Origin: Streptomyces sp. TLI_105
Lineage (GTDB): Bacteria > Actinomycetota > Actinomycetes > Streptomycetales > Streptomycetaceae
Direction of reading: 5' to 3'
Length of the DNA stretch: 64,000 nt
NCBI RefSeq assembly: GCF_900105415.1
Contig: NZ_FNSM01000001.1
Coordinates: 6,101,501 to 6,165,500, forward strand
Under the pieces are notes generated by a model, which worked only from the letters and a program-made list of their open reading frames with translations, was not told the origin of the DNA and did not search any database. Shown piece by piece: positions 1 through 64,000 of this stretch; the stretch's first letter is position 1, and each line of letters opens with the position of its first letter. The translations under genes were made by a program, and so were the position numbers.

Positions 1-2
1 TC

Positions 3-719
3 GACGGCGGGATCGCCGCGATCAAGGCCGTCTTCGACGGCGGCGCCGACGTGGTCGAGGTCGGGCTCCCGCACAGCGACCCGGTCCTCGACGGGCCGGT
101 CATCCAGACCGCCGACGACATCGCGCTGCGCGGCGGCGTGAGGATCGCCGACGTCATGCGGACGGTTCGCGAGGCCCACGAGGCCACCGGCAAGCCGGTC
201 CTCGTCATGACGTACTGGAACCCGATCGACCGGTACGGCATCGAGCGCTTCACCGAGGAGCTCGCCGAGGCCGGCGGCGCGGGCTGCATCCTGCCCGACC
301 TGCCGGTCCAGGAGTCCGCCGTCTGGCGCGAGCACGCCGACAAGCACGGTCTCGCGACCGTCTTCGTCGTCGCGCCCAGCAGCAAGGACGAGCGCCTCGC
401 CACCATCACCGCCGCCGGCTCCGGCTTCGTCTACGCCGCCTCGCTCATGGGTGTCACCGGCACCCGCGAGTCGGTCGGCGAGCAGGCCGCCGACCTGGTC
501 CGCCGCACCCGCGCCACCTCTGAACTGCCCGTGTGCGTCGGCCTCGGCGTCTCCAACGCCACGCAGGCGAAGGAGGTCGCCGGCTTCGCCGACGGCGTCA
601 TCGTCGGCTCCGCCTTCGTGCAGCGCATCCTCGACGCCGACGGCGACGAGGCGGCCGGGCTCACCGCCGTAAGGGAACTGGCGGCCGAACTCGCCGAGGG
701 CGTCCGCCGCGCCTCGTAG
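3..719 (+). CDS. trpA: Tryptophan synthase alpha subunit (5' truncated by window edge)
   Basis: Cleaves indole-3-glycerol phosphate to indole and glyceraldehyde 3-phosphate in the last step of tryptophan synthesis, working in complex with TrpB. The frame is open from base 3 to the TAG at 717-719, so the true start lies upstream of the window and about 239 residues are visible. The loop VEVGLPHSDPVLDGP (from about base 54) matches the family active-site segment and carries the catalytic Glu and Asp. The phosphate-binding end GLGVSNATQAKEV and GVIVGSAFV are intact. A perfect hairpin follows the stop, so this is probably the last gene of a trp operon. Confidence 0.97.
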   Translation, partial: DGGIAAIKAVFDGGADVVEVGLPHSDPVLDGPVIQTADDIALRGGVRIADVMRTVREAHEATGKPVLVMTYWNPIDRYGIERFTEELAEAGGAGCILPDLPVQESAVWREHADKHGLATVFVVAPSSKDERLATITAAGSGFVYAASLMGVTGTRESVGEQAADLVRRTRATSELPVCVGLGVSNATQAKEVAGFADGVIVGSAFVQRILDADGDEAAGLTAVRELAAELAEGVRRAS

Positions 720-739
720 CCCGATCGGGTGGATCTGGG

Positions 740-769
740 ACCGGGGAGGCGCGGATGTGCCTCCCCGGT
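740..769 (+). terminator. Perfect 11-bp hairpin after trpA
   Basis: Arms ACCGGGGAGGC (740-750) and GCCTCCCCGGT (759-769) flank an 8-nt loop, 20 bases after the trpA stop. There is no U-tract, which is usual for Streptomyces terminators. The GGGGAGG that could be mistaken for a ribosome binding site for the next gene is part of this stem. Confidence 0.7.
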
Positions 770-783
770 TCGTTGCCTGGGGC

Positions 784-1608
784 GTGAGCGAGAAGAACCG
801 TGGTGACGGTAACCGGAGCGCGCGGGAGCGCCTCCAGCAGCAGCGCGAGCGCGACAGGGCCCGCGAGAAGCAGCGACGCGTCCTGATCGTGTCGGCGGCC
901 GTGGTCGGCGTCCTCGGCCTGGCCGCCGTCGTCGGCGTGATCGCCGCGGGCGGCGACAAGAACAGCGGATCGGACAAGGCGGGCCCGGTGGTCGCGCCGA
1001 CCGCGGCGACGGACGAGGACGGCAAGCCCGCCATCCCCACGGGCAGGGCGGACGCCCCGTCGACGCTCGCTGTCTGGGAGGACTTCCGCTGCCCGGCCTG
1101 CGCCCAGTTCGAGAACGTCATGCGGGACGCCGTCCACGAGCTCGAGGCCTCCGGCGCGCTCAAGGTCGACTACCACCTCGCCACCCTCATCGACGGGAAC
1201 ATGGGCGGCAGCGGCTCGCTGCGCGCGGCGAACGCGGCGGCGTGCGCCCAGGACGCGGGGAAGTTCACCGCCTACCACGACACGCTCTACATCAACCAGC
1301 CGCCGGAGACGGACGACGCCTACGGGAAGAACGCCAAGCTGATCGAGCTGGCGGCGAAGGTGCCGGGGCTCGACACGCCGACCTTCCGCAGCTGTGTGAA
1401 CGACGGCACGCACGACAGCTGGGTGAAGAAGTCGCACGAGGCCTTCCAGAACGGCGGCTTCCGCGGCACCCCGTCCGTCCTCCTCAACGGAGAATCGATC
1501 TTCCCGACCAAGGGGAACGAGCAGATCTCCCCGGCGAACCTGAAGAAGTGGGTCGCCGAGGCCAACAAGGGCAAGAAGCCGGGCACCGCCTCCCCGTCGG
1601 CGGGCTAG
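784..1608 (+). CDS. Membrane-anchored DsbA-like thioredoxin-fold protein
   Basis: Probable extracytoplasmic thiol-disulphide oxidoreductase of about 274 residues. A basic, Arg/Gln/Glu-rich cytoplasmic N-terminus is followed by one membrane segment (about residues 33-56), a Ser/Thr/Pro linker, and a DsbA-like thioredoxin domain with active site C103-P-A-C106. A cis-Pro loop is visible as FRGTPSVLLNG near the C-terminus. An in-frame GTG at 757 also exists, but it lies in the loop of the trpA hairpin, so the GTG at 784 (MSEKNRGDGN) is preferred. It sits directly before lgt, as is common in actinomycetes, which fits a role in envelope protein maturation. The substrate is unknown. Confidence 0.85.
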   Translation: MSEKNRGDGNRSARERLQQQRERDRAREKQRRVLIVSAAVVGVLGLAAVVGVIAAGGDKNSGSDKAGPVVAPTAATDEDGKPAIPTGRADAPSTLAVWEDFRCPACAQFENVMRDAVHELEASGALKVDYHLATLIDGNMGGSGSLRAANAAACAQDAGKFTAYHDTLYINQPPETDDAYGKNAKLIELAAKVPGLDTPTFRSCVNDGTHDSWVKKSHEAFQNGGFRGTPSVLLNGESIFPTKGNEQISPANLKKWVAEANKGKKPGTASPSAG

Positions 1609-1685
1609 CCCGCCGGATTGGTTACCCAGAAGTTGCCGGGTGGGCTGCCGTCCTGCCCTCCCGGCAGGGTAGCGTCGGTCCTGTC

Positions 1686-2705
1686 ATGGACCTTGCCTAC
1701 ATTCCCAGCCCGTCGACCGGCGTGATCCACCTCGGACCGATCCCGCTGCGCGGCTATGCCTTCTGCATCATCATCGGTGTCTTCGTCGCCGTCTGGCTCG
1801 GCAACAAGCGCTGGATCGCCCGGGGCGGCACCGCCGGCACCGTGGCCGACATCGCCGTCTGGGCGGTGCCCTTCGGCCTCGTCGGCGGACGCCTCTACCA
1901 CGTGATCACCGACTACCAGCTGTACTTCAGCGAGGGTGAGAACTGGGTCGACGCCTTCAAGATCTGGGAGGGCGGCCTCGGCATCTGGGGCGCCATCGCG
2001 CTCGGCGCGGTGGGCGCCTGGATCGGCTGCCGCCGGCGCGGGATCTCCCTGCCCGTGTACGCGGACGTCATCGCCCCCGGCATCGCCTTCGCCCAGGCCA
2101 TCGGCCGCTGGGGCAACTGGTTCAACCAGGAGCTCTACGGCAAGCCGACCGACGTGCCGTGGGCGCTGAAGATCACCGAGGGGACGAACCGCGAGGCCGG
2201 GCTCTACCACCCGACCTTCCTGTACGAGTCGCTGTGGAACGTCGCCGTCGGCTTCCTCGTCATCTGGGCCGACCGCCGCTTCAAGCTCGGCCACGGGCGG
2301 GCCTTCGCCCTGTACGTCGCCGCGTACTGCTCGGGCCGCGTGTGGACGGAGGCGCTGCGCGTCGACGAGGCGCACCACATCCTGGGCCTGCGGCTCAACG
2401 TGTGGACCGCGATCGTCGTCGGCCTGCTGGCCGTCGTCTACCTGGTGGTCTCGGCCCGCCTCCGGCCGGGCCGCGAGGAGATCGTGGAACCGAGGGCCGC
2501 GGAGAAGGCCGCCGAGAAGACGGACGCCGTCGAGGGCGCCGGGACCGCCGAGGTCACCGACGCCGCCGGGACCGCCGACCGGGCCCGCGACCCCGAGGAC
2601 CGGGCCGCCGGGTCCGGGGACGAGGCCGCCGGGCCCGGGGATAAGGCCAGGGAGACCGAGGACGACGGCGCCGATCACGGCGCCGGGTCGGCCGCCAAGA
2701 GCTGA
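1686..2705 (+). CDS. lgt: Prolipoprotein diacylglyceryl transferase
   Basis: Transfers diacylglycerol from phosphatidylglycerol to the lipobox cysteine of prelipoproteins, the first step of lipoprotein maturation in the membrane. The 339-residue product has several hydrophobic segments, the Lgt signature GRWGNWFNQE (from residue 140) and the WEGGLGIWGA segment. The last 75 or so residues form a hydrophilic, repetitive Ala/Asp/Glu/Gly-rich tail that is longer than in most Lgt proteins and is probably cytoplasmic and disordered. The ATG at 1686 gives MDLAYIPSPSTGVI, a typical actinomycete start. Client lipoproteins in this window include LivK and the protein at 58409-58867. Confidence 0.96.
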   Translation: MDLAYIPSPSTGVIHLGPIPLRGYAFCIIIGVFVAVWLGNKRWIARGGTAGTVADIAVWAVPFGLVGGRLYHVITDYQLYFSEGENWVDAFKIWEGGLGIWGAIALGAVGAWIGCRRRGISLPVYADVIAPGIAFAQAIGRWGNWFNQELYGKPTDVPWALKITEGTNREAGLYHPTFLYESLWNVAVGFLVIWADRRFKLGHGRAFALYVAAYCSGRVWTEALRVDEAHHILGLRLNVWTAIVVGLLAVVYLVVSARLRPGREEIVEPRAAEKAAEKTDAVEGAGTAEVTDAAGTADRARDPEDRAAGSGDEAAGPGDKARETEDDGADHGAGSAAKS

Positions 2706-2720
2706 CCGGCCGTACGTCGA

Positions 2721-2752
2721 GGGCCGCCGGGACCGAGAGGTCCCGGCGGCCC
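2721..2752. terminator. Bidirectional terminator between lgt and the ADPRH operon
   Basis: A perfect 14-bp stem with a GAGA loop: arms 2721-2734 (GGGCCGCCGGGACC) and 2739-2752, followed by TTT. It lies between the convergent lgt and lyase genes and can serve both strands. Confidence 0.85.
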
Positions 2753-2773
2753 TTTCGCATGCGGGGGTACGGG

Positions 2774-3649
2774 TCAGCCGGCGCGGGCCGCGAGGGAGAG
2801 GACCCGGTGGGCGCCCTCCACCACCGCCGCGTCGACGAAGCGGCCGTTCGGGAGGGCGAGGGCGCCCTGCCCGGTCGCGGCCGCCTCGACGACCTCACGG
2901 GCCGCGTCCACCTCCTCAGGGGTGGGGAAGTAGGCGCGTTCGATGACCGGGAGCTGACGGGGGTGGATGGCCGCCCGGCCGAAGAAGCCCATGGCCCGGC
3001 CCCGGGCGCAGCCGGCCGCCAGCGCTTCCAGGTCGCGGACGTCCGGGTGGACGGACTGGGCCGGCGGGGGGAGGGCGGCCGCGCGGGCCGCGACCACCAC
3101 GCGTCCGCGCGGCCAGTCGAGGCCGCCGTCCTCCCGCACCCCCAGGTCGGCGCGGAGGTCGGCCTCGCCGAGGGCGATGCCGCGGACGGAGGGATGGGCG
3201 GTGGCGATGGCGTAGGCGTGCTCCACGGCGAGGGCGTTCTCCAGGAGCGGATAGAGGGGCAGGCCCGGGGCGAGGCGGGCGATCCGGTGGATGTCAGTGG
3301 CGTGTGTCACCTTGGGTACACGGAGACCGCAGAGGCCGGGGAGGGGGGCCAGGGTGGGGATGTCGCGCGGGGTGTGGACGCGGACGTGGACCGGGACGGG
3401 GTGGACGTCCGCGAGGAGATCGGCCGTGGCGTCGAGGGCGTACGCCTTGCGCTGCGGGGCGACCGCGTCCTCCAGATCGACGATCACGACGTCGGCGCCG
3501 GAGGACAGGGCCTTGCGGACGACCTCGGGGCGGTCGCCGGGGGCGTACAGCCAGGTGAGGGGGGCGAGGGGGCGTGCCGGGGAGGGCGCGTCGGCGGGTT
3601 CGCCGGCACGCGTCCGTTCGTCCTCCGCGGGGCCGCTGAGGGGGCTCAT
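2774..3649 (-). CDS. CitE/HpcH-HpaI family CoA-ester lyase
   Basis: A 291-residue TIM-barrel protein of the citrate lyase beta / malyl-CoA lyase superfamily, which cleaves or forms beta-hydroxyacyl-CoA esters with a divalent metal. Visible family motifs are LYAPGDRPEVVRKAL (start), VIVDLEDAVAP (metal/CoA region), PLLENALAVEHAY, the GEADLRADLG segment, and AIHPRQLPVIE near the end. It is the last gene of a seven-gene operon. Its ATG overlaps the stop of the CoA-transferase gene (ATGA at 3646-3649). The pairing with a family III CoA-transferase suggests an acid is activated to its CoA ester and then cleaved, as in citramalate or itaconate catabolism. The actual substrate is inference. Confidence 0.85.
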   Translation of the reverse strand: MSPLSGPAEDERTRAGEPADAPSPARPLAPLTWLYAPGDRPEVVRKALSSGADVVIVDLEDAVAPQRKAYALDATADLLADVHPVPVHVRVHTPRDIPTLAPLPGLCGLRVPKVTHATDIHRIARLAPGLPLYPLLENALAVEHAYAIATAHPSVRGIALGEADLRADLGVREDGGLDWPRGRVVVAARAAALPPPAQSVHPDVRDLEALAAGCARGRAMGFFGRAAIHPRQLPVIERAYFPTPEEVDAAREVVEAAATGQGALALPNGRFVDAAVVEGAHRVLSLAARAG

Positions 3650-4884
3650 ACCGCTCCTTGCTCGCGGAGGGCGTCGATCTCGGCGGGGGTGAGGCCGAGT
3701 TCGGAGAGGACGGCACCGGTGTCGGCGCCGTGCGGCCGGCCGGCCCAGCGGATGGCGCCGGGGGTCTCGGAGAGGCGGAAGAGGACGTTCTGCATCTTGA
3801 TCGGGCCGAGTTCGGGGTCCTGCACCTCGGTCACGGTGCGGAGCGCCTGGTACTGGGGATCGTCCACGACGTCCCGGACGTCGTAGACGGGGGCGATGGC
3901 CGCCTCCGCCTTCTCGAAGGCCGCCATCGCCTCGTCGCGGGTGCGGCGGGCGATCCACGAGCCGACCGCCTCGTCGAGGACGTCCGCGTGCTCGGCCCGG
4001 CCCGTGCCGTCGGCGAACCACGGCTCGTCGATCAGTTCCGGACGGCCGACGAGCCGCAGCACCCGCTCGGCGATCGACTGGGCGGAGGTGGAGACGGCGA
4101 CCCAGGAGCCGTCGGCGGTCCGATAGGTGTTGCGCGGGGCGTTGTTGCGGGAGCGGTTGCCGGTCCGGGGCTGGACGTAACCGAGCTGGTCGTACCAGAG
4201 GGGGTGGGGTCCGATGACGGAGAGCATCGGTTCGATGATCGCCATGTCGACGACCTGGCCGCGTCCGGTCGTCGTCCTGGCGGTGAGCGCGGTCATCACC
4301 GCGTACGCCGTGGCGAGGGCGGCGATCGAGTCGGCGAGGCCGAAGGGCGGCAGCGTCGGCGGGCCGTCCGGCTCGCCGGTGATGGCGGCGAAACCGCTCA
4401 TCGCCTCGGCGAGGGTGCCGAAGCCGGGACGGTGGGCGTACGGCCCGAACTGGCCGAAGCCGGTGACCCGGGCCAGGACCAGACGCGGATTGACGGTGGA
4501 CAGCTCCTCCCAGCCCAGACCCCAGCGCTCCAGGGTGCCCGGCCGGAAGTTCTCCACGATCACGTCCGCGTCCGTGGCGAGGGCGAGGAGGGTGTCGCGG
4601 CCGCCCGGCGAGGACAGATCGAGGGTGATGGCCCGCTTGTTGCGGCCGAGGACCTTCCACCACAGGCCGATGCCGTCCTTGGCGGGGCCGTGGCCGCGGG
4701 ACGGATCCGGCTTGCGGGGATGCTCGACCTTGACGACGTCGGCGCCGAAGTCGCCCAGCATCATGGCCGCGAGGGGGCCGGCGAAGAGGGTCGCGAGATC
4801 CAGGACGCGCAGTCCGTGCAGGGGCGCCGTGGGGTTCTCGGGGGTTGTGGGGTCCGGCGGGGTGGCCGGGGCGTGGACGGTCAT
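3646..4884 (-). CDS. Family III CoA-transferase (CaiB/BaiF type)
   Basis: Moves CoA between carboxylic acids through an enzyme-bound aspartyl intermediate. At 412 residues it is of full family length. The N-terminal block LRVLDLATLFAGPLAAMMLG and GADVVKVEHP, the segment VIVENFRPGTLERWGL, and Asp185 in FGLADSIAAL fit the family, with Asp185 the likely nucleophile. Start and stop both overlap neighbours by four bases (ATGA with rbsK upstream and with the lyase downstream), so translation is probably coupled. The acid substrate cannot be read from the sequence. Confidence 0.9.
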   Translation of the reverse strand: MTVHAPATPPDPTTPENPTAPLHGLRVLDLATLFAGPLAAMMLGDFGADVVKVEHPRKPDPSRGHGPAKDGIGLWWKVLGRNKRAITLDLSSPGGRDTLLALATDADVIVENFRPGTLERWGLGWEELSTVNPRLVLARVTGFGQFGPYAHRPGFGTLAEAMSGFAAITGEPDGPPTLPPFGLADSIAALATAYAVMTALTARTTTGRGQVVDMAIIEPMLSVIGPHPLWYDQLGYVQPRTGNRSRNNAPRNTYRTADGSWVAVSTSAQSIAERVLRLVGRPELIDEPWFADGTGRAEHADVLDEAVGSWIARRTRDEAMAAFEKAEAAIAPVYDVRDVVDDPQYQALRTVTEVQDPELGPIKMQNVLFRLSETPGAIRWAGRPHGADTGAVLSELGLTPAEIDALREQGAV

Positions 4885-5801
4885 ACGGCGTCGGCCTCCA
4901 GGATGCCGGGGGAGCGGAAGGCGTCCTCGATCTCGACGCGGTACGGCATCGAGGTCGACGCGCCCTCGCGCCGGACGGAGAGCGCGGCGGCCGTCTGCGC
5001 CCAGGCCAGGGCCTCCGGGGCGGGACGGCCCTCGCCGAGGGCCACCGCGAGGGCGCCGACGAAGGTGTCGCCCGCTCCCGTGGTGTCCACGGCCCGGACC
5101 CGGGGCGCGGGCACGGCGACCGGCTCGGCGCCGCGCACCGCGTACAGGCTGCCGGCCGCGCCCAGCGTGACGACCACCTCGGGAACGTCCCGCAGCAGGG
5201 CCTGGGCGGCCTCGCGGGGGTCGGTGAGCCCGGTGAGCGCGGCGGCCTCGTGCTCGTTCGGCACCAACAGGTCGGTGGCGGCGAGGAGTTCCGGCGGAAG
5301 CGGCTGTGCGGGAGCGGGGGTGAGGACGGTGCGGACGCCGAGCCGACGGGCGGTGACGGCGCCCTCGACGACGACGGAGAGGGGGAGTTCGAGCTGGAGG
5401 AGCAGGGCGTCGGCGGTGCCGATGAGGGCCTCGTCGCCGTGGGTGAGGGAGGTGACGGTGCCGTTGGCGCCGGGGACGACGACGATCGCGTTGCCGCCCT
5501 CGTCGTCGACGACGACATGAGCGGTGCCGGAGGGGCCCTCGGCGGTGCGCAGGAGGTCGGTGTCCACCGCGCAGTGCTCCAGGGCGGAGCGGAGCCGTGG
5601 CCCGAAGTCGTCCGCGCCGACCGCGCCGATCATCGCCACCTCGGCGCCCGCGCGGGCGGCGGCGACGGCCTGGTTGGCACCCTTGCCGCCGGGGATCGTA
5701 CGGAAGGAGCGGCCGGTGACCGTCTCACCGAGGGCGGGGGTCCGCGGCACGTAGACGACGAGATCCATGTTCGTGCTGCCGAGCACGACGATGCTGGTCA
5801 T
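4881..5801 (-). CDS. rbsK: Ribokinase (PfkB family)
   Basis: Phosphorylates ribose (or a related pentose) to the 5-phosphate using ATP. The 306-residue protein has both PfkB signatures: the N-terminal GGKGANQAVAAARAG (from residue 38) and the C-terminal DTTGAGDTFVGAL, in which Asp245 is the expected catalytic base. The N-terminus IVVLGSTNMDLVVYV is typical of RbsK rather than fructokinases. It overlaps both neighbours by four bases in the ADPRH operon and would salvage ribose released by glycohydrolases. The exact sugar specificity is inferred. Confidence 0.9.
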   Translation of the reverse strand: MTSIVVLGSTNMDLVVYVPRTPALGETVTGRSFRTIPGGKGANQAVAAARAGAEVAMIGAVGADDFGPRLRSALEHCAVDTDLLRTAEGPSGTAHVVVDDEGGNAIVVVPGANGTVTSLTHGDEALIGTADALLLQLELPLSVVVEGAVTARRLGVRTVLTPAPAQPLPPELLAATDLLVPNEHEAAALTGLTDPREAAQALLRDVPEVVVTLGAAGSLYAVRGAEPVAVPAPRVRAVDTTGAGDTFVGALAVALGEGRPAPEALAWAQTAAALSVRREGASTSMPYRVEIEDAFRSPGILEADAV

Positions 5802-7471
5802 GGGCGTACTGCCTCCAGGTGTGTCAGTTCGGCCAGGGTGTCGAAACCGATGCCGTCGAAGGACGGCACCGAGGTCGCGAGCCGGTTCTTGAGAGGGGAG
5901 GTCCAGCGCTCCGGCAGCCGGTCCGGATGCCCGGCGAGCAGCCCGGCGAGCGAGCCGGCGGTGGCGCCGTTGGAGTCGGTGTCCCAACCGCCCGAGACCG
6001 CCGCGCAGACGGAGCGGGAGAAGTCGCCGTCGGCGTGGGTGAGGGCGGCGGCGAGCAGCGCGGAGTTGGGGACGGCATGCACCCAGTGGTACCCGCCGAG
6101 TTCGGCGTGCAGCCGGTCGACGACGGTGTCGAACTCGTCGGCGCGCGGGTGGGCGCGGGCGGTCTCGATGCCGAGGCGGACCGCCCCGGCGAGGCGCGAG
6201 CGCGGCGGGATCACCCCGAGGCCGGCGGCGAGCGCCTGGTGGACGTCGGCGGTGCCGGTCGCCGCGGTGGCGAGGGCGGCGGCGACGAACATGGCCCCGT
6301 AGACGCCGTTCGCGGTGTGCGTGAGCACCGCGTCCCGGTGCGCCTGCGCGGCGGCGGCCGCCGGGTCGCCCGGGTGGGTCCAGCCGTGGACGTCGGCCCG
6401 GATCTGGGCTCCGATCCACTCGCGGAAGGGGTTGCGGCGGACGGCGGTCAGCGGAGGCTCCACGCCGTCCAGGAGGTTGCGGTAGGCGACGCGCTCGGCC
6501 GTGAAGGTGCGGCCGGCGGGGAGCTCGTCGAGCCAGAGGCGGGCGACGTCGGCGGTGGTGAAGTCGCGGCCGTACCGCTGGAGGAGCAGCAGATTGAGGA
6601 GGGGGTAGTTGAGGTCGTCGTCCTCGGGCATGCCGTCGATGTTCTCGGCGAGGGAGGTGGCGGCGGAGCGGCGGTTCCAGGGATGCGCGGCGAGCAGCTC
6701 CGCAGGGACGCCGCGGGCGGTGAACCAGGTGGTGAGCGGCCAGTTGCCGGCGGCGCGGGCGAGGGCGCGGATGGCGGGGAGGGGGAGCTTCTCGACGGGC
6801 TTGCCGAGGAGACAGCCGACGGCGCGGCCGAGCCAGGCGGCGTGGAGACGGTTGCGGAGGGGGGTGCTCCCCGGCTTGGGCCTCGCGAGTCGGCCCGCTG
6901 CCCGGCCGGGTTGTGGGCCCGCGCCCTCGCCCTCGCCCTCGCCGGGCCGGCTTGTGGGCAGGCGTTCCGCGGGGCGAGGGGGGTCCCCCCTGTTCGAGCG
7001 AAGCCGAGAGCTTGGGGGAGGGTGGGCACCACCCCACGACGGCGCCGCACGTACGGGTGCGGGTTCGGGCGCGGAAGCCTGGGCGCGGCAAGGGGCGCCG
7101 TCCCGTGTGCCCACCCCTCCTGCCCCGGCGGGACGATTGCCCACACGGGGGTGGGCACCGGCCGCCCCCGCGCGGGCCGAGATCGGCGCGGGCGCGGGGA
7201 CCGCCGACGCCTGGATCTCGGGGAGGGTGGTGGGCTCCTCGGTCGAGAGGGGGGAGGGGAGGGTCGCCAGGGTGTCCAGGAGGTCTTCGGCCAGAGGGCG
7301 GAGGTCCGGGCGGGGGACCGGGGACGCCCCGGCCGTCTCCGGGGCGGGTGGGCCGCCCGCTGCCTTCCAGCGGGCCGCGAGGCCGCTCGCGTCGCGGCCG
7401 TCCTCCGCCGCCTGGCGGAGCTCGTGGCCCACCAGGTCCTCCGGCTGGACCCAGGTCAGGCGGAGGGTCAC
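5798..7471 (-). CDS. ADP-ribosylglycohydrolase family protein, paralogue 4, with repeat-derived linker
   Basis: DraG/ARH-fold hydrolase of 557 residues, starting with a GTG that overlaps the previous stop. Residues about 1-70 form a distinct N-terminal region. They are followed by about 140 residues of Pro/Ala/Gly/Arg-rich linker, part of which is encoded by a dispersed DNA repeat (6953-7029 and 7107-7158), and then the ARH domain. The C-terminal metal motif GGWDTDSNGATAGSLAG is intact and PEDDDLNYPLL may supply the N-terminal ligands. The usual GD of the first motif reads GRAVGCLLGKPVE, with Cys in place of Asp. It may release ADP-ribose or another ribosyl group. The substrate is unknown. 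Confidence 0.85.
   Translation of the reverse strand: MTLRLTWVQPEDLVGHELRQAAEDGRDASGLAARWKAAGGPPAPETAGASPVPRPDLRPLAEDLLDTLATLPSPLSTEEPTTLPEIQASAVPAPAPISARAGAAGAHPRVGNRPAGAGGVGTRDGAPCRAQASAPEPAPVRAAPSWGGAHPPPSSRLRSNRGDPPRPAERLPTSRPGEGEGEGAGPQPGRAAGRLARPKPGSTPLRNRLHAAWLGRAVGCLLGKPVEKLPLPAIRALARAAGNWPLTTWFTARGVPAELLAAHPWNRRSAATSLAENIDGMPEDDDLNYPLLNLLLLQRYGRDFTTADVARLWLDELPAGRTFTAERVAYRNLLDGVEPPLTAVRRNPFREWIGAQIRADVHGWTHPGDPAAAAAQAHRDAVLTHTANGVYGAMFVAAALATAATGTADVHQALAAGLGVIPPRSRLAGAVRLGIETARAHPRADEFDTVVDRLHAELGGYHWVHAVPNSALLAAALTHADGDFSRSVCAAVSGGWDTDSNGATAGSLAGLLAGHPDRLPERWTSPLKNRLATSVPSFDGIGFDTLAELTHLEAVRP
6953..7029 (-). repeat. Dispersed repeat copy A1, inside ADPRH paralogue 4
   Basis: Read on the minus strand, this 77-bp stretch begins GTGCCCACCCTCCCCCAAGC and matches 9937-10013 on the plus strand with about 6 mismatches. 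Runs of C and G around GCTC/GAGC can form a hairpin. In this gene it is translated in frame and contributes the segment with PPPSSRLRSNRGDPPRPAERL to the linker. Confidence 0.85.
7107..7158 (+). repeat. Dispersed repeat copy A2, deletion derivative with 10-bp terminal inverted repeats
   Basis: Starts GTGCCCACCC (7107-7116) and ends GGGTGGGCAC (7149-7158), a perfect 10-bp inverted repeat. The interior CGGGACGATTGCCCACA resembles the 3' part of the copy at 9937-10024 (CGGGACGATCGCCCACA). It therefore looks like the same element with its central C/G-run section removed. Confidence 0.7.
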
Positions 7472-8619
7472 CGGTCCCCGCTCGTCAGCGTCGCGAAGGC
7501 CGATTCATGGGCTCGGCGCGCTTCCGTGTCCCGGGCGAAGATCTCCCGGGCCACTTGGGACAGTGCCCTCGCCGGGGCGTGCAGGTCCAGGCGGCTCGCC
7601 TCCGCCACCTGTTTCGCCCACTCGGAGGGGACGGCCGGCTCGCCGTGCAGCGCGCCCACGAGCGCGCCCGCCATCGTGGCGATCGAGTCGCAGTCGCGGC
7701 CGTAGTTGACCGCGCCCAGGACCGTACGCCGGAAGTCGCCCTCGCCGACGAGCAGCATGCCGAGGGCGATGGGGAGTTCCTCGATCGCGTGGAGGCGGGA
7801 GGGGCGGCGGGCGCCCAGGGACGGCGCGCGGTAGTCGGGGCCGACCGTGTCGAAGGGAGCCACAGCCTTGCGGAGGGGGGTGAGGGCGGATTCGAAGTCC
7901 GTGTGGGCGGAGGCGACTTCGGCGACCGCCTCGATCGCCGCGCGCGTTCCGTCCTTCGCCAGGGCCAGGGCCGTCTCGACCACGGACGCCGGCGTGGCGT
8001 CCGGTGCGCAGGCCGCCGCGACCGCCGCCGCGAAGACACCCGCCGCCTCCCGGCCGTAGGAGGACTGGTGCGCGCCCGTCAGGTCGATCGCCTCGGCGTA
8101 GGCGGCCGCCGGGTGGGCGGCGTTGACCAGGCCGACGGGCGCCATGTACATCGCCGCCCCGCAGTTGACGACGTTGCCGTTGCCGGCCTCGCGCGGGTCG
8201 ACGTGGCCGTAGTGGAGCCGGGTCACGATCCACTTCTCGGCGAGGAAGATCCGCTGGAGGGGCAGCGCCTCGGCCTCCAGTTCCGGGATCCAGACGGGGG
8301 AGCCCATGAGTTCGGGGACGAGGTGGTCCGCGACCGCGTACGCGTCGAGGTGGCCGCGGACCTTCTCGTACACCCGGATCAGCGCGTGGGTCATCAAGGT
8401 GTCGTCGGTGACGTGCCCGTCGCCCTTGTGGTACGGCGCGATGGGGCGGGCGGTGCGCCAGTCGTCGCCGTTCCAGGGGCCGACGATCCCGGTGACGCGG
8501 CCGCCGTGGCGTTCCAGGATCTGCTCGGGGGTGTAGCCCTCGACGGGGCCGCCGAGCGCGTCGCCGACGGCGGCCCCGAGGAGGCTGCCGGTGATCCGGT
8601 CATCCAGTGTGGGTGTCAT
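7468..8619 (-). CDS. ADP-ribosylglycohydrolase family protein, paralogue 3 (intact metal motifs)
   Basis: A compact 383-residue ARH/DraG protein without the long linkers of its neighbours. The first motif GSLLGAAVGDALGGPVEGY, the metal-binding HVTDDTLMTHAL and the C-terminal NYGRDCDSIATMAGALVG carry all the acidic residues expected for a dinuclear metal site, so it is probably catalytically active on an ADP-ribosyl or ribosyl substrate. The ATG at 8619 is chosen because AGGTGGA lies 10 bases upstream; an in-frame GTG at 8634 is the alternative. Its 5' end overlaps the 3' end of paralogue 2 and its stop overlaps the start of paralogue 4. Confidence 0.9.
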   Translation of the reverse strand: MTPTLDDRITGSLLGAAVGDALGGPVEGYTPEQILERHGGRVTGIVGPWNGDDWRTARPIAPYHKGDGHVTDDTLMTHALIRVYEKVRGHLDAYAVADHLVPELMGSPVWIPELEAEALPLQRIFLAEKWIVTRLHYGHVDPREAGNGNVVNCGAAMYMAPVGLVNAAHPAAAYAEAIDLTGAHQSSYGREAAGVFAAAVAAACAPDATPASVVETALALAKDGTRAAIEAVAEVASAHTDFESALTPLRKAVAPFDTVGPDYRAPSLGARRPSRLHAIEELPIALGMLLVGEGDFRRTVLGAVNYGRDCDSIATMAGALVGALHGEPAVPSEWAKQVAEASRLDLHAPARALSQVAREIFARDTEARRAHESAFATLTSGDR

Positions 8620-10201
8620 GTCGGAATTGTCCACCTGGGGTGGCCGGTTCCGTGGCTCCGAGCAACCCGGCGAGTTCCACCAGGTCCGTACCCGCGAGCC
8701 GGGGCAGCGCGCAGCCCGCGAGCGTCCTGCACGCCTCGCGCCAGCTCACCGGGACCGAACGGCCGCCGCCCAGCGCGCCGGTGAGCGCGCCCGCGAGCGC
8801 CGGGGCCGAGTCGGCGACCCGGGAGAGGCAGGCGGCGGCCGGTACCGCCGCCGTCATCTCGCCCCGGGCGGCGGTGGCGAGGGCCAGGGCGACCGGGACG
8901 GTCTCGGCGGCGGCGATGCCGTAGCTGTAGACGTGGTCCACGATCTGGTGCTCCAGGAGCGGGACGAGCTCGAAGGCCGAATCGGCGGCCTGGGCCAGCT
9001 TCACGGCGTGACGGGCGTTGCGGCCGATCTCGGTGGCGGGAGGGAGTTCGGCGAGCGCCGCCGCGACGGCCTCGTCGACCGCCGCCCCGCCGAGGGCCGC
9101 GGCGACGGCCGCCGCCGTCGCCCGGGCGCCGTGGACGCCGTCGCCGTCCTGCGTGTACCGGGCGTCGAACTCGGCGAGTTCGGCGGCGGCGTGGGGATCG
9201 CCCGGGTGGACCAGGGCCAGGACGGCGGCCCGGACGCAGGCCGCGTCGTCGAAGTAGTGCGGGTTGTCGTGGCCCGTGGCGGGCGGGCGCAGGCCGGTGG
9301 CGAGGTTGCCGAGGCCCGCGCGCACCGAGATCCGGGCGCGGAGGGGGAGCACGGCCGACTCGACCTCGGGGGCGCGGTCGGCCGCGGCGGCGACCTGTCC
9401 GGCGAGGGCGTTCCAGGCGAGGTCGACGGCGGCGCGGAGCCGGCGGTCCTGGGGGAGGCCGGCGAAGACCGGGCCGGAGGCGGCGAGGACGGCCTCGGCG
9501 GTGAAGACCGCCCACTCGGCGTCGTCGGAGGGGCCGAGACGGAGGGGTTCGGGGGGCTGGTTGAGGGCGATGGGGACGGGGAGGGTGGTCGTGGCGTTCT
9601 GCTCGGCGAAGGTGTCGAGTTCGCGGGTGAGGCGGCGGGTCCATTCGGGCATGCGGGCGGCGCGGTGCCTCGCGGCGGGCCAGCCGGCGGCGTCGCCTGC
9701 GGCGATGCCGAGGAGCAGGCCCTCGACCGCGTCGCGGCCGGGGCGGGGCTCGCTCTGCGCGCCCGGCACCGGGGCCTCGTGGGCGCCGCCACCCCAGGAG
9801 CCGGTGCCGCGCACCGGGGCGGTGCCGTGGTCGGGGGCGGGGGCCTGGAGCGTACCGACCGCCGAGGTGCCGCCCGGCACCGGTGCAGGGTCCCGCAGGG
9901 CATCGGCCGCCGGGACGGTGCCCGGCATCGGGGGCTGTGCCCACCCTCCCCCAAGCTCTCGGCTTCGCTCGAGCAGGGGGGACCCCCCTCGCCCTGCGGG
10001 ACGATCGCCCACAGCGGGGGTGGCAGTCGGAGCGCCCACAGCTGGTGTGGCGCCCGCAGTGCCCACAGCCGGTGCGGCACCCGCAGTGCCCACAGCCGGT
10101 GCGGCACCCGTAGCGCCCACAGCCGGTGCGGCACCCGTAGCGTCCGCAGCTGGTGCGGCGCCCGTAGTCGTCGGGGCCGGCGTCGTCGGGTCCGGGTTCA
10201 T
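8600..10201 (-). CDS. ADP-ribosylglycohydrolase family protein, paralogue 2, with repeat-rich N-terminus and degraded motif
   Basis: A 533-residue protein. The first 150 or so residues are low complexity, made of five 9-residue repeats of the ATGAAPAVG type and a segment encoded by the dispersed repeat at 9937-10024. The remainder is an ARH domain beginning VEGLLLGIAAGDAAGWPAA. The N-terminal ligands appear as PSDDAEWAVF. The C-terminal motif reads LSRVADSAPALAGALTG, where active paralogues have GRDADTxxA, so one metal-binding Asp is replaced by Val. This suggests weak, altered or absent catalysis, perhaps a binding or regulatory role. Its ATG overlaps the stop of paralogue 1 (TGATG). Confidence 0.85.
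   Translation of the reverse strand: MNPDPTTPAPTTTGAAPAADATGAAPAVGATGAAPAVGTAGAAPAVGTAGATPAVGAPTATPAVGDRPAGRGGSPLLERSRELGGGWAQPPMPGTVPAADALRDPAPVPGGTSAVGTLQAPAPDHGTAPVRGTGSWGGGAHEAPVPGAQSEPRPGRDAVEGLLLGIAAGDAAGWPAARHRAARMPEWTRRLTRELDTFAEQNATTTLPVPIALNQPPEPLRLGPSDDAEWAVFTAEAVLAASGPVFAGLPQDRRLRAAVDLAWNALAGQVAAAADRAPEVESAVLPLRARISVRAGLGNLATGLRPPATGHDNPHYFDDAACVRAAVLALVHPGDPHAAAELAEFDARYTQDGDGVHGARATAAAVAAALGGAAVDEAVAAALAELPPATEIGRNARHAVKLAQAADSAFELVPLLEHQIVDHVYSYGIAAAETVPVALALATAARGEMTAAVPAAACLSRVADSAPALAGALTGALGGGRSVPVSWREACRTLAGCALPRLAGTDLVELAGLLGATEPATPGGQFRHDTHTG
9937..10024 (+). repeat. Dispersed repeat copy B, inside ADPRH paralogue 2
   Basis: Starts GTGCCCACCCTCCCCCAAGC on the plus strand and ends near GGGGGTGG, an imperfect inverse of its beginning. 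It is about 92% identical over 77 bp to copy A1 at 6953-7029. Because the host gene is on the minus strand, the element is read here on the opposite strand to copy A1 and contributes the segment with GRGGSPLLERSRELGGGWA. Confidence 0.85.
10034..10168. repeat. 27-bp minisatellite, five tandem copies, in ADPRH paralogue 2
   Basis: Units begin at 10034, 10061, 10088, 10115 and 10142, each built on GCCCACAGCCGGTGCGG followed by CACCCGYAGY. The period is a multiple of three, so the repeat encodes a 9-residue peptide repeat (ATGAAPAVG-like) near the N-terminus of the minus-strand protein. Copy number can vary without breaking the frame. Confidence 0.9.
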
Positions 10202-11196
10202 CAGGTCTCGTCCTCCGGGGTGAGGAGGTCCGCGACGTCCAGGACGTGGTAGCCGCGCATGGAGGGGAGACAGCTGCCGCTGACCGGGGCGATGGCCGCG
10301 GCCCAGTCGGGCGGGATCGCGCCCGTGCCGCCCGCCGCGCCGGCCAGCGCGCCCGCCACCGCCGCCGTCGTGTCGGCGTCGCGGCCCATGTTGACGGCGG
10401 TGAGGACGGCCGTGCGGAAGTCGCCCCGGGCCGCCGCGAACGCGCCGAACGCCAGGCCCACCGCCTCCGGGGCCAGGTCCGTCCAGGGGTAGCCGCCGAT
10501 GACGACGGCCGAGCGGACCTGGCGTTCGCGGGTGAGCGGGTCCGGTTGGACGCGCTGTGCCGCGACGACCGCGCGGCGCAGCGAGCGGGCCGTCCAGGAG
10601 TCCATCGGGACGACCGACAGGGCCGCCGCGATCACCGACGTGACGGTGGCTCCCGTCATCGCCGCCGCCACACCCGCCGCCACCGCCTGGCCGCCGTAGA
10701 TGCCCTCACCGTCGTGGCTGACGCTGCCGTCGATCGCGACCAGCCGGGCCGCCTCCGCCGGGCGGCCCGCCGCGAACACCCCGAAGGGCGCCGCGCGCAT
10801 CGCGAGGCCGTCGCTCCACGCGTGGCGGTGCTGGGCGGAGATGGGGGCCGCCAGGCCCCGGCGGAGGTTCTCCAGGGTGCCGCGCTCGGAGAAGCCCGCG
10901 CCGCGGAAGGGGCCTTCGTCGAGGTCGGCGATCCAGTGGTGCCAGGCCCGTTCGACGTGGTGGACGGTGAGGGCGGAGCCGTGCCGGGCGAGGAGCAGGC
11001 CGGAGAAGATGGCGTACTCCGTGTCGTCGGTGCCCGCCGGGCTGTCCGTCACGAAGCCTTCGATGCGGCCCCAGCGGCGGCGGATCTCGGAGGGCCGCAT
11101 GTTCTCCGCGGGCGCGCCGAGCGCGTCGCCGACGGCGAGGCCGAGGAGTGCTCCTCTCGCCCGTTCACGCGTGTCGCAGGCCGTGCTGGTCACCAT
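10201..11196 (-). CDS. ADP-ribosylglycohydrolase family protein, paralogue 1 (first gene of operon)
   Basis: A 331-residue ARH/DraG family hydrolase with canonical motifs: ALLGLAVGDALGAPAE, the metal ligands in AGTDDTEYAIFSG, and GRDADTTAAVAGALAGA near the C-terminus. It should bind two metal ions and hydrolyse an N- or O-linked ribosyl bond. The ATG at 11196 is preferred over the in-frame GTG at 11229 because GAGGAAGGGG lies six bases upstream. It heads a co-directional operon of seven genes with overlapping junctions, divergent from the VIT-type transporter gene. Confidence 0.9.
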   Translation of the reverse strand: MVTSTACDTRERARGALLGLAVGDALGAPAENMRPSEIRRRWGRIEGFVTDSPAGTDDTEYAIFSGLLLARHGSALTVHHVERAWHHWIADLDEGPFRGAGFSERGTLENLRRGLAAPISAQHRHAWSDGLAMRAAPFGVFAAGRPAEAARLVAIDGSVSHDGEGIYGGQAVAAGVAAAMTGATVTSVIAAALSVVPMDSWTARSLRRAVVAAQRVQPDPLTRERQVRSAVVIGGYPWTDLAPEAVGLAFGAFAAARGDFRTAVLTAVNMGRDADTTAAVAGALAGAAGGTGAIPPDWAAAIAPVSGSCLPSMRGYHVLDVADLLTPEDET

Positions 11197-11216
11197 CTCG
11201 CGCCCCTTCCTCGACG

Positions 11217-11238
11217 GGGGCGCCGACACCGGCGCCCC
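11217..11238 (-). promoter_or_regulatory. Leader hairpin in front of the ADPRH operon
   Basis: Arms GGGGCGCCG (11217-11225) and CGGCGCCCC (11230-11238) with a 4-nt loop lie 21-42 bases upstream of the first operon gene on the minus strand, just before its ribosome binding site. It could affect translation initiation or transcript stability; no ligand-binding fold is recognised. Confidence 0.35.
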
Positions 11239-11448
11239 GATGCCTGGATCTGTGCCACCACGGGCCGCGAACTCGCCGAAGAAACGTCTCTGTCACCCGG
11301 CTGACATCCCGCCAGGTTGGGTTGCCCTCACTGAGGCGGGCCTTAGTAAGTACGGCCTGCCTTGCTGGCGCGCCCCTTACAGCGGGCGTATTTTCGACGT
11401 GTTGGGGGCGGCGGGTGCATCCCGGCCCGCCGGAACGAGGGGAGAGCC

Positions 11449-12177
11449 ATGTCCATCATCGAAGCTCAGGCGCCACTGCACGAGGCCCACCGCGACAACC
11501 ACACGCACCGCGACGTGAACGGCGGCTGGCTGCGCCCGGCGGTGTTCGGCGCGATGGACGGACTCGTCTCCAACCTCGCCCTGATGACCGGTGTCGCCGG
11601 CGGCGCGGTCTCCTCGGGGACCGTCGTCATCACCGGCCTCGCGGGCCTCGCGGCCGGCGCCTTCTCCATGGCGGCCGGCGAGTACACCTCCGTCGCCTCG
11701 CAGCGCGAGCTCGTCCAGGCGGAACTGGACGTCGAGCGCCGACAGTTGCGCAAGCACCCGGTCGACGAGATGGAGGAGCTCGCCGCGCTCTACGTCTCCC
11801 GCGGCGTCGAGCCCGCGCTCGCCCGCGAGGTCGCGATGCAGCTGTCGAAGGACCCCGAGCAGGCGCTGGAGATCCACGCCCGCGAGGAGCTCGGCATCGA
11901 CCCGGACGACCTGCCGTCGCCGATGGTCGCCGCCGTCTCGTCCTTCGGCTCCTTCGCGCTCGGCGCGCTCCTCCCCGTCCTGCCGTATCTGCTCGGGGCG
12001 ACCGTGCTCTGGCCGGCCGTGCTGCTCGCGCTCCTCGGGCTCTTCGCCTGCGGCGCCCTGGTGGCCCGGGTGACCGCCCGCGGCTGGCTCTTCAGCGGTA
12101 TGCGTCAGCTCGTCCTGGGCGGGGCCGCCGCGGCCGTCACGTACGGGCTCGGCATGCTCTTCGGGGCCGCGTTGTAG
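11449..12177 (+). CDS. VIT1/CCC1-type Fe(II)/Mn(II) transporter family membrane protein
   Basis: A 242-residue membrane protein of the vacuolar iron transporter family, which moves Fe(II) or Mn(II) by proton antiport. It shows the family start RPAVFGAMDGLVSNLALMTG, a second segment ending in FSMAAGEYTSVASQRE, a Glu-rich cytoplasmic helical region (about residues 85-150), and three C-terminal membrane segments. The ATG at 11449 has GAGGGGAGA just upstream; an in-frame start at 11362 is unlikely. It is monocistronic, divergent from the ADPRH operon and closed by a strong terminator. No convincing iron box is visible upstream. Confidence 0.9.
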   Translation: MSIIEAQAPLHEAHRDNHTHRDVNGGWLRPAVFGAMDGLVSNLALMTGVAGGAVSSGTVVITGLAGLAAGAFSMAAGEYTSVASQRELVQAELDVERRQLRKHPVDEMEELAALYVSRGVEPALAREVAMQLSKDPEQALEIHAREELGIDPDDLPSPMVAAVSSFGSFALGALLPVLPYLLGATVLWPAVLLALLGLFACGALVARVTARGWLFSGMRQLVLGGAAAAVTYGLGMLFGAAL

Positions 12178-12236
12178 CCCCGCGGGAGGTGAGGGCGAAT
12201 CCGTGCCCGGCGGGTGCGGATTTCGTATCCCGGAAG

Positions 12237-12275
12237 AAGACCGAGAGGCCCCTCAAAGGGGCCTCTCGGTCTTTT
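12237..12275 (+). terminator. Strong rho-independent terminator after the VIT-type gene
   Basis: A 17-bp perfect stem (arms 12237-12253 and 12257-12273) with a CAA loop is followed by TT, giving the run CTTTTC. It is one of the few terminators in the window with a recognisable U-tract. Confidence 0.9.
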
Positions 12276-12618
12276 CGTGACACCCTTTCGGTACATAGGC
12301 CCTGAAACGGCTGTGACGTATATCCCTGGTCCGATCCGCCGACGCGATGAGACACTATGCAGGACGCCACATATGTAGCCGGTTACTCGGCGGTTTCGAA
12401 CCCGTGACCAACGGGAAAGAGGCCTGAGCGTCATCGGGCAACGAAGCCCACTCAGCGACGGGTCGCCGGGGTCCCGAAGAACCTCCGGACCTCCGATCCG
12501 TCCCCCGCGGGGCAGTCCCTGTCGCCGCACCCCACAGGTGAACCCACACCATCGCTGCGTATCGGTGATGTCCGCATGTTGGAATGAGCTATCCACTTCG
12601 CGAGAAGCCAGCCATCAT

Positions 12619-12634
12619 GTAACCTGCACGAAAT
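12619..12634 (+). promoter_or_regulatory. Candidate GlnR-type half-site pair upstream of gltB
   Basis: GTAAC-N6-GAAAT matches the actinomycete GlnR pattern GTnAC-N6-GAAAC with one mismatch, 64 bases before the gltB start. Only one a/b pair is seen, whereas strong sites usually have two. Glutamate synthase is a plausible nitrogen-regulated target. Confidence 0.35.
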
Positions 12635-12697
12635 TTCGCGGAGGGCCAACGTCGTCCCTCGGCAGCTCCATATGCCACGACGACGACGGGAGAGCCG

Positions 12698-17249
<4,552 letters not shown>

Positions 17250-17257
<8 letters not shown>

Positions 17258-18710
17258 CCCCAAGGGCTTCCTGACCACCGGGCGCGAAGTCGCCCAGACC
17301 CGACCGGTGGGCGAGCGCGTCAGGGACTGGAACGAGGTCTACGTCCCCGGCTCCCTGCTGCCGATCATCAGCAAGCAGGCCGGCCGCTGCATGGACTGCG
17401 GCATCCCGTTCTGCCACAACGGCTGCCCCCTCGGGAACCTGATCCCCGAGTGGAACGACTACGCCTACCGCGAGGACTGGTCGGCGGCGCAGGAGCGCCT
17501 GCACGCCACCAACAACTTCCCGGAGTTCACCGGCCGCCTGTGCCCGGCTCCCTGCGAGTCCGCGTGCGTGCTCGGCATCAACCAGCCGGCCGTCACCATC
17601 AAGAACGTCGAAGTCTCCATCATCGACAAGGCCTGGGACGCGAACGACGTCAAGCCGCAGGTGCCCGAGCGCCTCTCCGGCAAGACCGCCGCCGTCATCG
17701 GCTCGGGCCCGGCGGGCCTCGCCGCGGCCCAGCAGCTGACCCGGGCCGGCCACACCGTGGTCGTGTACGAGCGTGCCGACCGCATCGGCGGCCTGCTGCG
17801 CTACGGCATCCCCGAGTTCAAGATGGAGAAGCGGCACATCAACCGCCGCATCGAGCAGATGCGCGCGGAGGGCACCAAGTTCCGCACCGGCATCGAGATC
17901 GGCCGCGACCTGACGGCGACGGACCTGCGCAAGCGGTTCGACGCCGTGGTCGTCGCCGCCGGTGCCACCACCGCCCGTGACCTGCCCGTCCCGGGCCGGG
18001 AGCTGAACGGCATCCACCAGGCGATGGAGTACCTGCCGCTCGCCAACAAGGTCGTCGAGGGCGACTTCGTGGCCCCGCCGATCACCGCCGAGGGCAAGCA
18101 CGTCGTCGTCATCGGCGGCGGCGACACCGGTGCGGACTGCGTCGGTACGGCGCACCGCCAGGGCGCGGCCTCGGTCACGCAGCTGGAGATCATGCCGAAG
18201 CCGGGCGGGGAGCGCAGCGCCGGCCAGCCCTGGCCGACCTTCCCCATGCTCTACAAGGTGACCTCGGCGCACGAGGAGGGCGGCGAGCGGGTCTACTCCG
18301 TCTCCACCACCCACTTCGAGGGCGACGAGGACGGCAACGTCCAGTTCCTCCACCTCGTCGAGGTCGAGTTCGTCGACGGCAAGCTGACCCAGAAGCCGGG
18401 CACGGAGCGGAAGATCCCCGCCCAGCTGGTCACGCTCGCGATGGGCTTCACCGGCACGGACGTGGAGAACGGCCTGGTCGCGCAGTTCGGCCTGGAGCTG
18501 GACGAGCGGGGCAACGTCGCCCGTGACGCGGACTTCGCCACCAACGTCGACGGCGTGTTCGTCGCCGGTGACGCCGGCCGCGGCCAGTCCCTCATCGTCT
18601 GGGCCATCGCCGAGGGCCGCTCCGCCGCCCGTGGCGTGGACCGCTACCTGACCGGCGCCAGCTCCCTGCCGGCCCCGATCCGCCCGACGGACCGTGCCCT
18701 GATGGTCTGA
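17250..18710 (+). CDS. gltD: Glutamate synthase (NADPH) small subunit
   Basis: Passes electrons from NADPH through FAD and Fe-S clusters to GltB. The 486-residue protein carries N-terminal cluster cysteines C47, C50, C55 and C59 ([15 protein letters not shown]), a second group in [11 protein letters not shown], the FAD fold [16 protein letters not shown], and the NADPH fold [14 protein letters not shown]. The C-terminal [17 protein letters not shown] closes the FAD site. Its start lies inside the end of gltB (8-base overlap), so the subunits are co-translated. A large hairpin follows. Confidence 0.97.
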
Positions 18711-18758
18711 TCCACGGATCACCCCCGAACGTCCCGTACAACGACGTGCGGAACTGAG

Positions 18759-18806
18759 CGCAGCACCCCCTGAATGTCCCCGACCGGACGACTTGGGGGT
18801 GCTGCG
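18759..18806 (+). terminator. Hairpin terminator after gltBD
   Basis: A 12-bp stem with arms CGCAGCACCCCC (18759-18770) and GGGGGTGCTGCG (18795-18806) around a 24-nt loop, about 50 bases after the gltD stop. The rest of 18711-18932 shows no gene. Confidence 0.6.
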
Positions 18807-18932
18807 GCGCGTGTGGCGCGGGCGCGCGAAGGTCCGTCGGGGAAGACGCCGGTGGACGTCGGTGCGCGTGGGGTTGCGGCGGGTTCGGAGAGTCCCGGCG
18901 GTGGGCGCTGCCACGCGTTCGGCGGTGCGGTT

Positions 18933-20071
18933 TCAGACGGAGTTCGTGGTGGACGCCCGCGGCGCGCGGAAACGCGGGATCACGTGCTCGCCCCACTGCC
19001 GGATCGTCTCCAGGCAGACGTCCTGCGGCACCGTGCCCATCTGGATCAGGCACATCACCTCGTCGACGCCGATCTCCCGCAGCCGTTCGACGTAGGCGAT
19101 CGCGGTGGCCGCGTCCCCGTAGGCGTGGTCGGTGTTGTACGTGCCCGTGTCGACCGGCCGGGCGGGGACGTCCGCCTCGTGGAGCCGGGCGATCAGCTGC
19201 CGCCGCTTCTCGTCGAGTGCCCCGGTGTGGTTCTCGTCCTCCGTGTAGCCCGTGGGTGCGGGGGCCCCGCCGTACCAGTGCGCGATCGACTCGGCGAAGA
19301 ACCGCTGGCCCCGGGTGCCGAGCCGGAGCGCGCGGGCGGCGTCGTCGAGGACGATCGTCGGGCAGAGGGCGGAGAAGTGGTCGTTGACCTCGGTGGAGAC
19401 GAACCGGGATCCGTCCCGCGCGCCGATGGCCTCGTCGTACACCGCGCGCATCGCCCGGACATCGTCGGCGCCGGCGAAGCCCATCACCAGGGCGCCGATG
19501 CCGAGTTCGGCGGCCTGTCGGAGCGACTCGTGCTGGGAGCAGGCCATGAAGAGCGGCGGGTGGGGCGTCTGCACGGGGCGGGGCAGGACCGCGCCGGGGC
19601 CGATGTCGAGGGTGCCGTGCCACTCCAGCTCCGGCTCCCGCCAGGCCGCGGCGAAGATCCGCAGGGCCTCCTCGGTCTGCGGGCGGGTGTCCTCCGGGCG
19701 CACCCCGAACATCCGGGTCTCCTGGCGGGTCGCGCCCCGGCCGGCGCCCACGTCGACCCGGCCGCCGGAGAGCACGTCGAGCATGGCGGCGCGTTCGGCG
19801 ACCCGGACCGGGTGCTGGTAGCCGAAGGCATGGTGACCACGCCGTGGCCGACGCGGATGGTCCGGGTGTGGGCGGCGACCCAGGTCAGAAAGATCTCGGA
19901 CGCGGTCATGTGGGCGTACTGGGTGAGGGAGTGGTGCTCGACCGCCCAGATCCGGTCGAAGCCCATCTCCTCGGCGAGGACGGCCTGTTCGACGCAGTCG
20001 TGGAGAACCTGGCGTTCGCGGTCGGGGGTCGGGTCGACGAGCTGTGCTTCGAAGATCATGGAGAACTTCAC
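18933..20071 (-). pseudogene. Luciferase-like (LLM) flavin monooxygenase, interrupted by a one-base frameshift
   Basis: A bacterial luciferase-type, FMN-dependent oxidoreductase gene split between two frames. The N-terminal part starts at a GTG at 20071 (with GGAGGAG upstream), giving MKFSMIFEAQLVDPTPDRER through RVGHGVVTMP. After that the family continuation FGYQHPVRVAERAAMLDVL appears only in another frame, and runs to the TGA at 18933. One base is missing between 19826 and 19829 (minus strand ATGCC|TTCGG). With it restored, the protein would be about 380 residues and complete, including SGGRVDVGAGRGATRQE. This is either a recent inactivation or a sequencing error. It is divergent from a PadR gene. 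Confidence 0.8.
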
Positions 20072-20092
20072 GGGAGCTCCTCCCCAGGCGTA

Positions 20093-20124
20093 TATGCCTA
20101 ATCGAAATACTTCTAGCAGGCATA
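20093..20124. promoter_or_regulatory. Inverted repeat in the LLM/PadR divergent promoter region
   Basis: TATGCCT (20093-20099) and AGGCATA (20118-20124) form a perfect 7-bp dyad with an 18-base spacer, in the short AT-richer gap between the divergent genes. It is a plausible operator for the neighbouring PadR-type regulator. Confidence 0.45.
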
Positions 20125-20157
20125 GAGGGAGGGCGGAAGGGCCGTAGACTGCCGTCC

Positions 20158-20742
20158 GTGGTGGACCAAGAGACCGTGCCAGAGCTTCCCGCGACCAGCT
20201 GGGCCGTGCTCGGACTGCTGTCCCACGGACGGGAGTTGTCCGGCTACGACGTCAAGAAGTGGGCCGACCGGTCCCTCGGCCTCTTCTACTGGAGCCCGTC
20301 CTTCAGCCAGGTCTACAGCGAGCTCAAGCGCCTGGAGAACAGCGGTTACGCCACCTCGCGGCTCGTCGCCCCCGAGGCCGGCACGCGCGACAAACGCGTC
20401 TACCGGATCACCGACGAGGGCCTCGCCGCCGTCCGCACCTGGGCCCGCACCGCCCCCCTCGACCCGCCCGTCCTGAAGCACGGGCCGATGCTGCGGCTCT
20501 GGCTCGGACACCTCCTCGAACCCGAGCGGATGCGGGAGATCCTGGCCGCGCACCGGGAGCACGCCGAGCGCATGCGGCGGCGCGCCGAGGCGGACGTGGC
20601 GGACGCGGGGGCGGACGAGGCGTGGGCGTACCCCCGGCTGACCCTCGCGTGGGCCGAGCGGTACTACACGGCCGAGCGCGACCTGGCCGACGCCATGCTC
20701 GCGGACATCGAGGAGTTGGAGGGGGAACGGCCATGGCACTGA
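20158..20742 (+). CDS. PadR family transcriptional regulator
   Basis: A 194-residue regulator with an N-terminal winged helix (TSWAVLGLLSHGRELSGYDVKKW and FSQVYSELKRLENSGY, then the wing KRVYRITDEG) and a C-terminal helical dimerisation domain containing basic/acidic heptads (about residues 120-190). PadR proteins usually repress a divergent or adjacent gene and respond to small aromatic or drug-like ligands. Here the divergent neighbour is the frameshifted LLM monooxygenase. GTG codons at 20158 and 20161 are both possible starts, with no clear ribosome binding site. It overlaps the following VWA gene by ten bases. Confidence 0.88.
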   Translation: MVDQETVPELPATSWAVLGLLSHGRELSGYDVKKWADRSLGLFYWSPSFSQVYSELKRLENSGYATSRLVAPEAGTRDKRVYRITDEGLAAVRTWARTAPLDPPVLKHGPMLRLWLGHLLEPERMREILAAHREHAERMRRRAEADVADAGADEAWAYPRLTLAWAERYYTAERDLADAMLADIEELEGERPWH

Positions 20743-21452
20743 GCCTGCGGAAGGTCGAGGAGACCGCACCCGCGCTGGTGAGTCTCTACAAGGAGGCCGG
20801 GGCGTCACTGGCGCGGCACGGGATCAGCGGACAGCGGATCGCCGTCTACCTCGTCATCGACTACTCGGGCTCCATGAAGCCGTACTACGCGAACGGCACC
20901 GTGCAGGCCCTCGCCGACCGGGTCCTCGGGCTCTCCGCGCACCTCGACGACGACGGACGGGTACCGGTGGTCTTCTTCTCCACCGACATCGACGCGGAGA
21001 CCGAGATCCGGCTCGACGACCACGCCGGCCGGATCGACCGGATCGTCGCCGGCCTCGGCCACATGGGCAAGACGAGCTACCACCTCGCCATGGACGCCGT
21101 CATCGACCACTACCTGGACAGCGGGTCCACCGCGCCCGCGCTCGTCGTCTTCCAGACCGACGGAGGGCCGATCAACAAGCTCGCCGCCGAGAGGTACGTC
21201 TGCAAGGCGGCCCGGCTGCCCATCTTCTGGCAGTTCATCGGCTTCGGCGACCCCGGCAGCCGGCAGTTCGAGTTCCTGCGCAGGCTCGACGAGCTGGCCG
21301 TCCCGGCGAAGCGGCCCCTCGACAACGCCGGCTTCTTCCACGCGGGTCAGGACCCCAACCGGGTCCCGGACGCCGAGCTGTACGACCGGCTGGTCGCCGA
21401 GTTCCCGGCCTGGCTCGCCGCCGCCCGGGCCCAGGGCGTCGTCCGGTCATGA
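20733..21452 (+). CDS. Von Willebrand factor A domain protein (TerY-like)
   Basis: A 239-residue single-domain VWA protein. The metal-ion-dependent adhesion site is visible as DYSGSMKPYY (the DxSxS motif), a conserved Thr in GHMGKTSYHLA, and QTDGGP. Small VWA proteins of this type accompany tellurium-resistance or stress genes in actinomycetes, but no TerD-like partner is in the window, so the role here is unassigned. No signal peptide is seen and it is likely cytoplasmic. GGAGGGGGAA precedes the ATG, and its start overlaps the PadR stop. Its last six bases overlap the convergent aldo/keto reductase gene. Confidence 0.85.
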   Translation: MALSLRKVEETAPALVSLYKEAGASLARHGISGQRIAVYLVIDYSGSMKPYYANGTVQALADRVLGLSAHLDDDGRVPVVFFSTDIDAETEIRLDDHAGRIDRIVAGLGHMGKTSYHLAMDAVIDHYLDSGSTAPALVVFQTDGGPINKLAAERYVCKAARLPIFWQFIGFGDPGSRQFEFLRRLDELAVPAKRPLDNAGFFHAGQDPNRVPDAELYDRLVAEFPAWLAAARAQGVVRS

Positions 21453-22349
21453 CCCCGAGAACTCCTTGTCGAGGCGGGCGAACTGCTCCTCGGTGAGGGC
21501 GACGTCGAGCGCGCCCAGGTTCTCCACGAGGTGGGCCGCCGAGGACGTGCCGGGGATCGGGACGATGTGCGGGGCCCGGTGCAGGAGCCAGGCCAGGGCC
21601 GTCTGGGACGGGGTCGCGCCGACCTCGCGGGCGACCCGCGCGACCGGTCCGTCCGGACCCGCGTGCCCGCCCATGGCGACCGGGAAGAACGGGACGAACG
21701 CGATCCCGCGCCCCGCGGTGTGCTCGACGACGGCCTCGTGGTCGCGGTTCGCCAGGTTGTAGAGGTTCTGCACGGCCGCGATCGGCGCCGTCGCCTCGGC
21801 CTCGGTGAGCTGCTCGACCGTCACCTCCGAGAGCCCGATGTGCCGGACCTTGCCCTCCTCCTGGAGCCGCTTCAGGGCGCCGACCTGCTCGGCGACCGGG
21901 ACGTTCCCGTCGAGGCGGTGGAGGTAGAGGAGGTCGATCCGCTCGGTGCGCAGCCGGCGCAGGCTCAGCTCGGCCTGCTGGCGCAGATAGGCGGGGTGGC
22001 CGAGCGGCACCCACTCGGTGGGGGAGGGCCGGACCACGCCGACCTTGGTGGCCACCGCGACCCCGTCGCCGTACGGGTGCAGCGCCTCGGCGAGCAGCTC
22101 CTCGCCGGCCCCCAGGGCGTACGCGTCGGCCGTGTCGAAGAGGGTGACGCCCGCCTCGGCGGCCGTCCGCAGCAGCCTCACCGCCGCCGCCCGGTCGGCA
22201 GGGGCCGTCCAGATGCGTGCCTCCGGGCCGGTCGGGTCGCCGGGGCCGTCGGCGAGTCGCATCGTGCCGTAGCCGACACGCCGGACCGGGAGGTCGCCAC
22301 CGAGCTGGAATATCGTCGTACCGGCAGAGGGGTTCGTGTTGTTCGTCAT
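21447..22349 (-). CDS. Aldo/keto reductase
   Basis: A 300-residue NADPH-dependent oxidoreductase with a TIM-barrel fold. The catalytic tetrad is visible: Asp and Tyr in FDTADAYALGAGEELLAEAL, Lys in VAVATKVGVV, and His in LLYLHRLDGN. The cofactor-binding C-terminal segment VPIPGTSSAAHLVENL is intact. It is divergent from a MerR-type regulator gene. The putative promoter ends so close to the ATG that the mRNA may be leaderless. The substrate is unknown; MerR control suggests a reactive carbonyl or redox stress. Confidence 0.92.
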   Translation of the reverse strand: MTNNTNPSAGTTIFQLGGDLPVRRVGYGTMRLADGPGDPTGPEARIWTAPADRAAAVRLLRTAAEAGVTLFDTADAYALGAGEELLAEALHPYGDGVAVATKVGVVRPSPTEWVPLGHPAYLRQQAELSLRRLRTERIDLLYLHRLDGNVPVAEQVGALKRLQEEGKVRHIGLSEVTVEQLTEAEATAPIAAVQNLYNLANRDHEAVVEHTAGRGIAFVPFFPVAMGGHAGPDGPVARVAREVGATPSQTALAWLLHRAPHIVPIPGTSSAAHLVENLGALDVALTEEQFARLDKEFSGS

Positions 22350-22356
22350 GCTCGGA

Positions 22357-22388
22357 ACCGTAGGAGCTCACACGGATGTGAGGTTCAA
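22357..22388 (-). promoter_or_regulatory. MerR-type promoter of the aldo/keto reductase gene
   Basis: On the minus strand, TTGAAC (22388-22383) and TACGGT (22362-22357) are separated by 20 bases, longer than the standard 17. Within the spacer lies the dyad CTCACA-N4-TGTGAG (22367-22382). An over-long spacer with a central dyad is the hallmark of promoters activated by MerR-family proteins, and the MerR gene starts 31 bases away. Only seven bases separate the -10 box from the ATG. Confidence 0.6.
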
Positions 22389-22418
22389 GCGCGGACGGGT
22401 GGATGTGAGGGGGGTCAC

Positions 22419-22784
22419 ATGAAGATCGGTGAGCTGGCGCGCGAGACCGGGGTGAGTGTCCGGCTGCTCCGCTACTACGAGGAGCAGGGCCTCCTCGCAT
22501 CGGAGCGCACCTCCGGCGGGCAGCGGGTCTACGGCCCCGACGCCCCCGCCGTCGTACGCCGCATCAGGGCCCTCCTCGGCGCCGGACTGCCGACCCGGAT
22601 CATCGCCGAGGTCCTCGACTGCGTCTGCGGCAGCGAGGCGGAGATCGAGCCCTGCCTCAGCCCGCTGCTCGTCGCCCAGCTCGACGCCATCGACGAGAGG
22701 ATCCAGGACCTCCAGGGCACCCGCTCCTCGCTCGCCGCGCTCGTGGCGGTGACCGAGGGCCGGGGCCTGGCCACCGCCGACTGA
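22419..22784 (+). CDS. MerR family transcriptional regulator
   Basis: A short MerR protein of 121 residues. The N-terminal winged helix MKIGELARETGVSVRLLRYY and the RTSGGQRVYG wing are canonical, followed by a dimerisation helix (LVAQLDAIDERIQDLQG). Three cysteines (CVCGSEAEIEPC) sit before the helix and might bind metal or sense redox state, but their spacing is not a known metal motif to me. The ATG has GAGGGGG upstream. It most likely activates the divergent aldo/keto reductase gene through the long-spacer promoter described separately. Confidence 0.92.
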   Translation: MKIGELARETGVSVRLLRYYEEQGLLASERTSGGQRVYGPDAPAVVRRIRALLGAGLPTRIIAEVLDCVCGSEAEIEPCLSPLLVAQLDAIDERIQDLQGTRSSLAALVAVTEGRGLATAD

Positions 22785-22835
22785 GCGGTGGAAAACGGGT
22801 GGCTCCCGGCCGTGACCGAGGGCGATCATGACGCC

Positions 22836-23216
22836 ATGAGCTCTCTCGTGCGACACACGACCATCGACTGTGCCGACGCCTACGCCCTCGCGAGCTTCTG
22901 GGCGAAGGTCCTCGACTCCCAGGTCTCCGACGACGACAAGCCCGGCGACCCGGAGGCGCTCGTCGAGTCGGCCGGCGCGGGCCTCCTCTTCATCCAGGTC
23001 CCCGAGGGGAAGACGGTGAAGAACCGCGTCCACCTCGACCTCCAGCCGGAGGACCGCACCCGCGACGAGGAGGTCGAGCGGCTGCTCGGCCTCGGCGCCA
23101 CGCTCTTCGAGGACCACCGGAACCCGGACGGCACCGGCTGGGCGACCCTGAGGGACCCGGAGGGCAACGAGTTCTGCGTGGAGCGCAGCAGGGCGGAGCG
23201 CGCCGCCACCGTCTGA
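22836..23216 (+). CDS. VOC-superfamily (glyoxalase/bleomycin resistance-like) protein
   Basis: A 126-residue protein with paired beta-alpha-beta-beta-beta modules of the vicinal oxygen chelate superfamily. The first half begins VRHTTIDCADAYALASFWAKVL, and the second includes NRVHLDLQPEDR and the end ATLRDPEGNEFCVER, typical of the family. These proteins often detoxify or bind small molecules; with no active-site metal set clearly assignable, no reaction is proposed. The ATG at 22836 is chosen over the upstream in-frame GTG at 22788 because family members start at this position relative to the fold. Confidence 0.85.
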   Translation: MSSLVRHTTIDCADAYALASFWAKVLDSQVSDDDKPGDPEALVESAGAGLLFIQVPEGKTVKNRVHLDLQPEDRTRDEEVERLLGLGATLFEDHRNPDGTGWATLRDPEGNEFCVERSRAERAATV

Positions 23217-23283
23217 GGCGTATCACCGGACCTCCGGAGCAATCCGGACAGTGGTTGTCGGGTATCCGGTGTCTCCTGGAGCC

Positions 23284-23808
23284 ATGGAAGACACAGCCAT
23301 GGAAGACACCGGAACCACCTGGCCGGCCTTCGAAGCCGCCGAACCCGAGCTCGCCGCGACCGTCCGGGAGCGCTTCGGGCAGCACACCCACCACGCCCTC
23401 GCCACCGTCCGGAAGGACGGCTCGCCGCGCCTCAGCGGCATCGAGGCCGACTTCCGCGGCGGGGAGCTCTGGCTCGGCATGATGCCGAACTCCCGCAAGG
23501 CGCTGGACCTGCGCCGCGACCCCCGGTTCGCGCTGCTCGCCAACCCGGGCTCCGGCACCGACATGGGCGGCGGTGACGTCCGGATCTCCGGCCGCGCGGT
23601 CGAGGTCACCGACCGGGAGACCCTGGACCGGTACGCGGCGGAGGCGGGCGCGCCGCAGCCCTTCCACCTCTTCCGGGTGGAGCCGACCGAGGTCGTGCGG
23701 ACCTGGGTGGACGGCGAGGAGATCTGCTTCCGCAGCTGGGCCCCGGGACGCCCGACGAGGACGATCCGGCGCGGGAACGACGACAGCCCGCCGCGGCAGG
23801 ACGCCTGA
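23284..23808 (+). CDS. Pyridoxamine 5'-phosphate oxidase-like flavin-binding protein
   Basis: A 174-residue split-barrel protein of the PNPOx-like family, which binds FMN or F420 and includes many general flavin or deazaflavin reductases. Visible are HHALATVRKDGSPRLSGIEA (strand and phosphate-binding turn), ELWLGMMPNSRKALDLRRDP and the C-terminal PFHLFRVEPTEVV. The start is the first ATG of two direct repeats MEDTAMEDTG, with CTGGAG upstream; the second ATG (23299) is possible. It is monocistronic as far as can be seen, upstream of a TetR gene. The reaction is unknown. Confidence 0.85.
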   Translation: MEDTAMEDTGTTWPAFEAAEPELAATVRERFGQHTHHALATVRKDGSPRLSGIEADFRGGELWLGMMPNSRKALDLRRDPRFALLANPGSGTDMGGGDVRISGRAVEVTDRETLDRYAAEAGAPQPFHLFRVEPTEVVRTWVDGEEICFRSWAPGRPTRTIRRGNDDSPPRQDA

Positions 23809-23848
23809 CCCGTGGGTGGGCCGGTGGGCGGGGGACCAGAATGGGCAC

Positions 23849-24511
23849 GTGCCGAACACTGCAAGCAAGAAGAAGACCCAGGCGAGCGGGGGGCCCGAGC
23901 GGCGCCGTGAACTCCTCGACACGGCGGCCGAGGTGTTCGCCGCCCAGGGGTACAACGCCACCACCGTCCGCAAGATCGCGGACGCCGCCGGGATGCTCGC
24001 GGGCAGCCTCTACTACCACTTCGACTCCAAGGAGTCGATGCTCGACGAGATCCTCTCCACCTTCCTGAACGAGCTGTGGGAGGGGTACGACGCCGTCCTC
24101 GGCGCCGAGCTCGGCCCCCGCGAGACCATCGAGGCCCTCGTCACCGAGTCCTTCCGGGAGATCGACCGGCACCGCGCCGCCGTCGCCATCTACCAGAAGG
24201 AGTCCCTGCACCTCGTCGACCAGCCCCGCTTCGGCTACCTCGTCGACTCGCAGCGCAGGTTCGAGAAGGCCTGGCTCGGAACCCTGGAGCGCGGCGTCGC
24301 GGAGGGGGTCTTCCGCGCCGACCTCGACGTCCGCCTGACCTACCGCTTCGTCCGCGACACCGTCTGGGTCGCCGCGTCCTGGTACCGGCCGGGCGGACAG
24401 CACAGCCCGGAGGAGATCGCCCGCCAGTACCTGTCCATGGTCCTGGACGGAATCGCCGTGCGCGGTCCCGGGGTGTCCGGGGAGCGGGGGACCGGGACGG
24501 GAAGGCTCTGA
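23849..24511 (+). CDS. TetR/AcrR family transcriptional regulator
   Basis: A 220-residue regulator with a Lys-rich start (MPNTASKKKTQ), the helix-turn-helix ELLDTAAEVFAAQGYNATTV followed by IADAAGMLAGSLYYHF, and a helical ligand domain. The DNA-binding helix SLYYHFDSKESMLDEIL is of the sort seen in regulators of lipid and fatty acid degradation, but the target is not evident. The end of the gene lies in a 40-bp tandem duplication, so the last residues (GVSGERGTGTGRL) may be variable. The gene starts with GTG at 23849. Confidence 0.88.
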   Translation: MPNTASKKKTQASGGPERRRELLDTAAEVFAAQGYNATTVRKIADAAGMLAGSLYYHFDSKESMLDEILSTFLNELWEGYDAVLGAELGPRETIEALVTESFREIDRHRAAVAIYQKESLHLVDQPRFGYLVDSQRRFEKAWLGTLERGVAEGVFRADLDVRLTYRFVRDTVWVAASWYRPGGQHSPEEIARQYLSMVLDGIAVRGPGVSGERGTGTGRL

Positions 24512-24554
24512 GGCGTCCGGGGAGCGGGGGGTCGGGACGGGAAGGTCCTGAGGC
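24475..24554. repeat. 40-bp tandem duplication across the end of the TetR gene
   Basis: Units 24475-24514 and 24515-24554 begin GTCCGGGGAGCGGGGG and end CTGAGGC, differing at only a few bases. The first copy contains the TGA of the TetR gene; the second lies outside the frame. Confidence 0.85.
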
Positions 24555-24586
24555 GCACTATTGTTCCGGTAGACATCCGGGACCTG

Positions 24587-24688
24587 TATCGCGCGTCCCG
24601 GGAGAGACAGCCGGGACGCGCATCTCGTGTTCCGGGAGAGACAGCCGGGGCCCGTATCTCGTGTTCCGGGCGGTACAGCCGGGGCCCG
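24587..24688. repeat. Three 34-bp tandem repeats in the leader of the DEAD-box helicase gene
   Basis: Units 24587-24620, 24621-24654 and 24655-24688 are built on YATCTCGTGTTCCGGGAGAG followed by ACAGCCGGGGCCCG, with a fourth partial unit from 24689. Each unit contains a CCGGG/CCGGG core that can pair with its neighbour. Confidence 0.85.
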
Positions 24689-24710
24689 CATCGCGCAGGT
24701 GCGGGCCCCG
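24680..24710 (+). promoter_or_regulatory. Perfect hairpin 31 bases before the DEAD-box helicase start
   Basis: CGGGGCCCGCA (24680-24690) pairs perfectly with TGCGGGCCCCG (24700-24710) around a 9-nt loop. It may be a terminator or attenuator closing the 34-bp repeat array, or an RNA element in the helicase leader. Confidence 0.5.
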
Positions 24711-24741
24711 ACTGTGCCGCGCACCGGCCAGGAAGGCACGA

Positions 24742-26514
24742 ATGACCCGCTCCGAACGCCCCCACAAGCGCGGCCCCCGCACCGCCCAGGCGAAATCCAC
24801 GTCCCAGCCGAAGGGCCCCCGCGGCGGCCGCCGTCCCGCCGCGCCCCCGCCGCCGCAGGAGTTCACTCCGCCGGAGACGGTGACGCCCGCGCTGCCGCCC
24901 GTGGCCTCCTTCGAGGACCTGGACATGCCGGCCGCGCTGCTGCGGACGCTCACCGAGCAGGGCGTCACCGAGCCCTTCCCGATCCAGGCCGCGACCCTGC
25001 CGAACTCGATCGCCGGGCGCGACGTCCTCGGCCGGGGGCGCACCGGCTCCGGCAAGACCCTCGCCTTCGGGCTCGCGCTCCTGGCCCGCACCGCCGGCCG
25101 CCGCGCCGAGGCGACCGCGCCCCTCGCGCTGGTCCTGGTGCCGACCCGTGAGCTCGCCCAGCAGGTGACCGACGCCCTCACGCCGTACGCCTCCGCGCTG
25201 CGGCTGCGGATCACCACGGTCGTCGGCGGCATGTCGATCTCCCGGCAGTCCTCGTCCCTGCGGCGCGGCGCCGAGGTCCTCATCGCCACGCCCGGCCGGC
25301 TCCACGACCTCATCGAGCGGGGTGACTGCCGCCTGGACCAGGTCGCCGTCACCGTCCTCGACGAGGCCGACCAGATGGCCGACATGGGCTTCCTGCCACA
25401 GGTCACGAAGCTGCTGAAGCAGGTCGAGCCGGGCGGGCAGCGGCTGCTGTTCTCCGCGACCCTCGACCGGAACATCGACAAGCTGGTCAAGATGTTCCTC
25501 GACGACCCGGTCGTGCACTCCGTCGACCCCTCGGCCGGTGCGGTGACCACGATGGAGCACCACCTGCTCTACGTGCAGGACGAGACCGACAAGAAGGCCG
25601 TCACGCTGCGGATCGCGGCCCGCGACGGCCGGACGATCCTCTTCCTGGACACCAAGCGGTCCGTGGACCGGCTGGTCAAGCGGCTCCTGGCCAGCGGCGT
25701 CCGGGCCTCCGGGCTGCACGGCGGCCGCTCGCAGCCGCAGCGCAACCGGACCCTGGACCAGTTCAAGACCGGCCAGGTCACCACGCTGGTCGCGACGAAC
25801 GTGGCGGCCCGCGGCATCCACGTGGACGACCTCGACATGGTCGTGAACGTCGACCCGCCGATGGACCACAAGGACTATCTGCACCGGGGCGGCCGCACCG
25901 CCCGCGCCGGCGAGTCCGGCAGCGTCTTCACGCTGGTCCTGCCCGAGCAGAAGCGGGACATGGGCCGGCTGATGTCGAACGCGGGCATCAGCCCCCGCAC
26001 GGCGCAGATCAAGTCCAGCGACGAGGAGCTCGCCGAGCTCACCGGCGCCCGGGAGCCCTCGGGCGTCCCCGTCGTCATCGAGGTCCCGCAGCCGACCCCG
26101 CCGCGCAAGGCGGCGCCCGCCCCCGGCGGTGGCACGGGCGGCCGCCGTCGTCGCCGTCCGGCCTCCGGCGGTTCGACCGGTGGTACGGGGACGGGCACGA
26201 CGGGCTCGGGCCGCGCTTCCGGCCCGTCCACCGGCCGGGGGTCCGGTTCGGGCACCACGGGCCGGGGCTCCGCTTCCGGGGCGCCGACGGGCCGGGGTTC
26301 CGGCACCGCGGGCGGCTCCGGGCGCGGTGCGGCCGGTGCCGGGCGCGGCTCCGGCGCGGGCCGGGTCGCGGGCTCCGGTGCCGGGGCGGGCGCGGGCGCC
26401 GGGCGCGGTGCGGCGGCCGGCGCCGGCCGGGGCGGGCGTCAGGCGTCGGGCACCAGCCGCTCGCGGAGCGCCGCGAGCTCGCGCAGCTCCAGGCCGAGGC
26501 CGACCGACACGTAA
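24742..26514 (+). CDS. DEAD-box RNA helicase with RGG/Gly-rich tail
   Basis: ATP-dependent RNA helicase of 590 residues, probably in RNA unwinding, ribosome assembly or cold adaptation. Core motifs in order: Q motif (EPFPIQAATLP), Walker A (GRGRTGSGKT, residues 97-106), PTRELAQQ, TPGR, DEAD, SAT, ARGIHVDDLD and HRGGRTAR. The C-terminal 130 or so residues are a Gly/Arg/Ser/Thr tail of the RGG type that would bind RNA or drive condensation. A basic, Pro-rich 50-residue N-terminus precedes the core. AGGAAGG lies before the ATG. The last 76 bases overlap the convergent phosphatase gene, so the QASGTSRSRSAASSRSSRPR end is encoded opposite another protein. Confidence 0.95.
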   Translation: MTRSERPHKRGPRTAQAKSTSQPKGPRGGRRPAAPPPPQEFTPPETVTPALPPVASFEDLDMPAALLRTLTEQGVTEPFPIQAATLPNSIAGRDVLGRGRTGSGKTLAFGLALLARTAGRRAEATAPLALVLVPTRELAQQVTDALTPYASALRLRITTVVGGMSISRQSSSLRRGAEVLIATPGRLHDLIERGDCRLDQVAVTVLDEADQMADMGFLPQVTKLLKQVEPGGQRLLFSATLDRNIDKLVKMFLDDPVVHSVDPSAGAVTTMEHHLLYVQDETDKKAVTLRIAARDGRTILFLDTKRSVDRLVKRLLASGVRASGLHGGRSQPQRNRTLDQFKTGQVTTLVATNVAARGIHVDDLDMVVNVDPPMDHKDYLHRGGRTARAGESGSVFTLVLPEQKRDMGRLMSNAGISPRTAQIKSSDEELAELTGAREPSGVPVVIEVPQPTPPRKAAPAPGGGTGGRRRRRPASGGSTGGTGTGTTGSGRASGPSTGRGSGSGTTGRGSASGAPTGRGSGTAGGSGRGAAGAGRGSGAGRVAGSGAGAGAGAGRGAAAGAGRGGRQASGTSRSRSAASSRSSRPRPTDT

Positions 26515-27341
26515 CGGAAGAGGCTGCCGTAGGAGGTGCGGACCTGGTCGAGGGCGGTGTCCAGGTACTCGGCCCGCACCTCCTGCAGCGGCACGATCAG
26601 GTCCGGGTTCTGCATGAGCCCGCCCTGCTTGAGCCCCTCCCGCACGCGCGCGTCGTACGCGGCGCGGAAGGCGTTGGAGGCCAGGTAGTCCGCGCGGGCG
26701 GAGGTCTCGGGCACCCCGAGCAGGGTGAGCAGGAGCCAGCTCGTCCAGCCGGTGCGGTCCTTGCCGGAGGTGCAGTGCAGGAGCAGCGGCCCCCGGCGGG
26801 GATCGGCCAGGTCCCGCAGGGTGGCCGCGAGGGCGGCCCGGTTCGCCGGGTCGGTGACGAAGGTGCGGTACACCTCGCGCATGAAGGCGGCGGCCCGGCC
26901 GCCGCCGAGCATCTCCTCCTGCCGCACCGGGTCGCGGGAGCCGATCGCGGCCATCAGCTGTCCGAAGAGGCCGTGGTCGGTGACGGGCCGGGCCACCGGG
27001 ACCGCGCCGGCGGGCAGCCGGTCGGCGCCGTCGTACCCGACCTCCATGGGGATCCGCAGGTCGACGACGGTGCCGAGGCCGAGCCCGGCGAGGGTGGCGA
27101 GGTCGGCGTCGGTGAGCTTGGCGAGGTGGTCGCCCCGGTAGGCGAGGCCGTGCCGGACCCGGGCGCCGTCGTAGGTGACGTACCCCCCGAGATCGCGGAC
27201 GTTGACCGCGCCCTGGAGCGGGATCTGCCGGATCGCGTCGGCGGTCGTCGTGGGGCGGGGGCGGGCGAGCGCGGGCGGCGCGGCGCCGAGGAGCAGCGCG
27301 GCACCGGTGGTGGTGAGCAGGGCGCGTCGGGACAGGGGCAT
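26439..27341 (-). CDS. Tat-exported tyrosine-protein phosphatase (DSP/lipid phosphatase-like)
   Basis: A 300-residue secreted phosphatase. The N-terminus MPLSRRALLTTTGAALLLGA followed by APPALA is a twin-arginine signal with a cleavage site near residue 26. The cysteine-phosphatase P-loop H-C190-TSGKDR196-TGW carries the catalytic Cys and Arg. The upstream segment NVRDLGGYVT with YRGDHLAKLTDAD is typical of the bacterial tyrosine phosphatase family that also includes lipid phosphatases. AAGGGAG precedes the ATG. A 22-bp palindrome lies about 100 bases upstream. It converges on and overlaps the DEAD-box gene by 76 bases. Confidence 0.9.
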   Translation of the reverse strand: MPLSRRALLTTTGAALLLGAAPPALARPRPTTTADAIRQIPLQGAVNVRDLGGYVTYDGARVRHGLAYRGDHLAKLTDADLATLAGLGLGTVVDLRIPMEVGYDGADRLPAGAVPVARPVTDHGLFGQLMAAIGSRDPVRQEEMLGGGRAAAFMREVYRTFVTDPANRAALAATLRDLADPRRGPLLLHCTSGKDRTGWTSWLLLTLLGVPETSARADYLASNAFRAAYDARVREGLKQGGLMQNPDLIVPLQEVRAEYLDTALDQVRTSYGSLFRYVSVGLGLELRELAALRERLVPDA

Positions 27342-27443
27342 GGCTGGGCTCCCTTGCGGACTGACGGACGTACGGCCGGTGGCCGTACGGCAGACGGACT
27401 CGGTGGGACAGCCGTGGGCGGACGGGCCCGCGGAGCCGCTCCT

Positions 27444-27465
27444 CCACCTAACGTTAGTTAGGTGG
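27444..27465. promoter_or_regulatory. 22-bp palindrome upstream of the phosphatase gene
   Basis: Arms CCACCTAAC (27444-27452) and GTTAGGTGG (27457-27465) around GTTA form a perfect dyad 103 bases from the phosphatase start, in an unusually AT-containing spot. The size and symmetry suit a TetR-like or similar dimeric repressor; the cognate protein is unknown. Confidence 0.5.
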
Positions 27466-27568
27466 CGTGTTGGCGAGGAAGGTAGCAGCCGGGCGGGCCG
27501 AGCGGGAGGGGTGTGCGGGCCCGGATGTGCGGGCCCGGTCGGCGAGGCGCCTCGGACGGCGCGGGCCG

Positions 27569-28036
27569 CTACTCCGTGAGGCGCTTGGTCGCGGCGCGCT
27601 GCCGTTCGGTCGCGCCCGTCAGGAAGCGGGTGATCGTCGCCAGCTCCTCGGTCGTGAACTCCTCGTAGAGCTCGTGCACCTCGCGCGCCCAGTCGTCGAA
27701 GAGCGGGGCGAGCTCGGCCAGCTTCTCGGGGCGGGGCTCGACGAGCACCCGGCGCTTGTCCGTCGGGTGCTTCACCCGGCGCACGAAGCCCTTGCGCTCC
27801 AGGCGGTCGACGAGTCCGGTGACGGAGGCGGGGGCCAGGCCCGAGCGCTCGGCCAGCTCCTTGGCGGTGAGGGGGCCGTGCCGTTCGAGCAGGTCGAGCG
27901 TCTTGGTCTCGGTGGCGCCCAGGTCCTGCTGGGCCGCGATCGCCGAGTGGAAGGCGACGGAGGCGGCGCTGGAGTCCCGGCCGGCGGCGGTGAGGGCGGC
28001 GATGACCGCGCCCCGTTCCTGGTCCTGCTCGCTCAT
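27569..28036 (-). CDS. MarR family transcriptional regulator
   Basis: A 155-residue winged-helix repressor. The DNA-binding part is TETKTLDLLERHGPLTAKEL through LAPASVTGLVDRLERKGFVR, with the wing HPTDKRRVLVEP. Flanking helices form the dimer interface. It is divergent from an MFS exporter gene, and two near-identical palindromes lie in the 113-base gap, so it almost certainly represses itself and the exporter. A ligand exported by the pump is the likely inducer. Confidence 0.94.
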   Translation of the reverse strand: MSEQDQERGAVIAALTAAGRDSSAASVAFHSAIAAQQDLGATETKTLDLLERHGPLTAKELAERSGLAPASVTGLVDRLERKGFVRRVKHPTDKRRVLVEPRPEKLAELAPLFDDWAREVHELYEEFTTEELATITRFLTGATERQRAATKRLTE

Positions 28037-28058
28037 GGCGGCAGCCTAGCAAAATTCA

Positions 28059-28078
28059 TTTCGTTCGACCGAACGAAA
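28059..28078. promoter_or_regulatory. MarR operator, copy 1
   Basis: TTTCGTTCG-AC-CGAACGAAA is a perfect 9-2-9 palindrome 23 bases in front of the MarR start. It has the same core as the second palindrome at 28110-28137. Confidence 0.75.
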
Positions 28079-28109
28079 CACTTGCGATCAAGGGGGAGTG
28101 CGTGCCACT

Positions 28110-28137
28110 TTTATTTCGTTCGTCCGAACGAAATAAA
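28110..28137. promoter_or_regulatory. MarR operator, copy 2
   Basis: A perfect 13-2-13 palindrome: left arm TTTATTTCGTTCG (28110-28122), right arm CGAACGAAATAAA (28125-28137). It ends 12 bases before the MFS start and overlaps its leader. Centre-to-centre distance to copy 1 is about 55 bases. Confidence 0.75.
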
Positions 28138-28149
28138 TGGAGGGTGGAG

Positions 28150-29532
28150 ATGTCCACGACCGTCACGACCGCCGCCACCGGCGACCCGTTCACCGTCCAT
28201 CCGCGCCGCTGGGCCGCCGCCGTCGTCATGATGGTCGCCGCCCTGATGGACCTCGTGGACGTCACCATCGTCAACGTCGCCCTGCCCTCGCTCGGGCACG
28301 GGCTCGGCGCCTCCGAGAGCGCCCTCCAGTGGACCGTCTCCGCGTACCTCCTGGGCTTCGCCGCGACCCTCGTCGTCGCCGGACGGCTCGGCGACCGGTA
28401 CGGCCGCAAGGCGCTCTTCCTCGCCGGCACCGCCGGCTTCGGACTCGCCAGCCTCGTCTGCGGCATCGCCCAGAGCCCCGGCCAGCTGATCGCCGCCCGC
28501 GCCGTGCAGGGCGTCACCGCCGCCGTGCTCATGCCGCAGGTCCTCGGCTCCTTCCAGAGCCTCTTCCGGGGCAAGGACCGCGGCAAGGTCTTCGGGATGT
28601 ACGGGGCGGTGGCCGGCTTCGCCTCCGCGATCGGACTGCTGCTCGGCGGGGTCCTCACCGACGCCGACCTCTTCGGGCTCGGCTGGCGCAGCGTCTTCCT
28701 GGTCAACGTGCCGATCGCCGCACTCACCCTCGCCGCCGCCGTCGTCCTCGTCCCCACCACCCGGGAGCGCGCCGCCGGCCGGCCCCCGGTGCTCGGCAGC
28801 CTCGTCCTCGCCGCCGGACTCGTCGCCGTCGTCCTGCCGCTCGTCCAGGGCCGCGGCTGGGGCTGGCCGCTCTGGGGCTGGGGCCTCCTCGCGGCCGGCG
28901 CCCTCGCGGTGGCCGCGGTCGCCGTACGGGGCTCGGTGCTGCCCCCGCGCGTCTTCACCGTCCCGGCCTTCTCGTACGGCCTGGCCGTCCAGCTCCTCTT
29001 CGCCTTCGGCATGCAGGGCTTCTTCCTGGTCCTCGCGATCTGGCTGCAGGGCGGCCAGGGCTACGCCCCGACCCAGGCGGGCGTCCTGATGGCCGCCTTC
29101 TCGGCGGGCGGCTTCCTCACGGCCCCGGCCGCCGAACCGCTCGCCGTCAAGCTCGGCCGGTACGTCCCGGTCGCGGGCGCGCTCCTGATGGCCGGGGGCT
29201 ACGGCTGGGTCTGGTACGCCATGGACGCCGCCGCCCCGGTCCACACCGGCGCCTGGCCGCTGGTCCCCGGCCTCGCCGTCGCGGGCGCCGGCCTCGGCTT
29301 CCTGGTCGTCCCGCTCGTCGGCATCGTCCTCTCGGCCGCCCCGGCCGAACTCGCCGGCGGAGCCTCCGGAGTCTTCTCCACCGCCCAGCAGTTCGGCGGC
29401 GCCCTCGGCGCGGCCGCCATCGGCACCGCGTACTTCGCGGACCTCTCCCTCGCCGCCGCGATGCCCTGGGTCCTCGCGGCCTACGCGGGCGCCGCCCTGC
29501 TGAGCCTGCGGCTCCCGGCCGGAGGGAGGTGA
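28150..29532 (+). CDS. MFS drug exporter, DHA2 (EmrB/QacA) family
   Basis: A 460-residue membrane protein with about 14 predicted membrane segments, as in proton-coupled drug exporters. Segment 1 contains ALMDLVDVTIVNVALPSLG, a family hallmark, and loop 2-3 has motif A as GRLGDRYGRKALF. The ATG at 28150 has GGAGGGTGG upstream. It is controlled by the divergent MarR repressor and its two palindromes, and a GC hairpin follows the stop. The substrate is unknown. Confidence 0.93.
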   Translation: MSTTVTTAATGDPFTVHPRRWAAAVVMMVAALMDLVDVTIVNVALPSLGHGLGASESALQWTVSAYLLGFAATLVVAGRLGDRYGRKALFLAGTAGFGLASLVCGIAQSPGQLIAARAVQGVTAAVLMPQVLGSFQSLFRGKDRGKVFGMYGAVAGFASAIGLLLGGVLTDADLFGLGWRSVFLVNVPIAALTLAAAVVLVPTTRERAAGRPPVLGSLVLAAGLVAVVLPLVQGRGWGWPLWGWGLLAAGALAVAAVAVRGSVLPPRVFTVPAFSYGLAVQLLFAFGMQGFFLVLAIWLQGGQGYAPTQAGVLMAAFSAGGFLTAPAAEPLAVKLGRYVPVAGALLMAGGYGWVWYAMDAAAPVHTGAWPLVPGLAVAGAGLGFLVVPLVGIVLSAAPAELAGGASGVFSTAQQFGGALGAAAIGTAYFADLSLAAAMPWVLAAYAGAALLSLRLPAGGR

Positions 29533-29553
29533 GCCTCCGTCACCCGCGGCGCG

Positions 29554-29579
29554 CGCCGGGACCCGACCGGGTCCCGGCG
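29554..29579 (+). terminator. Hairpin terminator after the MFS gene
   Basis: CGCCGGGACCC (29554-29564) and GGGTCCCGGCG (29569-29579) pair perfectly around GACC, 22 bases after the stop. Confidence 0.75.
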
Positions 29580-29632
29580 CACGCCCACGCGTCCAGGGCG
29601 GGGTCCCGGCGCGCGCCCGCGTGTCCAGGGGG
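29569..29632. repeat. 32-bp imperfect tandem repeat
   Basis: Units 29569-29600 and 29601-29632 begin GGGTCCCGGCGC and end with GTCCAGGG plus GC-rich bases, with about six differences. A third, more degenerate copy follows. The array sits between the MFS and RNase genes and seems non-coding. Confidence 0.65.
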
Positions 29633-29775
29633 AGGGGCGGCGCGTCCACGTGTCCCCTGCGGGGTGCCGGCGCGCGTACACGGGATCCGCACGTTCGGGA
29701 GGACGCGGTTAACGTTCGGGGAATTGAAGGGAGTTGGGCTTCCCGGCCGAGGTCTACGCGCGTCATCATCCAGCC

Positions 29776-30201
29776 ATGCGAATCCCCCCTCGAATCACCC
29801 TCGCCGGCGGTGTCGCCACCGCCCTCCTGTCCGCCCTCCTCCTTGGCGCCCCGGCCACCGCCGCGCCGGCCCCCGCGCCCGTCGCCGCCGCGTCCTCGCT
29901 CGCGACGACCGCGTCCGTCGGGGACATCTGCTACTCGGACCTGCCCAGCCAGGCCTACGACACCCTGCGGCTGATCGACGCGGGCGGCCCCTTCCCGTAC
30001 AGCCAGGACGGCGTCGTCTTCCAGAACCGCGAAGGCGTCCTGCCGGCCCACACCTACGGCTACTACCACGAGTACACGGTGAAGACCCCGGGCGTCTCCA
30101 CCCGTGGTGCCCGCCGCATCGTGACCGGCAGCACGGCGGACGAGGACTACTACACCTCCGACCACTACGCCACGTTCGACCTGATCGACCACGCCTGCTG
30201 A
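29776..30201 (+). CDS. Secreted guanyl-specific ribonuclease (RNase Sa family)
   Basis: Extracellular endoribonuclease cleaving RNA after G through a 2',3'-cyclic phosphate. The 141-residue precursor has a signal peptide with an Ala-rich prosegment (about residues 1-46) and a mature domain very close to Streptomyces RNase Sa, including GPFPYSQDGVVFQNRE, YGYYHEYTVKTPG and SDHYATFDLID. By alignment to Sa, the catalytic residues are Glu99, Arg110 and His130, and the single disulphide joins Cys52 to Cys141. The ATG at 29776 is chosen because it gives a clean signal peptide. No barstar-like inhibitor gene is adjacent. Confidence 0.95.
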   Translation: MRIPPRITLAGGVATALLSALLLGAPATAAPAPAPVAAASSLATTASVGDICYSDLPSQAYDTLRLIDAGGPFPYSQDGVVFQNREGVLPAHTYGYYHEYTVKTPGVSTRGARRIVTGSTADEDYYTSDHYATFDLIDHAC

Positions 30202-30216
30202 ACCCCGGGCAGGACG

Positions 30217-31686
30217 TCAGGCGCGGCGCGGGGTCGTCCACTCCAGACGGGTCCTGACCCGCGGGTCGCGGACGTGCTCCAGGGCGGCGAGCGCCGTCTC
30301 GCGCGGCGCCCCGTCCGCCTCCCCGTCCGCGAGGATCGACGCCAGTGCGTCGACGGCGCGCGGATCCTGACGGATCGCGAGCCCCCGCGCCGCCTCCGCC
30401 GCGGTCTCCGGATCGGAGTCGCCGAGCCGCTCCGCGAGCCCCTCCCGTACGAGCGGGGTGTCGTCGGGCAGCTCGGCGAGCGCGAGGGTCGCCCAGTCCC
30501 GCACCCGGGGGTCGCCGTCCCGGCTCAGCGTGAGCAGCACCCCGAGCGCCTCGACGTGACCGGCCGGCACGATCCCGGCGAGGGCCGCCGCGACGGCCCG
30601 GCGCACCACCGCGTCGGGATGCCCGGCCGCCGCGAGCAGTTCGGGGACGGCGGCCGCGTCCGCGCACTCCCCGAGGGCGAGGACCGCCGAGAGCAGCGGC
30701 TCCCGCGCCGGGGGCGCCGCCTCCGCCGCGAGGCGCCGCAGGACCGGGACCGCGCCCGGACCGAAGCCCGGCAGCGCGCCGAGCACCCGCGCGCCCAGCG
30801 CCCGGCGCAGCGGATCGCGGTAGGCGCACCATCCGGCCGCCGCCACGAACGTCTCCTCGTCGGCCCGGCCCGCCAGTTCGGCCACCGCCGTCGTCCAGTC
30901 GTCCAGCTCGGGGTCGCCGCGGCGCAGCGCCCGCGCCGCGAGCTCCTCGTGCGGGGTGCGCAGCCCGAGCGCCGCCTCCAGGAGCGTGGCGATCGCCGCG
31001 TGACCGGTCCCCCGGTCGTCGCCGCGCCCGGGCGCCCCGTCCTCCCGCAGCAGCTCGACGACGACCGTGATGCCGCCGTCCTCCCGGATCCGCCGGACGG
31101 CCGCCTCGTACGTCTGCCCGCCCTCGTTCCCGGCGACGAGCCCGCGCCGCAGCTCGGCCGCGATGTCGACGCCGATCCACCGCCGGGCCTCCCGCAGGGC
31201 GGCCTCCCGGGCCCCCGCCCCGTGGTCGAGGAGCGCCCGCACGCAGCCGGTGGAGCCGCGCCGCGCGGCGGCGACGAGCGGGAGGACCCCGTCGGGGCCC
31301 GGCCGGTCGGGGTCGGCGCCGTGCTCCAGGAGGACCCGGGCGGTGTCGGCGTGGCCGAGGCGGAGGGCCCAGGCGAGCGCGGTGAAGCCGTACGCCTCCT
31401 CCTGGTCGGCCGCCGCGCCCGCCGCGAGCAGCGCCCGCACGACCTCGGTGTGCCCGCCGCAGGCCGCTCCGCACAGCGGCAGGTCCCCGTCGTCCTCGCC
31501 GCTGCCCCGGGCGGGGTCGGCCCCGGCGGCGAGCAGCACCCGCACGATGCCGGCCTCGTCGCCGACGGCCGCGCGGTACAGCGCGGTCTCCCCGTCCTCC
31601 CGGCCCTCGGGGTCCGCCCCGTCCCGCAGGAGCCGCACGGCCCCGTTCTCGTCCCCGTCCCGGATGGCGTCGAACAGCGTGCTCAT
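30217..31686 (-). CDS. Ankyrin-repeat / HEAT-repeat protein
   Basis: A 489-residue scaffold-like protein. Residues 1 to about 165 contain four or five ankyrin repeats (for example DPEGREDGETALYRAAVGDE and AYGFTALAWALRLGHADTAR). Residues from about 250 to the end contain HEAT/armadillo-type helical repeats (HPDAVVRRAVAAALAGI, GDPRVRDWATLALAEL, SDPETAAEAARGLAIRQDP). Both mediate protein-protein contacts; no enzymatic motif or signal peptide is seen. The ATG at 31686 (MSTLFDAIRDGDENGAV) starts the first ankyrin helix; an upstream in-frame start at 31722 is unlikely. It converges with the RNase gene with only 15 bases between stops. Confidence 0.85.
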   Translation of the reverse strand: MSTLFDAIRDGDENGAVRLLRDGADPEGREDGETALYRAAVGDEAGIVRVLLAAGADPARGSGEDDGDLPLCGAACGGHTEVVRALLAAGAAADQEEAYGFTALAWALRLGHADTARVLLEHGADPDRPGPDGVLPLVAAARRGSTGCVRALLDHGAGAREAALREARRWIGVDIAAELRRGLVAGNEGGQTYEAAVRRIREDGGITVVVELLREDGAPGRGDDRGTGHAAIATLLEAALGLRTPHEELAARALRRGDPELDDWTTAVAELAGRADEETFVAAAGWCAYRDPLRRALGARVLGALPGFGPGAVPVLRRLAAEAAPPAREPLLSAVLALGECADAAAVPELLAAAGHPDAVVRRAVAAALAGIVPAGHVEALGVLLTLSRDGDPRVRDWATLALAELPDDTPLVREGLAERLGDSDPETAAEAARGLAIRQDPRAVDALASILADGEADGAPRETALAALEHVRDPRVRTRLEWTTPRRA

Positions 31687-31731
31687 GCACCGACCCTGAC
31701 CCGCCGTCGGCACGTGGCGCAAATCGATTCG

Positions 31732-32616
31732 TCAGGAGGCGCACTCCAGGACCGAGCCGCACACCCCGCACCGGGCCCGCAGGACGGGCCCCGCCGGCAC
31801 CCGCAGGCGCTGGAGGCAGACCGGGCAGGGGAAGGAGACGCCGGTCGCCGGGGCCCCGCCCTCGAAGGCGTAGGGGGCGTCCTCGGAGGCCCGGCCCCTG
31901 CGTCGTTGCACGGCGTACCGGCGGCGCTCGGCCCAGCCCGCCCCGGCGAGCGGCGGCACGGTCCGCTCCCGCGCGGCCTCCGTCCGGCCCCGTACCCACG
32001 CCTCGTACGCCACGGCGCTGGTGAACCAGGGCGAGGGGTCCTCGCCGAAGGCCTCGGCCCGCTTGGCGAGGACGTAGCCGAACTCCTCCGGGGTGAGGTA
32101 GCCGAGCTTCTGGCTCTCGACGCCGTCCTGCCGGTACGCGTCGAGCAGCAGCCAGCCGGCGCCCAGGTAGGAGGTGGTCACGTCGGTGAGGACCTCGTTC
32201 TCCGCCGTGCCGGGGAAGCCGAGGCCGAGCCGGTGCAGCAGGACGTGGGTGATCTCGTGGGCGAGGGCCGCGCCGATGTCCCTGCGGCGGGTGCGGAAGC
32301 GGTCGTTGAGCTCCACGAAGTACTCGGGTCCGGCCGTGAGCTCGACGGCCGCCGCGTACTCCATGGGGCGGAAGCTCACCACGATGCGCGCCTCGGGCAG
32401 TTGCAGGTGCCGGACGAGGGCGTGGGCCACCCGCTGGGCGCCGAGGTGGAGGTCCTCGTCGTCGTCGAGGGCGACGTCGTCGGCGGTCACGCTGGCCGGG
32501 TAGCGGTGCACGCCGTCGGGGGAGAGGCGGCGGTAGAGCGCGGTGAGCGAGGCCCGCACCGTGGCGCGGTGCGGAAAGCCGTGGATGACACGGTCGGCCC
32601 CATGACGGTTCGGCAT
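31732..32616 (-). CDS. Uncharacterised protein with HExxH motif and C-terminal zinc ribbon
   Basis: I do not recognise a named family. The 294-residue product has H120-E-I-T-H124 in ALAHEITHVLLHRLGLGFPG, a typical zinc metallopeptidase helix, with Glu141 or Asp145 in ENEVLTDVTTSYLG as a possible third ligand. The C-terminus ends in CPVC-N17-CGVC, a probable zinc ribbon. No signal peptide or membrane segment is seen, so it is likely cytoplasmic. AAGGGGG precedes the ATG at 32616. It could be a protease or a structural zinc protein. It is divergent from the secreted trypsin gene. Confidence 0.75.
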   Translation of the reverse strand: MPNRHGADRVIHGFPHRATVRASLTALYRRLSPDGVHRYPASVTADDVALDDDEDLHLGAQRVAHALVRHLQLPEARIVVSFRPMEYAAAVELTAGPEYFVELNDRFRTRRRDIGAALAHEITHVLLHRLGLGFPGTAENEVLTDVTTSYLGAGWLLLDAYRQDGVESQKLGYLTPEEFGYVLAKRAEAFGEDPSPWFTSAVAYEAWVRGRTEAARERTVPPLAGAGWAERRRYAVQRRRGRASEDAPYAFEGGAPATGVSFPCPVCLQRLRVPAGPVLRARCGVCGSVLECAS

Positions 32617-32678
32617 GCCGGATCCCCCTTCGCGTCCACTGTACGGTCCCCCCATCGGATCTGGCCGAAAAGGCTTTC

Positions 32679-32708
32679 TTGTGGCGCCAGTTGGGCGCTG
32701 CTCATAAT
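32679..32708 (+). promoter_or_regulatory. Candidate sigma70-like promoter of the trypsin gene
   Basis: TTGTGG (32679-32684) and CATAAT (32703-32708) are separated by 18 bases, about 85 bases before the GTG start. Downstream, CATGTCATC occurs twice (near 32730 and 32743) as a possible direct-repeat operator. Confidence 0.4.
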
Positions 32709-32723
32709 CCGGACATGCCTTGA

Positions 32724-33575
<852 letters not shown>

Positions 33576-33588
33576 CGGACCTGCGAAC

Positions 33589-33625
33589 GGGTGCCCCCGG
33601 AGCGGCCTCGGCTCCGGGGGCACCC
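33589..33625. terminator. Bidirectional terminator between the trypsin and beta-galactosidase genes
   Basis: A 15-bp perfect stem: GGGTGCCCCCGGAGC (33589-33603) and GCTCCGGGGGCACCC (33611-33625) around a 7-nt loop, between convergent genes. Confidence 0.85.
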
Positions 33626-33632
33626 GCCTCAC

Positions 33633-35384
33633 TCACACGGGGTCCAGCTCCACGGAGGACGGTGCCCCGCCCTCCAGTTCCAGGACCCACACCTCGTTCG
33701 CGCGCTCCCGCAGCACCGGGCCCGGCACGAACAGCGCGTCCTGCGGGCCGGCCGCCCAGTAGCGGCCCAGACAGAAGCCGTTCACCCACGCGAAGCCGCG
33801 GGTCGAGCCGGGCAGCCGCAGCCACGCGTCGCCCGCGCCCGCCACGTCGAGCGTACCCCGGTACAGACCGGGGTACGGGTCCTCCGGCACCGGGACGAAC
33901 GGCACCTCGCCGACCGCCGCCGCCTCGAAGGCGTCGAGCCGCAGCCCCCGCGCCCGCACCCCGTGCAGATACTGCCGCTCGTGCCGTACGCCGCCGGTGA
34001 TCCCCTTCGGCTCCGCGAGCCGCGGCCCGTAGTTGACCCGGCCGAGGGACTCCACCCACAGGTCCACGAGCGCGGGGCCCGCCACCGGCTCGGGAAGGAC
34101 GGCGTCCTCCCCGTCGAGCACCCCCGCGGGCAGCCCGTCGACGTACACCACCGCCCGGTCGCGCAGCCCCGTCACCCCCAGCGGGTACGGCTGCCGGGGA
34201 CCCGGCACCGCCACCCGGTAGCGGACCAGGCCCCGGTCCACGCCCAGCTCCTCGAAGGTCGGCGGCACCGGCGTCACCGTCTCCTCGCCGCCGAGGACCT
34301 CCAGGACCCCGTCCAGCGGCGCCCACCCGTCGAGCACCCCGGCGACCGGCGCGCCCAGCCGGGCCGGCGGCTCCGGCACCTCCGGCAGCGGCCCCTCCGC
34401 CCACTCCGCGAGCACCTCGCGGAAGGCCCGGTACTTCTCCGTCGGCCGCCCCGCCTCGTCGATCGGCGCGTCGTAGTCGTACGAGGTCACCGTCGCCCGC
34501 AGCGGCCCGTCGTGCAGCTCGCCGTCCCGGTTCGCGCCCGCCCAGCCCATGAAGTTCGTCCCGCCGTGCGCCATGTACACATTGACCGAGGCCCCGCACT
34601 CCAGGATCTCCCGCAGCGCCGCCGCCGCGTCCGCCGCGTCCCGCACCGCGTGCTCCCGGCCCCAGTGGTCGAACCAGCCGCACCAGAACTCCATGCACAT
34701 CAGCGGCCCCGACGGCTGGTGCCGCCGCAGCGTCGCGAAGCCCTCCCGCGCCCCCGAGCCGAAGTTCGCCGTCGCCAGCACCCCCGGCACCGAACCGCCC
34801 GTCAGCATGTGGTCCTCGGGCCCGTCCGAGGTGAACAGCGGCACGCTCACCCCGCAGTCCCGCAGCAGCCCCGCGAGCCACTCCAGATAGCCCCGGTCGC
34901 TCCCGTAACTCCCGTACTCGTTCTCCACCTGCACCAGGACCACCGGCCCGCCCCGGTCGACCTGCCGCTCCACCACCTGCGGGAGCAGCCGCCGGAACCA
35001 GGCCCCCACCGGCGCCAGGAACTCCGGGTCCAGACTCCGCACCCGCCGCCCCAGCGGACCGGTCAGCCAGTGCGGAAGCCCGCCGTTCTCCCACTCGGCG
35101 CAGATGTACGGACCCGGGCGCACGATCGCCCGCATCCCGGCCCGCCCCACCGCGTCCAAGAACCGCCCGAGCGCGTCCGCGTCCGCGTACCGGCCGGGCT
35201 CCGGCTCGTGCAGGTTCCACGGGACGTACGTCTCGACACAGTCGAGGCCCATCGCGCGCAGCATCCCGAGCCGGTGCTCCCAGTGCCCCTCGTGCACCCG
35301 GAAGTAGTGCAGCGCCCCCGAAAGCAGCCGCACCGGCCGCCCGTCGAGCAGGAAGTCCTCGTCACCCACAGCGAACGTGCTCAT
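33633..35384 (-). CDS. Glycoside hydrolase family 35 beta-galactosidase
   Basis: Hydrolyses terminal beta-galactosyl bonds with retention. The 583-residue enzyme has an N-terminal TIM barrel with the acid/base Glu156 in VQVENEYGSYG and the nucleophile Glu232 in CMEFWCGWFDHWG, then beta-sandwich domains (including GFAWVNGFCLGRYWAAGPQ). The family substrate loop MAHGGTNFMGWAGAN is present. No signal peptide is seen, so it is probably cytoplasmic, acting on imported oligosaccharides. GAGGGTGAGG precedes the ATG at 35384. It is divergent from an AraC-type gene that likely regulates it. Confidence 0.95.
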   Translation of the reverse strand: MSTFAVGDEDFLLDGRPVRLLSGALHYFRVHEGHWEHRLGMLRAMGLDCVETYVPWNLHEPEPGRYADADALGRFLDAVGRAGMRAIVRPGPYICAEWENGGLPHWLTGPLGRRVRSLDPEFLAPVGAWFRRLLPQVVERQVDRGGPVVLVQVENEYGSYGSDRGYLEWLAGLLRDCGVSVPLFTSDGPEDHMLTGGSVPGVLATANFGSGAREGFATLRRHQPSGPLMCMEFWCGWFDHWGREHAVRDAADAAAALREILECGASVNVYMAHGGTNFMGWAGANRDGELHDGPLRATVTSYDYDAPIDEAGRPTEKYRAFREVLAEWAEGPLPEVPEPPARLGAPVAGVLDGWAPLDGVLEVLGGEETVTPVPPTFEELGVDRGLVRYRVAVPGPRQPYPLGVTGLRDRAVVYVDGLPAGVLDGEDAVLPEPVAGPALVDLWVESLGRVNYGPRLAEPKGITGGVRHERQYLHGVRARGLRLDAFEAAAVGEVPFVPVPEDPYPGLYRGTLDVAGAGDAWLRLPGSTRGFAWVNGFCLGRYWAAGPQDALFVPGPVLRERANEVWVLELEGGAPSSVELDPV

Positions 35385-35465
35385 GGCCTCACCCTCGCCC
35401 CCTGGCGGCGGCACGGTCCATGGACAAAGATCGTCGCAGTTTGGACGTTACGGAGGGGCCGACGG

Positions 35466-36353
35466 ATGTACCACACCTGGATGCGCTACTTCACGCCCGG
35501 ACCCGTCCACCACCGCCTCGGCCTCGTCTGCCTCGGCGTCGGACTCCAGCACGGCGCCCTGCCCACCGTCGGCCCGCGCACCCTCGACCACCACGTCGCC
35601 GTCGTCGTCTCCGCCGGCAGCGGCTGGTACCGGGGCCCCGACGGACGCCGCACCACCGTCACCGCCCCCGCCCTCCTCTGGCTCACCCCCGGCACCCCCC
35701 ACCACTACGCCGCCGACCCCGGCACCGGCTGGGACGAGGCCTTCGTCGACTTCACCGGACCCGCCACCGCCACCTACACCGAACTCGGCTACATCGAGCC
35801 CGACCGGCCCGTCGTCCCCCTCTCCGACGCCGCGCCCGCCCGCGCCGCCATCGGCCGGATCGCCCGCGCCGCCCGCCCCGGCAACCCCCTCCTGGAGGTC
35901 GAGACCGGCGCCGCCGTCCACGAGCTGCTCGTCGCGCTGCGCCGGGCCCGCGCCGACACCAACGCCGACGGCGACCCCGTCCTCGCCGCCCTCGCCCGCG
36001 ACGCCTTCCAGCCGCTCTCCGTCGCCGAGCACGCCGCCCGGCACGGCATGACCCCCGCCGAACTGCGCACCGCCGTCCGCCGCGCCGCCGGATGCAGCCC
36101 CAAGGACTACCTGCTCACCGTCCGCCTCGGCCGCGCCAAGGAACTCCTCGCCGCCACCGAGCTGCCCGTCGCCGCCGTCGCCCGCCGCGTCGGCTACGAC
36201 GACCCCGCCTACTTCTCCCGGCTCTTCACCCGCCGCGTCGGCACCGCGCCCATCCGGTTCCGCGAGCAGCAGGGGCGGTCCGTGCACGGCGGCTGGAGCA
36301 ACAGCGTTCCGGATCCCGAACACCCGCCCACGATCCTCCCGAGATCCGTCTAA
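35466..36353 (+). CDS. AraC family transcriptional regulator
   Basis: A 295-residue regulator with an N-terminal cupin-like sugar-sensing domain (about residues 1-120, with LDHHVAVVVSAGSGWYRGPD and LLWLTPGTPHHYAADPG) and a C-terminal AraC double helix-turn-helix (SVAEHAARHGMTPAELRTAV and LPVAAVARRVGYDDPAYFSR). GGAGGGG precedes the ATG. The divergent beta-galactosidase gene, 81 bases away, is the probable target, with a galactoside as inducer. Confidence 0.92.
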   Translation: MYHTWMRYFTPGPVHHRLGLVCLGVGLQHGALPTVGPRTLDHHVAVVVSAGSGWYRGPDGRRTTVTAPALLWLTPGTPHHYAADPGTGWDEAFVDFTGPATATYTELGYIEPDRPVVPLSDAAPARAAIGRIARAARPGNPLLEVETGAAVHELLVALRRARADTNADGDPVLAALARDAFQPLSVAEHAARHGMTPAELRTAVRRAAGCSPKDYLLTVRLGRAKELLAATELPVAAVARRVGYDDPAYFSRLFTRRVGTAPIRFREQQGRSVHGGWSNSVPDPEHPPTILPRSV

Positions 36354-36364
36354 GCTCGCAGATC

Positions 36365-36688
36365 ATGAGCGACACCAGCGACACCAGTGCCATCGACCCG
36401 TCCGTCATCGCCGAGCTGACCCGGCTGCGCGAAAGCATCGACAACATCGACGCCGCGGTCGTGCACATGCTCGCCGAGCGCTTCAAGTGCACCCAGCAGG
36501 TCGGCGTCCTCAAGGCCGAGCACCAGCTCCCGCCCGCCGACCCCGCCCGCGAGGCCCGCCAGATCGCCCGGCTGCGCGAACTCGCCGAGAGCGCGAAACT
36601 GGACCCGGCCTTCGCGGAGAAGCTCCTCAACTTCATCATCGCCGAGGTCATCCGGCACCACGAGACGATTGCGGACGGAGCACGCTGA
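36365..36688 (+). CDS. Chorismate mutase, AroQ type
   Basis: Rearranges chorismate to prephenate for phenylalanine and tyrosine. The 107-residue protein is a single AroQ helical domain: LRESIDNIDAAVVHMLAERF, the RFKCTQQVGVLKAEHQLPP segment with the conserved Arg and Lys, and the C-terminal helix. No signal peptide is present, so it is the cytoplasmic form. Its stop overlaps the asparaginase start (TGATG), so the two are co-translated. The short, all-helical size suggests an obligate dimer and possibly activation by DAHP synthase, as in other actinobacteria. Confidence 0.92.
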   Translation: MSDTSDTSAIDPSVIAELTRLRESIDNIDAAVVHMLAERFKCTQQVGVLKAEHQLPPADPAREARQIARLRELAESAKLDPAFAEKLLNFIIAEVIRHHETIADGAR

Positions 36689-37674
36689 TGGGCCGCGTCA
36701 CGGTCTTCACCCTCGGAGGCACCATCTCCGCCCGAGGCGGTGACGCCGCCCGCATGACCGGCCAGGAGGTCCTCGCAGGCCTCGGCGCCCCCGAGGACGT
36801 CGTCCTGCGGGACTTCCGCCGCGTCCCCAGCTCCACCCTCTCCTTCGAGGACCTCGCCGCCCTCGCCGACGAGGTGCGGAAGGCCGTCGCCGACGGATCC
36901 GGCGTGGTCGTCGTCCAGGGCACCGACACCCTGGAGGAGACCGCCTTCCTCCTCGACCTGCTCTGCACCACCGAGCAGCCGATCGCCGTCACCGGCGCCA
37001 TGCGCCGCCCCGACCTGCCCGGCGCCGACGGCCCCGCCAACCTCGCCGCCGCGCTCGCCGTCGCCGCCGACCCCGCCTGCCGGAACCTCGGCGTCCTCGT
37101 CGTCCTCGCCGACGAGATCCACGCCGCCCGCCTCGCCCGCAAGACCCACACCACCTCCATCGCCACCTTCGCCTCACCCGGCGCCGGACCCATCGGCACC
37201 GTCGTCGAGGGTCGGCCCCGGATCCTGCTCCGCCCCGCCGTCCCCGCCGCGCTCTGCCCGCTCAAGCTCGACCCCTCCGTACGCGTCGCCCTCGTGACCC
37301 TCTCCCTCGGCGACCGCGGCGAGCTCCTCGACGCCGTCGACGACCGCTTCCAGGGCCTCGTCGTCGCCGCCTTCGGCGGCGGCCACGCCCCCGCCCCGCT
37401 CGTCGAACCCCTCGCCGAACTGGCCCGGCGCATCCCGGTCGTCCTCGCCTCCCGCACCGGCGGCGGCGCGACCCTCACCGACACCTACCGCAGCCCCGGC
37501 TCCGAGCACGACCTGCTCCACCACGGACTGATCCCGGCCGGCCCGCTCGACCCCGCCAAGGCCCGGATCCTGCTCCACGCCCTGATCTCCAGCGGCGCCG
37601 CGGGCCCCAGCGGCTACGACCGGCCCCGCATCACCGCCGCCTTCGCCCACCTGAACGGCTCCGGCCTGGCCTGA
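36688..37674 (+). CDS. Type I/II L-asparaginase family protein
   Basis: Deamidates asparagine to aspartate and ammonia. The 328-residue protein shows the two threonine motifs of the family: FTLGGTISARGG (first catalytic Thr near residue 12) and VVVVQGTDTLEETAFLLDLL (second Thr and the Thr-Lys-Asp triad region, here with AVTGAMRRPD following). The C-terminal part has VAAFGGGHAP and VVLASRTGGG. No signal peptide, so it is cytoplasmic. Its start overlaps the chorismate mutase stop by one base. Confidence 0.9.
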   Translation: MGRVTVFTLGGTISARGGDAARMTGQEVLAGLGAPEDVVLRDFRRVPSSTLSFEDLAALADEVRKAVADGSGVVVVQGTDTLEETAFLLDLLCTTEQPIAVTGAMRRPDLPGADGPANLAAALAVAADPACRNLGVLVVLADEIHAARLARKTHTTSIATFASPGAGPIGTVVEGRPRILLRPAVPAALCPLKLDPSVRVALVTLSLGDRGELLDAVDDRFQGLVVAAFGGGHAPAPLVEPLAELARRIPVVLASRTGGGATLTDTYRSPGSEHDLLHHGLIPAGPLDPAKARILLHALISSGAAGPSGYDRPRITAAFAHLNGSGLA

Positions 37675-37725
37675 GGTCCCCACACCCCCTGCCCGGGAAC
37701 GGAGCGATCGGGCAGCATAGGGCCC

Positions 37726-40209
37726 ATGTCCGTACTGACGCGCGACGAAGCGCAGACCCGTGCCCAGCTCCTCGACGTCCACCACTACCGCGTGGACCTC
37801 GACCTCACCACCGGCGACGAGACCTTCCACTCACGGAGCCTCATCCGCTTCACGGCCCGCGCCGCGGGGGACACCTTCGTCGAGCTCAAGCCCGAGACCC
37901 TCCACTCCGCCCAGCTCGACGGCGAGCCCCTCGACGTCACCACCCTCGACGGCAACCGGCTCCCGCTCGGCCTCACCGAGGGCGAGCACACCCTGCGCAT
38001 CAGCACCACCATGCGGTACTCCCGCACCGGCGAGGGCATGCACCGCTTCACGGACCCCACCGACGGCGAGTCGTACGTCTACACCCAGCTGTTCATGGAG
38101 GACGTCCAGCGCGTCTTCGCCGCCTTCGACCAGCCCGACCTCAAGGCCGTCTTCGAACTGGGCGTCAAGGCCCCCGAAGGCTGGACCGTCCTCTCCAACG
38201 GCATCACCGAGCAGCAGCCCGACGGCCGCTGGCAGGCCGCCCCCACCCCGCTGCTCTCCACCTACTTCGTCTGCGTCGCCGCCGGCCCCTGGCACACCGT
38301 CCGCACCGAGCACGCCGGCCTGCCCTTCGGCATCCACTGCCGCCGCTCCCTCGCCGCCCACCTCGACGCCGACGCCGACGAGATCCTCGCCGTCACCAAG
38401 GCCTGCTACGACCGCTACCACGAGAAGTTCGACGAGCCCTACCCGTTCGACTCGTACGACCAGGCCTTCGTCCCCGAGTTCAACGCCGGCGCCATGGAGA
38501 ACCCCGGACTCGTCACCTTCCGCGACGAGTTCGTCTTCCGCTCCGCCGTCACCGTCACCGAGCGCCAGACCCGCGCCATGGTCATCGCCCACGAGATGGC
38601 CCACATGTGGTTCGGCGACCTCGTGACCCTCCGCTGGTGGGACGACATCTGGCTGAACGAGTCCTTCGCCGAGTACATGGGCTTCCAGACCGTCGACGAG
38701 GCCTGCTCCGACCTCTTCCCCGACACCTGGATCGACTTCGGCGTCACCCGCAAGGCCTGGGGATACGAGGCGGACCAGCGCCCCTCCACCCACCCCGTCG
38801 CCCCCGACCCGGAAGCCGTCCCCGACACCGCCTCCGCGCTCCTCAACTTCGACGGCATCTCCTACGCCAAGGGCGCCTCCGCGCTGCGCCAGCTCGTCGC
38901 CTGGCTCGGCGAGAAGGACTTCCTCGCCGGCATCAACATCCACTTCAAGCGCCACAAGTTCGGCAACGCCACCCTCGCCGACTTCATCGACAACCTCGCC
39001 GCCGCCACCGACCGCGACGTCCACGCCTGGGCCGAGCAGTGGCTGCGCACCACCGGCGTCGACACCCTCACCCCCCGCCTCGAAGGCGAGGGGACCCACT
39101 GGCGCCTCCACGTCGACCGCGACGGCAGCCGCCCGCACCGGATCCGGGCCGGGATCTACGACCGGCAGCCCGACGGCGAGCTCGCCCTGCGCGAGCGCCG
39201 CGAGCTCGACGTCCCGCAGGAGGTGCCCGCCGAACTGAGCGGCCCGCGCCCCGCCCTCGTCGTCCTCAACGACGGCGACCTCACCTACACCAAGCTCCGC
39301 TTCGACGAGGTCTCCGAGGAGAGCGCCCTGCGCGGCCTCTCCCGCATCCCCGACCCGCTCACCCGGGCCGTGATCTGGAACGCGCTGCGCGACATGGTCC
39401 GCGACGGCGACCTCGCCCCCGCCGACTACCTGGAGGTCGCCCTCGCGCACCTCCCCGAGGAGAACGAACTCGCCCTCGTCCAGGGCATCCTCGGCTTCGC
39501 CCGCACCCAGATCGCCGACCGGTACGTCACCGAGGAAGAGCGCCCCGCCGCCCTCGCCACCATCAGCGAGATCGCCCGCGCCCTGCTGCGCCGCACCGAG
39601 GACGGCGAGGCGCCCGGACTGCGCCTCACCGCCGTCCGCGCCTGCATCGACAGCGCCACCACCCCCGACAAGATCGCCTCCTGGCTCGACGAGGGCACCG
39701 TCCACGGCGGCCCGGAGCTCGACCCGGAGCTGCGCTGGCGGATCCTCGCCCGCCTCGCCGTCCTCGGCGCCACCGACGAGACGGTCATCGCCGCCGAACT
39801 GGAGCGGGACCCGAGCGCCACGGGCCAGGAGGGCGCGGCCCGCTGCCGGGCCGCGCTCCCGACGCCCGAGGCGAAGGCCGCGGCCTGGTCGTCCCTCTTC
39901 GACTCCGACGACCTCTCCAACTACCTCTTCACCGCCACCGCCCAGGGCTTCTGGCAGCCCGAACAGGCCGAGCTCGTACGGGAGTACGTGCCGCGCTTCT
40001 ACGAGGCGGCCGTCGCGCTCGGCGACCGCCGGGGCCCCGCGATGGCCGAGGCCGCCGGGCGCTACGCCTTCCCGTCGTACGCGATCGACGAGGAGTCCCT
40101 GTCCCTGGGCGAGTCCCACCTGGCGGAGGACACCATGATCCCGGCCCTCCACCGCAAGCTGGTCGACCAGCTCGACGACCTCCGCAGGACCCTCCGGGTC
40201 CGCGGCTAG
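37726..40209 (+). CDS. pepN: Aminopeptidase N (M1 family)
   Basis: A zinc aminopeptidase of 827 residues that removes N-terminal residues from peptides. The exopeptidase motif GAMENPG (from residue 255) and the zinc site H289-E-M-A-H293 with Glu312 (LNESFAEY) are intact. A beta-barrel N-terminal domain (residues 1 to about 200) precedes the thermolysin-like domain, and an ERAP1-like helical C-terminal domain follows (about 500-827). No signal peptide is seen and it is cytoplasmic. The ATG at 37726 has no strong ribosome binding site. Confidence 0.96.
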   Translation: MSVLTRDEAQTRAQLLDVHHYRVDLDLTTGDETFHSRSLIRFTARAAGDTFVELKPETLHSAQLDGEPLDVTTLDGNRLPLGLTEGEHTLRISTTMRYSRTGEGMHRFTDPTDGESYVYTQLFMEDVQRVFAAFDQPDLKAVFELGVKAPEGWTVLSNGITEQQPDGRWQAAPTPLLSTYFVCVAAGPWHTVRTEHAGLPFGIHCRRSLAAHLDADADEILAVTKACYDRYHEKFDEPYPFDSYDQAFVPEFNAGAMENPGLVTFRDEFVFRSAVTVTERQTRAMVIAHEMAHMWFGDLVTLRWWDDIWLNESFAEYMGFQTVDEACSDLFPDTWIDFGVTRKAWGYEADQRPSTHPVAPDPEAVPDTASALLNFDGISYAKGASALRQLVAWLGEKDFLAGINIHFKRHKFGNATLADFIDNLAAATDRDVHAWAEQWLRTTGVDTLTPRLEGEGTHWRLHVDRDGSRPHRIRAGIYDRQPDGELALRERRELDVPQEVPAELSGPRPALVVLNDGDLTYTKLRFDEVSEESALRGLSRIPDPLTRAVIWNALRDMVRDGDLAPADYLEVALAHLPEENELALVQGILGFARTQIADRYVTEEERPAALATISEIARALLRRTEDGEAPGLRLTAVRACIDSATTPDKIASWLDEGTVHGGPELDPELRWRILARLAVLGATDETVIAAELERDPSATGQEGAARCRAALPTPEAKAAAWSSLFDSDDLSNYLFTATAQGFWQPEQAELVREYVPRFYEAAVALGDRRGPAMAEAAGRYAFPSYAIDEESLSLGESHLAEDTMIPALHRKLVDQLDDLRRTLRVRG

Positions 40210-40224
40210 GGCGCGTCCGGCGGG

Positions 40225-41115
40225 TCAGACCGGGCCGGACGTCCAGTCCCAGCCGGTCAGCGCCGCGTGCATCAGGCGCGCGGCGCCCGTCGGGCGGCTG
40301 TCGGCGTACCGGAGCAGGGTGAGGGTGCGCCGGCAGTCGGGATCGTCGACCGAGATCCAGGCGACGGGGGCGCGGGTCGCACTGCGCCGGGCCATGGCCG
40401 GGATGAGACCGATGCCGAGACCCGCGGCGACCAGGATCGCCGTGGCGCTGGGCTCGTCGCCCTCGCAGACGATCCTCGGCGGCGCCAGGCCGTTCGCCGT
40501 GAAGAGCCGGTCGAGGAGCCTGCGCTGCCAGTGTCCCGCGCGGGTGGAGACGAAGGGCTCGCCGGCGAGCTCGCCGACGGTCACCGACGTGCGGCCCGCC
40601 AGCGGGTGGTCGAGCGGCGTGACCACCCACACCGCCTCGTCGAGCAGCCGGACCGCCTCCAGGCCCTCGGGCGCGAACGGCTGCGAGGCCACACAGAGGT
40701 CCACCTCCTGGGCGCGCAGGGCGCGGCCCATCTCCTCGGCGGCCATCTGGTGGAGCTCGACCTCCACGGAGGGGCGGGTCCGCTTGAACGCCCCGAGCGG
40801 CCCGGTCAGGGTGAGGAAGGTCTCCGAGGCCAGCCGTACGGTGCCGGACTCCCCGCCCGAGATCGCGGTGACGGCCCGGCGCCCCGCGTCGAGCTCCCCG
40901 AGGGAGCGCTCCACGTGCCGCAGGAAGACCCTCCCCGCGCCGTTCAGCCGGAGCCGTCCGACCCGGTCGAACAGCGGCGTGCCCAGCTCGCTCTCCAGCC
41001 TGGCGACGGTGCGGCTCAACGAGGGCTGGGCCACGCGGAGTTCCTCGGCCGCGCGGCTGAGGTGCTCAAGGCGGGCGACGACGACGAACTGCCTCAGCGC
41101 GTGGAGATCCATCAT
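40225..41115 (-). CDS. LysR family transcriptional regulator
   Basis: A 296-residue LysR-type regulator with an N-terminal helix-turn-helix (ALRQFVVVARLEHLSRAAEE and VAQPSLSRTVARLESELG) and a periplasmic-binding-like effector domain (about residues 90-290). Two adjacent ATG codons (41115 and 41112) are possible starts; the AGGGGG upstream suits either. It is divergent from the small membrane protein and multicopper oxidase genes, which are candidate targets. The gene ends only 15 bases from the convergent pepN stop. Confidence 0.92.
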   Translation of the reverse strand: MMDLHALRQFVVVARLEHLSRAAEELRVAQPSLSRTVARLESELGTPLFDRVGRLRLNGAGRVFLRHVERSLGELDAGRRAVTAISGGESGTVRLASETFLTLTGPLGAFKRTRPSVEVELHQMAAEEMGRALRAQEVDLCVASQPFAPEGLEAVRLLDEAVWVVTPLDHPLAGRTSVTVGELAGEPFVSTRAGHWQRRLLDRLFTANGLAPPRIVCEGDEPSATAILVAAGLGIGLIPAMARRSATRAPVAWISVDDPDCRRTLTLLRYADSRPTGAARLMHAALTGWDWTSGPV

Positions 41116-41220
41116 GCCCCCTGGGACATCACCCGATAGCAATATTGATCTTGGACAGGTTATCGCCCGGGTCATAGCGTCGTGGGCGTTCCCGTACCGA
41201 CGACAAGGGGGAGGCACATC

Positions 41221-41598
41221 ATGTCGAGGGGCGTGTGGCGGGCCGCCGTCACGGCACACGTGGTGGCGGTCTGCGGCCAGCCGGTGTTCGCCGGGGTCTA
41301 TCTGAGCGGCGACTTCGACGGTCTCGGCATGCACGGGGTGGGCGCCGACGTCGTCACCTCGCTCTGCCTCGTCCAGCTCGTCGTCGCGATCGTGGTCTGG
41401 GTGCGGCTGCGCACCTCCTGGCCGTTCTACGTCACGCTCGCGCTCGCGGTCGCCGAGACGGCGCAGTACTTCGCCGGGACGGCCGGGGCGCTGTGGTTGC
41501 ACATCCCGCTGGGCGTGTTCACCGTCGCCGCCGTCGTCGTGCTGTTCACCGCGGTCTGGCTGCGGCCGCTCCAGCGACGGGAGACCGTCGATGCCTGA
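41221..41598 (+). CDS. Small four-segment membrane protein
   Basis: A 125-residue integral membrane protein, not recognised as a named family. Hydrophobic segments are at about residues 6-22, 38-58, 64-82 and 86-106, with a loop containing LSGDFDGLGMHGVGADV. The ATG at 41221 has GGGGGAGG seven bases upstream. It overlaps the multicopper oxidase by eight bases, so it may provide a membrane anchor, electron partner or metal access for that exported enzyme. The function is inferred only from this coupling. Confidence 0.8.
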   Translation: MSRGVWRAAVTAHVVAVCGQPVFAGVYLSGDFDGLGMHGVGADVVTSLCLVQLVVAIVVWVRLRTSWPFYVTLALAVAETAQYFAGTAGALWLHIPLGVFTVAAVVVLFTAVWLRPLQRRETVDA

Positions 41599-43186
41599 CC
41601 TCACGAGGCGCAGGGTCCTGGCCGTCGGCGGGGCGCTCGGGGTGCTGGCGGCCGGCGGGCTCGGCGTCGCGGCCGGGCTGTCCCGCCGCCCCGCCGTCAC
41701 CGGAGCCGAGCTCCGCAGCGCCGTACCCCTGCCCCCGCCGTTCCGGGTGCCGCTGCCGCTTCCGAAGGTCCTCGCGCCGGTCAGCACCTCGGGCGGCGTG
41801 GACCGTTACGAGATCACCCAGCGCGAGGCGACGGCGGAGATCCTGCCGGGCGTGCGGACCCGCCTGTGGACGTACGGCGGGACCTTCCCCGGCCCCACGA
41901 TCGAGTCGCGGCGCGGCCGCCCGGTCACCGTCTCCCACCGCAACGAGCTGCCCGTGCCGACCGTCGTGCACCTGCACGGCGGACGCACCCCGGCAGCCTC
42001 GGACGGCTACCCGACGGACCTGGTGCTGCCCGAGGGCTGGAGCGGCCACGGCGGCGGTCATGGTGGGGGCCATGCGGGCGGGGGCATGCACGACCCCCGG
42101 GCCGTGACGACCGCACTGACCCGGGACTACACCTTCCCGCTGGACCAGCGGCCGACGCTGCTCTGGTACCACGACCACCGGATGGACTTCACCGCCCCGG
42201 CGATCTGGCGGGGCCTCGCCGGACTGCACCTCGTCCGCGACGACGCCGAGGAGGCGCTCGGCCTGCCCTCCGGACCGCGCGAACTGCCCCTCATGGTCAC
42301 GGACCGCGCGTTCGCCGCCGACGGCAGCCTCGACTACCCCTCCCTCGACCCCACCCTGCGGGACCGCCCGGGCGTCCGCGAGCCCTACCTCGCCGGCGTC
42401 CTCGGCGACGTCGTCCTCGTCAACGGAGCACCCTGGCCCGTCCACGAGGTCGACGCGGCCCGCTACCGGCTGCGCCTCCTGAACGCCTCCAACGCCCGGC
42501 ACTACGACCTCGCGTTGGTCGACGGCGACGGCCGGTCCCTCCCGCTCGTCCAGATCGGCGCCGACCAGGGCCTCCTCGCGACCCCGGTCACCCACGGCTC
42601 CCTGCCCATGGCACCGGCCGAACGGTACGACGTGGTCGTCGACTTCGCCCACGAGCCGGTCGGCGGCCTCGTCCGGCTCGTCAACCGCCTGGGCTCCGGC
42701 CGCACCCGCGAGGTGATGGCCTTCCGGGTCGCCCGCAAGGCCGCCGACGACAGCCGCGTGCCCCGGGTCCTGTCGACCGACCTGCCGAACTGGCGCAGGT
42801 CGGACGCCGTCCGGGTCCGCGACTTCTCCTTCCGCGCGGGGCGCATGGGCGACGACGACGGTCACGGCTGGCTGATCGGCGGCCTGCCCTTCGACCCGGC
42901 CCGCTCCGACGTCACCGTCCGCCTCGGGGACGTCGAGATCTGGCGCCTCGTCGCGGACGTCCACCACCCCGTCCACCTGCATCTGACGGGCTTCCGCGTC
43001 CTCTCCCGAGGCGGCAAGGCACCCCTGCCGCAGGACGCGGGCCTCAAGGACACCGTCTCCCTGCGCCCGGGCGAGTCGGCGGAGATCATCACCCGCTTCG
43101 ACGGCTACCGCGGCCGGTACCTCTTCCACTGCCACAACGCGGAACACGAGGACATGGGCATGATGGCCAACCTGGAAGTGACCTGA
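41591..43186 (+). CDS. Tat-exported multicopper oxidase
   Basis: Oxidises a substrate (phenol, metal ion or other) and reduces oxygen to water. The 531-residue protein begins with a twin-arginine signal (RRRVLAVGGALGVLAAGGLG). All four copper-binding stretches are present: H127-L-H129-GG, H194-D-H196, H459-P-V-H462-L-H464 and H513-C-H515-NAEHEDM, giving T1, T2 and T3 sites. A His/Gly-rich insertion (GHGGGHGGGHAGGGMH, about residues 156-172) looks like an extra metal-binding loop near the trinuclear site. It overlaps the preceding membrane protein gene. Confidence 0.95.
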   Translation: MPDLTRRRVLAVGGALGVLAAGGLGVAAGLSRRPAVTGAELRSAVPLPPPFRVPLPLPKVLAPVSTSGGVDRYEITQREATAEILPGVRTRLWTYGGTFPGPTIESRRGRPVTVSHRNELPVPTVVHLHGGRTPAASDGYPTDLVLPEGWSGHGGGHGGGHAGGGMHDPRAVTTALTRDYTFPLDQRPTLLWYHDHRMDFTAPAIWRGLAGLHLVRDDAEEALGLPSGPRELPLMVTDRAFAADGSLDYPSLDPTLRDRPGVREPYLAGVLGDVVLVNGAPWPVHEVDAARYRLRLLNASNARHYDLALVDGDGRSLPLVQIGADQGLLATPVTHGSLPMAPAERYDVVVDFAHEPVGGLVRLVNRLGSGRTREVMAFRVARKAADDSRVPRVLSTDLPNWRRSDAVRVRDFSFRAGRMGDDDGHGWLIGGLPFDPARSDVTVRLGDVEIWRLVADVHHPVHLHLTGFRVLSRGGKAPLPQDAGLKDTVSLRPGESAEIITRFDGYRGRYLFHCHNAEHEDMGMMANLEVT

Positions 43187-43199
43187 CGCCCCGTGGCGG

Positions 43200-43225
43200 G
43201 CCCGCGCCCCGCGCGGGGCGCGGGC
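43200..43225 (+). terminator. Hairpin terminator after the multicopper oxidase gene
   Basis: GCCCGCGCCCC (43200-43210) and GGGGCGCGGGC (43215-43225) pair perfectly around GCGC, 13 bases after the stop. Confidence 0.7.
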
Positions 43226-43337
43226 GCCGCCCACGCGGGCGCGGGCGCGGGCACACCGGAGGCGCGCCGTCCCCCGTTCGGGTCACACCTGCGGACTCTC
43301 CGGACAAACCCCGGCAAGCCCCGCCACCCTGTCGTCC

Positions 43338-44720
43338 ATGCGTGCCGCACCCCCGCCCCTCGCCGCCGACACCACCGCCCTGAGCCGTCTCCTGGGCACG
43401 GTCCTCGACGCCCTCCGGGAAGGAGCGCAGGCCAGGGGCGGCCCGCTCCCGGCGGGCGGCCCGGAGGCCGTGGCCCGGCGGGTGCGCGAGGCGCTCGGGG
43501 AGCCGCTCCCAGAGACGGGGCGGGGCCCCCAGGAGGCGCTCCGCACCCTCGTCCGGGTCCTCGCGGAGGGCGCCGCCGACCCCGCCGACCCCCTCTGCGC
43601 CGCCCATCTCCACACCCCGCCCCTCGCCCTCGCCGCCGCCGCCGACCTGGCCGCCTCCGCGCTGAACCCGTCGATGGACTCCTGGGACCAGGCGCCCGCG
43701 GCCTCCGCCCTGGAGGCCGAGGTCACGGCGGCGCTGGCCGCCGAGGTCTTCCCGGGCACGGCACAGCCCGACGCGCTCGTCACCACCGGCGGCACCGAGT
43801 CCAACCAGCTCGCCCTGCTCCTCGCCCGGGAGCGGCACGGAAACGGGCTCAGGACCGTCGTCGGGGCCAACGCCCACCACTCCTTCCACCGCGCCGCCTG
43901 GCTCCTCGGCCTGCCCGAGCCGGTCACCGTGCCCACCCCGAGCGGCACGATGGACCCGGAAGCCCTCCACGAAGCCCTGGCCCGCACGGACGAGGGGCCC
44001 GTCCTCGTCGCCGCCACCGCCGGCACCACCGACGAGGGCCTGATCGATCCGCTGCCCGCCCTCGCCGACGTCTGCGCGGCCCACGGTGCCCGCGTCGAGC
44101 TCCACGTCGACGCCGCGTACGGCGGCCCCGTCCTCTTCAGCCGTACCCACCGCCGGCTCCTCGACGGCCTCGACCGGGCCCGTACCGTCACCGTCGACCT
44201 GCACAAACTCGGCTGGCAGCCGGCCGCGGCGGGACTCCTCGCCGTACGCGACGCCGCCGACCTCGCGGTCCTCGGTCACACCGCCGACTACCTCAACGCC
44301 GACGACGACACCGAGGCCGGCCTCCCCGATCTGCTCGGCCGCTCCCTGCGCACCACCCGCCGCCCCGACGTCCTCAAGACCGCCGTCACCCTCCGCGCGC
44401 TGGGCCGCACCGGCCTCGGCGCGCTCGTCGACAGGTGCATGGACCTCGCCCAGGACCTCGCCGACCGGGTGGAGAAGGCCCCCGGCCTCGACCTCAAGGA
44501 ACGGCCCACGCTCACCACCGTCCTCTTCCGGCCGGCCGGCGCCGGCGACGAGGCCGTCGCGGCGATCCGCCGCACCCTCCTGGCCGAGGGCCGCGCCGTC
44601 CTCGGCCGCGCCGGGGCGGACGGCCGCCTCTGGCTCAAGGCCACCCTGCTCAACCCCCAGGCGACCCCCGGCGACCTGGACCGGATCCTCACCCTCGTGG
44701 AAGGCAGCACGCACCGATGA
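43338..44720 (+). CDS. PLP-dependent amino acid decarboxylase (DesA-like, siderophore type)
   Basis: Group II pyridoxal-phosphate decarboxylase of 460 residues. Visible are the phosphate/PLP segment TTGGTESNQLALLLARE, the Asp contact in HVDAAYGGPVLFS, and Lys290 in VDLHKLGWQP as the PLP Schiff base. The close match in form is to the lysine/diamine-forming decarboxylases that start hydroxamate siderophore pathways (cadaverine or a related diamine). It overlaps the hydroxylase gene by four bases (ATGA), so both act together. No iron box of the TTAGGTTAGG type is seen upstream. Confidence 0.88.
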   Translation: MRAAPPPLAADTTALSRLLGTVLDALREGAQARGGPLPAGGPEAVARRVREALGEPLPETGRGPQEALRTLVRVLAEGAADPADPLCAAHLHTPPLALAAAADLAASALNPSMDSWDQAPAASALEAEVTAALAAEVFPGTAQPDALVTTGGTESNQLALLLARERHGNGLRTVVGANAHHSFHRAAWLLGLPEPVTVPTPSGTMDPEALHEALARTDEGPVLVAATAGTTDEGLIDPLPALADVCAAHGARVELHVDAAYGGPVLFSRTHRRLLDGLDRARTVTVDLHKLGWQPAAAGLLAVRDAADLAVLGHTADYLNADDDTEAGLPDLLGRSLRTTRRPDVLKTAVTLRALGRTGLGALVDRCMDLAQDLADRVEKAPGLDLKERPTLTTVLFRPAGAGDEAVAAIRRTLLAEGRAVLGRAGADGRLWLKATLLNPQATPGDLDRILTLVEGSTHR

Positions 44721-46129
44721 CCGGCGACACCCCCCAGCAGGACCTCGATCAGCCCCACGACCTGGTGGGCGTCGGCATCGGCCCCTTCAACCTCTCGCTC
44801 GCCGCCCTCGCGCACGGCGTCCCCGGCGGTCTCGCCGCCACCTTCTACGAGCAGCGGCCGGCCTTCCACTGGCACCCCGGGCTGCTCCTCGACGGCGCCA
44901 CCCTCCAGGTCCCCTTCCTGGCCGACCTGGTGACCCTCGCGGACCCCGCCAGCCCCTGGACCTTCCTCAACTACCTGAAGAGCCGCGAGCGCCTCTTCCC
45001 CTTCTACTTCGCCGAGAAGTTCCACATCCAGCGCGCCGAGTACGACGCCTACTGCCGCTGGGTCAGCGAGCGGCTCCCCGGACTCCGCTTCGGCCACCAG
45101 GTCGACTCCGTCCGCTGGAACCCCGAGCGGCGCCTGTTCGAGGTCGACTTCACCCAGGTCGACCCGGAGGGCGAGGCCGAGGCCCTGGGCCGCGCCTACA
45201 CGCGGAACGTCGTCCTGGGCGTCGGCACCGAGCCGTACGTCCCCGAGCCGCTCCGGCCGCTGGCCGACGCCCCCGGCGTCCCGGTGATCCACTCCGCCGA
45301 CTACCTGACCCACCGCGAGTCGCTGCTGCGCGCCGGTCACGTCACCGTCATCGGCTCCGGCCAGTCCGGCGCCGAGGTCTTCCTCGACCTGCTCCGCGCC
45401 CGCCCCGCCGGGGCCGAGCGGATCCACTGGCTGGCCCGGACCGAGGCCTTCGCCCCCATGGAGTACTCCAAGCTCGGCCTGGAGCACTTCACCCCCGACT
45501 ACACCCGCTACTTCCACGCCCTGCCCGAGCCGGTGCGCGGCGAACTCGTGCCCCGCCAGTGGCAGTTGCACAAGGGCATCGACGCGGACACCATCGCCGC
45601 CATCCACGACGAGCTCTACCGCCGCACCCTGCACGGCGGCTGGCCCGACGCCGTCCTCACCCCCGGCGTCCGGGTCCGCACGGCGGGGCGGGTCGCCACC
45701 ACACAGGTCGAACTGCACCTCGAACACGTCCAGCAGTCCACCCGCTCCCGGCTCACCACCGACGCCGTCGTCCTCGCGACCGGCTACCGGGAGCGCCCGG
45801 TGGACCGGATGCTCGCCGGGCTCGACCCGTACCTGCGCCACGACTCCGCCGGGCGCCCCCGGGTCGACGAGCGGTACCGCCTGGTCCTCGACCCCTCCGT
45901 CACGGGCTCCGTGTACGTCCAGAACGCCGAGCGCCACACCCATGGCGTCGGCGCCCCCGACCTGGGCCTGGCGGCCTGGCGCAGCGCGACCATCCTCAAC
46001 TCGGTCACCGGCAAGGAGCCGTACCCGCTGCCGCGCCGCACCGCCTTCACCAGCTTCGGCCTGGACGCGCGAGAGGCGCCGAGCATCCCGGCCCAGAGCC
46101 AGAAGCTGACGCCCCTCGTGCAGCAGTAG
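44717..46129 (+). CDS. Lysine/ornithine/diamine N-monooxygenase (siderophore type)
   Basis: FAD- and NADPH-dependent N-hydroxylase of 470 residues. Motifs: FAD fold VGVGIGPFNLSLA, the substrate region with LQVPFLADLVTLADP and PWTFLNYLKSRERLFPFYF, the NADPH fold VTVIGSGQSGAEVFLDLL, and the ATGYRERPVD motif typical of N-hydroxylating monooxygenases. It would hydroxylate the amine made by the decarboxylase. It is followed almost directly by a convergent nucleotidase, so no acyltransferase or siderophore synthetase gene accompanies this pair. Confidence 0.9.
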   Translation: MTGDTPQQDLDQPHDLVGVGIGPFNLSLAALAHGVPGGLAATFYEQRPAFHWHPGLLLDGATLQVPFLADLVTLADPASPWTFLNYLKSRERLFPFYFAEKFHIQRAEYDAYCRWVSERLPGLRFGHQVDSVRWNPERRLFEVDFTQVDPEGEAEALGRAYTRNVVLGVGTEPYVPEPLRPLADAPGVPVIHSADYLTHRESLLRAGHVTVIGSGQSGAEVFLDLLRARPAGAERIHWLARTEAFAPMEYSKLGLEHFTPDYTRYFHALPEPVRGELVPRQWQLHKGIDADTIAAIHDELYRRTLHGGWPDAVLTPGVRVRTAGRVATTQVELHLEHVQQSTRSRLTTDAVVLATGYRERPVDRMLAGLDPYLRHDSAGRPRVDERYRLVLDPSVTGSVYVQNAERHTHGVGAPDLGLAAWRSATILNSVTGKEPYPLPRRTAFTSFGLDAREAPSIPAQSQKLTPLVQQ

Positions 46130-46132
46130 GAA

Positions 46133-47932
46133 CTAGAAGACCGGCACGCCGTCCCGGGTCAGCTTCCAGTCCACGGACGCGAAGAGACCCGGGTCGACCG
46201 TGCCCTTCGCCCTCACCCACTGGATGATGGTGTTGCGGATCTCGTCCGAGTTCGCCCACAGCTGCTCGGCCTTGGCGACGTGCGGGAAGGCGCCGCCGCC
46301 GCTGGCGCGGTAGTTGTTGACCGCGAGCACGAACTTCGCCGCCGGGTCGAGCGGCCTGCCCTGGAAGGACAGGTTCGCGATCCGCTGCCCGACCGGCTTC
46401 GCGATGTCGATGTCGTACGTCAGACCCGACACGGCGTCGTAGTTGTAGTCGGGGGTGCTGTCCGCGTTGGTGAGCTTCGCGGTGTCGACGGGCGCGCCCG
46501 CCGGGGTCTGGACGTAGTACTTCGCCGAGTACTCCAGGTAGTCCTTCAGCTGGGCGCCCGTCAGCAGACGCGCCTCCAGGGTGTTCTCGAAGGGGTAGAG
46601 ACCGGCGGCGTCCTTGATACTGATCTCGCCGGCGGGGATCCGGGCCGTGCGCGAGAAGCAGGAGGCCTGCGAGAGCACGGGCAGACCGGCGTACGCGCCG
46701 CCCGCGAGGGCCGCCTTCACCGTCTCGGCCTGGACGACGTTGATCAGGTCGATGATCGGCTCGTCCTTCCAGGGCGCGTCGGCCGTCGTCATGGCCGCCG
46801 TGGAGGTGCCGATGACCTGGTTGACGTACGCGACGACCTTCTTGTGCTCGTCGGCGAGCAGGCCGGTGATCTCCGGGTCCTCGGCGACCGTGTTGGAGTT
46901 GAGGACCTGCGCGCCGACCTTCTCGACCACCCAGCGGCCCTTCTCCCACACCAGGTCGAAGTCGAAGAGGGTGAGGCGCTGGCCCCACTTCAGGGGCTCG
47001 GACAGGACGACGTCCTTGCCGGTCTCCTTGTTCGTGACCTTGTACTCGGGGATCTCGGTGTGGGCGTGGCCCACGAGGATCGCGTCGATGCCGGGGACCT
47101 GCTCGGCGACGAGCGCGGCGGCGTTCTCGATGTACGGGAGCTGGTCACCGTACGAGGAGGTGCCGGAGGAACCGGAGTGGGCGGAGACGACCACGACGTC
47201 GGCGCCCATGGAGCGCAGCTTCGGCACCCACTTCGCGGCCTGCTCCTCGAGGCCGGGGAAGACCATCTTGCCGGTGACGTTCGCCTTGTCCCAGATGGCG
47301 ATGCCCGGGTTGGTCAGGCCGAGCACCGCGACCTTGACGTCCTTGCCGTGCGGGGTGCGCAGGCAGTGCATGCTGTACGGGGCGAAGGCCGGGCGCAGGG
47401 ACTTGGCGTCGAGCGCGTTGGCGCCGAGCAGCGGGAAGTCGCACTGCTCCTCGAACTTCCGCAGCACCGGGATGCCGTAGTTGAACTCGTGGTTGCCGAG
47501 CGCGGCGGCGTCGTAGCCGATGGCGTTCATGGCCTGGGCCATCGGGTGGACCGGGCCGCCGGTCTGGGTGATGGGGTCGACCTTGGCGTAGTAGTAGGAC
47601 AGCTGGGTGCCCTGGATGGTGTCGCCGGCGTCGATGAGCAGGGTGTTGCGGCGGCCCTTCGCGGCGCGGACCTGCTCGACCAGGGTGGAGATCTTGGCGA
47701 GGCCGACGTCGTTGTGCGCCTTGTCGTCGAACTCCTTGTCCGTGAAGTAGTCCCAGTTGAAGACGTTGCCGTGCAGGTCGGTGGTGCCCATCACGGTGAA
47801 GGAGTACCGCTTCTGCGGACGCGGGCGGCCGGGGCCGGCGGCCTCGGCGGGCACGGCGACGGCTCCGGCGACGGCCACTCCGGCCCCGGCGGCGGCCGAG
47901 CGCTCCAGGAACGTCCTGCGGTTCAGCGGCAT
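46133..47932 (-). CDS. Tat-exported 5'-nucleotidase / 2',3'-cyclic nucleotide phosphodiesterase
   Basis: A 599-residue secreted phosphoesterase that dephosphorylates extracellular nucleotides for uptake. The twin-arginine signal is MPLNRRTFLERSAAAGAGVA. The calcineurin-like metal motifs are TTDLHGNVFNWD, DAGDTIQGTQLSYY, ALGNHEFNYG, VVSAHSG and ILVGHAHTE. The C-terminal 5'-nucleotidase domain begins around residue 350 and contains the family YNYDAVSGLTYDID segment. It converges on the N-hydroxylase gene with three bases between the stops. Confidence 0.94.
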   Translation of the reverse strand: MPLNRRTFLERSAAAGAGVAVAGAVAVPAEAAGPGRPRPQKRYSFTVMGTTDLHGNVFNWDYFTDKEFDDKAHNDVGLAKISTLVEQVRAAKGRRNTLLIDAGDTIQGTQLSYYYAKVDPITQTGGPVHPMAQAMNAIGYDAAALGNHEFNYGIPVLRKFEEQCDFPLLGANALDAKSLRPAFAPYSMHCLRTPHGKDVKVAVLGLTNPGIAIWDKANVTGKMVFPGLEEQAAKWVPKLRSMGADVVVVSAHSGSSGTSSYGDQLPYIENAAALVAEQVPGIDAILVGHAHTEIPEYKVTNKETGKDVVLSEPLKWGQRLTLFDFDLVWEKGRWVVEKVGAQVLNSNTVAEDPEITGLLADEHKKVVAYVNQVIGTSTAAMTTADAPWKDEPIIDLINVVQAETVKAALAGGAYAGLPVLSQASCFSRTARIPAGEISIKDAAGLYPFENTLEARLLTGAQLKDYLEYSAKYYVQTPAGAPVDTAKLTNADSTPDYNYDAVSGLTYDIDIAKPVGQRIANLSFQGRPLDPAAKFVLAVNNYRASGGGAFPHVAKAEQLWANSDEIRNTIIQWVRAKGTVDPGLFASVDWKLTRDGVPVF

Positions 47933-48045
47933 GTGTTCTCCCCATTGATTCGGCGCCTGCCATGGCGCACAACGCGCGTAGATTCTGGCTCAGACCGAAC
48001 TGTCGCAACAGACCTTTCGGGTTACGGAGTGGGAAAGTGTTCGGT

Positions 48046-48720
48046 ATGACACACCCGCACCCCACCCCCGAGGCACCCCAGGTGACGGTCCGTGGCGAGG
48101 GCCGCCTGGAGGTGGAGCCGGAGCTGGCGCGGATCGGCGTGACGGTACGCGCCGGGGGCACCGACCGGGCCTCGGTGCTCGCCGCCCTGACGGGCCGCAA
48201 CGCCGAGGCGATCGCCCTCCTCAAGTCCTACGGCGAGGCCGTCGCCGCGCTGGAGACGGGCGCCCTGTCCGTCACCCCCGAGCCGGCCCGGCACGGCCGC
48301 GGCGAGCGGGTGCGCGGCTACCAGGGCTGGGTGCACCTGTCGGCCGAGCTGACCGATTTCACCGCCCTCGGCGAGCTCGTCACGCACCTCGCCGATCTGG
48401 AGTGGACCCGGGTGGACGGCCCCTGGTGGTCGCTGCGTCCGGACTCCCCGGCGCACGCGGAGGCGCGCCGACGGGCCGTACGGGAGGCGGTGCGCCGGGC
48501 GCGCGAGTACGCAGAGGCGCTCGGCACCTCCCTGGTGGCGCTCCTCGAACTCTCGGACACCGGACTCGGCCCGGGCATGCCGGCTCCGGCCGGCGGGATG
48601 CGCATGGCCTTCGCCGCCGAGGCGGTGGAGGCGCCCGCTCCGCTGGAGCTCGAACCCCAGCGGCAGACGGTCACCGCGGAGGTCGCGGCACGGTTCACGA
48701 TGGAGCCGCCCGCACTCTGA
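48046..48720 (+). CDS. SIMPL-domain (DUF541) protein
   Basis: A 224-residue SIMPL domain protein. The family start QVTVRGEGRLEVEPELARIG, a Thr/Arg-rich mid part and the AEARRRAVREAVRRAREYAE segment are visible. No signal peptide is seen with the ATG at 48046; an in-frame GTG at 48037 with GGAG upstream is possible. SIMPL proteins are linked to oxidative or envelope stress in other bacteria, but no mechanism is established. Confidence 0.82.
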   Translation: MTHPHPTPEAPQVTVRGEGRLEVEPELARIGVTVRAGGTDRASVLAALTGRNAEAIALLKSYGEAVAALETGALSVTPEPARHGRGERVRGYQGWVHLSAELTDFTALGELVTHLADLEWTRVDGPWWSLRPDSPAHAEARRRAVREAVRRAREYAEALGTSLVALLELSDTGLGPGMPAPAGGMRMAFAAEAVEAPAPLELEPQRQTVTAEVAARFTMEPPAL

Positions 48721-48786
48721 GACGAACGGCTTTTCGGCTCGTAACCCGCTCATCGGAGCAACCCGCCGCACAGATTCAAGACTTGT

Positions 48787-48813
48787 CAACAACCTTTCAC
48801 GGAAAGGTTGTTG
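48787..48813. promoter_or_regulatory. Perfect 11-bp inverted repeat upstream of pyk
   Basis: CAACAACCTTT (48787-48797) and AAAGGTTGTTG (48803-48813) around CACGG, 54 bases before the pyk start. It is AT-rich compared with its surroundings and may be an operator or a leader hairpin. Confidence 0.5.
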
Positions 48814-48866
48814 AGTAGTCATGCCGGGCGCCTTCGCTACCCGCTGGTAAGCCCTAGGCTCGCCTC

Positions 48867-50294
48867 ATGCGCCGAGCGAAAATCGTTTGTACCCTTGGGC
48901 CCGCCACCGAAACATACGACCAGATCAAGGCGTTGATCGAAGCCGGAATGGACGTGGCCCGCCTCAACCTCAGCCACGGCAGCTACGCCGAGCACGAGGA
49001 GCGCTACCAGCGCGTCCGCAAAGCCTCCGACGAGACCGGCCGCAGCGTCGGCGTCCTCGCCGACCTTCAAGGCCCGAAGATCCGTCTCGGCCGCTTCCGC
49101 GAGGGGCCCGTACTCCTTGAACGCGGCGACGAGTTCACCATCACCGTCGAGCCGGTGGAGGGAGACCGCCACCGCTGCGGCACGACCTACTCCGGCCTCG
49201 CCGAGGACGTGACCGCGGGCGAGCGCATCCTCGTCGACGACGGCCGCGTCACCCTGGAGGTCACCTCCGTCGACGGCCCCCGCGTGCACACCCTCGTGAT
49301 CGAGGGCGGCATGGTCTCCGACCACAAGGGCCTCAACCTGCCCGGCGTCGCCGTCTCCGTCCCCGCCCTCTCCGAGAAGGACATCGACGACCTCCGCTGG
49401 GCCCTGCGCACCGGCGCCGACGTCATCGCCCTCTCCTTCGTGCGCAGCGCCCGGGACATCGAGGACGTGCACCGGATCATGGACGAGGAGGGCCGTCGGC
49501 TCCCCGTCATCGCCAAGATCGAGAAGCCGCAGGCCGTCGAGAACATCGAGGAGATCGTCGCCGCCTTCGACGGCATCATGGTCGCCCGCGGCGACCTGGG
49601 CGTCGAGATGCCGCTCGAACAGGTGCCGATCGTCCAGAAGCGCGCGGTGAAGCTGGCCAAGCGCAACGCCAAGCCGGTCATCGTCGCCACCCAGATGCTC
49701 GACTCGATGATCGACAACTCCCGCCCCACGCGCGCCGAGGCGAGCGACGTGGCGAACGCGGTCATCGACGGCACCGACGCCGTGATGCTCTCCGGCGAGA
49801 CCAGCGTCGGCCGCCACCCGATCGAGACGGTCCGCACCATGAGCCGGATCGTCGAGGCCGCGGAGGAGGACGTCCTCGCCAAGGGCCTGCCCCCGCTGAC
49901 CGAGCGGAACAAGCCCCGCACCCAGGGCGGCGCCGTGGCCCGCGCGGCCGCCGAGATGGGCGACTTCCTGGGCGCCAAGTTCCTCGTGGCCTTCACCCAG
50001 TCCGGCGACACGGTCAAGCGGCTCTCCCGCTACCGCTCGCCGATCCCGCTGCTCGCCTTCACCCCGGACCCGGCGACCCGCTCCCAGCTCAACCTCACCT
50101 GGGGCGTCGAGACCTTCCTCGGACCGTCCGTGGACTCCACGGACGCGATGGTGGCCCAGGTCGACGAGGAGCTCCTCCGCATCGGCCGCTGCCGGAAGGG
50201 GGACATCGTGGTCATCACGGCCGGCTCCCCGCCGGGCGTCGCGGGCTCCACGAACCTGGTCCGGGTGCATCACATCGGTGAGCCGCTGACGTAG
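48867..50294 (+). CDS. pyk: Pyruvate kinase
   Basis: Converts phosphoenolpyruvate and ADP to pyruvate and ATP at the end of glycolysis. At 475 residues it is of normal length. Visible are the N-terminal KIVCTLGPATE and NLSHGSYAEHEER, the active-site stretch IAKIEKPQAVENIEEI with MVARGDLGVEMPLEQVP, ATQMLDSMIDNSRPTRAE, and the B and C domains. Mg/K and substrate ligands appear complete. The ATG is preceded by no strong ribosome binding site. Its last 25 bases overlap the convergent HTH/LAGLIDADG gene. Confidence 0.97.
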   Translation: MRRAKIVCTLGPATETYDQIKALIEAGMDVARLNLSHGSYAEHEERYQRVRKASDETGRSVGVLADLQGPKIRLGRFREGPVLLERGDEFTITVEPVEGDRHRCGTTYSGLAEDVTAGERILVDDGRVTLEVTSVDGPRVHTLVIEGGMVSDHKGLNLPGVAVSVPALSEKDIDDLRWALRTGADVIALSFVRSARDIEDVHRIMDEEGRRLPVIAKIEKPQAVENIEEIVAAFDGIMVARGDLGVEMPLEQVPIVQKRAVKLAKRNAKPVIVATQMLDSMIDNSRPTRAEASDVANAVIDGTDAVMLSGETSVGRHPIETVRTMSRIVEAAEEDVLAKGLPPLTERNKPRTQGGAVARAAAEMGDFLGAKFLVAFTQSGDTVKRLSRYRSPIPLLAFTPDPATRSQLNLTWGVETFLGPSVDSTDAMVAQVDEELLRIGRCRKGDIVVITAGSPPGVAGSTNLVRVHHIGEPLT

Positions 50295-51085
50295 CCCCAG
50301 TGTTTGGGCCCCACGTGCAGGTCCATGAGCGCGACGGACGCCTTGCGGGCGATGGAGATGTTCTGCGCGGTGCGGGACTGGTTCGCGGCCTTCCAGTCGA
50401 CGCCCACGCGGTCGAGGGCATCAGTGAAGAGCCCGATGATGTCGGCGGACGAGTCGGTGAAGAAGTAGCGGGGGTACTCGTACCGCTTCCGCTCGCCGCC
50501 GATGAGCCGGGTCGTCCAGTTCGTGATCCGGCTCCCGTCGGAGTGGATGAGTCCCCGAATGAAGTCCCACGGATGTGTGTCGACGATCTTCTGTTGCCAC
50601 GCTTCGAGGGCGATGCGACGCTCGTGTCTCTTGCCGGGCCCGTGCTGCGGGAAGAGACACCGCAGGTGCATCGAGGAGATCTTGACCTCCATGCACCCCT
50701 GCCTCTGGACCTTCGACGCGTGATTGCCAGGAAGGACGGATTGCATAGCCCGCACACACGCGGCGATGAGTCCCGGCCAGGTGTCGGTACAGGAGATGGA
50801 AAGACTCGGAACCCGCATGGCACGGCTCTGAGCGACGTGGCCGTCACCGAGATGGAGCCCGAGCAGGTACGCGTACGCGACTTCGTCGAGCTCGCGCCCG
50901 TCGCACCGGGGACACGAGGGGCTGCGCCTGCCTGGGCACTCGCCACGTTTCGCGCGGTCCACGTGCTTCCAGTAGCTGATCGTGCCGCTCGGAACGTCGA
51001 GTCGGCGAGCTACGTCCGCGTTCTTGGCGCCGCCGCGCAGCAGCACGAGCGCCCGCTGTCGTACCTCTGTGCCGTGAAAGTACAT
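50270..51085 (-). CDS. HTH protein with LAGLIDADG-like endonuclease domain
   Basis: A 271-residue protein not assigned to a named family by me. The N-terminal part (RQRALVLLRGGAKNADVARR, VPSGTISYWKHV) is a Hin/MerR-like helix-turn-helix. A Cys cluster (ECPGRRSPSCPRCDG) may bind zinc. The rest has two LAGLIDADG-like helices, AYLLGLHLGDGHVAQ and FIRGLIHSDGSR, as in single-chain homing endonucleases and in WhiA-like regulators. GC content looks lower than in the neighbours. The ATG at 51085 (MYFHGTEVRQRAL) is preferred, because an upstream in-frame start at 51139 would lie in the tRNA terminator. It sits between pyk and tRNA-Leu. Confidence 0.75.
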   Translation of the reverse strand: MYFHGTEVRQRALVLLRGGAKNADVARRLDVPSGTISYWKHVDRAKRGECPGRRSPSCPRCDGRELDEVAYAYLLGLHLGDGHVAQSRAMRVPSLSISCTDTWPGLIAACVRAMQSVLPGNHASKVQRQGCMEVKISSMHLRCLFPQHGPGKRHERRIALEAWQQKIVDTHPWDFIRGLIHSDGSRITNWTTRLIGGERKRYEYPRYFFTDSSADIIGLFTDALDRVGVDWKAANQSRTAQNISIARKASVALMDLHVGPKHWGYVSGSPM

Positions 51086-51125
51086 GCGATCACTCTGGGA
51101 GATGAGCCATTGCTGCGCGCAGCAA

Positions 51126-51159
51126 AAGCGGACATTCACGCGAAGGTGAATGTCCGCTT
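51126..51159 (-). terminator. Terminator of tRNA-Leu
   Basis: AAGCGGACATTCAC (51126-51139) and GTGAATGTCCGCTT (51146-51159) form a perfect 14-bp stem with a 6-nt loop, ten bases past the 3' end of the tRNA on the minus strand and followed there by TTT. Confidence 0.85.
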
Positions 51160-51168
51160 CAGGGTGGG

Positions 51169-51251
51169 TGCCGGGTGCGGGACTCGAACCCGCAAGCCCT
51201 CACGGGCAGATGTGTTTGAGACATCCGTGTATGCCATTCCACCAACCCGGC
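51169..51251 (-). tRNA. tRNA-Leu, anticodon CAA (codon UUG)
   Basis: A class II tRNA of 83 nt without an encoded CCA. The acceptor stem GCCGGGT pairs with ACCCGGC, followed by discriminator A. The anticodon arm reads GGATGT-CTCAAAC-ACATC, giving anticodon CAA. A long variable arm (CTGCCCGTGAGGGC) and T-arm GCGGG-TTCGAGT-CCCGC are present. A -10-like TACACT lies 15 bases upstream at 51266-51271 (minus strand). UUG is a minor leucine codon in this GC-rich genome. Confidence 0.97.
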
Positions 51252-51344
51252 AGGTTGCCAGTCGGAGTGTACCCGGTCACTGGTCTGGCCAGCAGCTAGG
51301 TAGGCTTCTTCATGCAGCGCACTGCCCCGCAACGAGGAGCCCCC

Positions 51345-51998
51345 GTGACCGCCCCCGAGTCGCCCCAGCCCGCCGACGACGCCGAGGCGTCGCACGTTCC
51401 GCCGCTGACGACCCGCGTCGTCATCGCCGAGGACGAGGCCCTCATCCGTCTCGACCTCAAAGAGATGCTGGAAGAAGAGGGCTACACGGTCGTCGGCGAG
51501 GCCGGGGACGGTGCCACGGCCGTCGAACTCGCCCGTGAGCACCGCCCCGACCTCGTCATCCTCGACGTGAAGATGCCCGTCCTCGACGGCATCTCCGCCG
51601 CCGAGAAGATCGCCGGCGAGTCCATCGCCCCGGTCCTCATGCTCACCGCCTTCTCGCAGCGCGAGCTCGTCGAGCGGGCGCGGGACGCCGGTGCGATGGC
51701 GTACCTGGTGAAGCCCTTCAGCAAGAGCGACGTGGTGCCGGCCATCGAGATGGCCGTCTCCCGCTTCGCCGAGCTCCGCGCCCTGGAGCAGGAGGTCGCC
51801 GACCTCTCCCAGCGCCTGGAGACCCGCAAGCTCGTCGACCGCGCCAAGTCGATCCTGCAGACCCAGTACGGCCTGACGGAGCCGGCCGCGTTCCGCTGGA
51901 TCCAGAAGACCTCTATGGACCGCCGCATGTCGATGCAGCAGGTCGCCGAGGCCGTCATCGAGGACGCCGAGGAGAAGAAGGCGGCCAAGGGCCAGTAG
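51345..51998 (+). CDS. pdtaR: ANTAR-type response regulator (PdtaR-like)
   Basis: Phosphorylation-controlled RNA-binding regulator of 217 residues. The receiver domain has Asp74 (LVILDVKMPVLDG) as phosphoacceptor, acidic AEDEALIR, and Lys in AYLVKPFSKSDV. The C-terminal ANTAR domain (RKLVDRAKSILQTQYGLTEP and MSMQQVAEAVIED) binds tandem hairpin RNA to cause antitermination. The GTG at 51345 is chosen because GAGGAG lies five bases upstream; the in-frame ATG at 51312 has none. Its sensor kinase is not in the window. A strong bidirectional terminator follows. Confidence 0.93.
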   Translation: MTAPESPQPADDAEASHVPPLTTRVVIAEDEALIRLDLKEMLEEEGYTVVGEAGDGATAVELAREHRPDLVILDVKMPVLDGISAAEKIAGESIAPVLMLTAFSQRELVERARDAGAMAYLVKPFSKSDVVPAIEMAVSRFAELRALEQEVADLSQRLETRKLVDRAKSILQTQYGLTEPAAFRWIQKTSMDRRMSMQQVAEAVIEDAEEKKAAKGQ

Positions 51999-52014
51999 CC
52001 CTGTCGCACATAGA

Positions 52015-52051
52015 AGGAGGCCCGCCCCGCGCGATGCGGGGCGGGCCTCCT
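52015..52051. terminator. Bidirectional terminator between pdtaR and livF
   Basis: A 16-bp perfect stem: AGGAGGCCCGCCCCGC (52015-52030) with GCGGGGCGGGCCTCCT (52036-52051) around GCGAT, between convergent genes. Confidence 0.88.
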
Positions 52052-52071
52052 CGTACCCGTGACGGGTGGTG

Positions 52072-52788
52072 CTACTCCTCGCCGAGGTACGTCTTGCGGA
52101 CGTCGTCGTTGACGAGCAGGTCCCGGCCGGTGCCGGACAGCTTCATCGTGCCGACCTCCAGGACGTAGCCGTGGTCCGCGAGGGAGAGCGCGGCCTGCGC
52201 GTTCTGCTCGATGAGCAGGATCGTCATGCCCTCGGACTTCAGCGTCGAGATGGTCTCCATGATCTTCTGCATCATGATCGGGGAGAGGCCCATCGAGGGC
52301 TCGTCCAGCATCAGCAGCTTGGGCCGGGACATCAGCGCCCTGCCCATCGCCAGCATCTGCTGCTCACCGCCGGAGAGGGTGCCCGCGGCCTGCTTGCGGC
52401 GCTCGCCCAGGATCGGGAAGAGGTCGTAGGACTTCTGGATGTCCCGTTCGATCCCGTCCTTGTCCTTGCGGAGGAAGGCGCCGAGCTGGAGGTTCTCCTC
52501 GATGGTGAGCCGGGGGAAGATGTGCCGGCCCTCGGGGGAGTGCGCGAGGCCCAGCGAGACCACCTTGTGGGCCGGGATGCCGTTGAGCTCCTGGCCGTCG
52601 AAGGTGATCTTGCCCGAGGTGGGCTTGAGCAGGCCGGAGAGGGTCCGCAGGGTCGTGGTCTTGCCGGCGCCGTTGGTGCCGATCAGGGCGACGACCTGGC
52701 CCGCCTCGACGGAGAAGGAGATGCCCTTGACGGCCTCGATCTTGCCGTAGGCGACCCTGAGGTCCTCGACCTCCAGAAGCGCGGTCAC
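52072..52788 (-). CDS. livF: Branched-chain amino acid ABC transporter ATPase LivF
   Basis: One of two ATPases energising uptake of leucine, isoleucine and valine. The 238-residue protein has Walker A (GTNGAGKT), the signature LSGGEQQML, Walker B (LLMLDEPSMGLSP) and the LivF-type ending LSGTGRDLLVNDDVRKTYLG. The GTG start overlaps the livG stop (GTGA), with AAGGAG upstream. It is the last gene of the livKHMGF cluster. Confidence 0.95.
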   Translation of the reverse strand: MTALLEVEDLRVAYGKIEAVKGISFSVEAGQVVALIGTNGAGKTTTLRTLSGLLKPTSGKITFDGQELNGIPAHKVVSLGLAHSPEGRHIFPRLTIEENLQLGAFLRKDKDGIERDIQKSYDLFPILGERRKQAAGTLSGGEQQMLAMGRALMSRPKLLMLDEPSMGLSPIMMQKIMETISTLKSEGMTILLIEQNAQAALSLADHGYVLEVGTMKLSGTGRDLLVNDDVRKTYLGEE

Positions 52789-53891
52789 TTGGAGTCTCCT
52801 TCGGTGGTGCTGTCCGCGTCGGCGGCCGGAGCCCCGTCGGCGGGGGTGTCGTCGGCGGGAGCCCCGGGGGCCTCGTCGGCGGGCGCCTCCTCGGCCTCGG
52901 GAGCGTCGGCCTCCTCGACCTCGGGGGCGTCGGCCTCGGGGGCGTCGGCCTCGTCGGCGGATGCCTCGGGTGCCTCGCCGCCGGCCTCCGCCTCGACCTC
53001 GGCGGCCTCTTCGGCGGCCTGCTCCGCGGCTTCCTCCGCGGCCTGGACCTCGGCCGCCTCCTCCGCGCCGGGCGCGTCCTCGTACGGCGTGCCCAGGTAC
53101 GCGGCCACGACGCGCTCGTCGGCCTGGACGACCTCGGCCGTGCCCTCGACGAGCTTCTCGCCCTGGACGAGGACGGCCACCCGGTCGCACAACTTGAAGA
53201 TGAACTTCATGTCGTGCTCGATGACCAGGACCGCGATGCCGAGGTCGCGGATCGCGAAGACGAGCTCCTCGGTGGTGCGGGTCTCGCTCTGGTTCATTCC
53301 GGCCGTCGGCTCGTCGAGCAGCAGCAGGCCCGGGTCACTGGCGAGCGCGCGGGCGATCTCCAGCTTGCGCTGCTCGCCGTACGGCAGGTTGCGCGCCAGG
53401 TACTCCGCCTTGTTCGCCAGGCCCACGAACTCCAGGAGCTCCATGGCCCGCTCGCGCGAGGCGGCCTCCGCCTTCTTGAAGCCGGGGCCGCGCAGCAGCG
53501 CCGACCACAGGCCCTCCTTGGTCCGGGTGTGCCGTCCGACGAGGACGTTCTCCAGGACCGTCATGTTGGAGAAGAGGCGGATGTTCTGGAAGGTACGGGC
53601 GATGCCGGCCTGGGTCACCAGGTGCGGCTTCGGCGGCAGGACCGTCCCCTTGTAGCTGACCTGGCCCTCGGTCGGGACGTACAGACCGGTCAGGCAGTTG
53701 AAGAAGGTGGTCTTGCCGGCGCCGTTCGGGCCGATCAGGCCGACGATCTCGCCCTCGCGGACGGTCAGGTCGACCCCGCGCACGGCGGTCAGACCGCCGA
53801 AGCGCATGGTGACCCCGCTCGCGTCGAGGACGGTCGCGGCCGTCTTCGTACCGGCGGCGGTGTCGGTGGTGGTCGTCGTCATGGCTTTCAC
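52785..53891 (-). CDS. livG: Branched-chain amino acid ABC transporter ATPase LivG with long acidic tail
   Basis: The second ATPase of the transporter. Core motifs are Walker A (GPNGAGKT), the signature LPYGEQRKLEIARAL and Walker B (LLLLDEPTAGMN). The core ends near residue 265 (AAYLGTPYEDAPG), the usual LivG length. It is followed by about 100 residues of Ala/Glu/Asp/Pro low complexity that is strongly acidic and unusual for this family. The GTG start at 53891 overlaps the livM stop; an ATG at 53882 is an alternative. Confidence 0.95.
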   Translation of the reverse strand: MKAMTTTTTDTAAGTKTAATVLDASGVTMRFGGLTAVRGVDLTVREGEIVGLIGPNGAGKTTFFNCLTGLYVPTEGQVSYKGTVLPPKPHLVTQAGIARTFQNIRLFSNMTVLENVLVGRHTRTKEGLWSALLRGPGFKKAEAASRERAMELLEFVGLANKAEYLARNLPYGEQRKLEIARALASDPGLLLLDEPTAGMNQSETRTTEELVFAIRDLGIAVLVIEHDMKFIFKLCDRVAVLVQGEKLVEGTAEVVQADERVVAAYLGTPYEDAPGAEEAAEVQAAEEAAEQAAEEAAEVEAEAGGEAPEASADEADAPEADAPEVEEADAPEAEEAPADEAPGAPADDTPADGAPAADADSTTEGDSK

Positions 53892-55642
53892 GCCCCTGCC
53901 TTCGCCGTGCCGACGCCCGCGTCCTCGGACTGGCGCTGCTCCGGCACGACCTGCTGGTCGTCGTCGTTCTCGTGGAATTCCAGCTGCGCCCGCTTGTTGG
54001 CGATGAGGCCCTCGGGACGGAAGCGCATGAGCAGGATCAGGGCGATGCCGAAGCCGAGCAGCTGGTAGTCCTGGAGGAAGGACAGCTTGGCCGGGATCAG
54101 GAAGAGGAGGGCGGAGCCGACGATCGGGCCGGTGATGGTGCCCATGCCGCCGAGGATGACGGCCGCGAGGAGGAACGCGGAGTTCGGCGGGACGGGACCG
54201 GCGAAGACGTAGTTCTCCGGGACCACCGTGGTGTTGACGTGCGCCTGCACCGTGCCCGCGAGGCCGGCCAGGGCCGCGCCGAGGGCGAAGGCGACCAGCT
54301 TGACCCGGAAGCCGTTGATGCCCATCGCGGTGGCGGCGGTCTCGTCCTCGCGGATGGCGACCCAGGCGCGTCCGATGCGGCTGTTGCCGGCGCGGGAGAA
54401 GACGACCACGACCAGCGCCATGATGAGGATCATGAGCAGGTAGTAGTTGGCGTAGGCGCCGAGCTCGATGCCGAGGACGGTGTGCGACTCGCCGAAGTTG
54501 TACCCGAAGAACTCCAGTTGCGGGATGTTCGGGATGCCGTTCGGGCCGTTGGTGATCTGCGGGCCCGAGGTGCCGTCGAGGTTGCCCATGGCGATGCGGA
54601 AGATCTCACCGAAGCCGAGGGTCACGATGGCGAGGTAGTCGCCGCGCAGGCGCAGGGTCGGCGCGCCGATGACGACGCCGAAGACCAGCGAGGCCGCCAT
54701 GCCGGTCAGCGCCGCGGCCCAGAAGGGGAACTGGACGCCGAAGGCGGAGGAGGTGGCGCCGGAGACCAGGGCCGCGGTGTACGCGCCGACGCCGAGGAAG
54801 GCGACGTAACCGAGGTCGAGGAGGCCGGCGAGGCCGACGACGATGTTCAGACCGAGGGCGACGGTCGCGAAGATCAGGATGTTGACCGCGATCAGCGTGT
54901 ACGTGTCGCCGCTCTGCTGGAGGAACGGGAAGGCGATCGCCATGACGATGGCGGCCGTGACCGTCACCTGCCGGTTCCGCGCGGTGATCTGGGAGAGGCG
55001 GGCGGTGAGCCCGGACTTGACCAGTGCGGTGGCGGAGAAGCCGACCAGGATCAGGTACGCGATGAAGAGCTGCGGCTCGGAGTCGTCGGTGTCGATGCCG
55101 AAGGTGACGACGTACAGGCCGAGGGCGAAGACCGCGACGATGATCAGGATCTCGGCCCAGGACGGCAGCTGCTTGGCGGGAGCCGCCTTGCGGGTGTCGT
55201 TGGGCAGCTTGTACGCGGCGATGCCAGGGACGGCGGAGGCGACGAGGGCGAAGACGGCACCGGGCTCCAGGTCCACCAGGTGGCCCAGCTCCACGATGAT
55301 CGCGAGGGCGGTGAACCAGGTGGTGACGAAGGTGCCCAGGGTCAGGATCGTCAGCGGTCGGCGGGAGCCGGTCGGGGTCAGCCAGCCGAGGCCCTTGATG
55401 CCGAGCGCGGAGAGCGCGTACAGGCCGGTGAGCACGGCTCCGACGAGCGTGAGCACCTGGAGCGGGGCGGGGTTCCCGTAGATCGTGAGGTTGCCGGGGA
55501 ACGCGGCGGTCCACGTCCAGGCGAGGAAGGTGCTCACGACGGTGGCGACGCTGCCCGCGAGGATCGTCCAGAGCAGGGCTGCGGGCGTGGCCGGGGCCTT
55601 GGAGGCGGTCTGGTCGAGAGTGGTGTCGGTCACGGTGCTCAC
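53888..55642 (-). CDS. livM: Branched-chain amino acid ABC transporter permease LivM
   Basis: Membrane permease forming the channel together with LivH. The 584-residue protein is longer than typical LivM. An N-terminal extension (about residues 1-250) carries additional membrane segments and a cytoplasmic linker (PNDTRKAAPAKQLPSWAE), before the conserved permease core (VGLAGLLDLGYVAFLGVGAY, RLRGDYLAIVTLGFGEI and RIGRAWVAIREDETAATAMG). The C-terminus ends in a charged cytoplasmic tail. The GTG start overlaps the livH stop (GTGA at 55639-55642). Confidence 0.94.
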   Translation of the reverse strand: MSTVTDTTLDQTASKAPATPAALLWTILAGSVATVVSTFLAWTWTAAFPGNLTIYGNPAPLQVLTLVGAVLTGLYALSALGIKGLGWLTPTGSRRPLTILTLGTFVTTWFTALAIIVELGHLVDLEPGAVFALVASAVPGIAAYKLPNDTRKAAPAKQLPSWAEILIIVAVFALGLYVVTFGIDTDDSEPQLFIAYLILVGFSATALVKSGLTARLSQITARNRQVTVTAAIVMAIAFPFLQQSGDTYTLIAVNILIFATVALGLNIVVGLAGLLDLGYVAFLGVGAYTAALVSGATSSAFGVQFPFWAAALTGMAASLVFGVVIGAPTLRLRGDYLAIVTLGFGEIFRIAMGNLDGTSGPQITNGPNGIPNIPQLEFFGYNFGESHTVLGIELGAYANYYLLMILIMALVVVVFSRAGNSRIGRAWVAIREDETAATAMGINGFRVKLVAFALGAALAGLAGTVQAHVNTTVVPENYVFAGPVPPNSAFLLAAVILGGMGTITGPIVGSALLFLIPAKLSFLQDYQLLGFGIALILLMRFRPEGLIANKRAQLEFHENDDDQQVVPEQRQSEDAGVGTAKAGA

Positions 55643-56571
55643 GCCCTGTCCGCGACGCGCTCGCCCAGCAGGCCCTGGGGCCGTACGAGGAGCACGAGGA
55701 TGAGGAGGACGAAGGCCCACACGTTGGACCAGGCACCGCCGCCGAGCTGCTGCATGCCGGGGATGTCCTCGATGTAGGCGATCGAGAGGGACTCGGCGAT
55801 GCCGAGGACGACGCCGCCGACCATGGCGCCGTAGATGTTGCCGATGCCGCCGAGGACGGCCGCGGTGAAGGCCTTGAGGCCGAGGATGAAGCCCATCTCG
55901 AAGTTGATCTGGCCCTTGTCGACGCCGTAGGCGACGGCGGCGACGGCGGCGAACGCGGCACCGATGGCGAAGGCCATGACGATGATGCGGTCCGTGTTGA
56001 TGCCCATCAGCTTCGCGGTGTCCGGGTCCTGCGCGGTGGCCTGCATGGCGCGGCCGCTGCGGCTCTTGGAGACGAAGACGCCGAGGGCGAGCATGCACAG
56101 CGGGGCGAGGATGAGGACGAAGGCGTCGGCGCGCTGGATCGAGAGGCTCTCGGTGATCTTGAAGGCCTCACCCTGGAACTCGGGGAAGCTGACGGCCTTC
56201 TTGGCGTCCGGGTAGAACTGCCAGACCAGCTGCTGGAGCGCGATGGACAGACCGATCGCCGTGATGAGCGGGGCCAGTCGGGGCGCGTTGCGCAGCGGAC
56301 GGTAGGCGAACCGCTCGGCGGCGGTGGCGACGGCCACGGAGGCTATCGCGCCACCGACGATCATGAGCGGTATCGCCACCAGCAGGGACGTCCCGCTCGG
56401 CAGAGCGGTGTAGGTGGTGAGGGCGCCGAAGCCCCCGATCATGAAGATCTCGCCGTGGGCGAAGTTGATGAGCTGGACGATGCCGTAGACCATGGTGTAC
56501 CCGATGGCGATGAGGCCATAGAGGGCACCGAGGGCCAGGCCGTTGGCCAGCTGTTGCGGCAGTTCGTGCAC
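55639..56571 (-). CDS. livH: Branched-chain amino acid ABC transporter permease LivH
   Basis: A 310-residue integral membrane permease with about eight segments. Conserved stretches are QLANGLALGALYGLIAIGYT, VYGIVQLINFAHGEIFMIGG and the EAA-like loop region SKSRSGRAMQATAQDPDTAK with LMGINTDRI. It is the first permease gene after livK, separated from it by a 125-base gap with a hairpin, while all downstream junctions overlap. Confidence 0.95.
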   Translation of the reverse strand: MHELPQQLANGLALGALYGLIAIGYTMVYGIVQLINFAHGEIFMIGGFGALTTYTALPSGTSLLVAIPLMIVGGAIASVAVATAAERFAYRPLRNAPRLAPLITAIGLSIALQQLVWQFYPDAKKAVSFPEFQGEAFKITESLSIQRADAFVLILAPLCMLALGVFVSKSRSGRAMQATAQDPDTAKLMGINTDRIIVMAFAIGAAFAAVAAVAYGVDKGQINFEMGFILGLKAFTAAVLGGIGNIYGAMVGGVVLGIAESLSIAYIEDIPGMQQLGGGAWSNVWAFVLLILVLLVRPQGLLGERVADRA

Positions 56572-56604
56572 CGCAGGCCTCCGATGAGCTTGTCGGATAA
56601 GACT

Positions 56605-56637
56605 CCGCGCGAGGGCGCTGTTTGCGCCCTCGCGCGG
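56605..56637 (-). terminator. Intra-operon hairpin between livK and livH
   Basis: CCGCGCGAGGGCGC (56605-56618) pairs perfectly with GCGCCCTCGCGCGG (56624-56637) around TGTTT. Lying in the only non-coding gap of the operon, it probably ends most livK transcripts so that the binding protein is made in excess over the permease. Confidence 0.75.
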
Positions 56638-56696
56638 GTTGGTTCAGGTGGAGCGGGCTCCCTTACGGGTGCCGGTGATGCGGGTGAAGCCGGTGA

Positions 56697-57938
56697 CTAC
56701 TGGTTGAAGGTGTCGCTCTTGACGTCGACCCACTTGCCGCCCTCGACCTTGTAGACCGTGAGCTGCTTGTTGGTGGTGTCGCCGAACTCGTCGAAGGAGA
56801 CCTTGCCGGTCACACCGTCGAAGGAGACCTTGCCCAGGGCCTCGGTGACCTTGGCGCGGGCGTCGGACGGCACCTTGCCGCCGTTGGCCTGGACGACGGC
56901 CTTGACGGCCTGGATGATCGCCCAGCCGGCGTCGTAGGAGTAGCCGCCGTAGGCCGCGTACGGGTCCTTGTAGCCGCCCGCGTTGTAGTCCGCGATGAAC
57001 TTCTTGGCGGTGGCGAGCTTCTCGACGGGGTAGCCGATCGAGGTGGCGAGGTCACCGTCGTTGGCCTCGGCGGAGGCGCTGATGAAGGCCGGGTCGTAGA
57101 TGCCGTCGCCGCCCATGACGGGGATCTTGGCGCCGGTCTTCTTGATCTGGTCGGAGAGCAGACCGCCCTCGGGGTACTGGCCGCCGAAGTAGACGGAGTC
57201 GGCACCGGAGGACTTGACCTTGTCGGCGGTGGAGGAGAAGTCGGTCTCCTTCACGGTGACGTGGTCGGTCCCGACCACGGTGCCGCCGAGGCGCTTGAAC
57301 TCGTCGGAGAAGATCGCCGCGAGGCCGGCGCCGTAGGTCTGCTTGTCGTCGACGACGAAGACCTTCTTCTTGCCGGCGTCCTTGAAGAGGTACTGGGCGG
57401 CGAACTTGCCCTGGACCACGTCGGTGGCGGCGGTGCGGAAGTAGGTCTTGAAGGGGCGCTTGAACTCGCCCTTGCCCCAGTTGTCGCCCTGGCTGAGCGC
57501 CGGGTTCGTGTTGGCCGGGGAGACCTGGGCCAGGTTGGCGGAGGCGAAGACGCCCTGCATCTGCTGGGAGACGCCGGAGTTCAGCGGGCCGACGACGCCG
57601 AGGACGTCCTTGTTGCCGACGAGCTTGGTGGCGTTGGCCTGGCCGGAGGCCGGGACCGCCTGGTCGTCGAGGCCCTCGATCTTGAAGGTGACGCCGGGGA
57701 CTTCCTTGTTCTTGTTGGCGGTCTGGACCGCCAGGTCCACGGAGTTCTTGATGCCCTGGCCGAGCGCCGAGAGGGAGCCGGTCAGCGGGGCGTCGACGCC
57801 GATGACGACGGTGACGTTGTCTCCACCGCTCGCGTTGTTGTCGCTGCCACCCTTGTCGTCACGCGAACCGCAGGCGGTGAGAGTGAGCGCTCCCGTGGTG
57901 AGCACGCTGGTGAGGATGAGCAAAGAACGGTGTCGCAC
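56697..57938 (-). CDS. livK: Branched-chain amino acid-binding lipoprotein LivK
   Basis: The extracytoplasmic solute receptor of the transporter. The 413-residue precursor has a lipoprotein signal with lipobox LTAC (Cys23) and a Gly/Ser/Asn-rich linker. A two-lobed type I binding fold follows (VTVVIGVDAPLTGSLSALGQ, GVVGPLNSGVSQQMQG, FRTAATDVVQGKFAAQYLF). GGAAAGGA precedes the ATG. It is the first gene of the operon and needs Lgt for anchoring. Confidence 0.95.
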   Translation of the reverse strand: MRHRSLLILTSVLTTGALTLTACGSRDDKGGSDNNASGGDNVTVVIGVDAPLTGSLSALGQGIKNSVDLAVQTANKNKEVPGVTFKIEGLDDQAVPASGQANATKLVGNKDVLGVVGPLNSGVSQQMQGVFASANLAQVSPANTNPALSQGDNWGKGEFKRPFKTYFRTAATDVVQGKFAAQYLFKDAGKKKVFVVDDKQTYGAGLAAIFSDEFKRLGGTVVGTDHVTVKETDFSSTADKVKSSGADSVYFGGQYPEGGLLSDQIKKTGAKIPVMGGDGIYDPAFISASAEANDGDLATSIGYPVEKLATAKKFIADYNAGGYKDPYAAYGGYSYDAGWAIIQAVKAVVQANGGKVPSDARAKVTEALGKVSFDGVTGKVSFDEFGDTTNKQLTVYKVEGGKWVDVKSDTFNQ

Positions 57939-58408
57939 GAAGAATCCTTTCCCTGGCGCGGCCCCCTCAAGCTGAGGCGGTGCCGTGAAGCTGTGTAGCT
58001 AGAGGTGCCGTTTTCGATGCCGGGCCGTACTGGGTCGAGCAGGGCCGTGCAGTGGAAGCGCCCGGCGGCGCGGTGACTGGCCGTGACTCTAGGCGCAGGT
58101 GGGGAACGGCGGGGAGCGCCCAGGTCAGGATGTGACTGTCTTGTTATGCCGACGGGTGGAGACGGTGTGCACGCGGGGGGCAAACCAGGGCACAGCGGTC
58201 GGTAGCGCGGTGTTCACATGCTGAGAACCCCCAGTTCCGCTAAGGGGCTTGAGTGGATCACGGTCCTGACGGAGCGCCCGTGAGGGTCTCCGGATATCGG
58301 ACACCGCCTCATTCGCCAGCGGACGGAGAGCAGGTCGGGTGCTGACCCGGCCATTCCGCTCCCGAATGGCTCGAACGTCACGCAGGGTTACGGCGATCAT
58401 GGCCGGGA
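57939..58408. other. Gene-free stretch upstream of livK
   Basis: 470 bases between the livK start and the end of the lipoprotein gene. It must hold the livK promoter, with a likely long leader. A weak hairpin GCCATTC (58350-58356) / GAATGGC (58364-58370) may terminate the lipoprotein transcript. No convincing gene or known riboswitch is seen. Regulation by amino-acid or nitrogen status is expected but not visible. Confidence 0.5.
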
Positions 58409-58867
58409 TCATTCGCCGGGAGAGGCCCCGGAGGTCCCGGAAGGCGTCGGAGTGGTGGTCCACTCGTCGGGCGGACGCCAGTTCTCCGAGCTTCCCGTCG
58501 CCCCCTTCGCCGCCTCGCAGCGCCGCCGCGACTCCCGGTCCGCCAGCGCCTCGGCGGCCTTCCGCCCCGCCCGCCGCTCCTCGGCCCGGGCCGCCGCGAG
58601 CACCTCGTCGTGGATCTCGTACTGCTCGTTGGAGAGCCCCTTCTGCTCCCAGTCGAGCCCCGCCCACGTGGACCCCCTGAGCGCCTCTTTCACCCAGTAC
58701 GAGACCAGGTTCGCGCAGACGTCGGCGGGGGTGCTGGTCCGGGGCGCGGGCGACGGTGCGGGGCGCGGGTCCGGAGCCCGGCCGCAGCCGGCGGACAGGG
58801 CGAGCGCGCACCCGGCCAGGGCCGCCGCGAGGGCGGCCCCGACCGGCCGTAAACGGGGGCGTGTCAC
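58409..58867 (-). CDS. Small secreted lipoprotein of unknown function
   Basis: A 152-residue protein with a lipoprotein signal (LRPVGAALAAALAGCALALS then AGC as lipobox), a Pro/Thr-rich linker and a Glu/Arg-rich helical region (about residues 85-120). I do not recognise the family. Its GTG overlaps the stop of the upstream trypsin-like protease gene (GTGA at 58867-58864), so the two are translationally coupled. It could be a substrate, chaperone or anchor for that protease; this is inference. Confidence 0.7.
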   Translation of the reverse strand: MTRPRLRPVGAALAAALAGCALALSAGCGRAPDPRPAPSPAPRTSTPADVCANLVSYWVKEALRGSTWAGLDWEQKGLSNEQYEIHDEVLAAARAEERRAGRKAAEALADRESRRRCEAAKGATGSSENWRPPDEWTTTPTPSGTSGASPGE

Positions 58868-59748
58868 GGGAGTTGGACGAACGGCTTCAGGAAGTCACGA
58901 GCGCCGGGCGTGTCCAGGCGGTACGTGACGTTCGTGGCGTAACAGGGAGTGTCGCCGGTGATCGTGGTGGCGACCAGGGTCGGCTTCCCGTTCAGCGTCG
59001 CGAAGTTGGGGCCGCCCGAATCGCCGTAGCAGGCACCGCCGTTGCCCTGGGGCGCGGTCATGGCGAGTCGGACCCACGCGTCGTTGAGGGCGTTGAAGGA
59101 GACCGGCGCCTTCATGCGGACCCCGCCGCCCGGGTGGGTCTGGCCGCCCGGTCCGCGCTCCGCCTCCTGCGTGCCGTACCCGGCCACGAGGAACGCCGTG
59201 GAGTTCAGTCCCTGCGGGCCGAGCGCTGCCAGGGCGCCCGCCTTCGGCAGCGTCGCCGGCGTGAAGGACCAGCGGGCCCTCACCGCCTTCGCCGGCAGTT
59301 CGATCACCGAGATGTCATGGGTGTCGGAGGCCGGGCCGGGGTAGGCGGGGTGGCTGTGCGCGGTCCCCTCGACGGCCACGCTCCGTGCAACGGCGGCGGG
59401 GTCGCCCGGGTGCTCGGCGGCCGCCCGGTCGAGGCCGGCCTGCACGTCCTGGTCGAGCGAGACGTAGAAACGCACGTTCTGCGGCCAGTCCGTCGTGCAG
59501 TGGGAGGCCGTGAGGAAGGTGTCCGCGTCGATCATGGTGCCGGAGCAGACCCAGTCGACCCGGTCCGGCGTCGCCGGGTCGTCGTCGTTGTCCCAGGTCG
59601 CCACGAGCGCGCCGACCTCGGTGCGCTCGGGGGCGGGGGCCGCGTTGTACGAGTTGATCGCCGAGGACGGGATCGCGGTGGCGATCACTGCGGCGCAGGC
59701 GGCGGCGGTGACGGCGGTCATCGCGGTGGTGGTGCGTACGGCTGTCAC
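58864..59748 (-). CDS. Secreted trypsin-fold serine protease
   Basis: A 294-residue exported S1-type peptidase. The N-terminus is a signal peptide (MTAVRTTTAMTAVTAAACAA..., cleavage near AINSYN). The catalytic residues are His in FLTASHCTTD, Asp in THDISVIELPA and Ser in CYGDSGGPNF. It is distinct from the S. griseus trypsin type: the mature start lacks IVGG and activation may differ. GAGGGG precedes the GTG. The next gene, a lipoprotein, overlaps it by four bases. Confidence 0.9.
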   Translation of the reverse strand: MTAVRTTTAMTAVTAAACAAVIATAIPSSAINSYNAAPAPERTEVGALVATWDNDDDPATPDRVDWVCSGTMIDADTFLTASHCTTDWPQNVRFYVSLDQDVQAGLDRAAAEHPGDPAAVARSVAVEGTAHSHPAYPGPASDTHDISVIELPAKAVRARWSFTPATLPKAGALAALGPQGLNSTAFLVAGYGTQEAERGPGGQTHPGGGVRMKAPVSFNALNDAWVRLAMTAPQGNGGACYGDSGGPNFATLNGKPTLVATTITGDTPCYATNVTYRLDTPGARDFLKPFVQLP

Positions 59749-59846
59749 GAAGAACCCCTCGATGGGTGAATGGATCAGGTGTTCTCCTGTGGGGGAGGCC
59801 GCCAGTGAAGCGGCTGCCCCCGCCGCGCGACAAGAGGGCGGAACGG

Positions 59847-59883
59847 CGAAGGGGGCGGAGCGCCGTGCGCCCCGCCCCCTTCG
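59847..59883 (-). terminator. Hairpin terminator after the thioesterase gene
   Basis: CGAAGGGGGCGG (59847-59858) and CCGCCCCCTTCG (59872-59883) pair perfectly around 13 bases, 35 bases past the stop on the minus strand. Confidence 0.7.
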
Positions 59884-59917
59884 TCCTCTTCGCCGCGATG
59901 GCCCGCGCGAGGTGCCG

Positions 59918-60412
59918 TTACGCCCGACCCGCCGACGGCAGGTCGCCCGCGTCCTTCGCGTCGATCTCGCGCAGCAGACAGGTCAGGCGCGCCGAGCAGA
60001 CCCGCTTGCCCTGCTCGTCCGTGATCACGATCTCGTACGTGGCGGTCGACCGGCCCCGGTGGACCGGGGTCGCCACGCCGGTCACCAGACCACTGCGCAC
60101 CCCCCGGTGGTGGGTGCAGTTGAGGTCGACGCCGACGGCGATCTTCGAGACCCCGCCGTGCAGCATCGAGCCGACGGAGCCCAGCGTCTCGGCGAGCACC
60201 GCCGACGCGCCGCCGTGCAGCAGCCCGTACGGCTGGGTGTTGCCCTCGACCGGCATGGTGCCGACGACCTTCTCGGCCGAGGCCTCCACGATCTGGACGC
60301 CCATCCGGTTCCCGAGGTGCCCGGCCGAGAAGAGCGCCGGGAGGTCGACGCCCAGCGCCGCGTACTCGTCGATGACCTCCTGCGGGAACTTCACGTGCTG
60401 CTGCTCACCCAT
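59918..60412 (-). CDS. PaaI-family hot-dog thioesterase
   Basis: A 164-residue acyl-CoA thioesterase of the hot-dog fold. The family signature YGLLHGGASAVLAETLGSVG carries the catalytic Gly/His region, with NCTHHRGVRSGLVTGVATPVHRG following. The ATG at 60412 (MGEQQHVKFPQEV) has CGGAG nine bases upstream and is preferred over the in-frame start at 60484. It follows the molybdopterin oxidoreductase gene by 76 bases and may be cotranscribed. The acyl substrate is unknown; aromatic acyl-CoA is common. Confidence 0.88.
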   Translation of the reverse strand: MGEQQHVKFPQEVIDEYAALGVDLPALFSAGHLGNRMGVQIVEASAEKVVGTMPVEGNTQPYGLLHGGASAVLAETLGSVGSMLHGGVSKIAVGVDLNCTHHRGVRSGLVTGVATPVHRGRSTATYEIVITDEQGKRVCSARLTCLLREIDAKDAGDLPSAGRA

Positions 60413-60488
60413 GGGCCCGGCTCCGTTCGTCTTCGTACGGCTGCTGATCTGCGTGTGGTCTGCCTGCTGCTCGCGCCTGAGCAAACGC

Positions 60489-62771
60489 TTAGGCGGACTG
60501 TGATTGTTCCAGACGCACGATCACGGACTTGCTGGCGGGGGTGTTGCTGACGTCCGCCGTCGACTCCAGCGGAACCAACACGTTCGTCTCCGGGTAGTAG
60601 GCGGCCGCGCACCCCCGGGACGTCGGGTAGTGCACCACCCGGAAGCCGGGCGCCCGCCGCTCCGTGCCGTCCGTCCACTCGCTCACCAGATCCGTGTACG
60701 CCCCGTCCGCGAGACCGAACGCCGCCGCGTCCTCGGGATGCACGAGGACCACCCGGCGGCCGTTCCTGATCCCCCGGTACCGGTCGTCCAGACCGTAGAT
60801 CGTGGTGTTGTACTGGTCGTGCGAGCGCAGCGTCTGCAGCAGCAGCCGGCCCTCCGGCACCCTCGGGTACTCGACGGGGGCGGCCGTGAAGTTCGCCTTG
60901 CCGGTCTTCGTGGGGAAGCGGCGCTCGTCGCGCGGGCCGTGCGGCAGCGCGAAGCCTCCCGGGTTCGCCGCGAGCCGGGCGTTGAAGTCCTCGAAACCGG
61001 GCACCACGCGCGCGATGCGGTCCCGGATCCTGGCGTAGTCCGCCTCGAACTCCTCCCAGGGCGCGGCCGATCCGTCGCCGAGGACGGCCCGGGCCATCCG
61101 CGCCACGATCGCCGGCTCGGACAGCAGGTGCGGGCTCGCCGGCGGCAGGTTGCCCCGGGAGGCGTGCACCAGGCTCATCGAGTCCTCGACCGTTACGAAC
61201 TGCCGGCCGCTCTTCTGCGTGTCCTTGTCGGTGCGGCCGAGCGTCGGCAGGATCAGCGCGCGCGTGCCCGTCACCGCGTGCGAGCGGTTCAGCTTCGTCG
61301 AGACGTGCACGGTCAGGCGCGCGTTCCGCATGGCCGCCTCCGTCACCTCCGTGTCGGGCGTCGCCCCCACGAAGTTGCCGCCCATCGCGAAGAACACCTT
61401 CGCCTCGCCGTCGCGCAGCGCCTGGATCGAACGCACCACGTCGAAGCCGTGACGGCGCGGCGAGACGATCCCGAACTCCTTGTCCAGGGCGTCGAGGAAG
61501 GCCGGCGCGGGGCGCTCGAAGATGCCCATCGTGCGGTCGCCCTGCACGTTCGAATGGCCGCGCACCGGGCACACGCCCGCGCCCGGCCGGCCGATGTTCC
61601 CGCGCAGCAGCAGGAAGTTGACCACCTCGCGGATGGTCGGCACGGAGTGCTTGTGCTGGGTGAGGCCCATCGCCCAGCAGACGATCGTGCGCTCCGAGGC
61701 GAGCACCATCTCCAGCGCCCGCTCGATCTCGGAGCGCTTCAGCCCGGTCGCGGCGAGCGTCTCGTCCCAGTCGGCCGCCTTCGCCGCCGCCGCGAACTCC
61801 TCGTACCCGTGGGTGTGGTCCCGTACGAACTCCTCGTCGACCGCACCGGCCGTCTCCAGGACCAGCTTGTTGAGCAGCCGGAAGAGGGCCTGGTCGCCGC
61901 CGATCCGGATCTGCAGGAACAGGTCCGTGAGCGCCGCGCCCTTGAGCATGCCCTGCGGGGTCTGCGGGTTCTTGAAGCGCTCCAGGCCCGCCTCCGGCAG
62001 CGGGTTCACCGAGATGATCCGCGCGCCCGAGGCCTTCGCCTTCTCCAGGGCCGAGAGCATCCGCGGATGGTTCGTCCCCGGGTTCTGCCCGGCCACGATG
62101 ATCAGGTCCGCCCGGTGCAGGTCCTCCAGGGAGACGCTGCCCTTGCCGATGCCGATCGTCTCCGTCAGCGCCGAGCCCGAGGACTCGTGGCACATGTTGG
62201 AGCAGTCCGGCAGGTTGTTCGTGCCGAACTCGCGCGCGAACAGCTGGAGCAGGAACGCCGCCTCGTTGCTCGTCCGCCCCGAGGTGTAGAAGAGCGCCTC
62301 GTCCGGCGAGGCCAGGGCCCGCAGCTCCTCCGCGATGATCGAGAAGGCCCGCTCCCAGGTCACCGGCTCGTACCGCTCGCCGCCCTCCGGGAGCAGCATC
62401 GGCTGCGTGATGCGGCCCTGCTGCCCCAGCCAGTACCCGCTGCGGGTCGCCAGGTCCGCCACCGGGTGCGCGGCGAAGAACTCCGGCGTCACCCGGCGCA
62501 GCGTCGCCTCCTCGGCGACCGCCTTCGCGCCGTTCTCGCAGAACTCCGCCACATGCCGCTTGTCACCCTCCGGCCAGGCGCAGCCGGGACAGTCGAAGCC
62601 GTCCTTCTGATTGACCTTGAGCAGGGTCCGCGCGGTCCGCCGCAGACCCATCTGCTCCTGCGCGATCCGCAGCGTGTGCCCGATGGCGGGCAGGCCGGCG
62701 GCGGCGTGCTGCGGCGGCGTGACCTGCGGTGCGTCCTGGACCGGGTCACCGGCCGGCGGCTTGCTGACCAT
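60489..62771 (-). CDS. FdhF/YdeP-type molybdopterin oxidoreductase
   Basis: A 760-residue molybdenum-dependent oxidoreductase of the formate dehydrogenase-like YdeP subgroup. The N-terminus has Cys61, Cys64 and Cys78 (CPGC...FCENGAK), which may bind a cluster; there is no classical four-cysteine ferredoxin-like motif at the start. The molybdopterin regions SGRTSNEAAFLLQLFARE, CSNMCHESSG, VAGQNPGTNHPRML and GNIGRPGAGVCPVRGHSNVQ are clear, and the C-terminal guanine-dinucleotide binding part (SHDQYNTTIYGLDDRYRGI) is present. No Tat signal, so it is cytoplasmic. The substrate and electron partner are unknown. Confidence 0.9.
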   Translation of the reverse strand: MVSKPPAGDPVQDAPQVTPPQHAAAGLPAIGHTLRIAQEQMGLRRTARTLLKVNQKDGFDCPGCAWPEGDKRHVAEFCENGAKAVAEEATLRRVTPEFFAAHPVADLATRSGYWLGQQGRITQPMLLPEGGERYEPVTWERAFSIIAEELRALASPDEALFYTSGRTSNEAAFLLQLFAREFGTNNLPDCSNMCHESSGSALTETIGIGKGSVSLEDLHRADLIIVAGQNPGTNHPRMLSALEKAKASGARIISVNPLPEAGLERFKNPQTPQGMLKGAALTDLFLQIRIGGDQALFRLLNKLVLETAGAVDEEFVRDHTHGYEEFAAAAKAADWDETLAATGLKRSEIERALEMVLASERTIVCWAMGLTQHKHSVPTIREVVNFLLLRGNIGRPGAGVCPVRGHSNVQGDRTMGIFERPAPAFLDALDKEFGIVSPRRHGFDVVRSIQALRDGEAKVFFAMGGNFVGATPDTEVTEAAMRNARLTVHVSTKLNRSHAVTGTRALILPTLGRTDKDTQKSGRQFVTVEDSMSLVHASRGNLPPASPHLLSEPAIVARMARAVLGDGSAAPWEEFEADYARIRDRIARVVPGFEDFNARLAANPGGFALPHGPRDERRFPTKTGKANFTAAPVEYPRVPEGRLLLQTLRSHDQYNTTIYGLDDRYRGIRNGRRVVLVHPEDAAAFGLADGAYTDLVSEWTDGTERRAPGFRVVHYPTSRGCAAAYYPETNVLVPLESTADVSNTPASKSVIVRLEQSQSA

Positions 62772-62893
62772 CGCGCTCTCCCTTGAGCGGTAATCCTCTG
62801 GCGTACGTCTCCGATCCTGTCACGCGGCACCGACAGCCCGGCACCCCGACCACTGTGGACGGGATTGTCAGCGGGCCGTGGCAGGATCGTCCC

Positions 62894-64000
62894 GTGGCCG
62901 AGACAGCATCGAAGACCCCCGCAGACACCCGCCCCCGCCTGCTCCTCATGGACGGGCACTCGCTCGCGTACCGGGCGTTCTACGCGCTGCCCGCGGAGAA
63001 CTTCACCACCGCGACCGGACAGCCGACGAACGCGATCTACGGGTTCGCCTCGATGCTGGCGAACACGCTCCGCGACGAGGCGCCCACGCACTTCGCGGTC
63101 GCGTTCGACGTGTCCCGCAAGACCTGGCGGTCCGAGGAGTTCCCGGAGTACAAGGCGAACCGCTCCAAGACCCCCGACGAGTTCAAGGGCCAGGTCGAGC
63201 TGATCGGCGAGCTCCTCGACGCGATGAACGCGCCGCGGTTCGCCGTCGACGGCTTCGAGGCCGACGACGTCATCGCGACCCTCGCCACCCAGGCCGAGGC
63301 AGCCGGGTTCGAGGTCCTGATCGTCACCGGCGACCGGGACTCCTTCCAGCTGGTCTCCGACCACACCACCGTGCTCTACCCGACCAAGGGCGTCTCCGAG
63401 CTCACCCGCTTCACCCCGGAGAAGGTCCAGGAGAAGTACGGCCTCACGCCCTCGCAGTACCCCGACTTCGCGGCCCTGCGCGGCGACCCGTCCGACAACC
63501 TCCCGGGCATCCCCGGCGTCGGCGAGAAGACCGCGGCCAAGTGGATCAACCAGTTCGGCTCCTTCGACGAGCTCGTCGCGCGCGCCGAGGAGGTCAAGGG
63601 CAAGGCCGGCCAGAACTTCCGCGACCACCTGGAGGCGGTCAAGCTCAACCACCGCCTGACCGCGATGGTCACGGACGTCGAGCTGCCGAAGGGCGTCACG
63701 GACCTCGCCCGCGAGCCGTACGACCGCGCGGCCGTCGCCCTCGTCCTCGACACCCTGGAGATCCGCAACCCCTCGCTGCGCGAGCGGCTCCTCGCCGTCG
63801 ACCCGGGCGCCGCCGAGGAGGCCGCCCCCGCCCCCGCCGCGGGCCTGGAGCTCGACTTCACCGTCCTCGGCGCGGGCGAGCTCGCCCCCTGGCTCGCCGA
63901 GCACGCCACCGAGCCCCTCGGCATCGCCACCGTCGACAGCTGGGCCCTCGGCACCGGGAACGTCAGCGAGGTCGCCCTCGCCGCCGCCGGGGGAGCCGCC
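62894..64000 (+). CDS. polA: DNA polymerase I, 5' part (cut by window end)
   Basis: The first 369 residues of DNA polymerase I, open to the end of the window. The GTG at 62894 starts MAETASKTPADTRPRLLLMD. Residues about 15-310 are the 5'-3' exonuclease domain, with MDGHSLAYRAFYALP, VAFDVSRKTWRSE, the acidic FEADDVIATLATQAE, VTGDRDSFQLVS and the helix-hairpin-helix PGVGEKTAAKWI. The following Ala-rich part begins the 3'-5' exonuclease-like domain, usually inactive in actinobacteria. It is divergent from the molybdopterin oxidoreductase gene. Confidence 0.95.
   Translation, partial: MAETASKTPADTRPRLLLMDGHSLAYRAFYALPAENFTTATGQPTNAIYGFASMLANTLRDEAPTHFAVAFDVSRKTWRSEEFPEYKANRSKTPDEFKGQVELIGELLDAMNAPRFAVDGFEADDVIATLATQAEAAGFEVLIVTGDRDSFQLVSDHTTVLYPTKGVSELTRFTPEKVQEKYGLTPSQYPDFAALRGDPSDNLPGIPGVGEKTAAKWINQFGSFDELVARAEEVKGKAGQNFRDHLEAVKLNHRLTAMVTDVELPKGVTDLAREPYDRAAVALVLDTLEIRNPSLRERLLAVDPGAAEEAAPAPAAGLELDFTVLGAGELAPWLAEHATEPLGIATVDSWALGTGNVSEVALAAAGGAA

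What the first reader, a model, noticed from the sequence alone, without database searches (positions are those of the whole stretch)
2774..11196. Operon of four ADP-ribosylglycohydrolase paralogues with ribokinase, CoA-transferase and CitE-like lyase
Seven minus-strand genes are joined by 1-35 base overlaps, so they form one translationally coupled unit. Four DraG/ARH-type hydrolases plus ribokinase imply release and phosphorylation of ribose from one or more ribosyl compounds. A family III CoA-transferase plus a CitE-like lyase imply activation and cleavage of an organic acid, possibly the aglycone side. To my knowledge this combination has no assigned pathway. It may be a salvage or catabolic route for an N-ribosylated or ADP-ribosylated acid, or for a modified nucleoside.
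Basis: partly seen in the sequence, partly recalled or inferred. Interest (0 to 1): 0.75.

Follow-up and report, generated by a model that had tools for sequence, protein, structure and literature searches.

The report
Predicted sugar-acid conjugate breakdown operon
A Streptomyces operon of four enzymes usually annotated as ADP-ribose removers, a ribokinase and two CoA-acid enzymes appears to be the importer-less form of a gene cluster that other actinobacteria keep beside a sugar importer, so it probably breaks down an unknown sugar-acid compound rather than reversing ADP-ribosylation.

Summary
The seven genes are real, in the stated place, overlapping by 1, 20, 4, 4, 4 and 4 bases (35 instead of 20 if arh3 starts at an upstream GTG). 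The order arh1-arh2-arh3-arh4-(rbk)-caiB-citE holds in 19 of 20 other Streptomyces regions fetched; rbk is absent from 4 of the 19. Outside Streptomyces, 20 of 25 inspected genomes with an ARH3 orthologue carry all seven genes in this order behind two sugar-type permeases and a binding protein (LacI regulator seen in 19 of the 20). In 13 of the 20 an amylase-fold/FGE fusion gene lies between rbk and caiB. One Streptomyces also keeps importer genes beside the operon. I read the window operon as an importer-less version of a carbohydrate-conjugate catabolic cluster: ARH-fold enzymes cut ribosyl or similar bonds, ribokinase makes ribose-5-phosphate, and CoA-transferase plus lyase degrade an acid part. 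ARH3/ARH4 look like the core; ARH1 usually travels with ARH2, whose metal motif is degenerate in all 15 sequences aligned. The substrate is unknown. Nucleoside salvage and ADP-ribosylation reversal are less likely, not excluded. No pathway paper was found in ten searches of an open-access library.

The parts
10201..11196 (-). arh1, ADP-ribosylglycohydrolase-fold protein, 331 aa, both metal motifs present (TDDT, DADT)
8600..10201 (-). arh2, ARH-family protein, 533 aa with about 150 aa of N-terminal extension before the Pfam domain; first Asp of the C-terminal DxD[T/S] motif replaced in 15 of 15 sequences aligned
7468..8619 (-). arh3, ARH-family protein, 383 aa from ATG 8619 (388 aa from GTG 8634); motifs TDDT and DCDS
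5798..7471 (-). arh4, 557 aa: N-terminal piece of about 100 aa, low-complexity linker, C-terminal ARH domain; motifs EDDD and DTDS
4881..5801 (-). rbk, ribokinase (TIGR02152 above cut-off)
3646..4884 (-). caiB, family III CoA-transferase, 412 aa, in a tree branch of ARH-linked CaiBs
2774..3649 (-). citE, CitE/RipC-like acyl-CoA lyase, 291 aa
11197..11448 (.). divergent intergenic region between arh1 and the VIT-like gene; conserved blocks, one holding TGTCAGCCGGGTGACA in the window

Best explanation
The operon encodes the cytoplasmic enzymes of a catabolic pathway for a conjugate of a furanose sugar (most likely ribose) and an organic acid. In other actinobacteria the same genes follow a LacI-family regulator and an importer with two permeases and an SBP_bac_1 binding protein, so the substrate is probably an imported small carbohydrate conjugate; the window operon has no importer genes beside it. 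Shown here: gene content, order, overlaps, conservation, importer linkage in relatives and metal-motif state. Inferred: (1) metal-dependent ARH3 and ARH4, and ARH1 with a non-catalytic or altered partner ARH2, hydrolyse O- or N-furanosyl bonds and release ribose; (2) ribokinase, or another kinase where rbk is missing, makes ribose-5-phosphate for the pentose phosphate pathway; (3) the family III CoA-transferase turns the released hydroxy acid into a CoA thioester, and the CitE-like enzyme cleaves it to a short acyl-CoA plus an oxo acid; (4) in clusters that have them, the amylase-fold protein pre-cleaves another glycosidic bond and an esterase frees the acid.
Against: No substrate, product or expression data. 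Importers of this class (called CUT1 from memory; no ATPase gene was noticed in the clusters) also carry non-sugars. Of the window and the 19 ordered Streptomyces regions only G014 showed importer genes near caiB, and no unlinked importer was looked for. The amylase-fold protein had no match at E 1e-20 in the Streptomyces of the class sample. rbk is missing from 4 of 19 Streptomyces regions and from 4 of the 7 named non-Streptomyces clusters, so ribose is not proven to be the sugar. One named Streptomyces (L174) keeps arh4-rbk-caiB-citE without arh1 to arh3; G001 has arh2 but no close caiB, its assembly being 79 percent complete. CaiB relatives also sit in a different cluster without ARH genes. 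The ARH-linked CaiB branch (93) is not starred. ARH activity on furanosides without ADP is inferred.
Confidence: 0.58

Rival explanations
1. Nucleoside salvage: the ARHs act as nucleosidases on a modified nucleoside, ribokinase takes the ribose, and the CoA enzymes degrade an acid made from the base. This would resemble the E. coli yegTUV operon and the staphylococcal ARH-permease-ribokinase set.
For: ARH beside a PfkB-type kinase and a predicted nucleoside or nucleobase transporter occurs in E. coli yegTUV and in a staphylococcal element (passages of PMC3637587). An ARH4-like gene is followed by a ribokinase gene in a distant actinobacterium, G329. YegU's best match among the operon's ARHs is ARH3, 24 percent over 356 aa.
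Against: The linked importers have an SBP_bac_1 binding protein and two BPD_transp_1-type permeases (the others by similarity), not nucleoside or nucleobase permeases. No nucleobase-degrading gene was recognised among the seven. An amylase-fold partner in 15 of 25 inspected clusters (model) suggests glycosides. YegV is only marginally similar to the operon's ribokinase.
Confidence: 0.17
2. Reversal of ADP-ribosylation: the ARHs remove ADP-ribose from proteins, nucleic acids or small molecules, and the other genes recycle the products.
For: DraG/ARH family by Pfam and, for ARH4, by modelled fold. Published lists place SCO2028-SCO2031 and SCO2028-SCO2030 among Streptomyces DraG/ARH homologues (passages).
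Against: Importer, LacI and amylase-fold neighbours in relatives. No ARH reaches the DraG or Tri1 equivalog cut-off. ARH2 lacks a metal ligand. SCO2028 and SCO2030 had no detectable activity on U-alpha-ADPr (passages of PMC13036486; one substrate, and the match of those tags to these genes is inferred from recalled gene order). No ADP-ribosyltransferase or NUDIX domain was found among the seven.
Confidence: 0.13
3. Two unrelated modules in one transcript: the ARH-ribokinase set handles a riboside, while caiB-citE handle an acid from another source.
For: Close CaiB relatives occur with IclR, cyclase, MmgE/PrpD and amidohydrolase genes and no ARH. In the two Microbacterium loci L209 and L211 and in G218, caiB-citE lie ahead of the regulator, apart from the ARH genes.
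Against: caiB is in the cluster in 23 of 25 inspected genomes, the two others ending at a contig edge; ARH-linked CaiBs group together. In G582 the CaiB branches elsewhere, which would fit a second recruitment, but one ARH-linked clade is not rejected (AU p 0.165).
Confidence: 0.12

Closest known systems
E. coli yegTUV operon (transporter, ARH, PfkB-type kinase; GntR-family regulator GgaR)
   Same: ARH gene overlapping a PfkB-family sugar kinase gene, with a transporter and a dedicated repressor
   Different: One ARH, an MFS nucleoside-type transporter, no CoA-transferase or CitE; YegU is 24 percent identical to ARH3 and YegV only marginally similar to the ribokinase; substrate also unknown
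Staphylococcal set ADP-ribosylglycohydrolase, permease, ribokinase (SERP2216-2218)
   Same: ARH plus ribokinase plus importer (passages of PMC3637587)
   Different: Cytosine/purine/uracil-type permease, one ARH, no acid module named in the passage
DraG / ARH1 / ARH3 ADP-ribosylhydrolases
   Same: Pfam family; in ARH1, ARH3 and ARH4 both acidic metal motifs; modelled fold of ARH4
   Different: Below the DraG and Tri1 equivalog cut-offs; importer context in relatives; ARH2 degenerate
Itaconate degradation lyase RipC and family III dicarboxylate CoA-transferases
   Same: CitE matches RipC and the PDB acyl-CoA lyase beta chain best; CaiB resembles succinate-glutarate and hydroxymethylglutarate CoA-transferases among others
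   Different: Scores far below equivalog cut-offs (124.4 against 375; 236.6 against 750); no hydratase in the operon

Membership tests
DraG/ARH ADP-ribosylhydrolase | Pfam PF03747 and ARH fold | tested here: met
   Pfam for all four; fold modelled for ARH4 only, first matches 2cwc, 1t5j and DraG entries
DraG/ARH ADP-ribosylhydrolase | Two acidic metal-binding motifs in ARH1, ARH3 and ARH4 | tested here: met
   TDDT/DADT, TDDT/DCDS, EDDD/DTDS in the window; for ARH4 D82-D84 and D295-S298 invariant in all 17 sequences aligned; that these residues bind metal is recalled from the family
DraG/ARH ADP-ribosylhydrolase | Two acidic metal-binding motifs in ARH2 | tested here: not met
   First Asp of DxD[T/S] replaced in 15 of 15 aligned ARH2 sequences
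DraG (TIGR02662) or Tri1 (NF041672) equivalogs | Curated NCBIfam cut-off | tested here: not met
   Best 72.4 against 337.05 for DraG and 48.3 against 490 for Tri1, both arh1
DraG/ARH ADP-ribosylhydrolase | Hydrolysis of an ADP-ribosyl bond | not testable with these tools
   Literature only: SCO2028 and SCO2030 inactive on U-alpha-ADPr (passages)
Ribokinase | TIGR02152 cut-off and near end-to-end match to solved ribokinases | tested here: met
   308.9 against 299.65; 6znx over residues 4-293 of 306; the PRK11142 cut-off of 341 is not reached (271.4)
Family III CoA-transferase | PF02515 with the Asp region aligned | tested here: met
   419.9 bits; LADS region aligned with solved members; the catalytic role of this Asp is recalled
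Itaconate RipC / citramalyl-CoA lyase | NF038242 cut-off | tested here: not met
   124.4 against 375
Importer-linked carbohydrate cluster | LacI, two permeases and SBP_bac_1 gene adjacent to the enzyme genes | tested here: not met
   No importer hit near the operon in the window, where VIT-like and gltB genes lie upstream; present in relatives
yegTUV-type ARH-kinase-transporter operon | Transporter in the operon | tested here: not met
   No transporter domain among the seven proteins

The most novel reading that the evidence does not exclude
A branch of the ADP-ribosylhydrolase fold has become a set of metabolic glycosidases: ARH3/ARH4, and ARH1 paired with a pseudo-enzyme ARH2, dismantle an imported furanosyl-acid conjugate in a 12-gene actinobacterial pathway (LacI, importer of three genes, four ARHs, ribokinase, an amylase-fold/FGE fusion, CoA-transferase, CoA-lyase) for which I found no published description. 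Streptomycetes mostly keep it without linked importer genes.
Probability: 0.4. Interest if true: 0.75.

Novelty: new variant of a known kind. Interest (0 to 1): 0.6.

Why it matters
Streptomycetes carry many ARH-family proteins that are counted in print as a sign of a lively ADP-ribosylation metabolism (PMC5087735, passages). If four of them belong to a sugar-acid catabolic operon, that count is inflated and the fold has an under-recognised metabolic role. The importer-linked relatives make the substrate findable: the binding protein can be screened directly, and the CoA-lyase product gives the acid. It also gives a testable context to an unannotated amylase-fold/FGE fusion protein and to a conserved degenerate ARH.

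Tried and rejected
Literature: the ten searches that ran cover open-access PMC papers only; no listed paper is about this gene combination. Seven papers were seen as passages (PMC13036486, PMC9411070, PMC5087735, PMC5036795, PMC10819704, PMC3637587, PMC10434189), the others as listings. PMC5036795 names SCO2028 only in a primer name and a cloning sentence, apparently a slip for SCO2038.

Substrate: I looked for a clue in the second context of the CaiB clade (amidohydrolase, cyclase, MmgE/PrpD, FAD enzyme). It does not name an acid, and the window genome and seven other Streptomyces have no close homologue of that amidohydrolase (matches at E 1e-30 in 3 of 8, best 31 percent). The caiB-citE gaps of L269, L320 and L322 were read and gave nothing usable. 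The amylase-fold model matches a broad set of TIM-barrel hydrolases, so no glycoside hydrolase family is claimed. Independent recruitment of caiB in G582 was considered; the AU test does not require it. A comparison of the phosphate-loop region was dropped as inconclusive; several of the six paralogues in it were read on a wrong strand. Protein searches with arh3 and arh1 show nearly only Streptomyces among the names given in the best 120 of each.

Counts; 20 of the 25 other Streptomyces genomes with a close arh2 were fetched. G012 is the one outside the 19: its genes lie in four places of one 9 Mb contig, possibly a misassembly. 17 of the 19 have lgt-dsbA-trpA on one side and vit1-gltB on the other, L112 has only vit1-gltB (contig end), L113 neither. 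arh2 in L104 was not called but lies there; arh3 of L106 shows as two pieces in different frames; 25 of the 26 non-Streptomyces genomes with an ARH3 orthologue were inspected (G125 not fetched). G171 shows no caiB in the 1.8 kb left before its contig end, and G181's contig ends inside arh4; G065's begins at arh3, so its importer is unseen. The LacI gene of G250 (L269) would lie beyond the stretch. The tree used 69 of 144 CaiB sequences, by the quick method. L178 and L196 (Streptomyces, contig ends) were labelled other and not used in the tree.
Full report
WHAT IS THERE. The window comes from a streptomycete (its closest proteins bear Streptomyces names). Between lgt and a VIT-like gene lie seven minus-strand genes at 2774-11196, overlapping by 1, 20 (or 35), 4, 4, 4 and 4 bases. 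Pfam and NCBIfam name four PF03747 proteins, a ribokinase, a family III CoA-transferase and a CitE-like lyase. No Rfam family reaches its gathering score in the window.

CONSERVATION IN STREPTOMYCES. A close arh2 was found in 26 of 37 same-genus genomes and in none of the 24 other genomes of that search. Of 20 fetched regions, 19 show arh1-arh2-arh3-arh4-caiB-citE in order (arh2 of L104; arh3 of L106 in two frames); rbk is present in 15 of the 19. Seventeen lie between lgt-dsbA-trpA and vit1-gltB; L112 reaches a contig end, and L113 (G014) lies in another neighbourhood. The twentieth (G012) has the genes in four places of one contig. Nine of the 11 genomes without a close arh2 also lack a close caiB; G010 keeps a reduced, partly broken set, and G032's contig begins inside arh4. 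In the phylum samples the same eight of nine listed same-genus genomes carry close arh4 and caiB. Against full unity: L174, a named Streptomyces, keeps arh4-rbk-caiB-citE but shows no arh1 to arh3, and G001 (79 percent complete) has arh2 without a close caiB.

THE DECISIVE CONTEXT. Searching with an alignment of CaiB orthologues brought in named loci in which ARH3, ARH4, CaiB and CitE lie with two permease genes and a solute-binding protein gene: Actinorhabdospora filicis, Rugosimonospora africana (a LacI gene would lie beyond the stretch held), Okibacterium fritillariae, Naasia aerilata and Microbacterium resistens, and two further Microbacterium loci in which CaiB-CitE precede the regulator and the ARH order is arh3-arh4-arh1-arh2; rbk was found in three of these seven. 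Pfam confirms LacI, BPD_transp_1, SBP_bac_1 and, in L192 and L202, an esterase for the genes scanned. An ARH3 search of 296 genomes of the class gave 48 with an orthologue at E 1e-50, 22 of them Streptomyces. I inspected 25 of the 26 others. All seven genes stand in the Streptomyces order in 20 of 25. CaiB is present in 23 of 25; of the two others one contig ends 1.8 kb after arh4 and the other inside it. Permeases and binding protein are beside the cluster in 24 of 25; the exception begins at a contig start. In 13 of the 20 an additional gene sits between rbk and caiB; two of the other five clusters also have it. Eighteen of the 25 genomes are in group f21, which I take to be Micromonosporaceae from named homologues; that naming is an inference. 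Streptomyces G014 carries binding-protein and permease genes directly upstream of arh1 (hits in L113); the window and the other 18 ordered regions showed no such hits. The importer-less operon in the window is most simply a reduced form, although the direction of change was not tested.

THE FOUR ARHs. They are about 30-32 percent identical where long alignments exist (229-365 aa; arh2-arh3 and arh3-arh4 align only over short stretches). ARH1, ARH3 and ARH4 keep both acidic motifs in the orthologues read, apart from fragments. ARH2 lacks the first Asp of the C-terminal motif in 15 of 15 aligned sequences. In the non-Streptomyces clusters, ARH1 and ARH2 are present together or absent together, and ARH3 and ARH4 are always together; so I read ARH3/ARH4 as the core and ARH1/ARH2 as an optional pair. 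Exceptions outside that set are G010 (arh1 without arh2, broken operon), L174 (arh4 alone) and L190 (an ARH1/ARH2-like pair without ARH3/ARH4). The ARH4 domain, which has no PDB hit by sequence, models as an ARH fold (pLDDT 88.6).

THE ACID MODULE. CaiB matches several CoA-transferases, all below equivalog cut-offs; CitE is nearest RipC-type lyases. In a tree of 69 CaiBs, 25 of the 27 labelled ARH-linked lie together (support 93, not starred). Of the two exceptions, G582 is not significantly apart (AU p 0.165), and L190 has only the ARH1/ARH2-like pair about 8 kb away. Closely related CaiBs elsewhere sit with IclR, PF04199 cyclase, MmgE/PrpD and an amidohydrolase, without ARH. So the acid step is modular.

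MECHANISM. Shown: content, overlaps, order, importer linkage in relatives and motif state. Inferred: furanosyl hydrolysis by the ARHs, ribose phosphorylation, CoA activation of the acid and its C-C cleavage. Neither the sugar nor the acid is identified; ribose is favoured only by the ribokinase, which is itself sometimes absent.

RIVALS. Nucleoside salvage is favoured by E. coli yegTUV (PMC10819704, passages; sequence) and by the staphylococcal set (PMC3637587, passages), but the importer type and the amylase-fold partner argue against it. ADP-ribosylation reversal is favoured by the family name. Published lists call SCO2028-SCO2031 uncharacterised (PMC9411070; PMC5087735 lists SCO2028-SCO2030), and SCO2028 and SCO2030 were inactive on one uracil-linked substrate (PMC13036486). 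That those tags correspond to these genes rests on recalled gene order, not on a sequence comparison.

VERDICT. A real, conserved operon for which I found no published pathway. It is a new variant of ARH-kinase operons, of moderate to good interest because the importer-linked relatives make the substrate findable.

Noticed in passing
window 6992-7018 (minus) and 9948-9974 (plus): A dispersed repeat with 67 copies in this genome at up to 3 mismatches (control 0) lies inside the coding frames of the arh4 linker and the arh2 N-terminal extension, outside the Pfam domains.
   Followed up: partly
window 11197-11448: Conserved blocks between arh1 and the VIT-like gene: an AGCAAGGNAGGC...ACTTAC-like block that resembles an iron box (recalled, not tested), and TGTCAGCCGGGTGACA nearer arh1.
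   Followed up: no
L202 6679-8682 and orthologues in L192, L201, L203, L268-L281, L283: Unannotated fusion of a TIM-barrel amylase-like fold with an FGE/EgtB-like domain; many of the named homologues are from Micromonospora.
   Followed up: partly
L148-L151, L167-L171, L205-L208: A second recurrent actinobacterial cluster with CaiB and, in most, CitE: IclR, PF04199 cyclase, MmgE/PrpD, allantoinase-like amidohydrolase, in some an FAD enzyme and an MFS transporter, no ARH; substrate unknown.
   Followed up: partly
L101, L115, L116, L117 (G012): The operon's genes lie in four separate places of one 9 Mb contig, perhaps a misassembly.
   Followed up: no
L072 (G010), L324 (G589), L174: Reduced or broken versions between the same flanks: no arh2 or rbk hit and only part of citE in G010; arh3 and arh4 matched only in part in G589; no arh1 to arh3 hit in L174.
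   Followed up: no
L067 9214-11348 (G329): An ARH4-like gene followed by a ribokinase gene (46.6 percent identical to rbk) in a distant actinobacterium; the overlap rests on a rough gene call.
   Followed up: no
L070 9556-10623 (window genome, elsewhere): A further ARH4-like paralogue (46-48 percent), two genes from one that looks like glycerate kinase (by eye); similar genes in G107, G151 and G162.
   Followed up: no
window 5798-7471, N-terminal about 100 aa of ARH4: An N-terminal piece without Pfam match that has counterparts in the f21-group and Microbacterium clusters.
   Followed up: no
L190 164-2189 (Nocardiopsis): An ARH1/ARH2-like pair about 8 kb from a CaiB-CitE pair; no ARH3/ARH4 hit in the stretch.
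   Followed up: no
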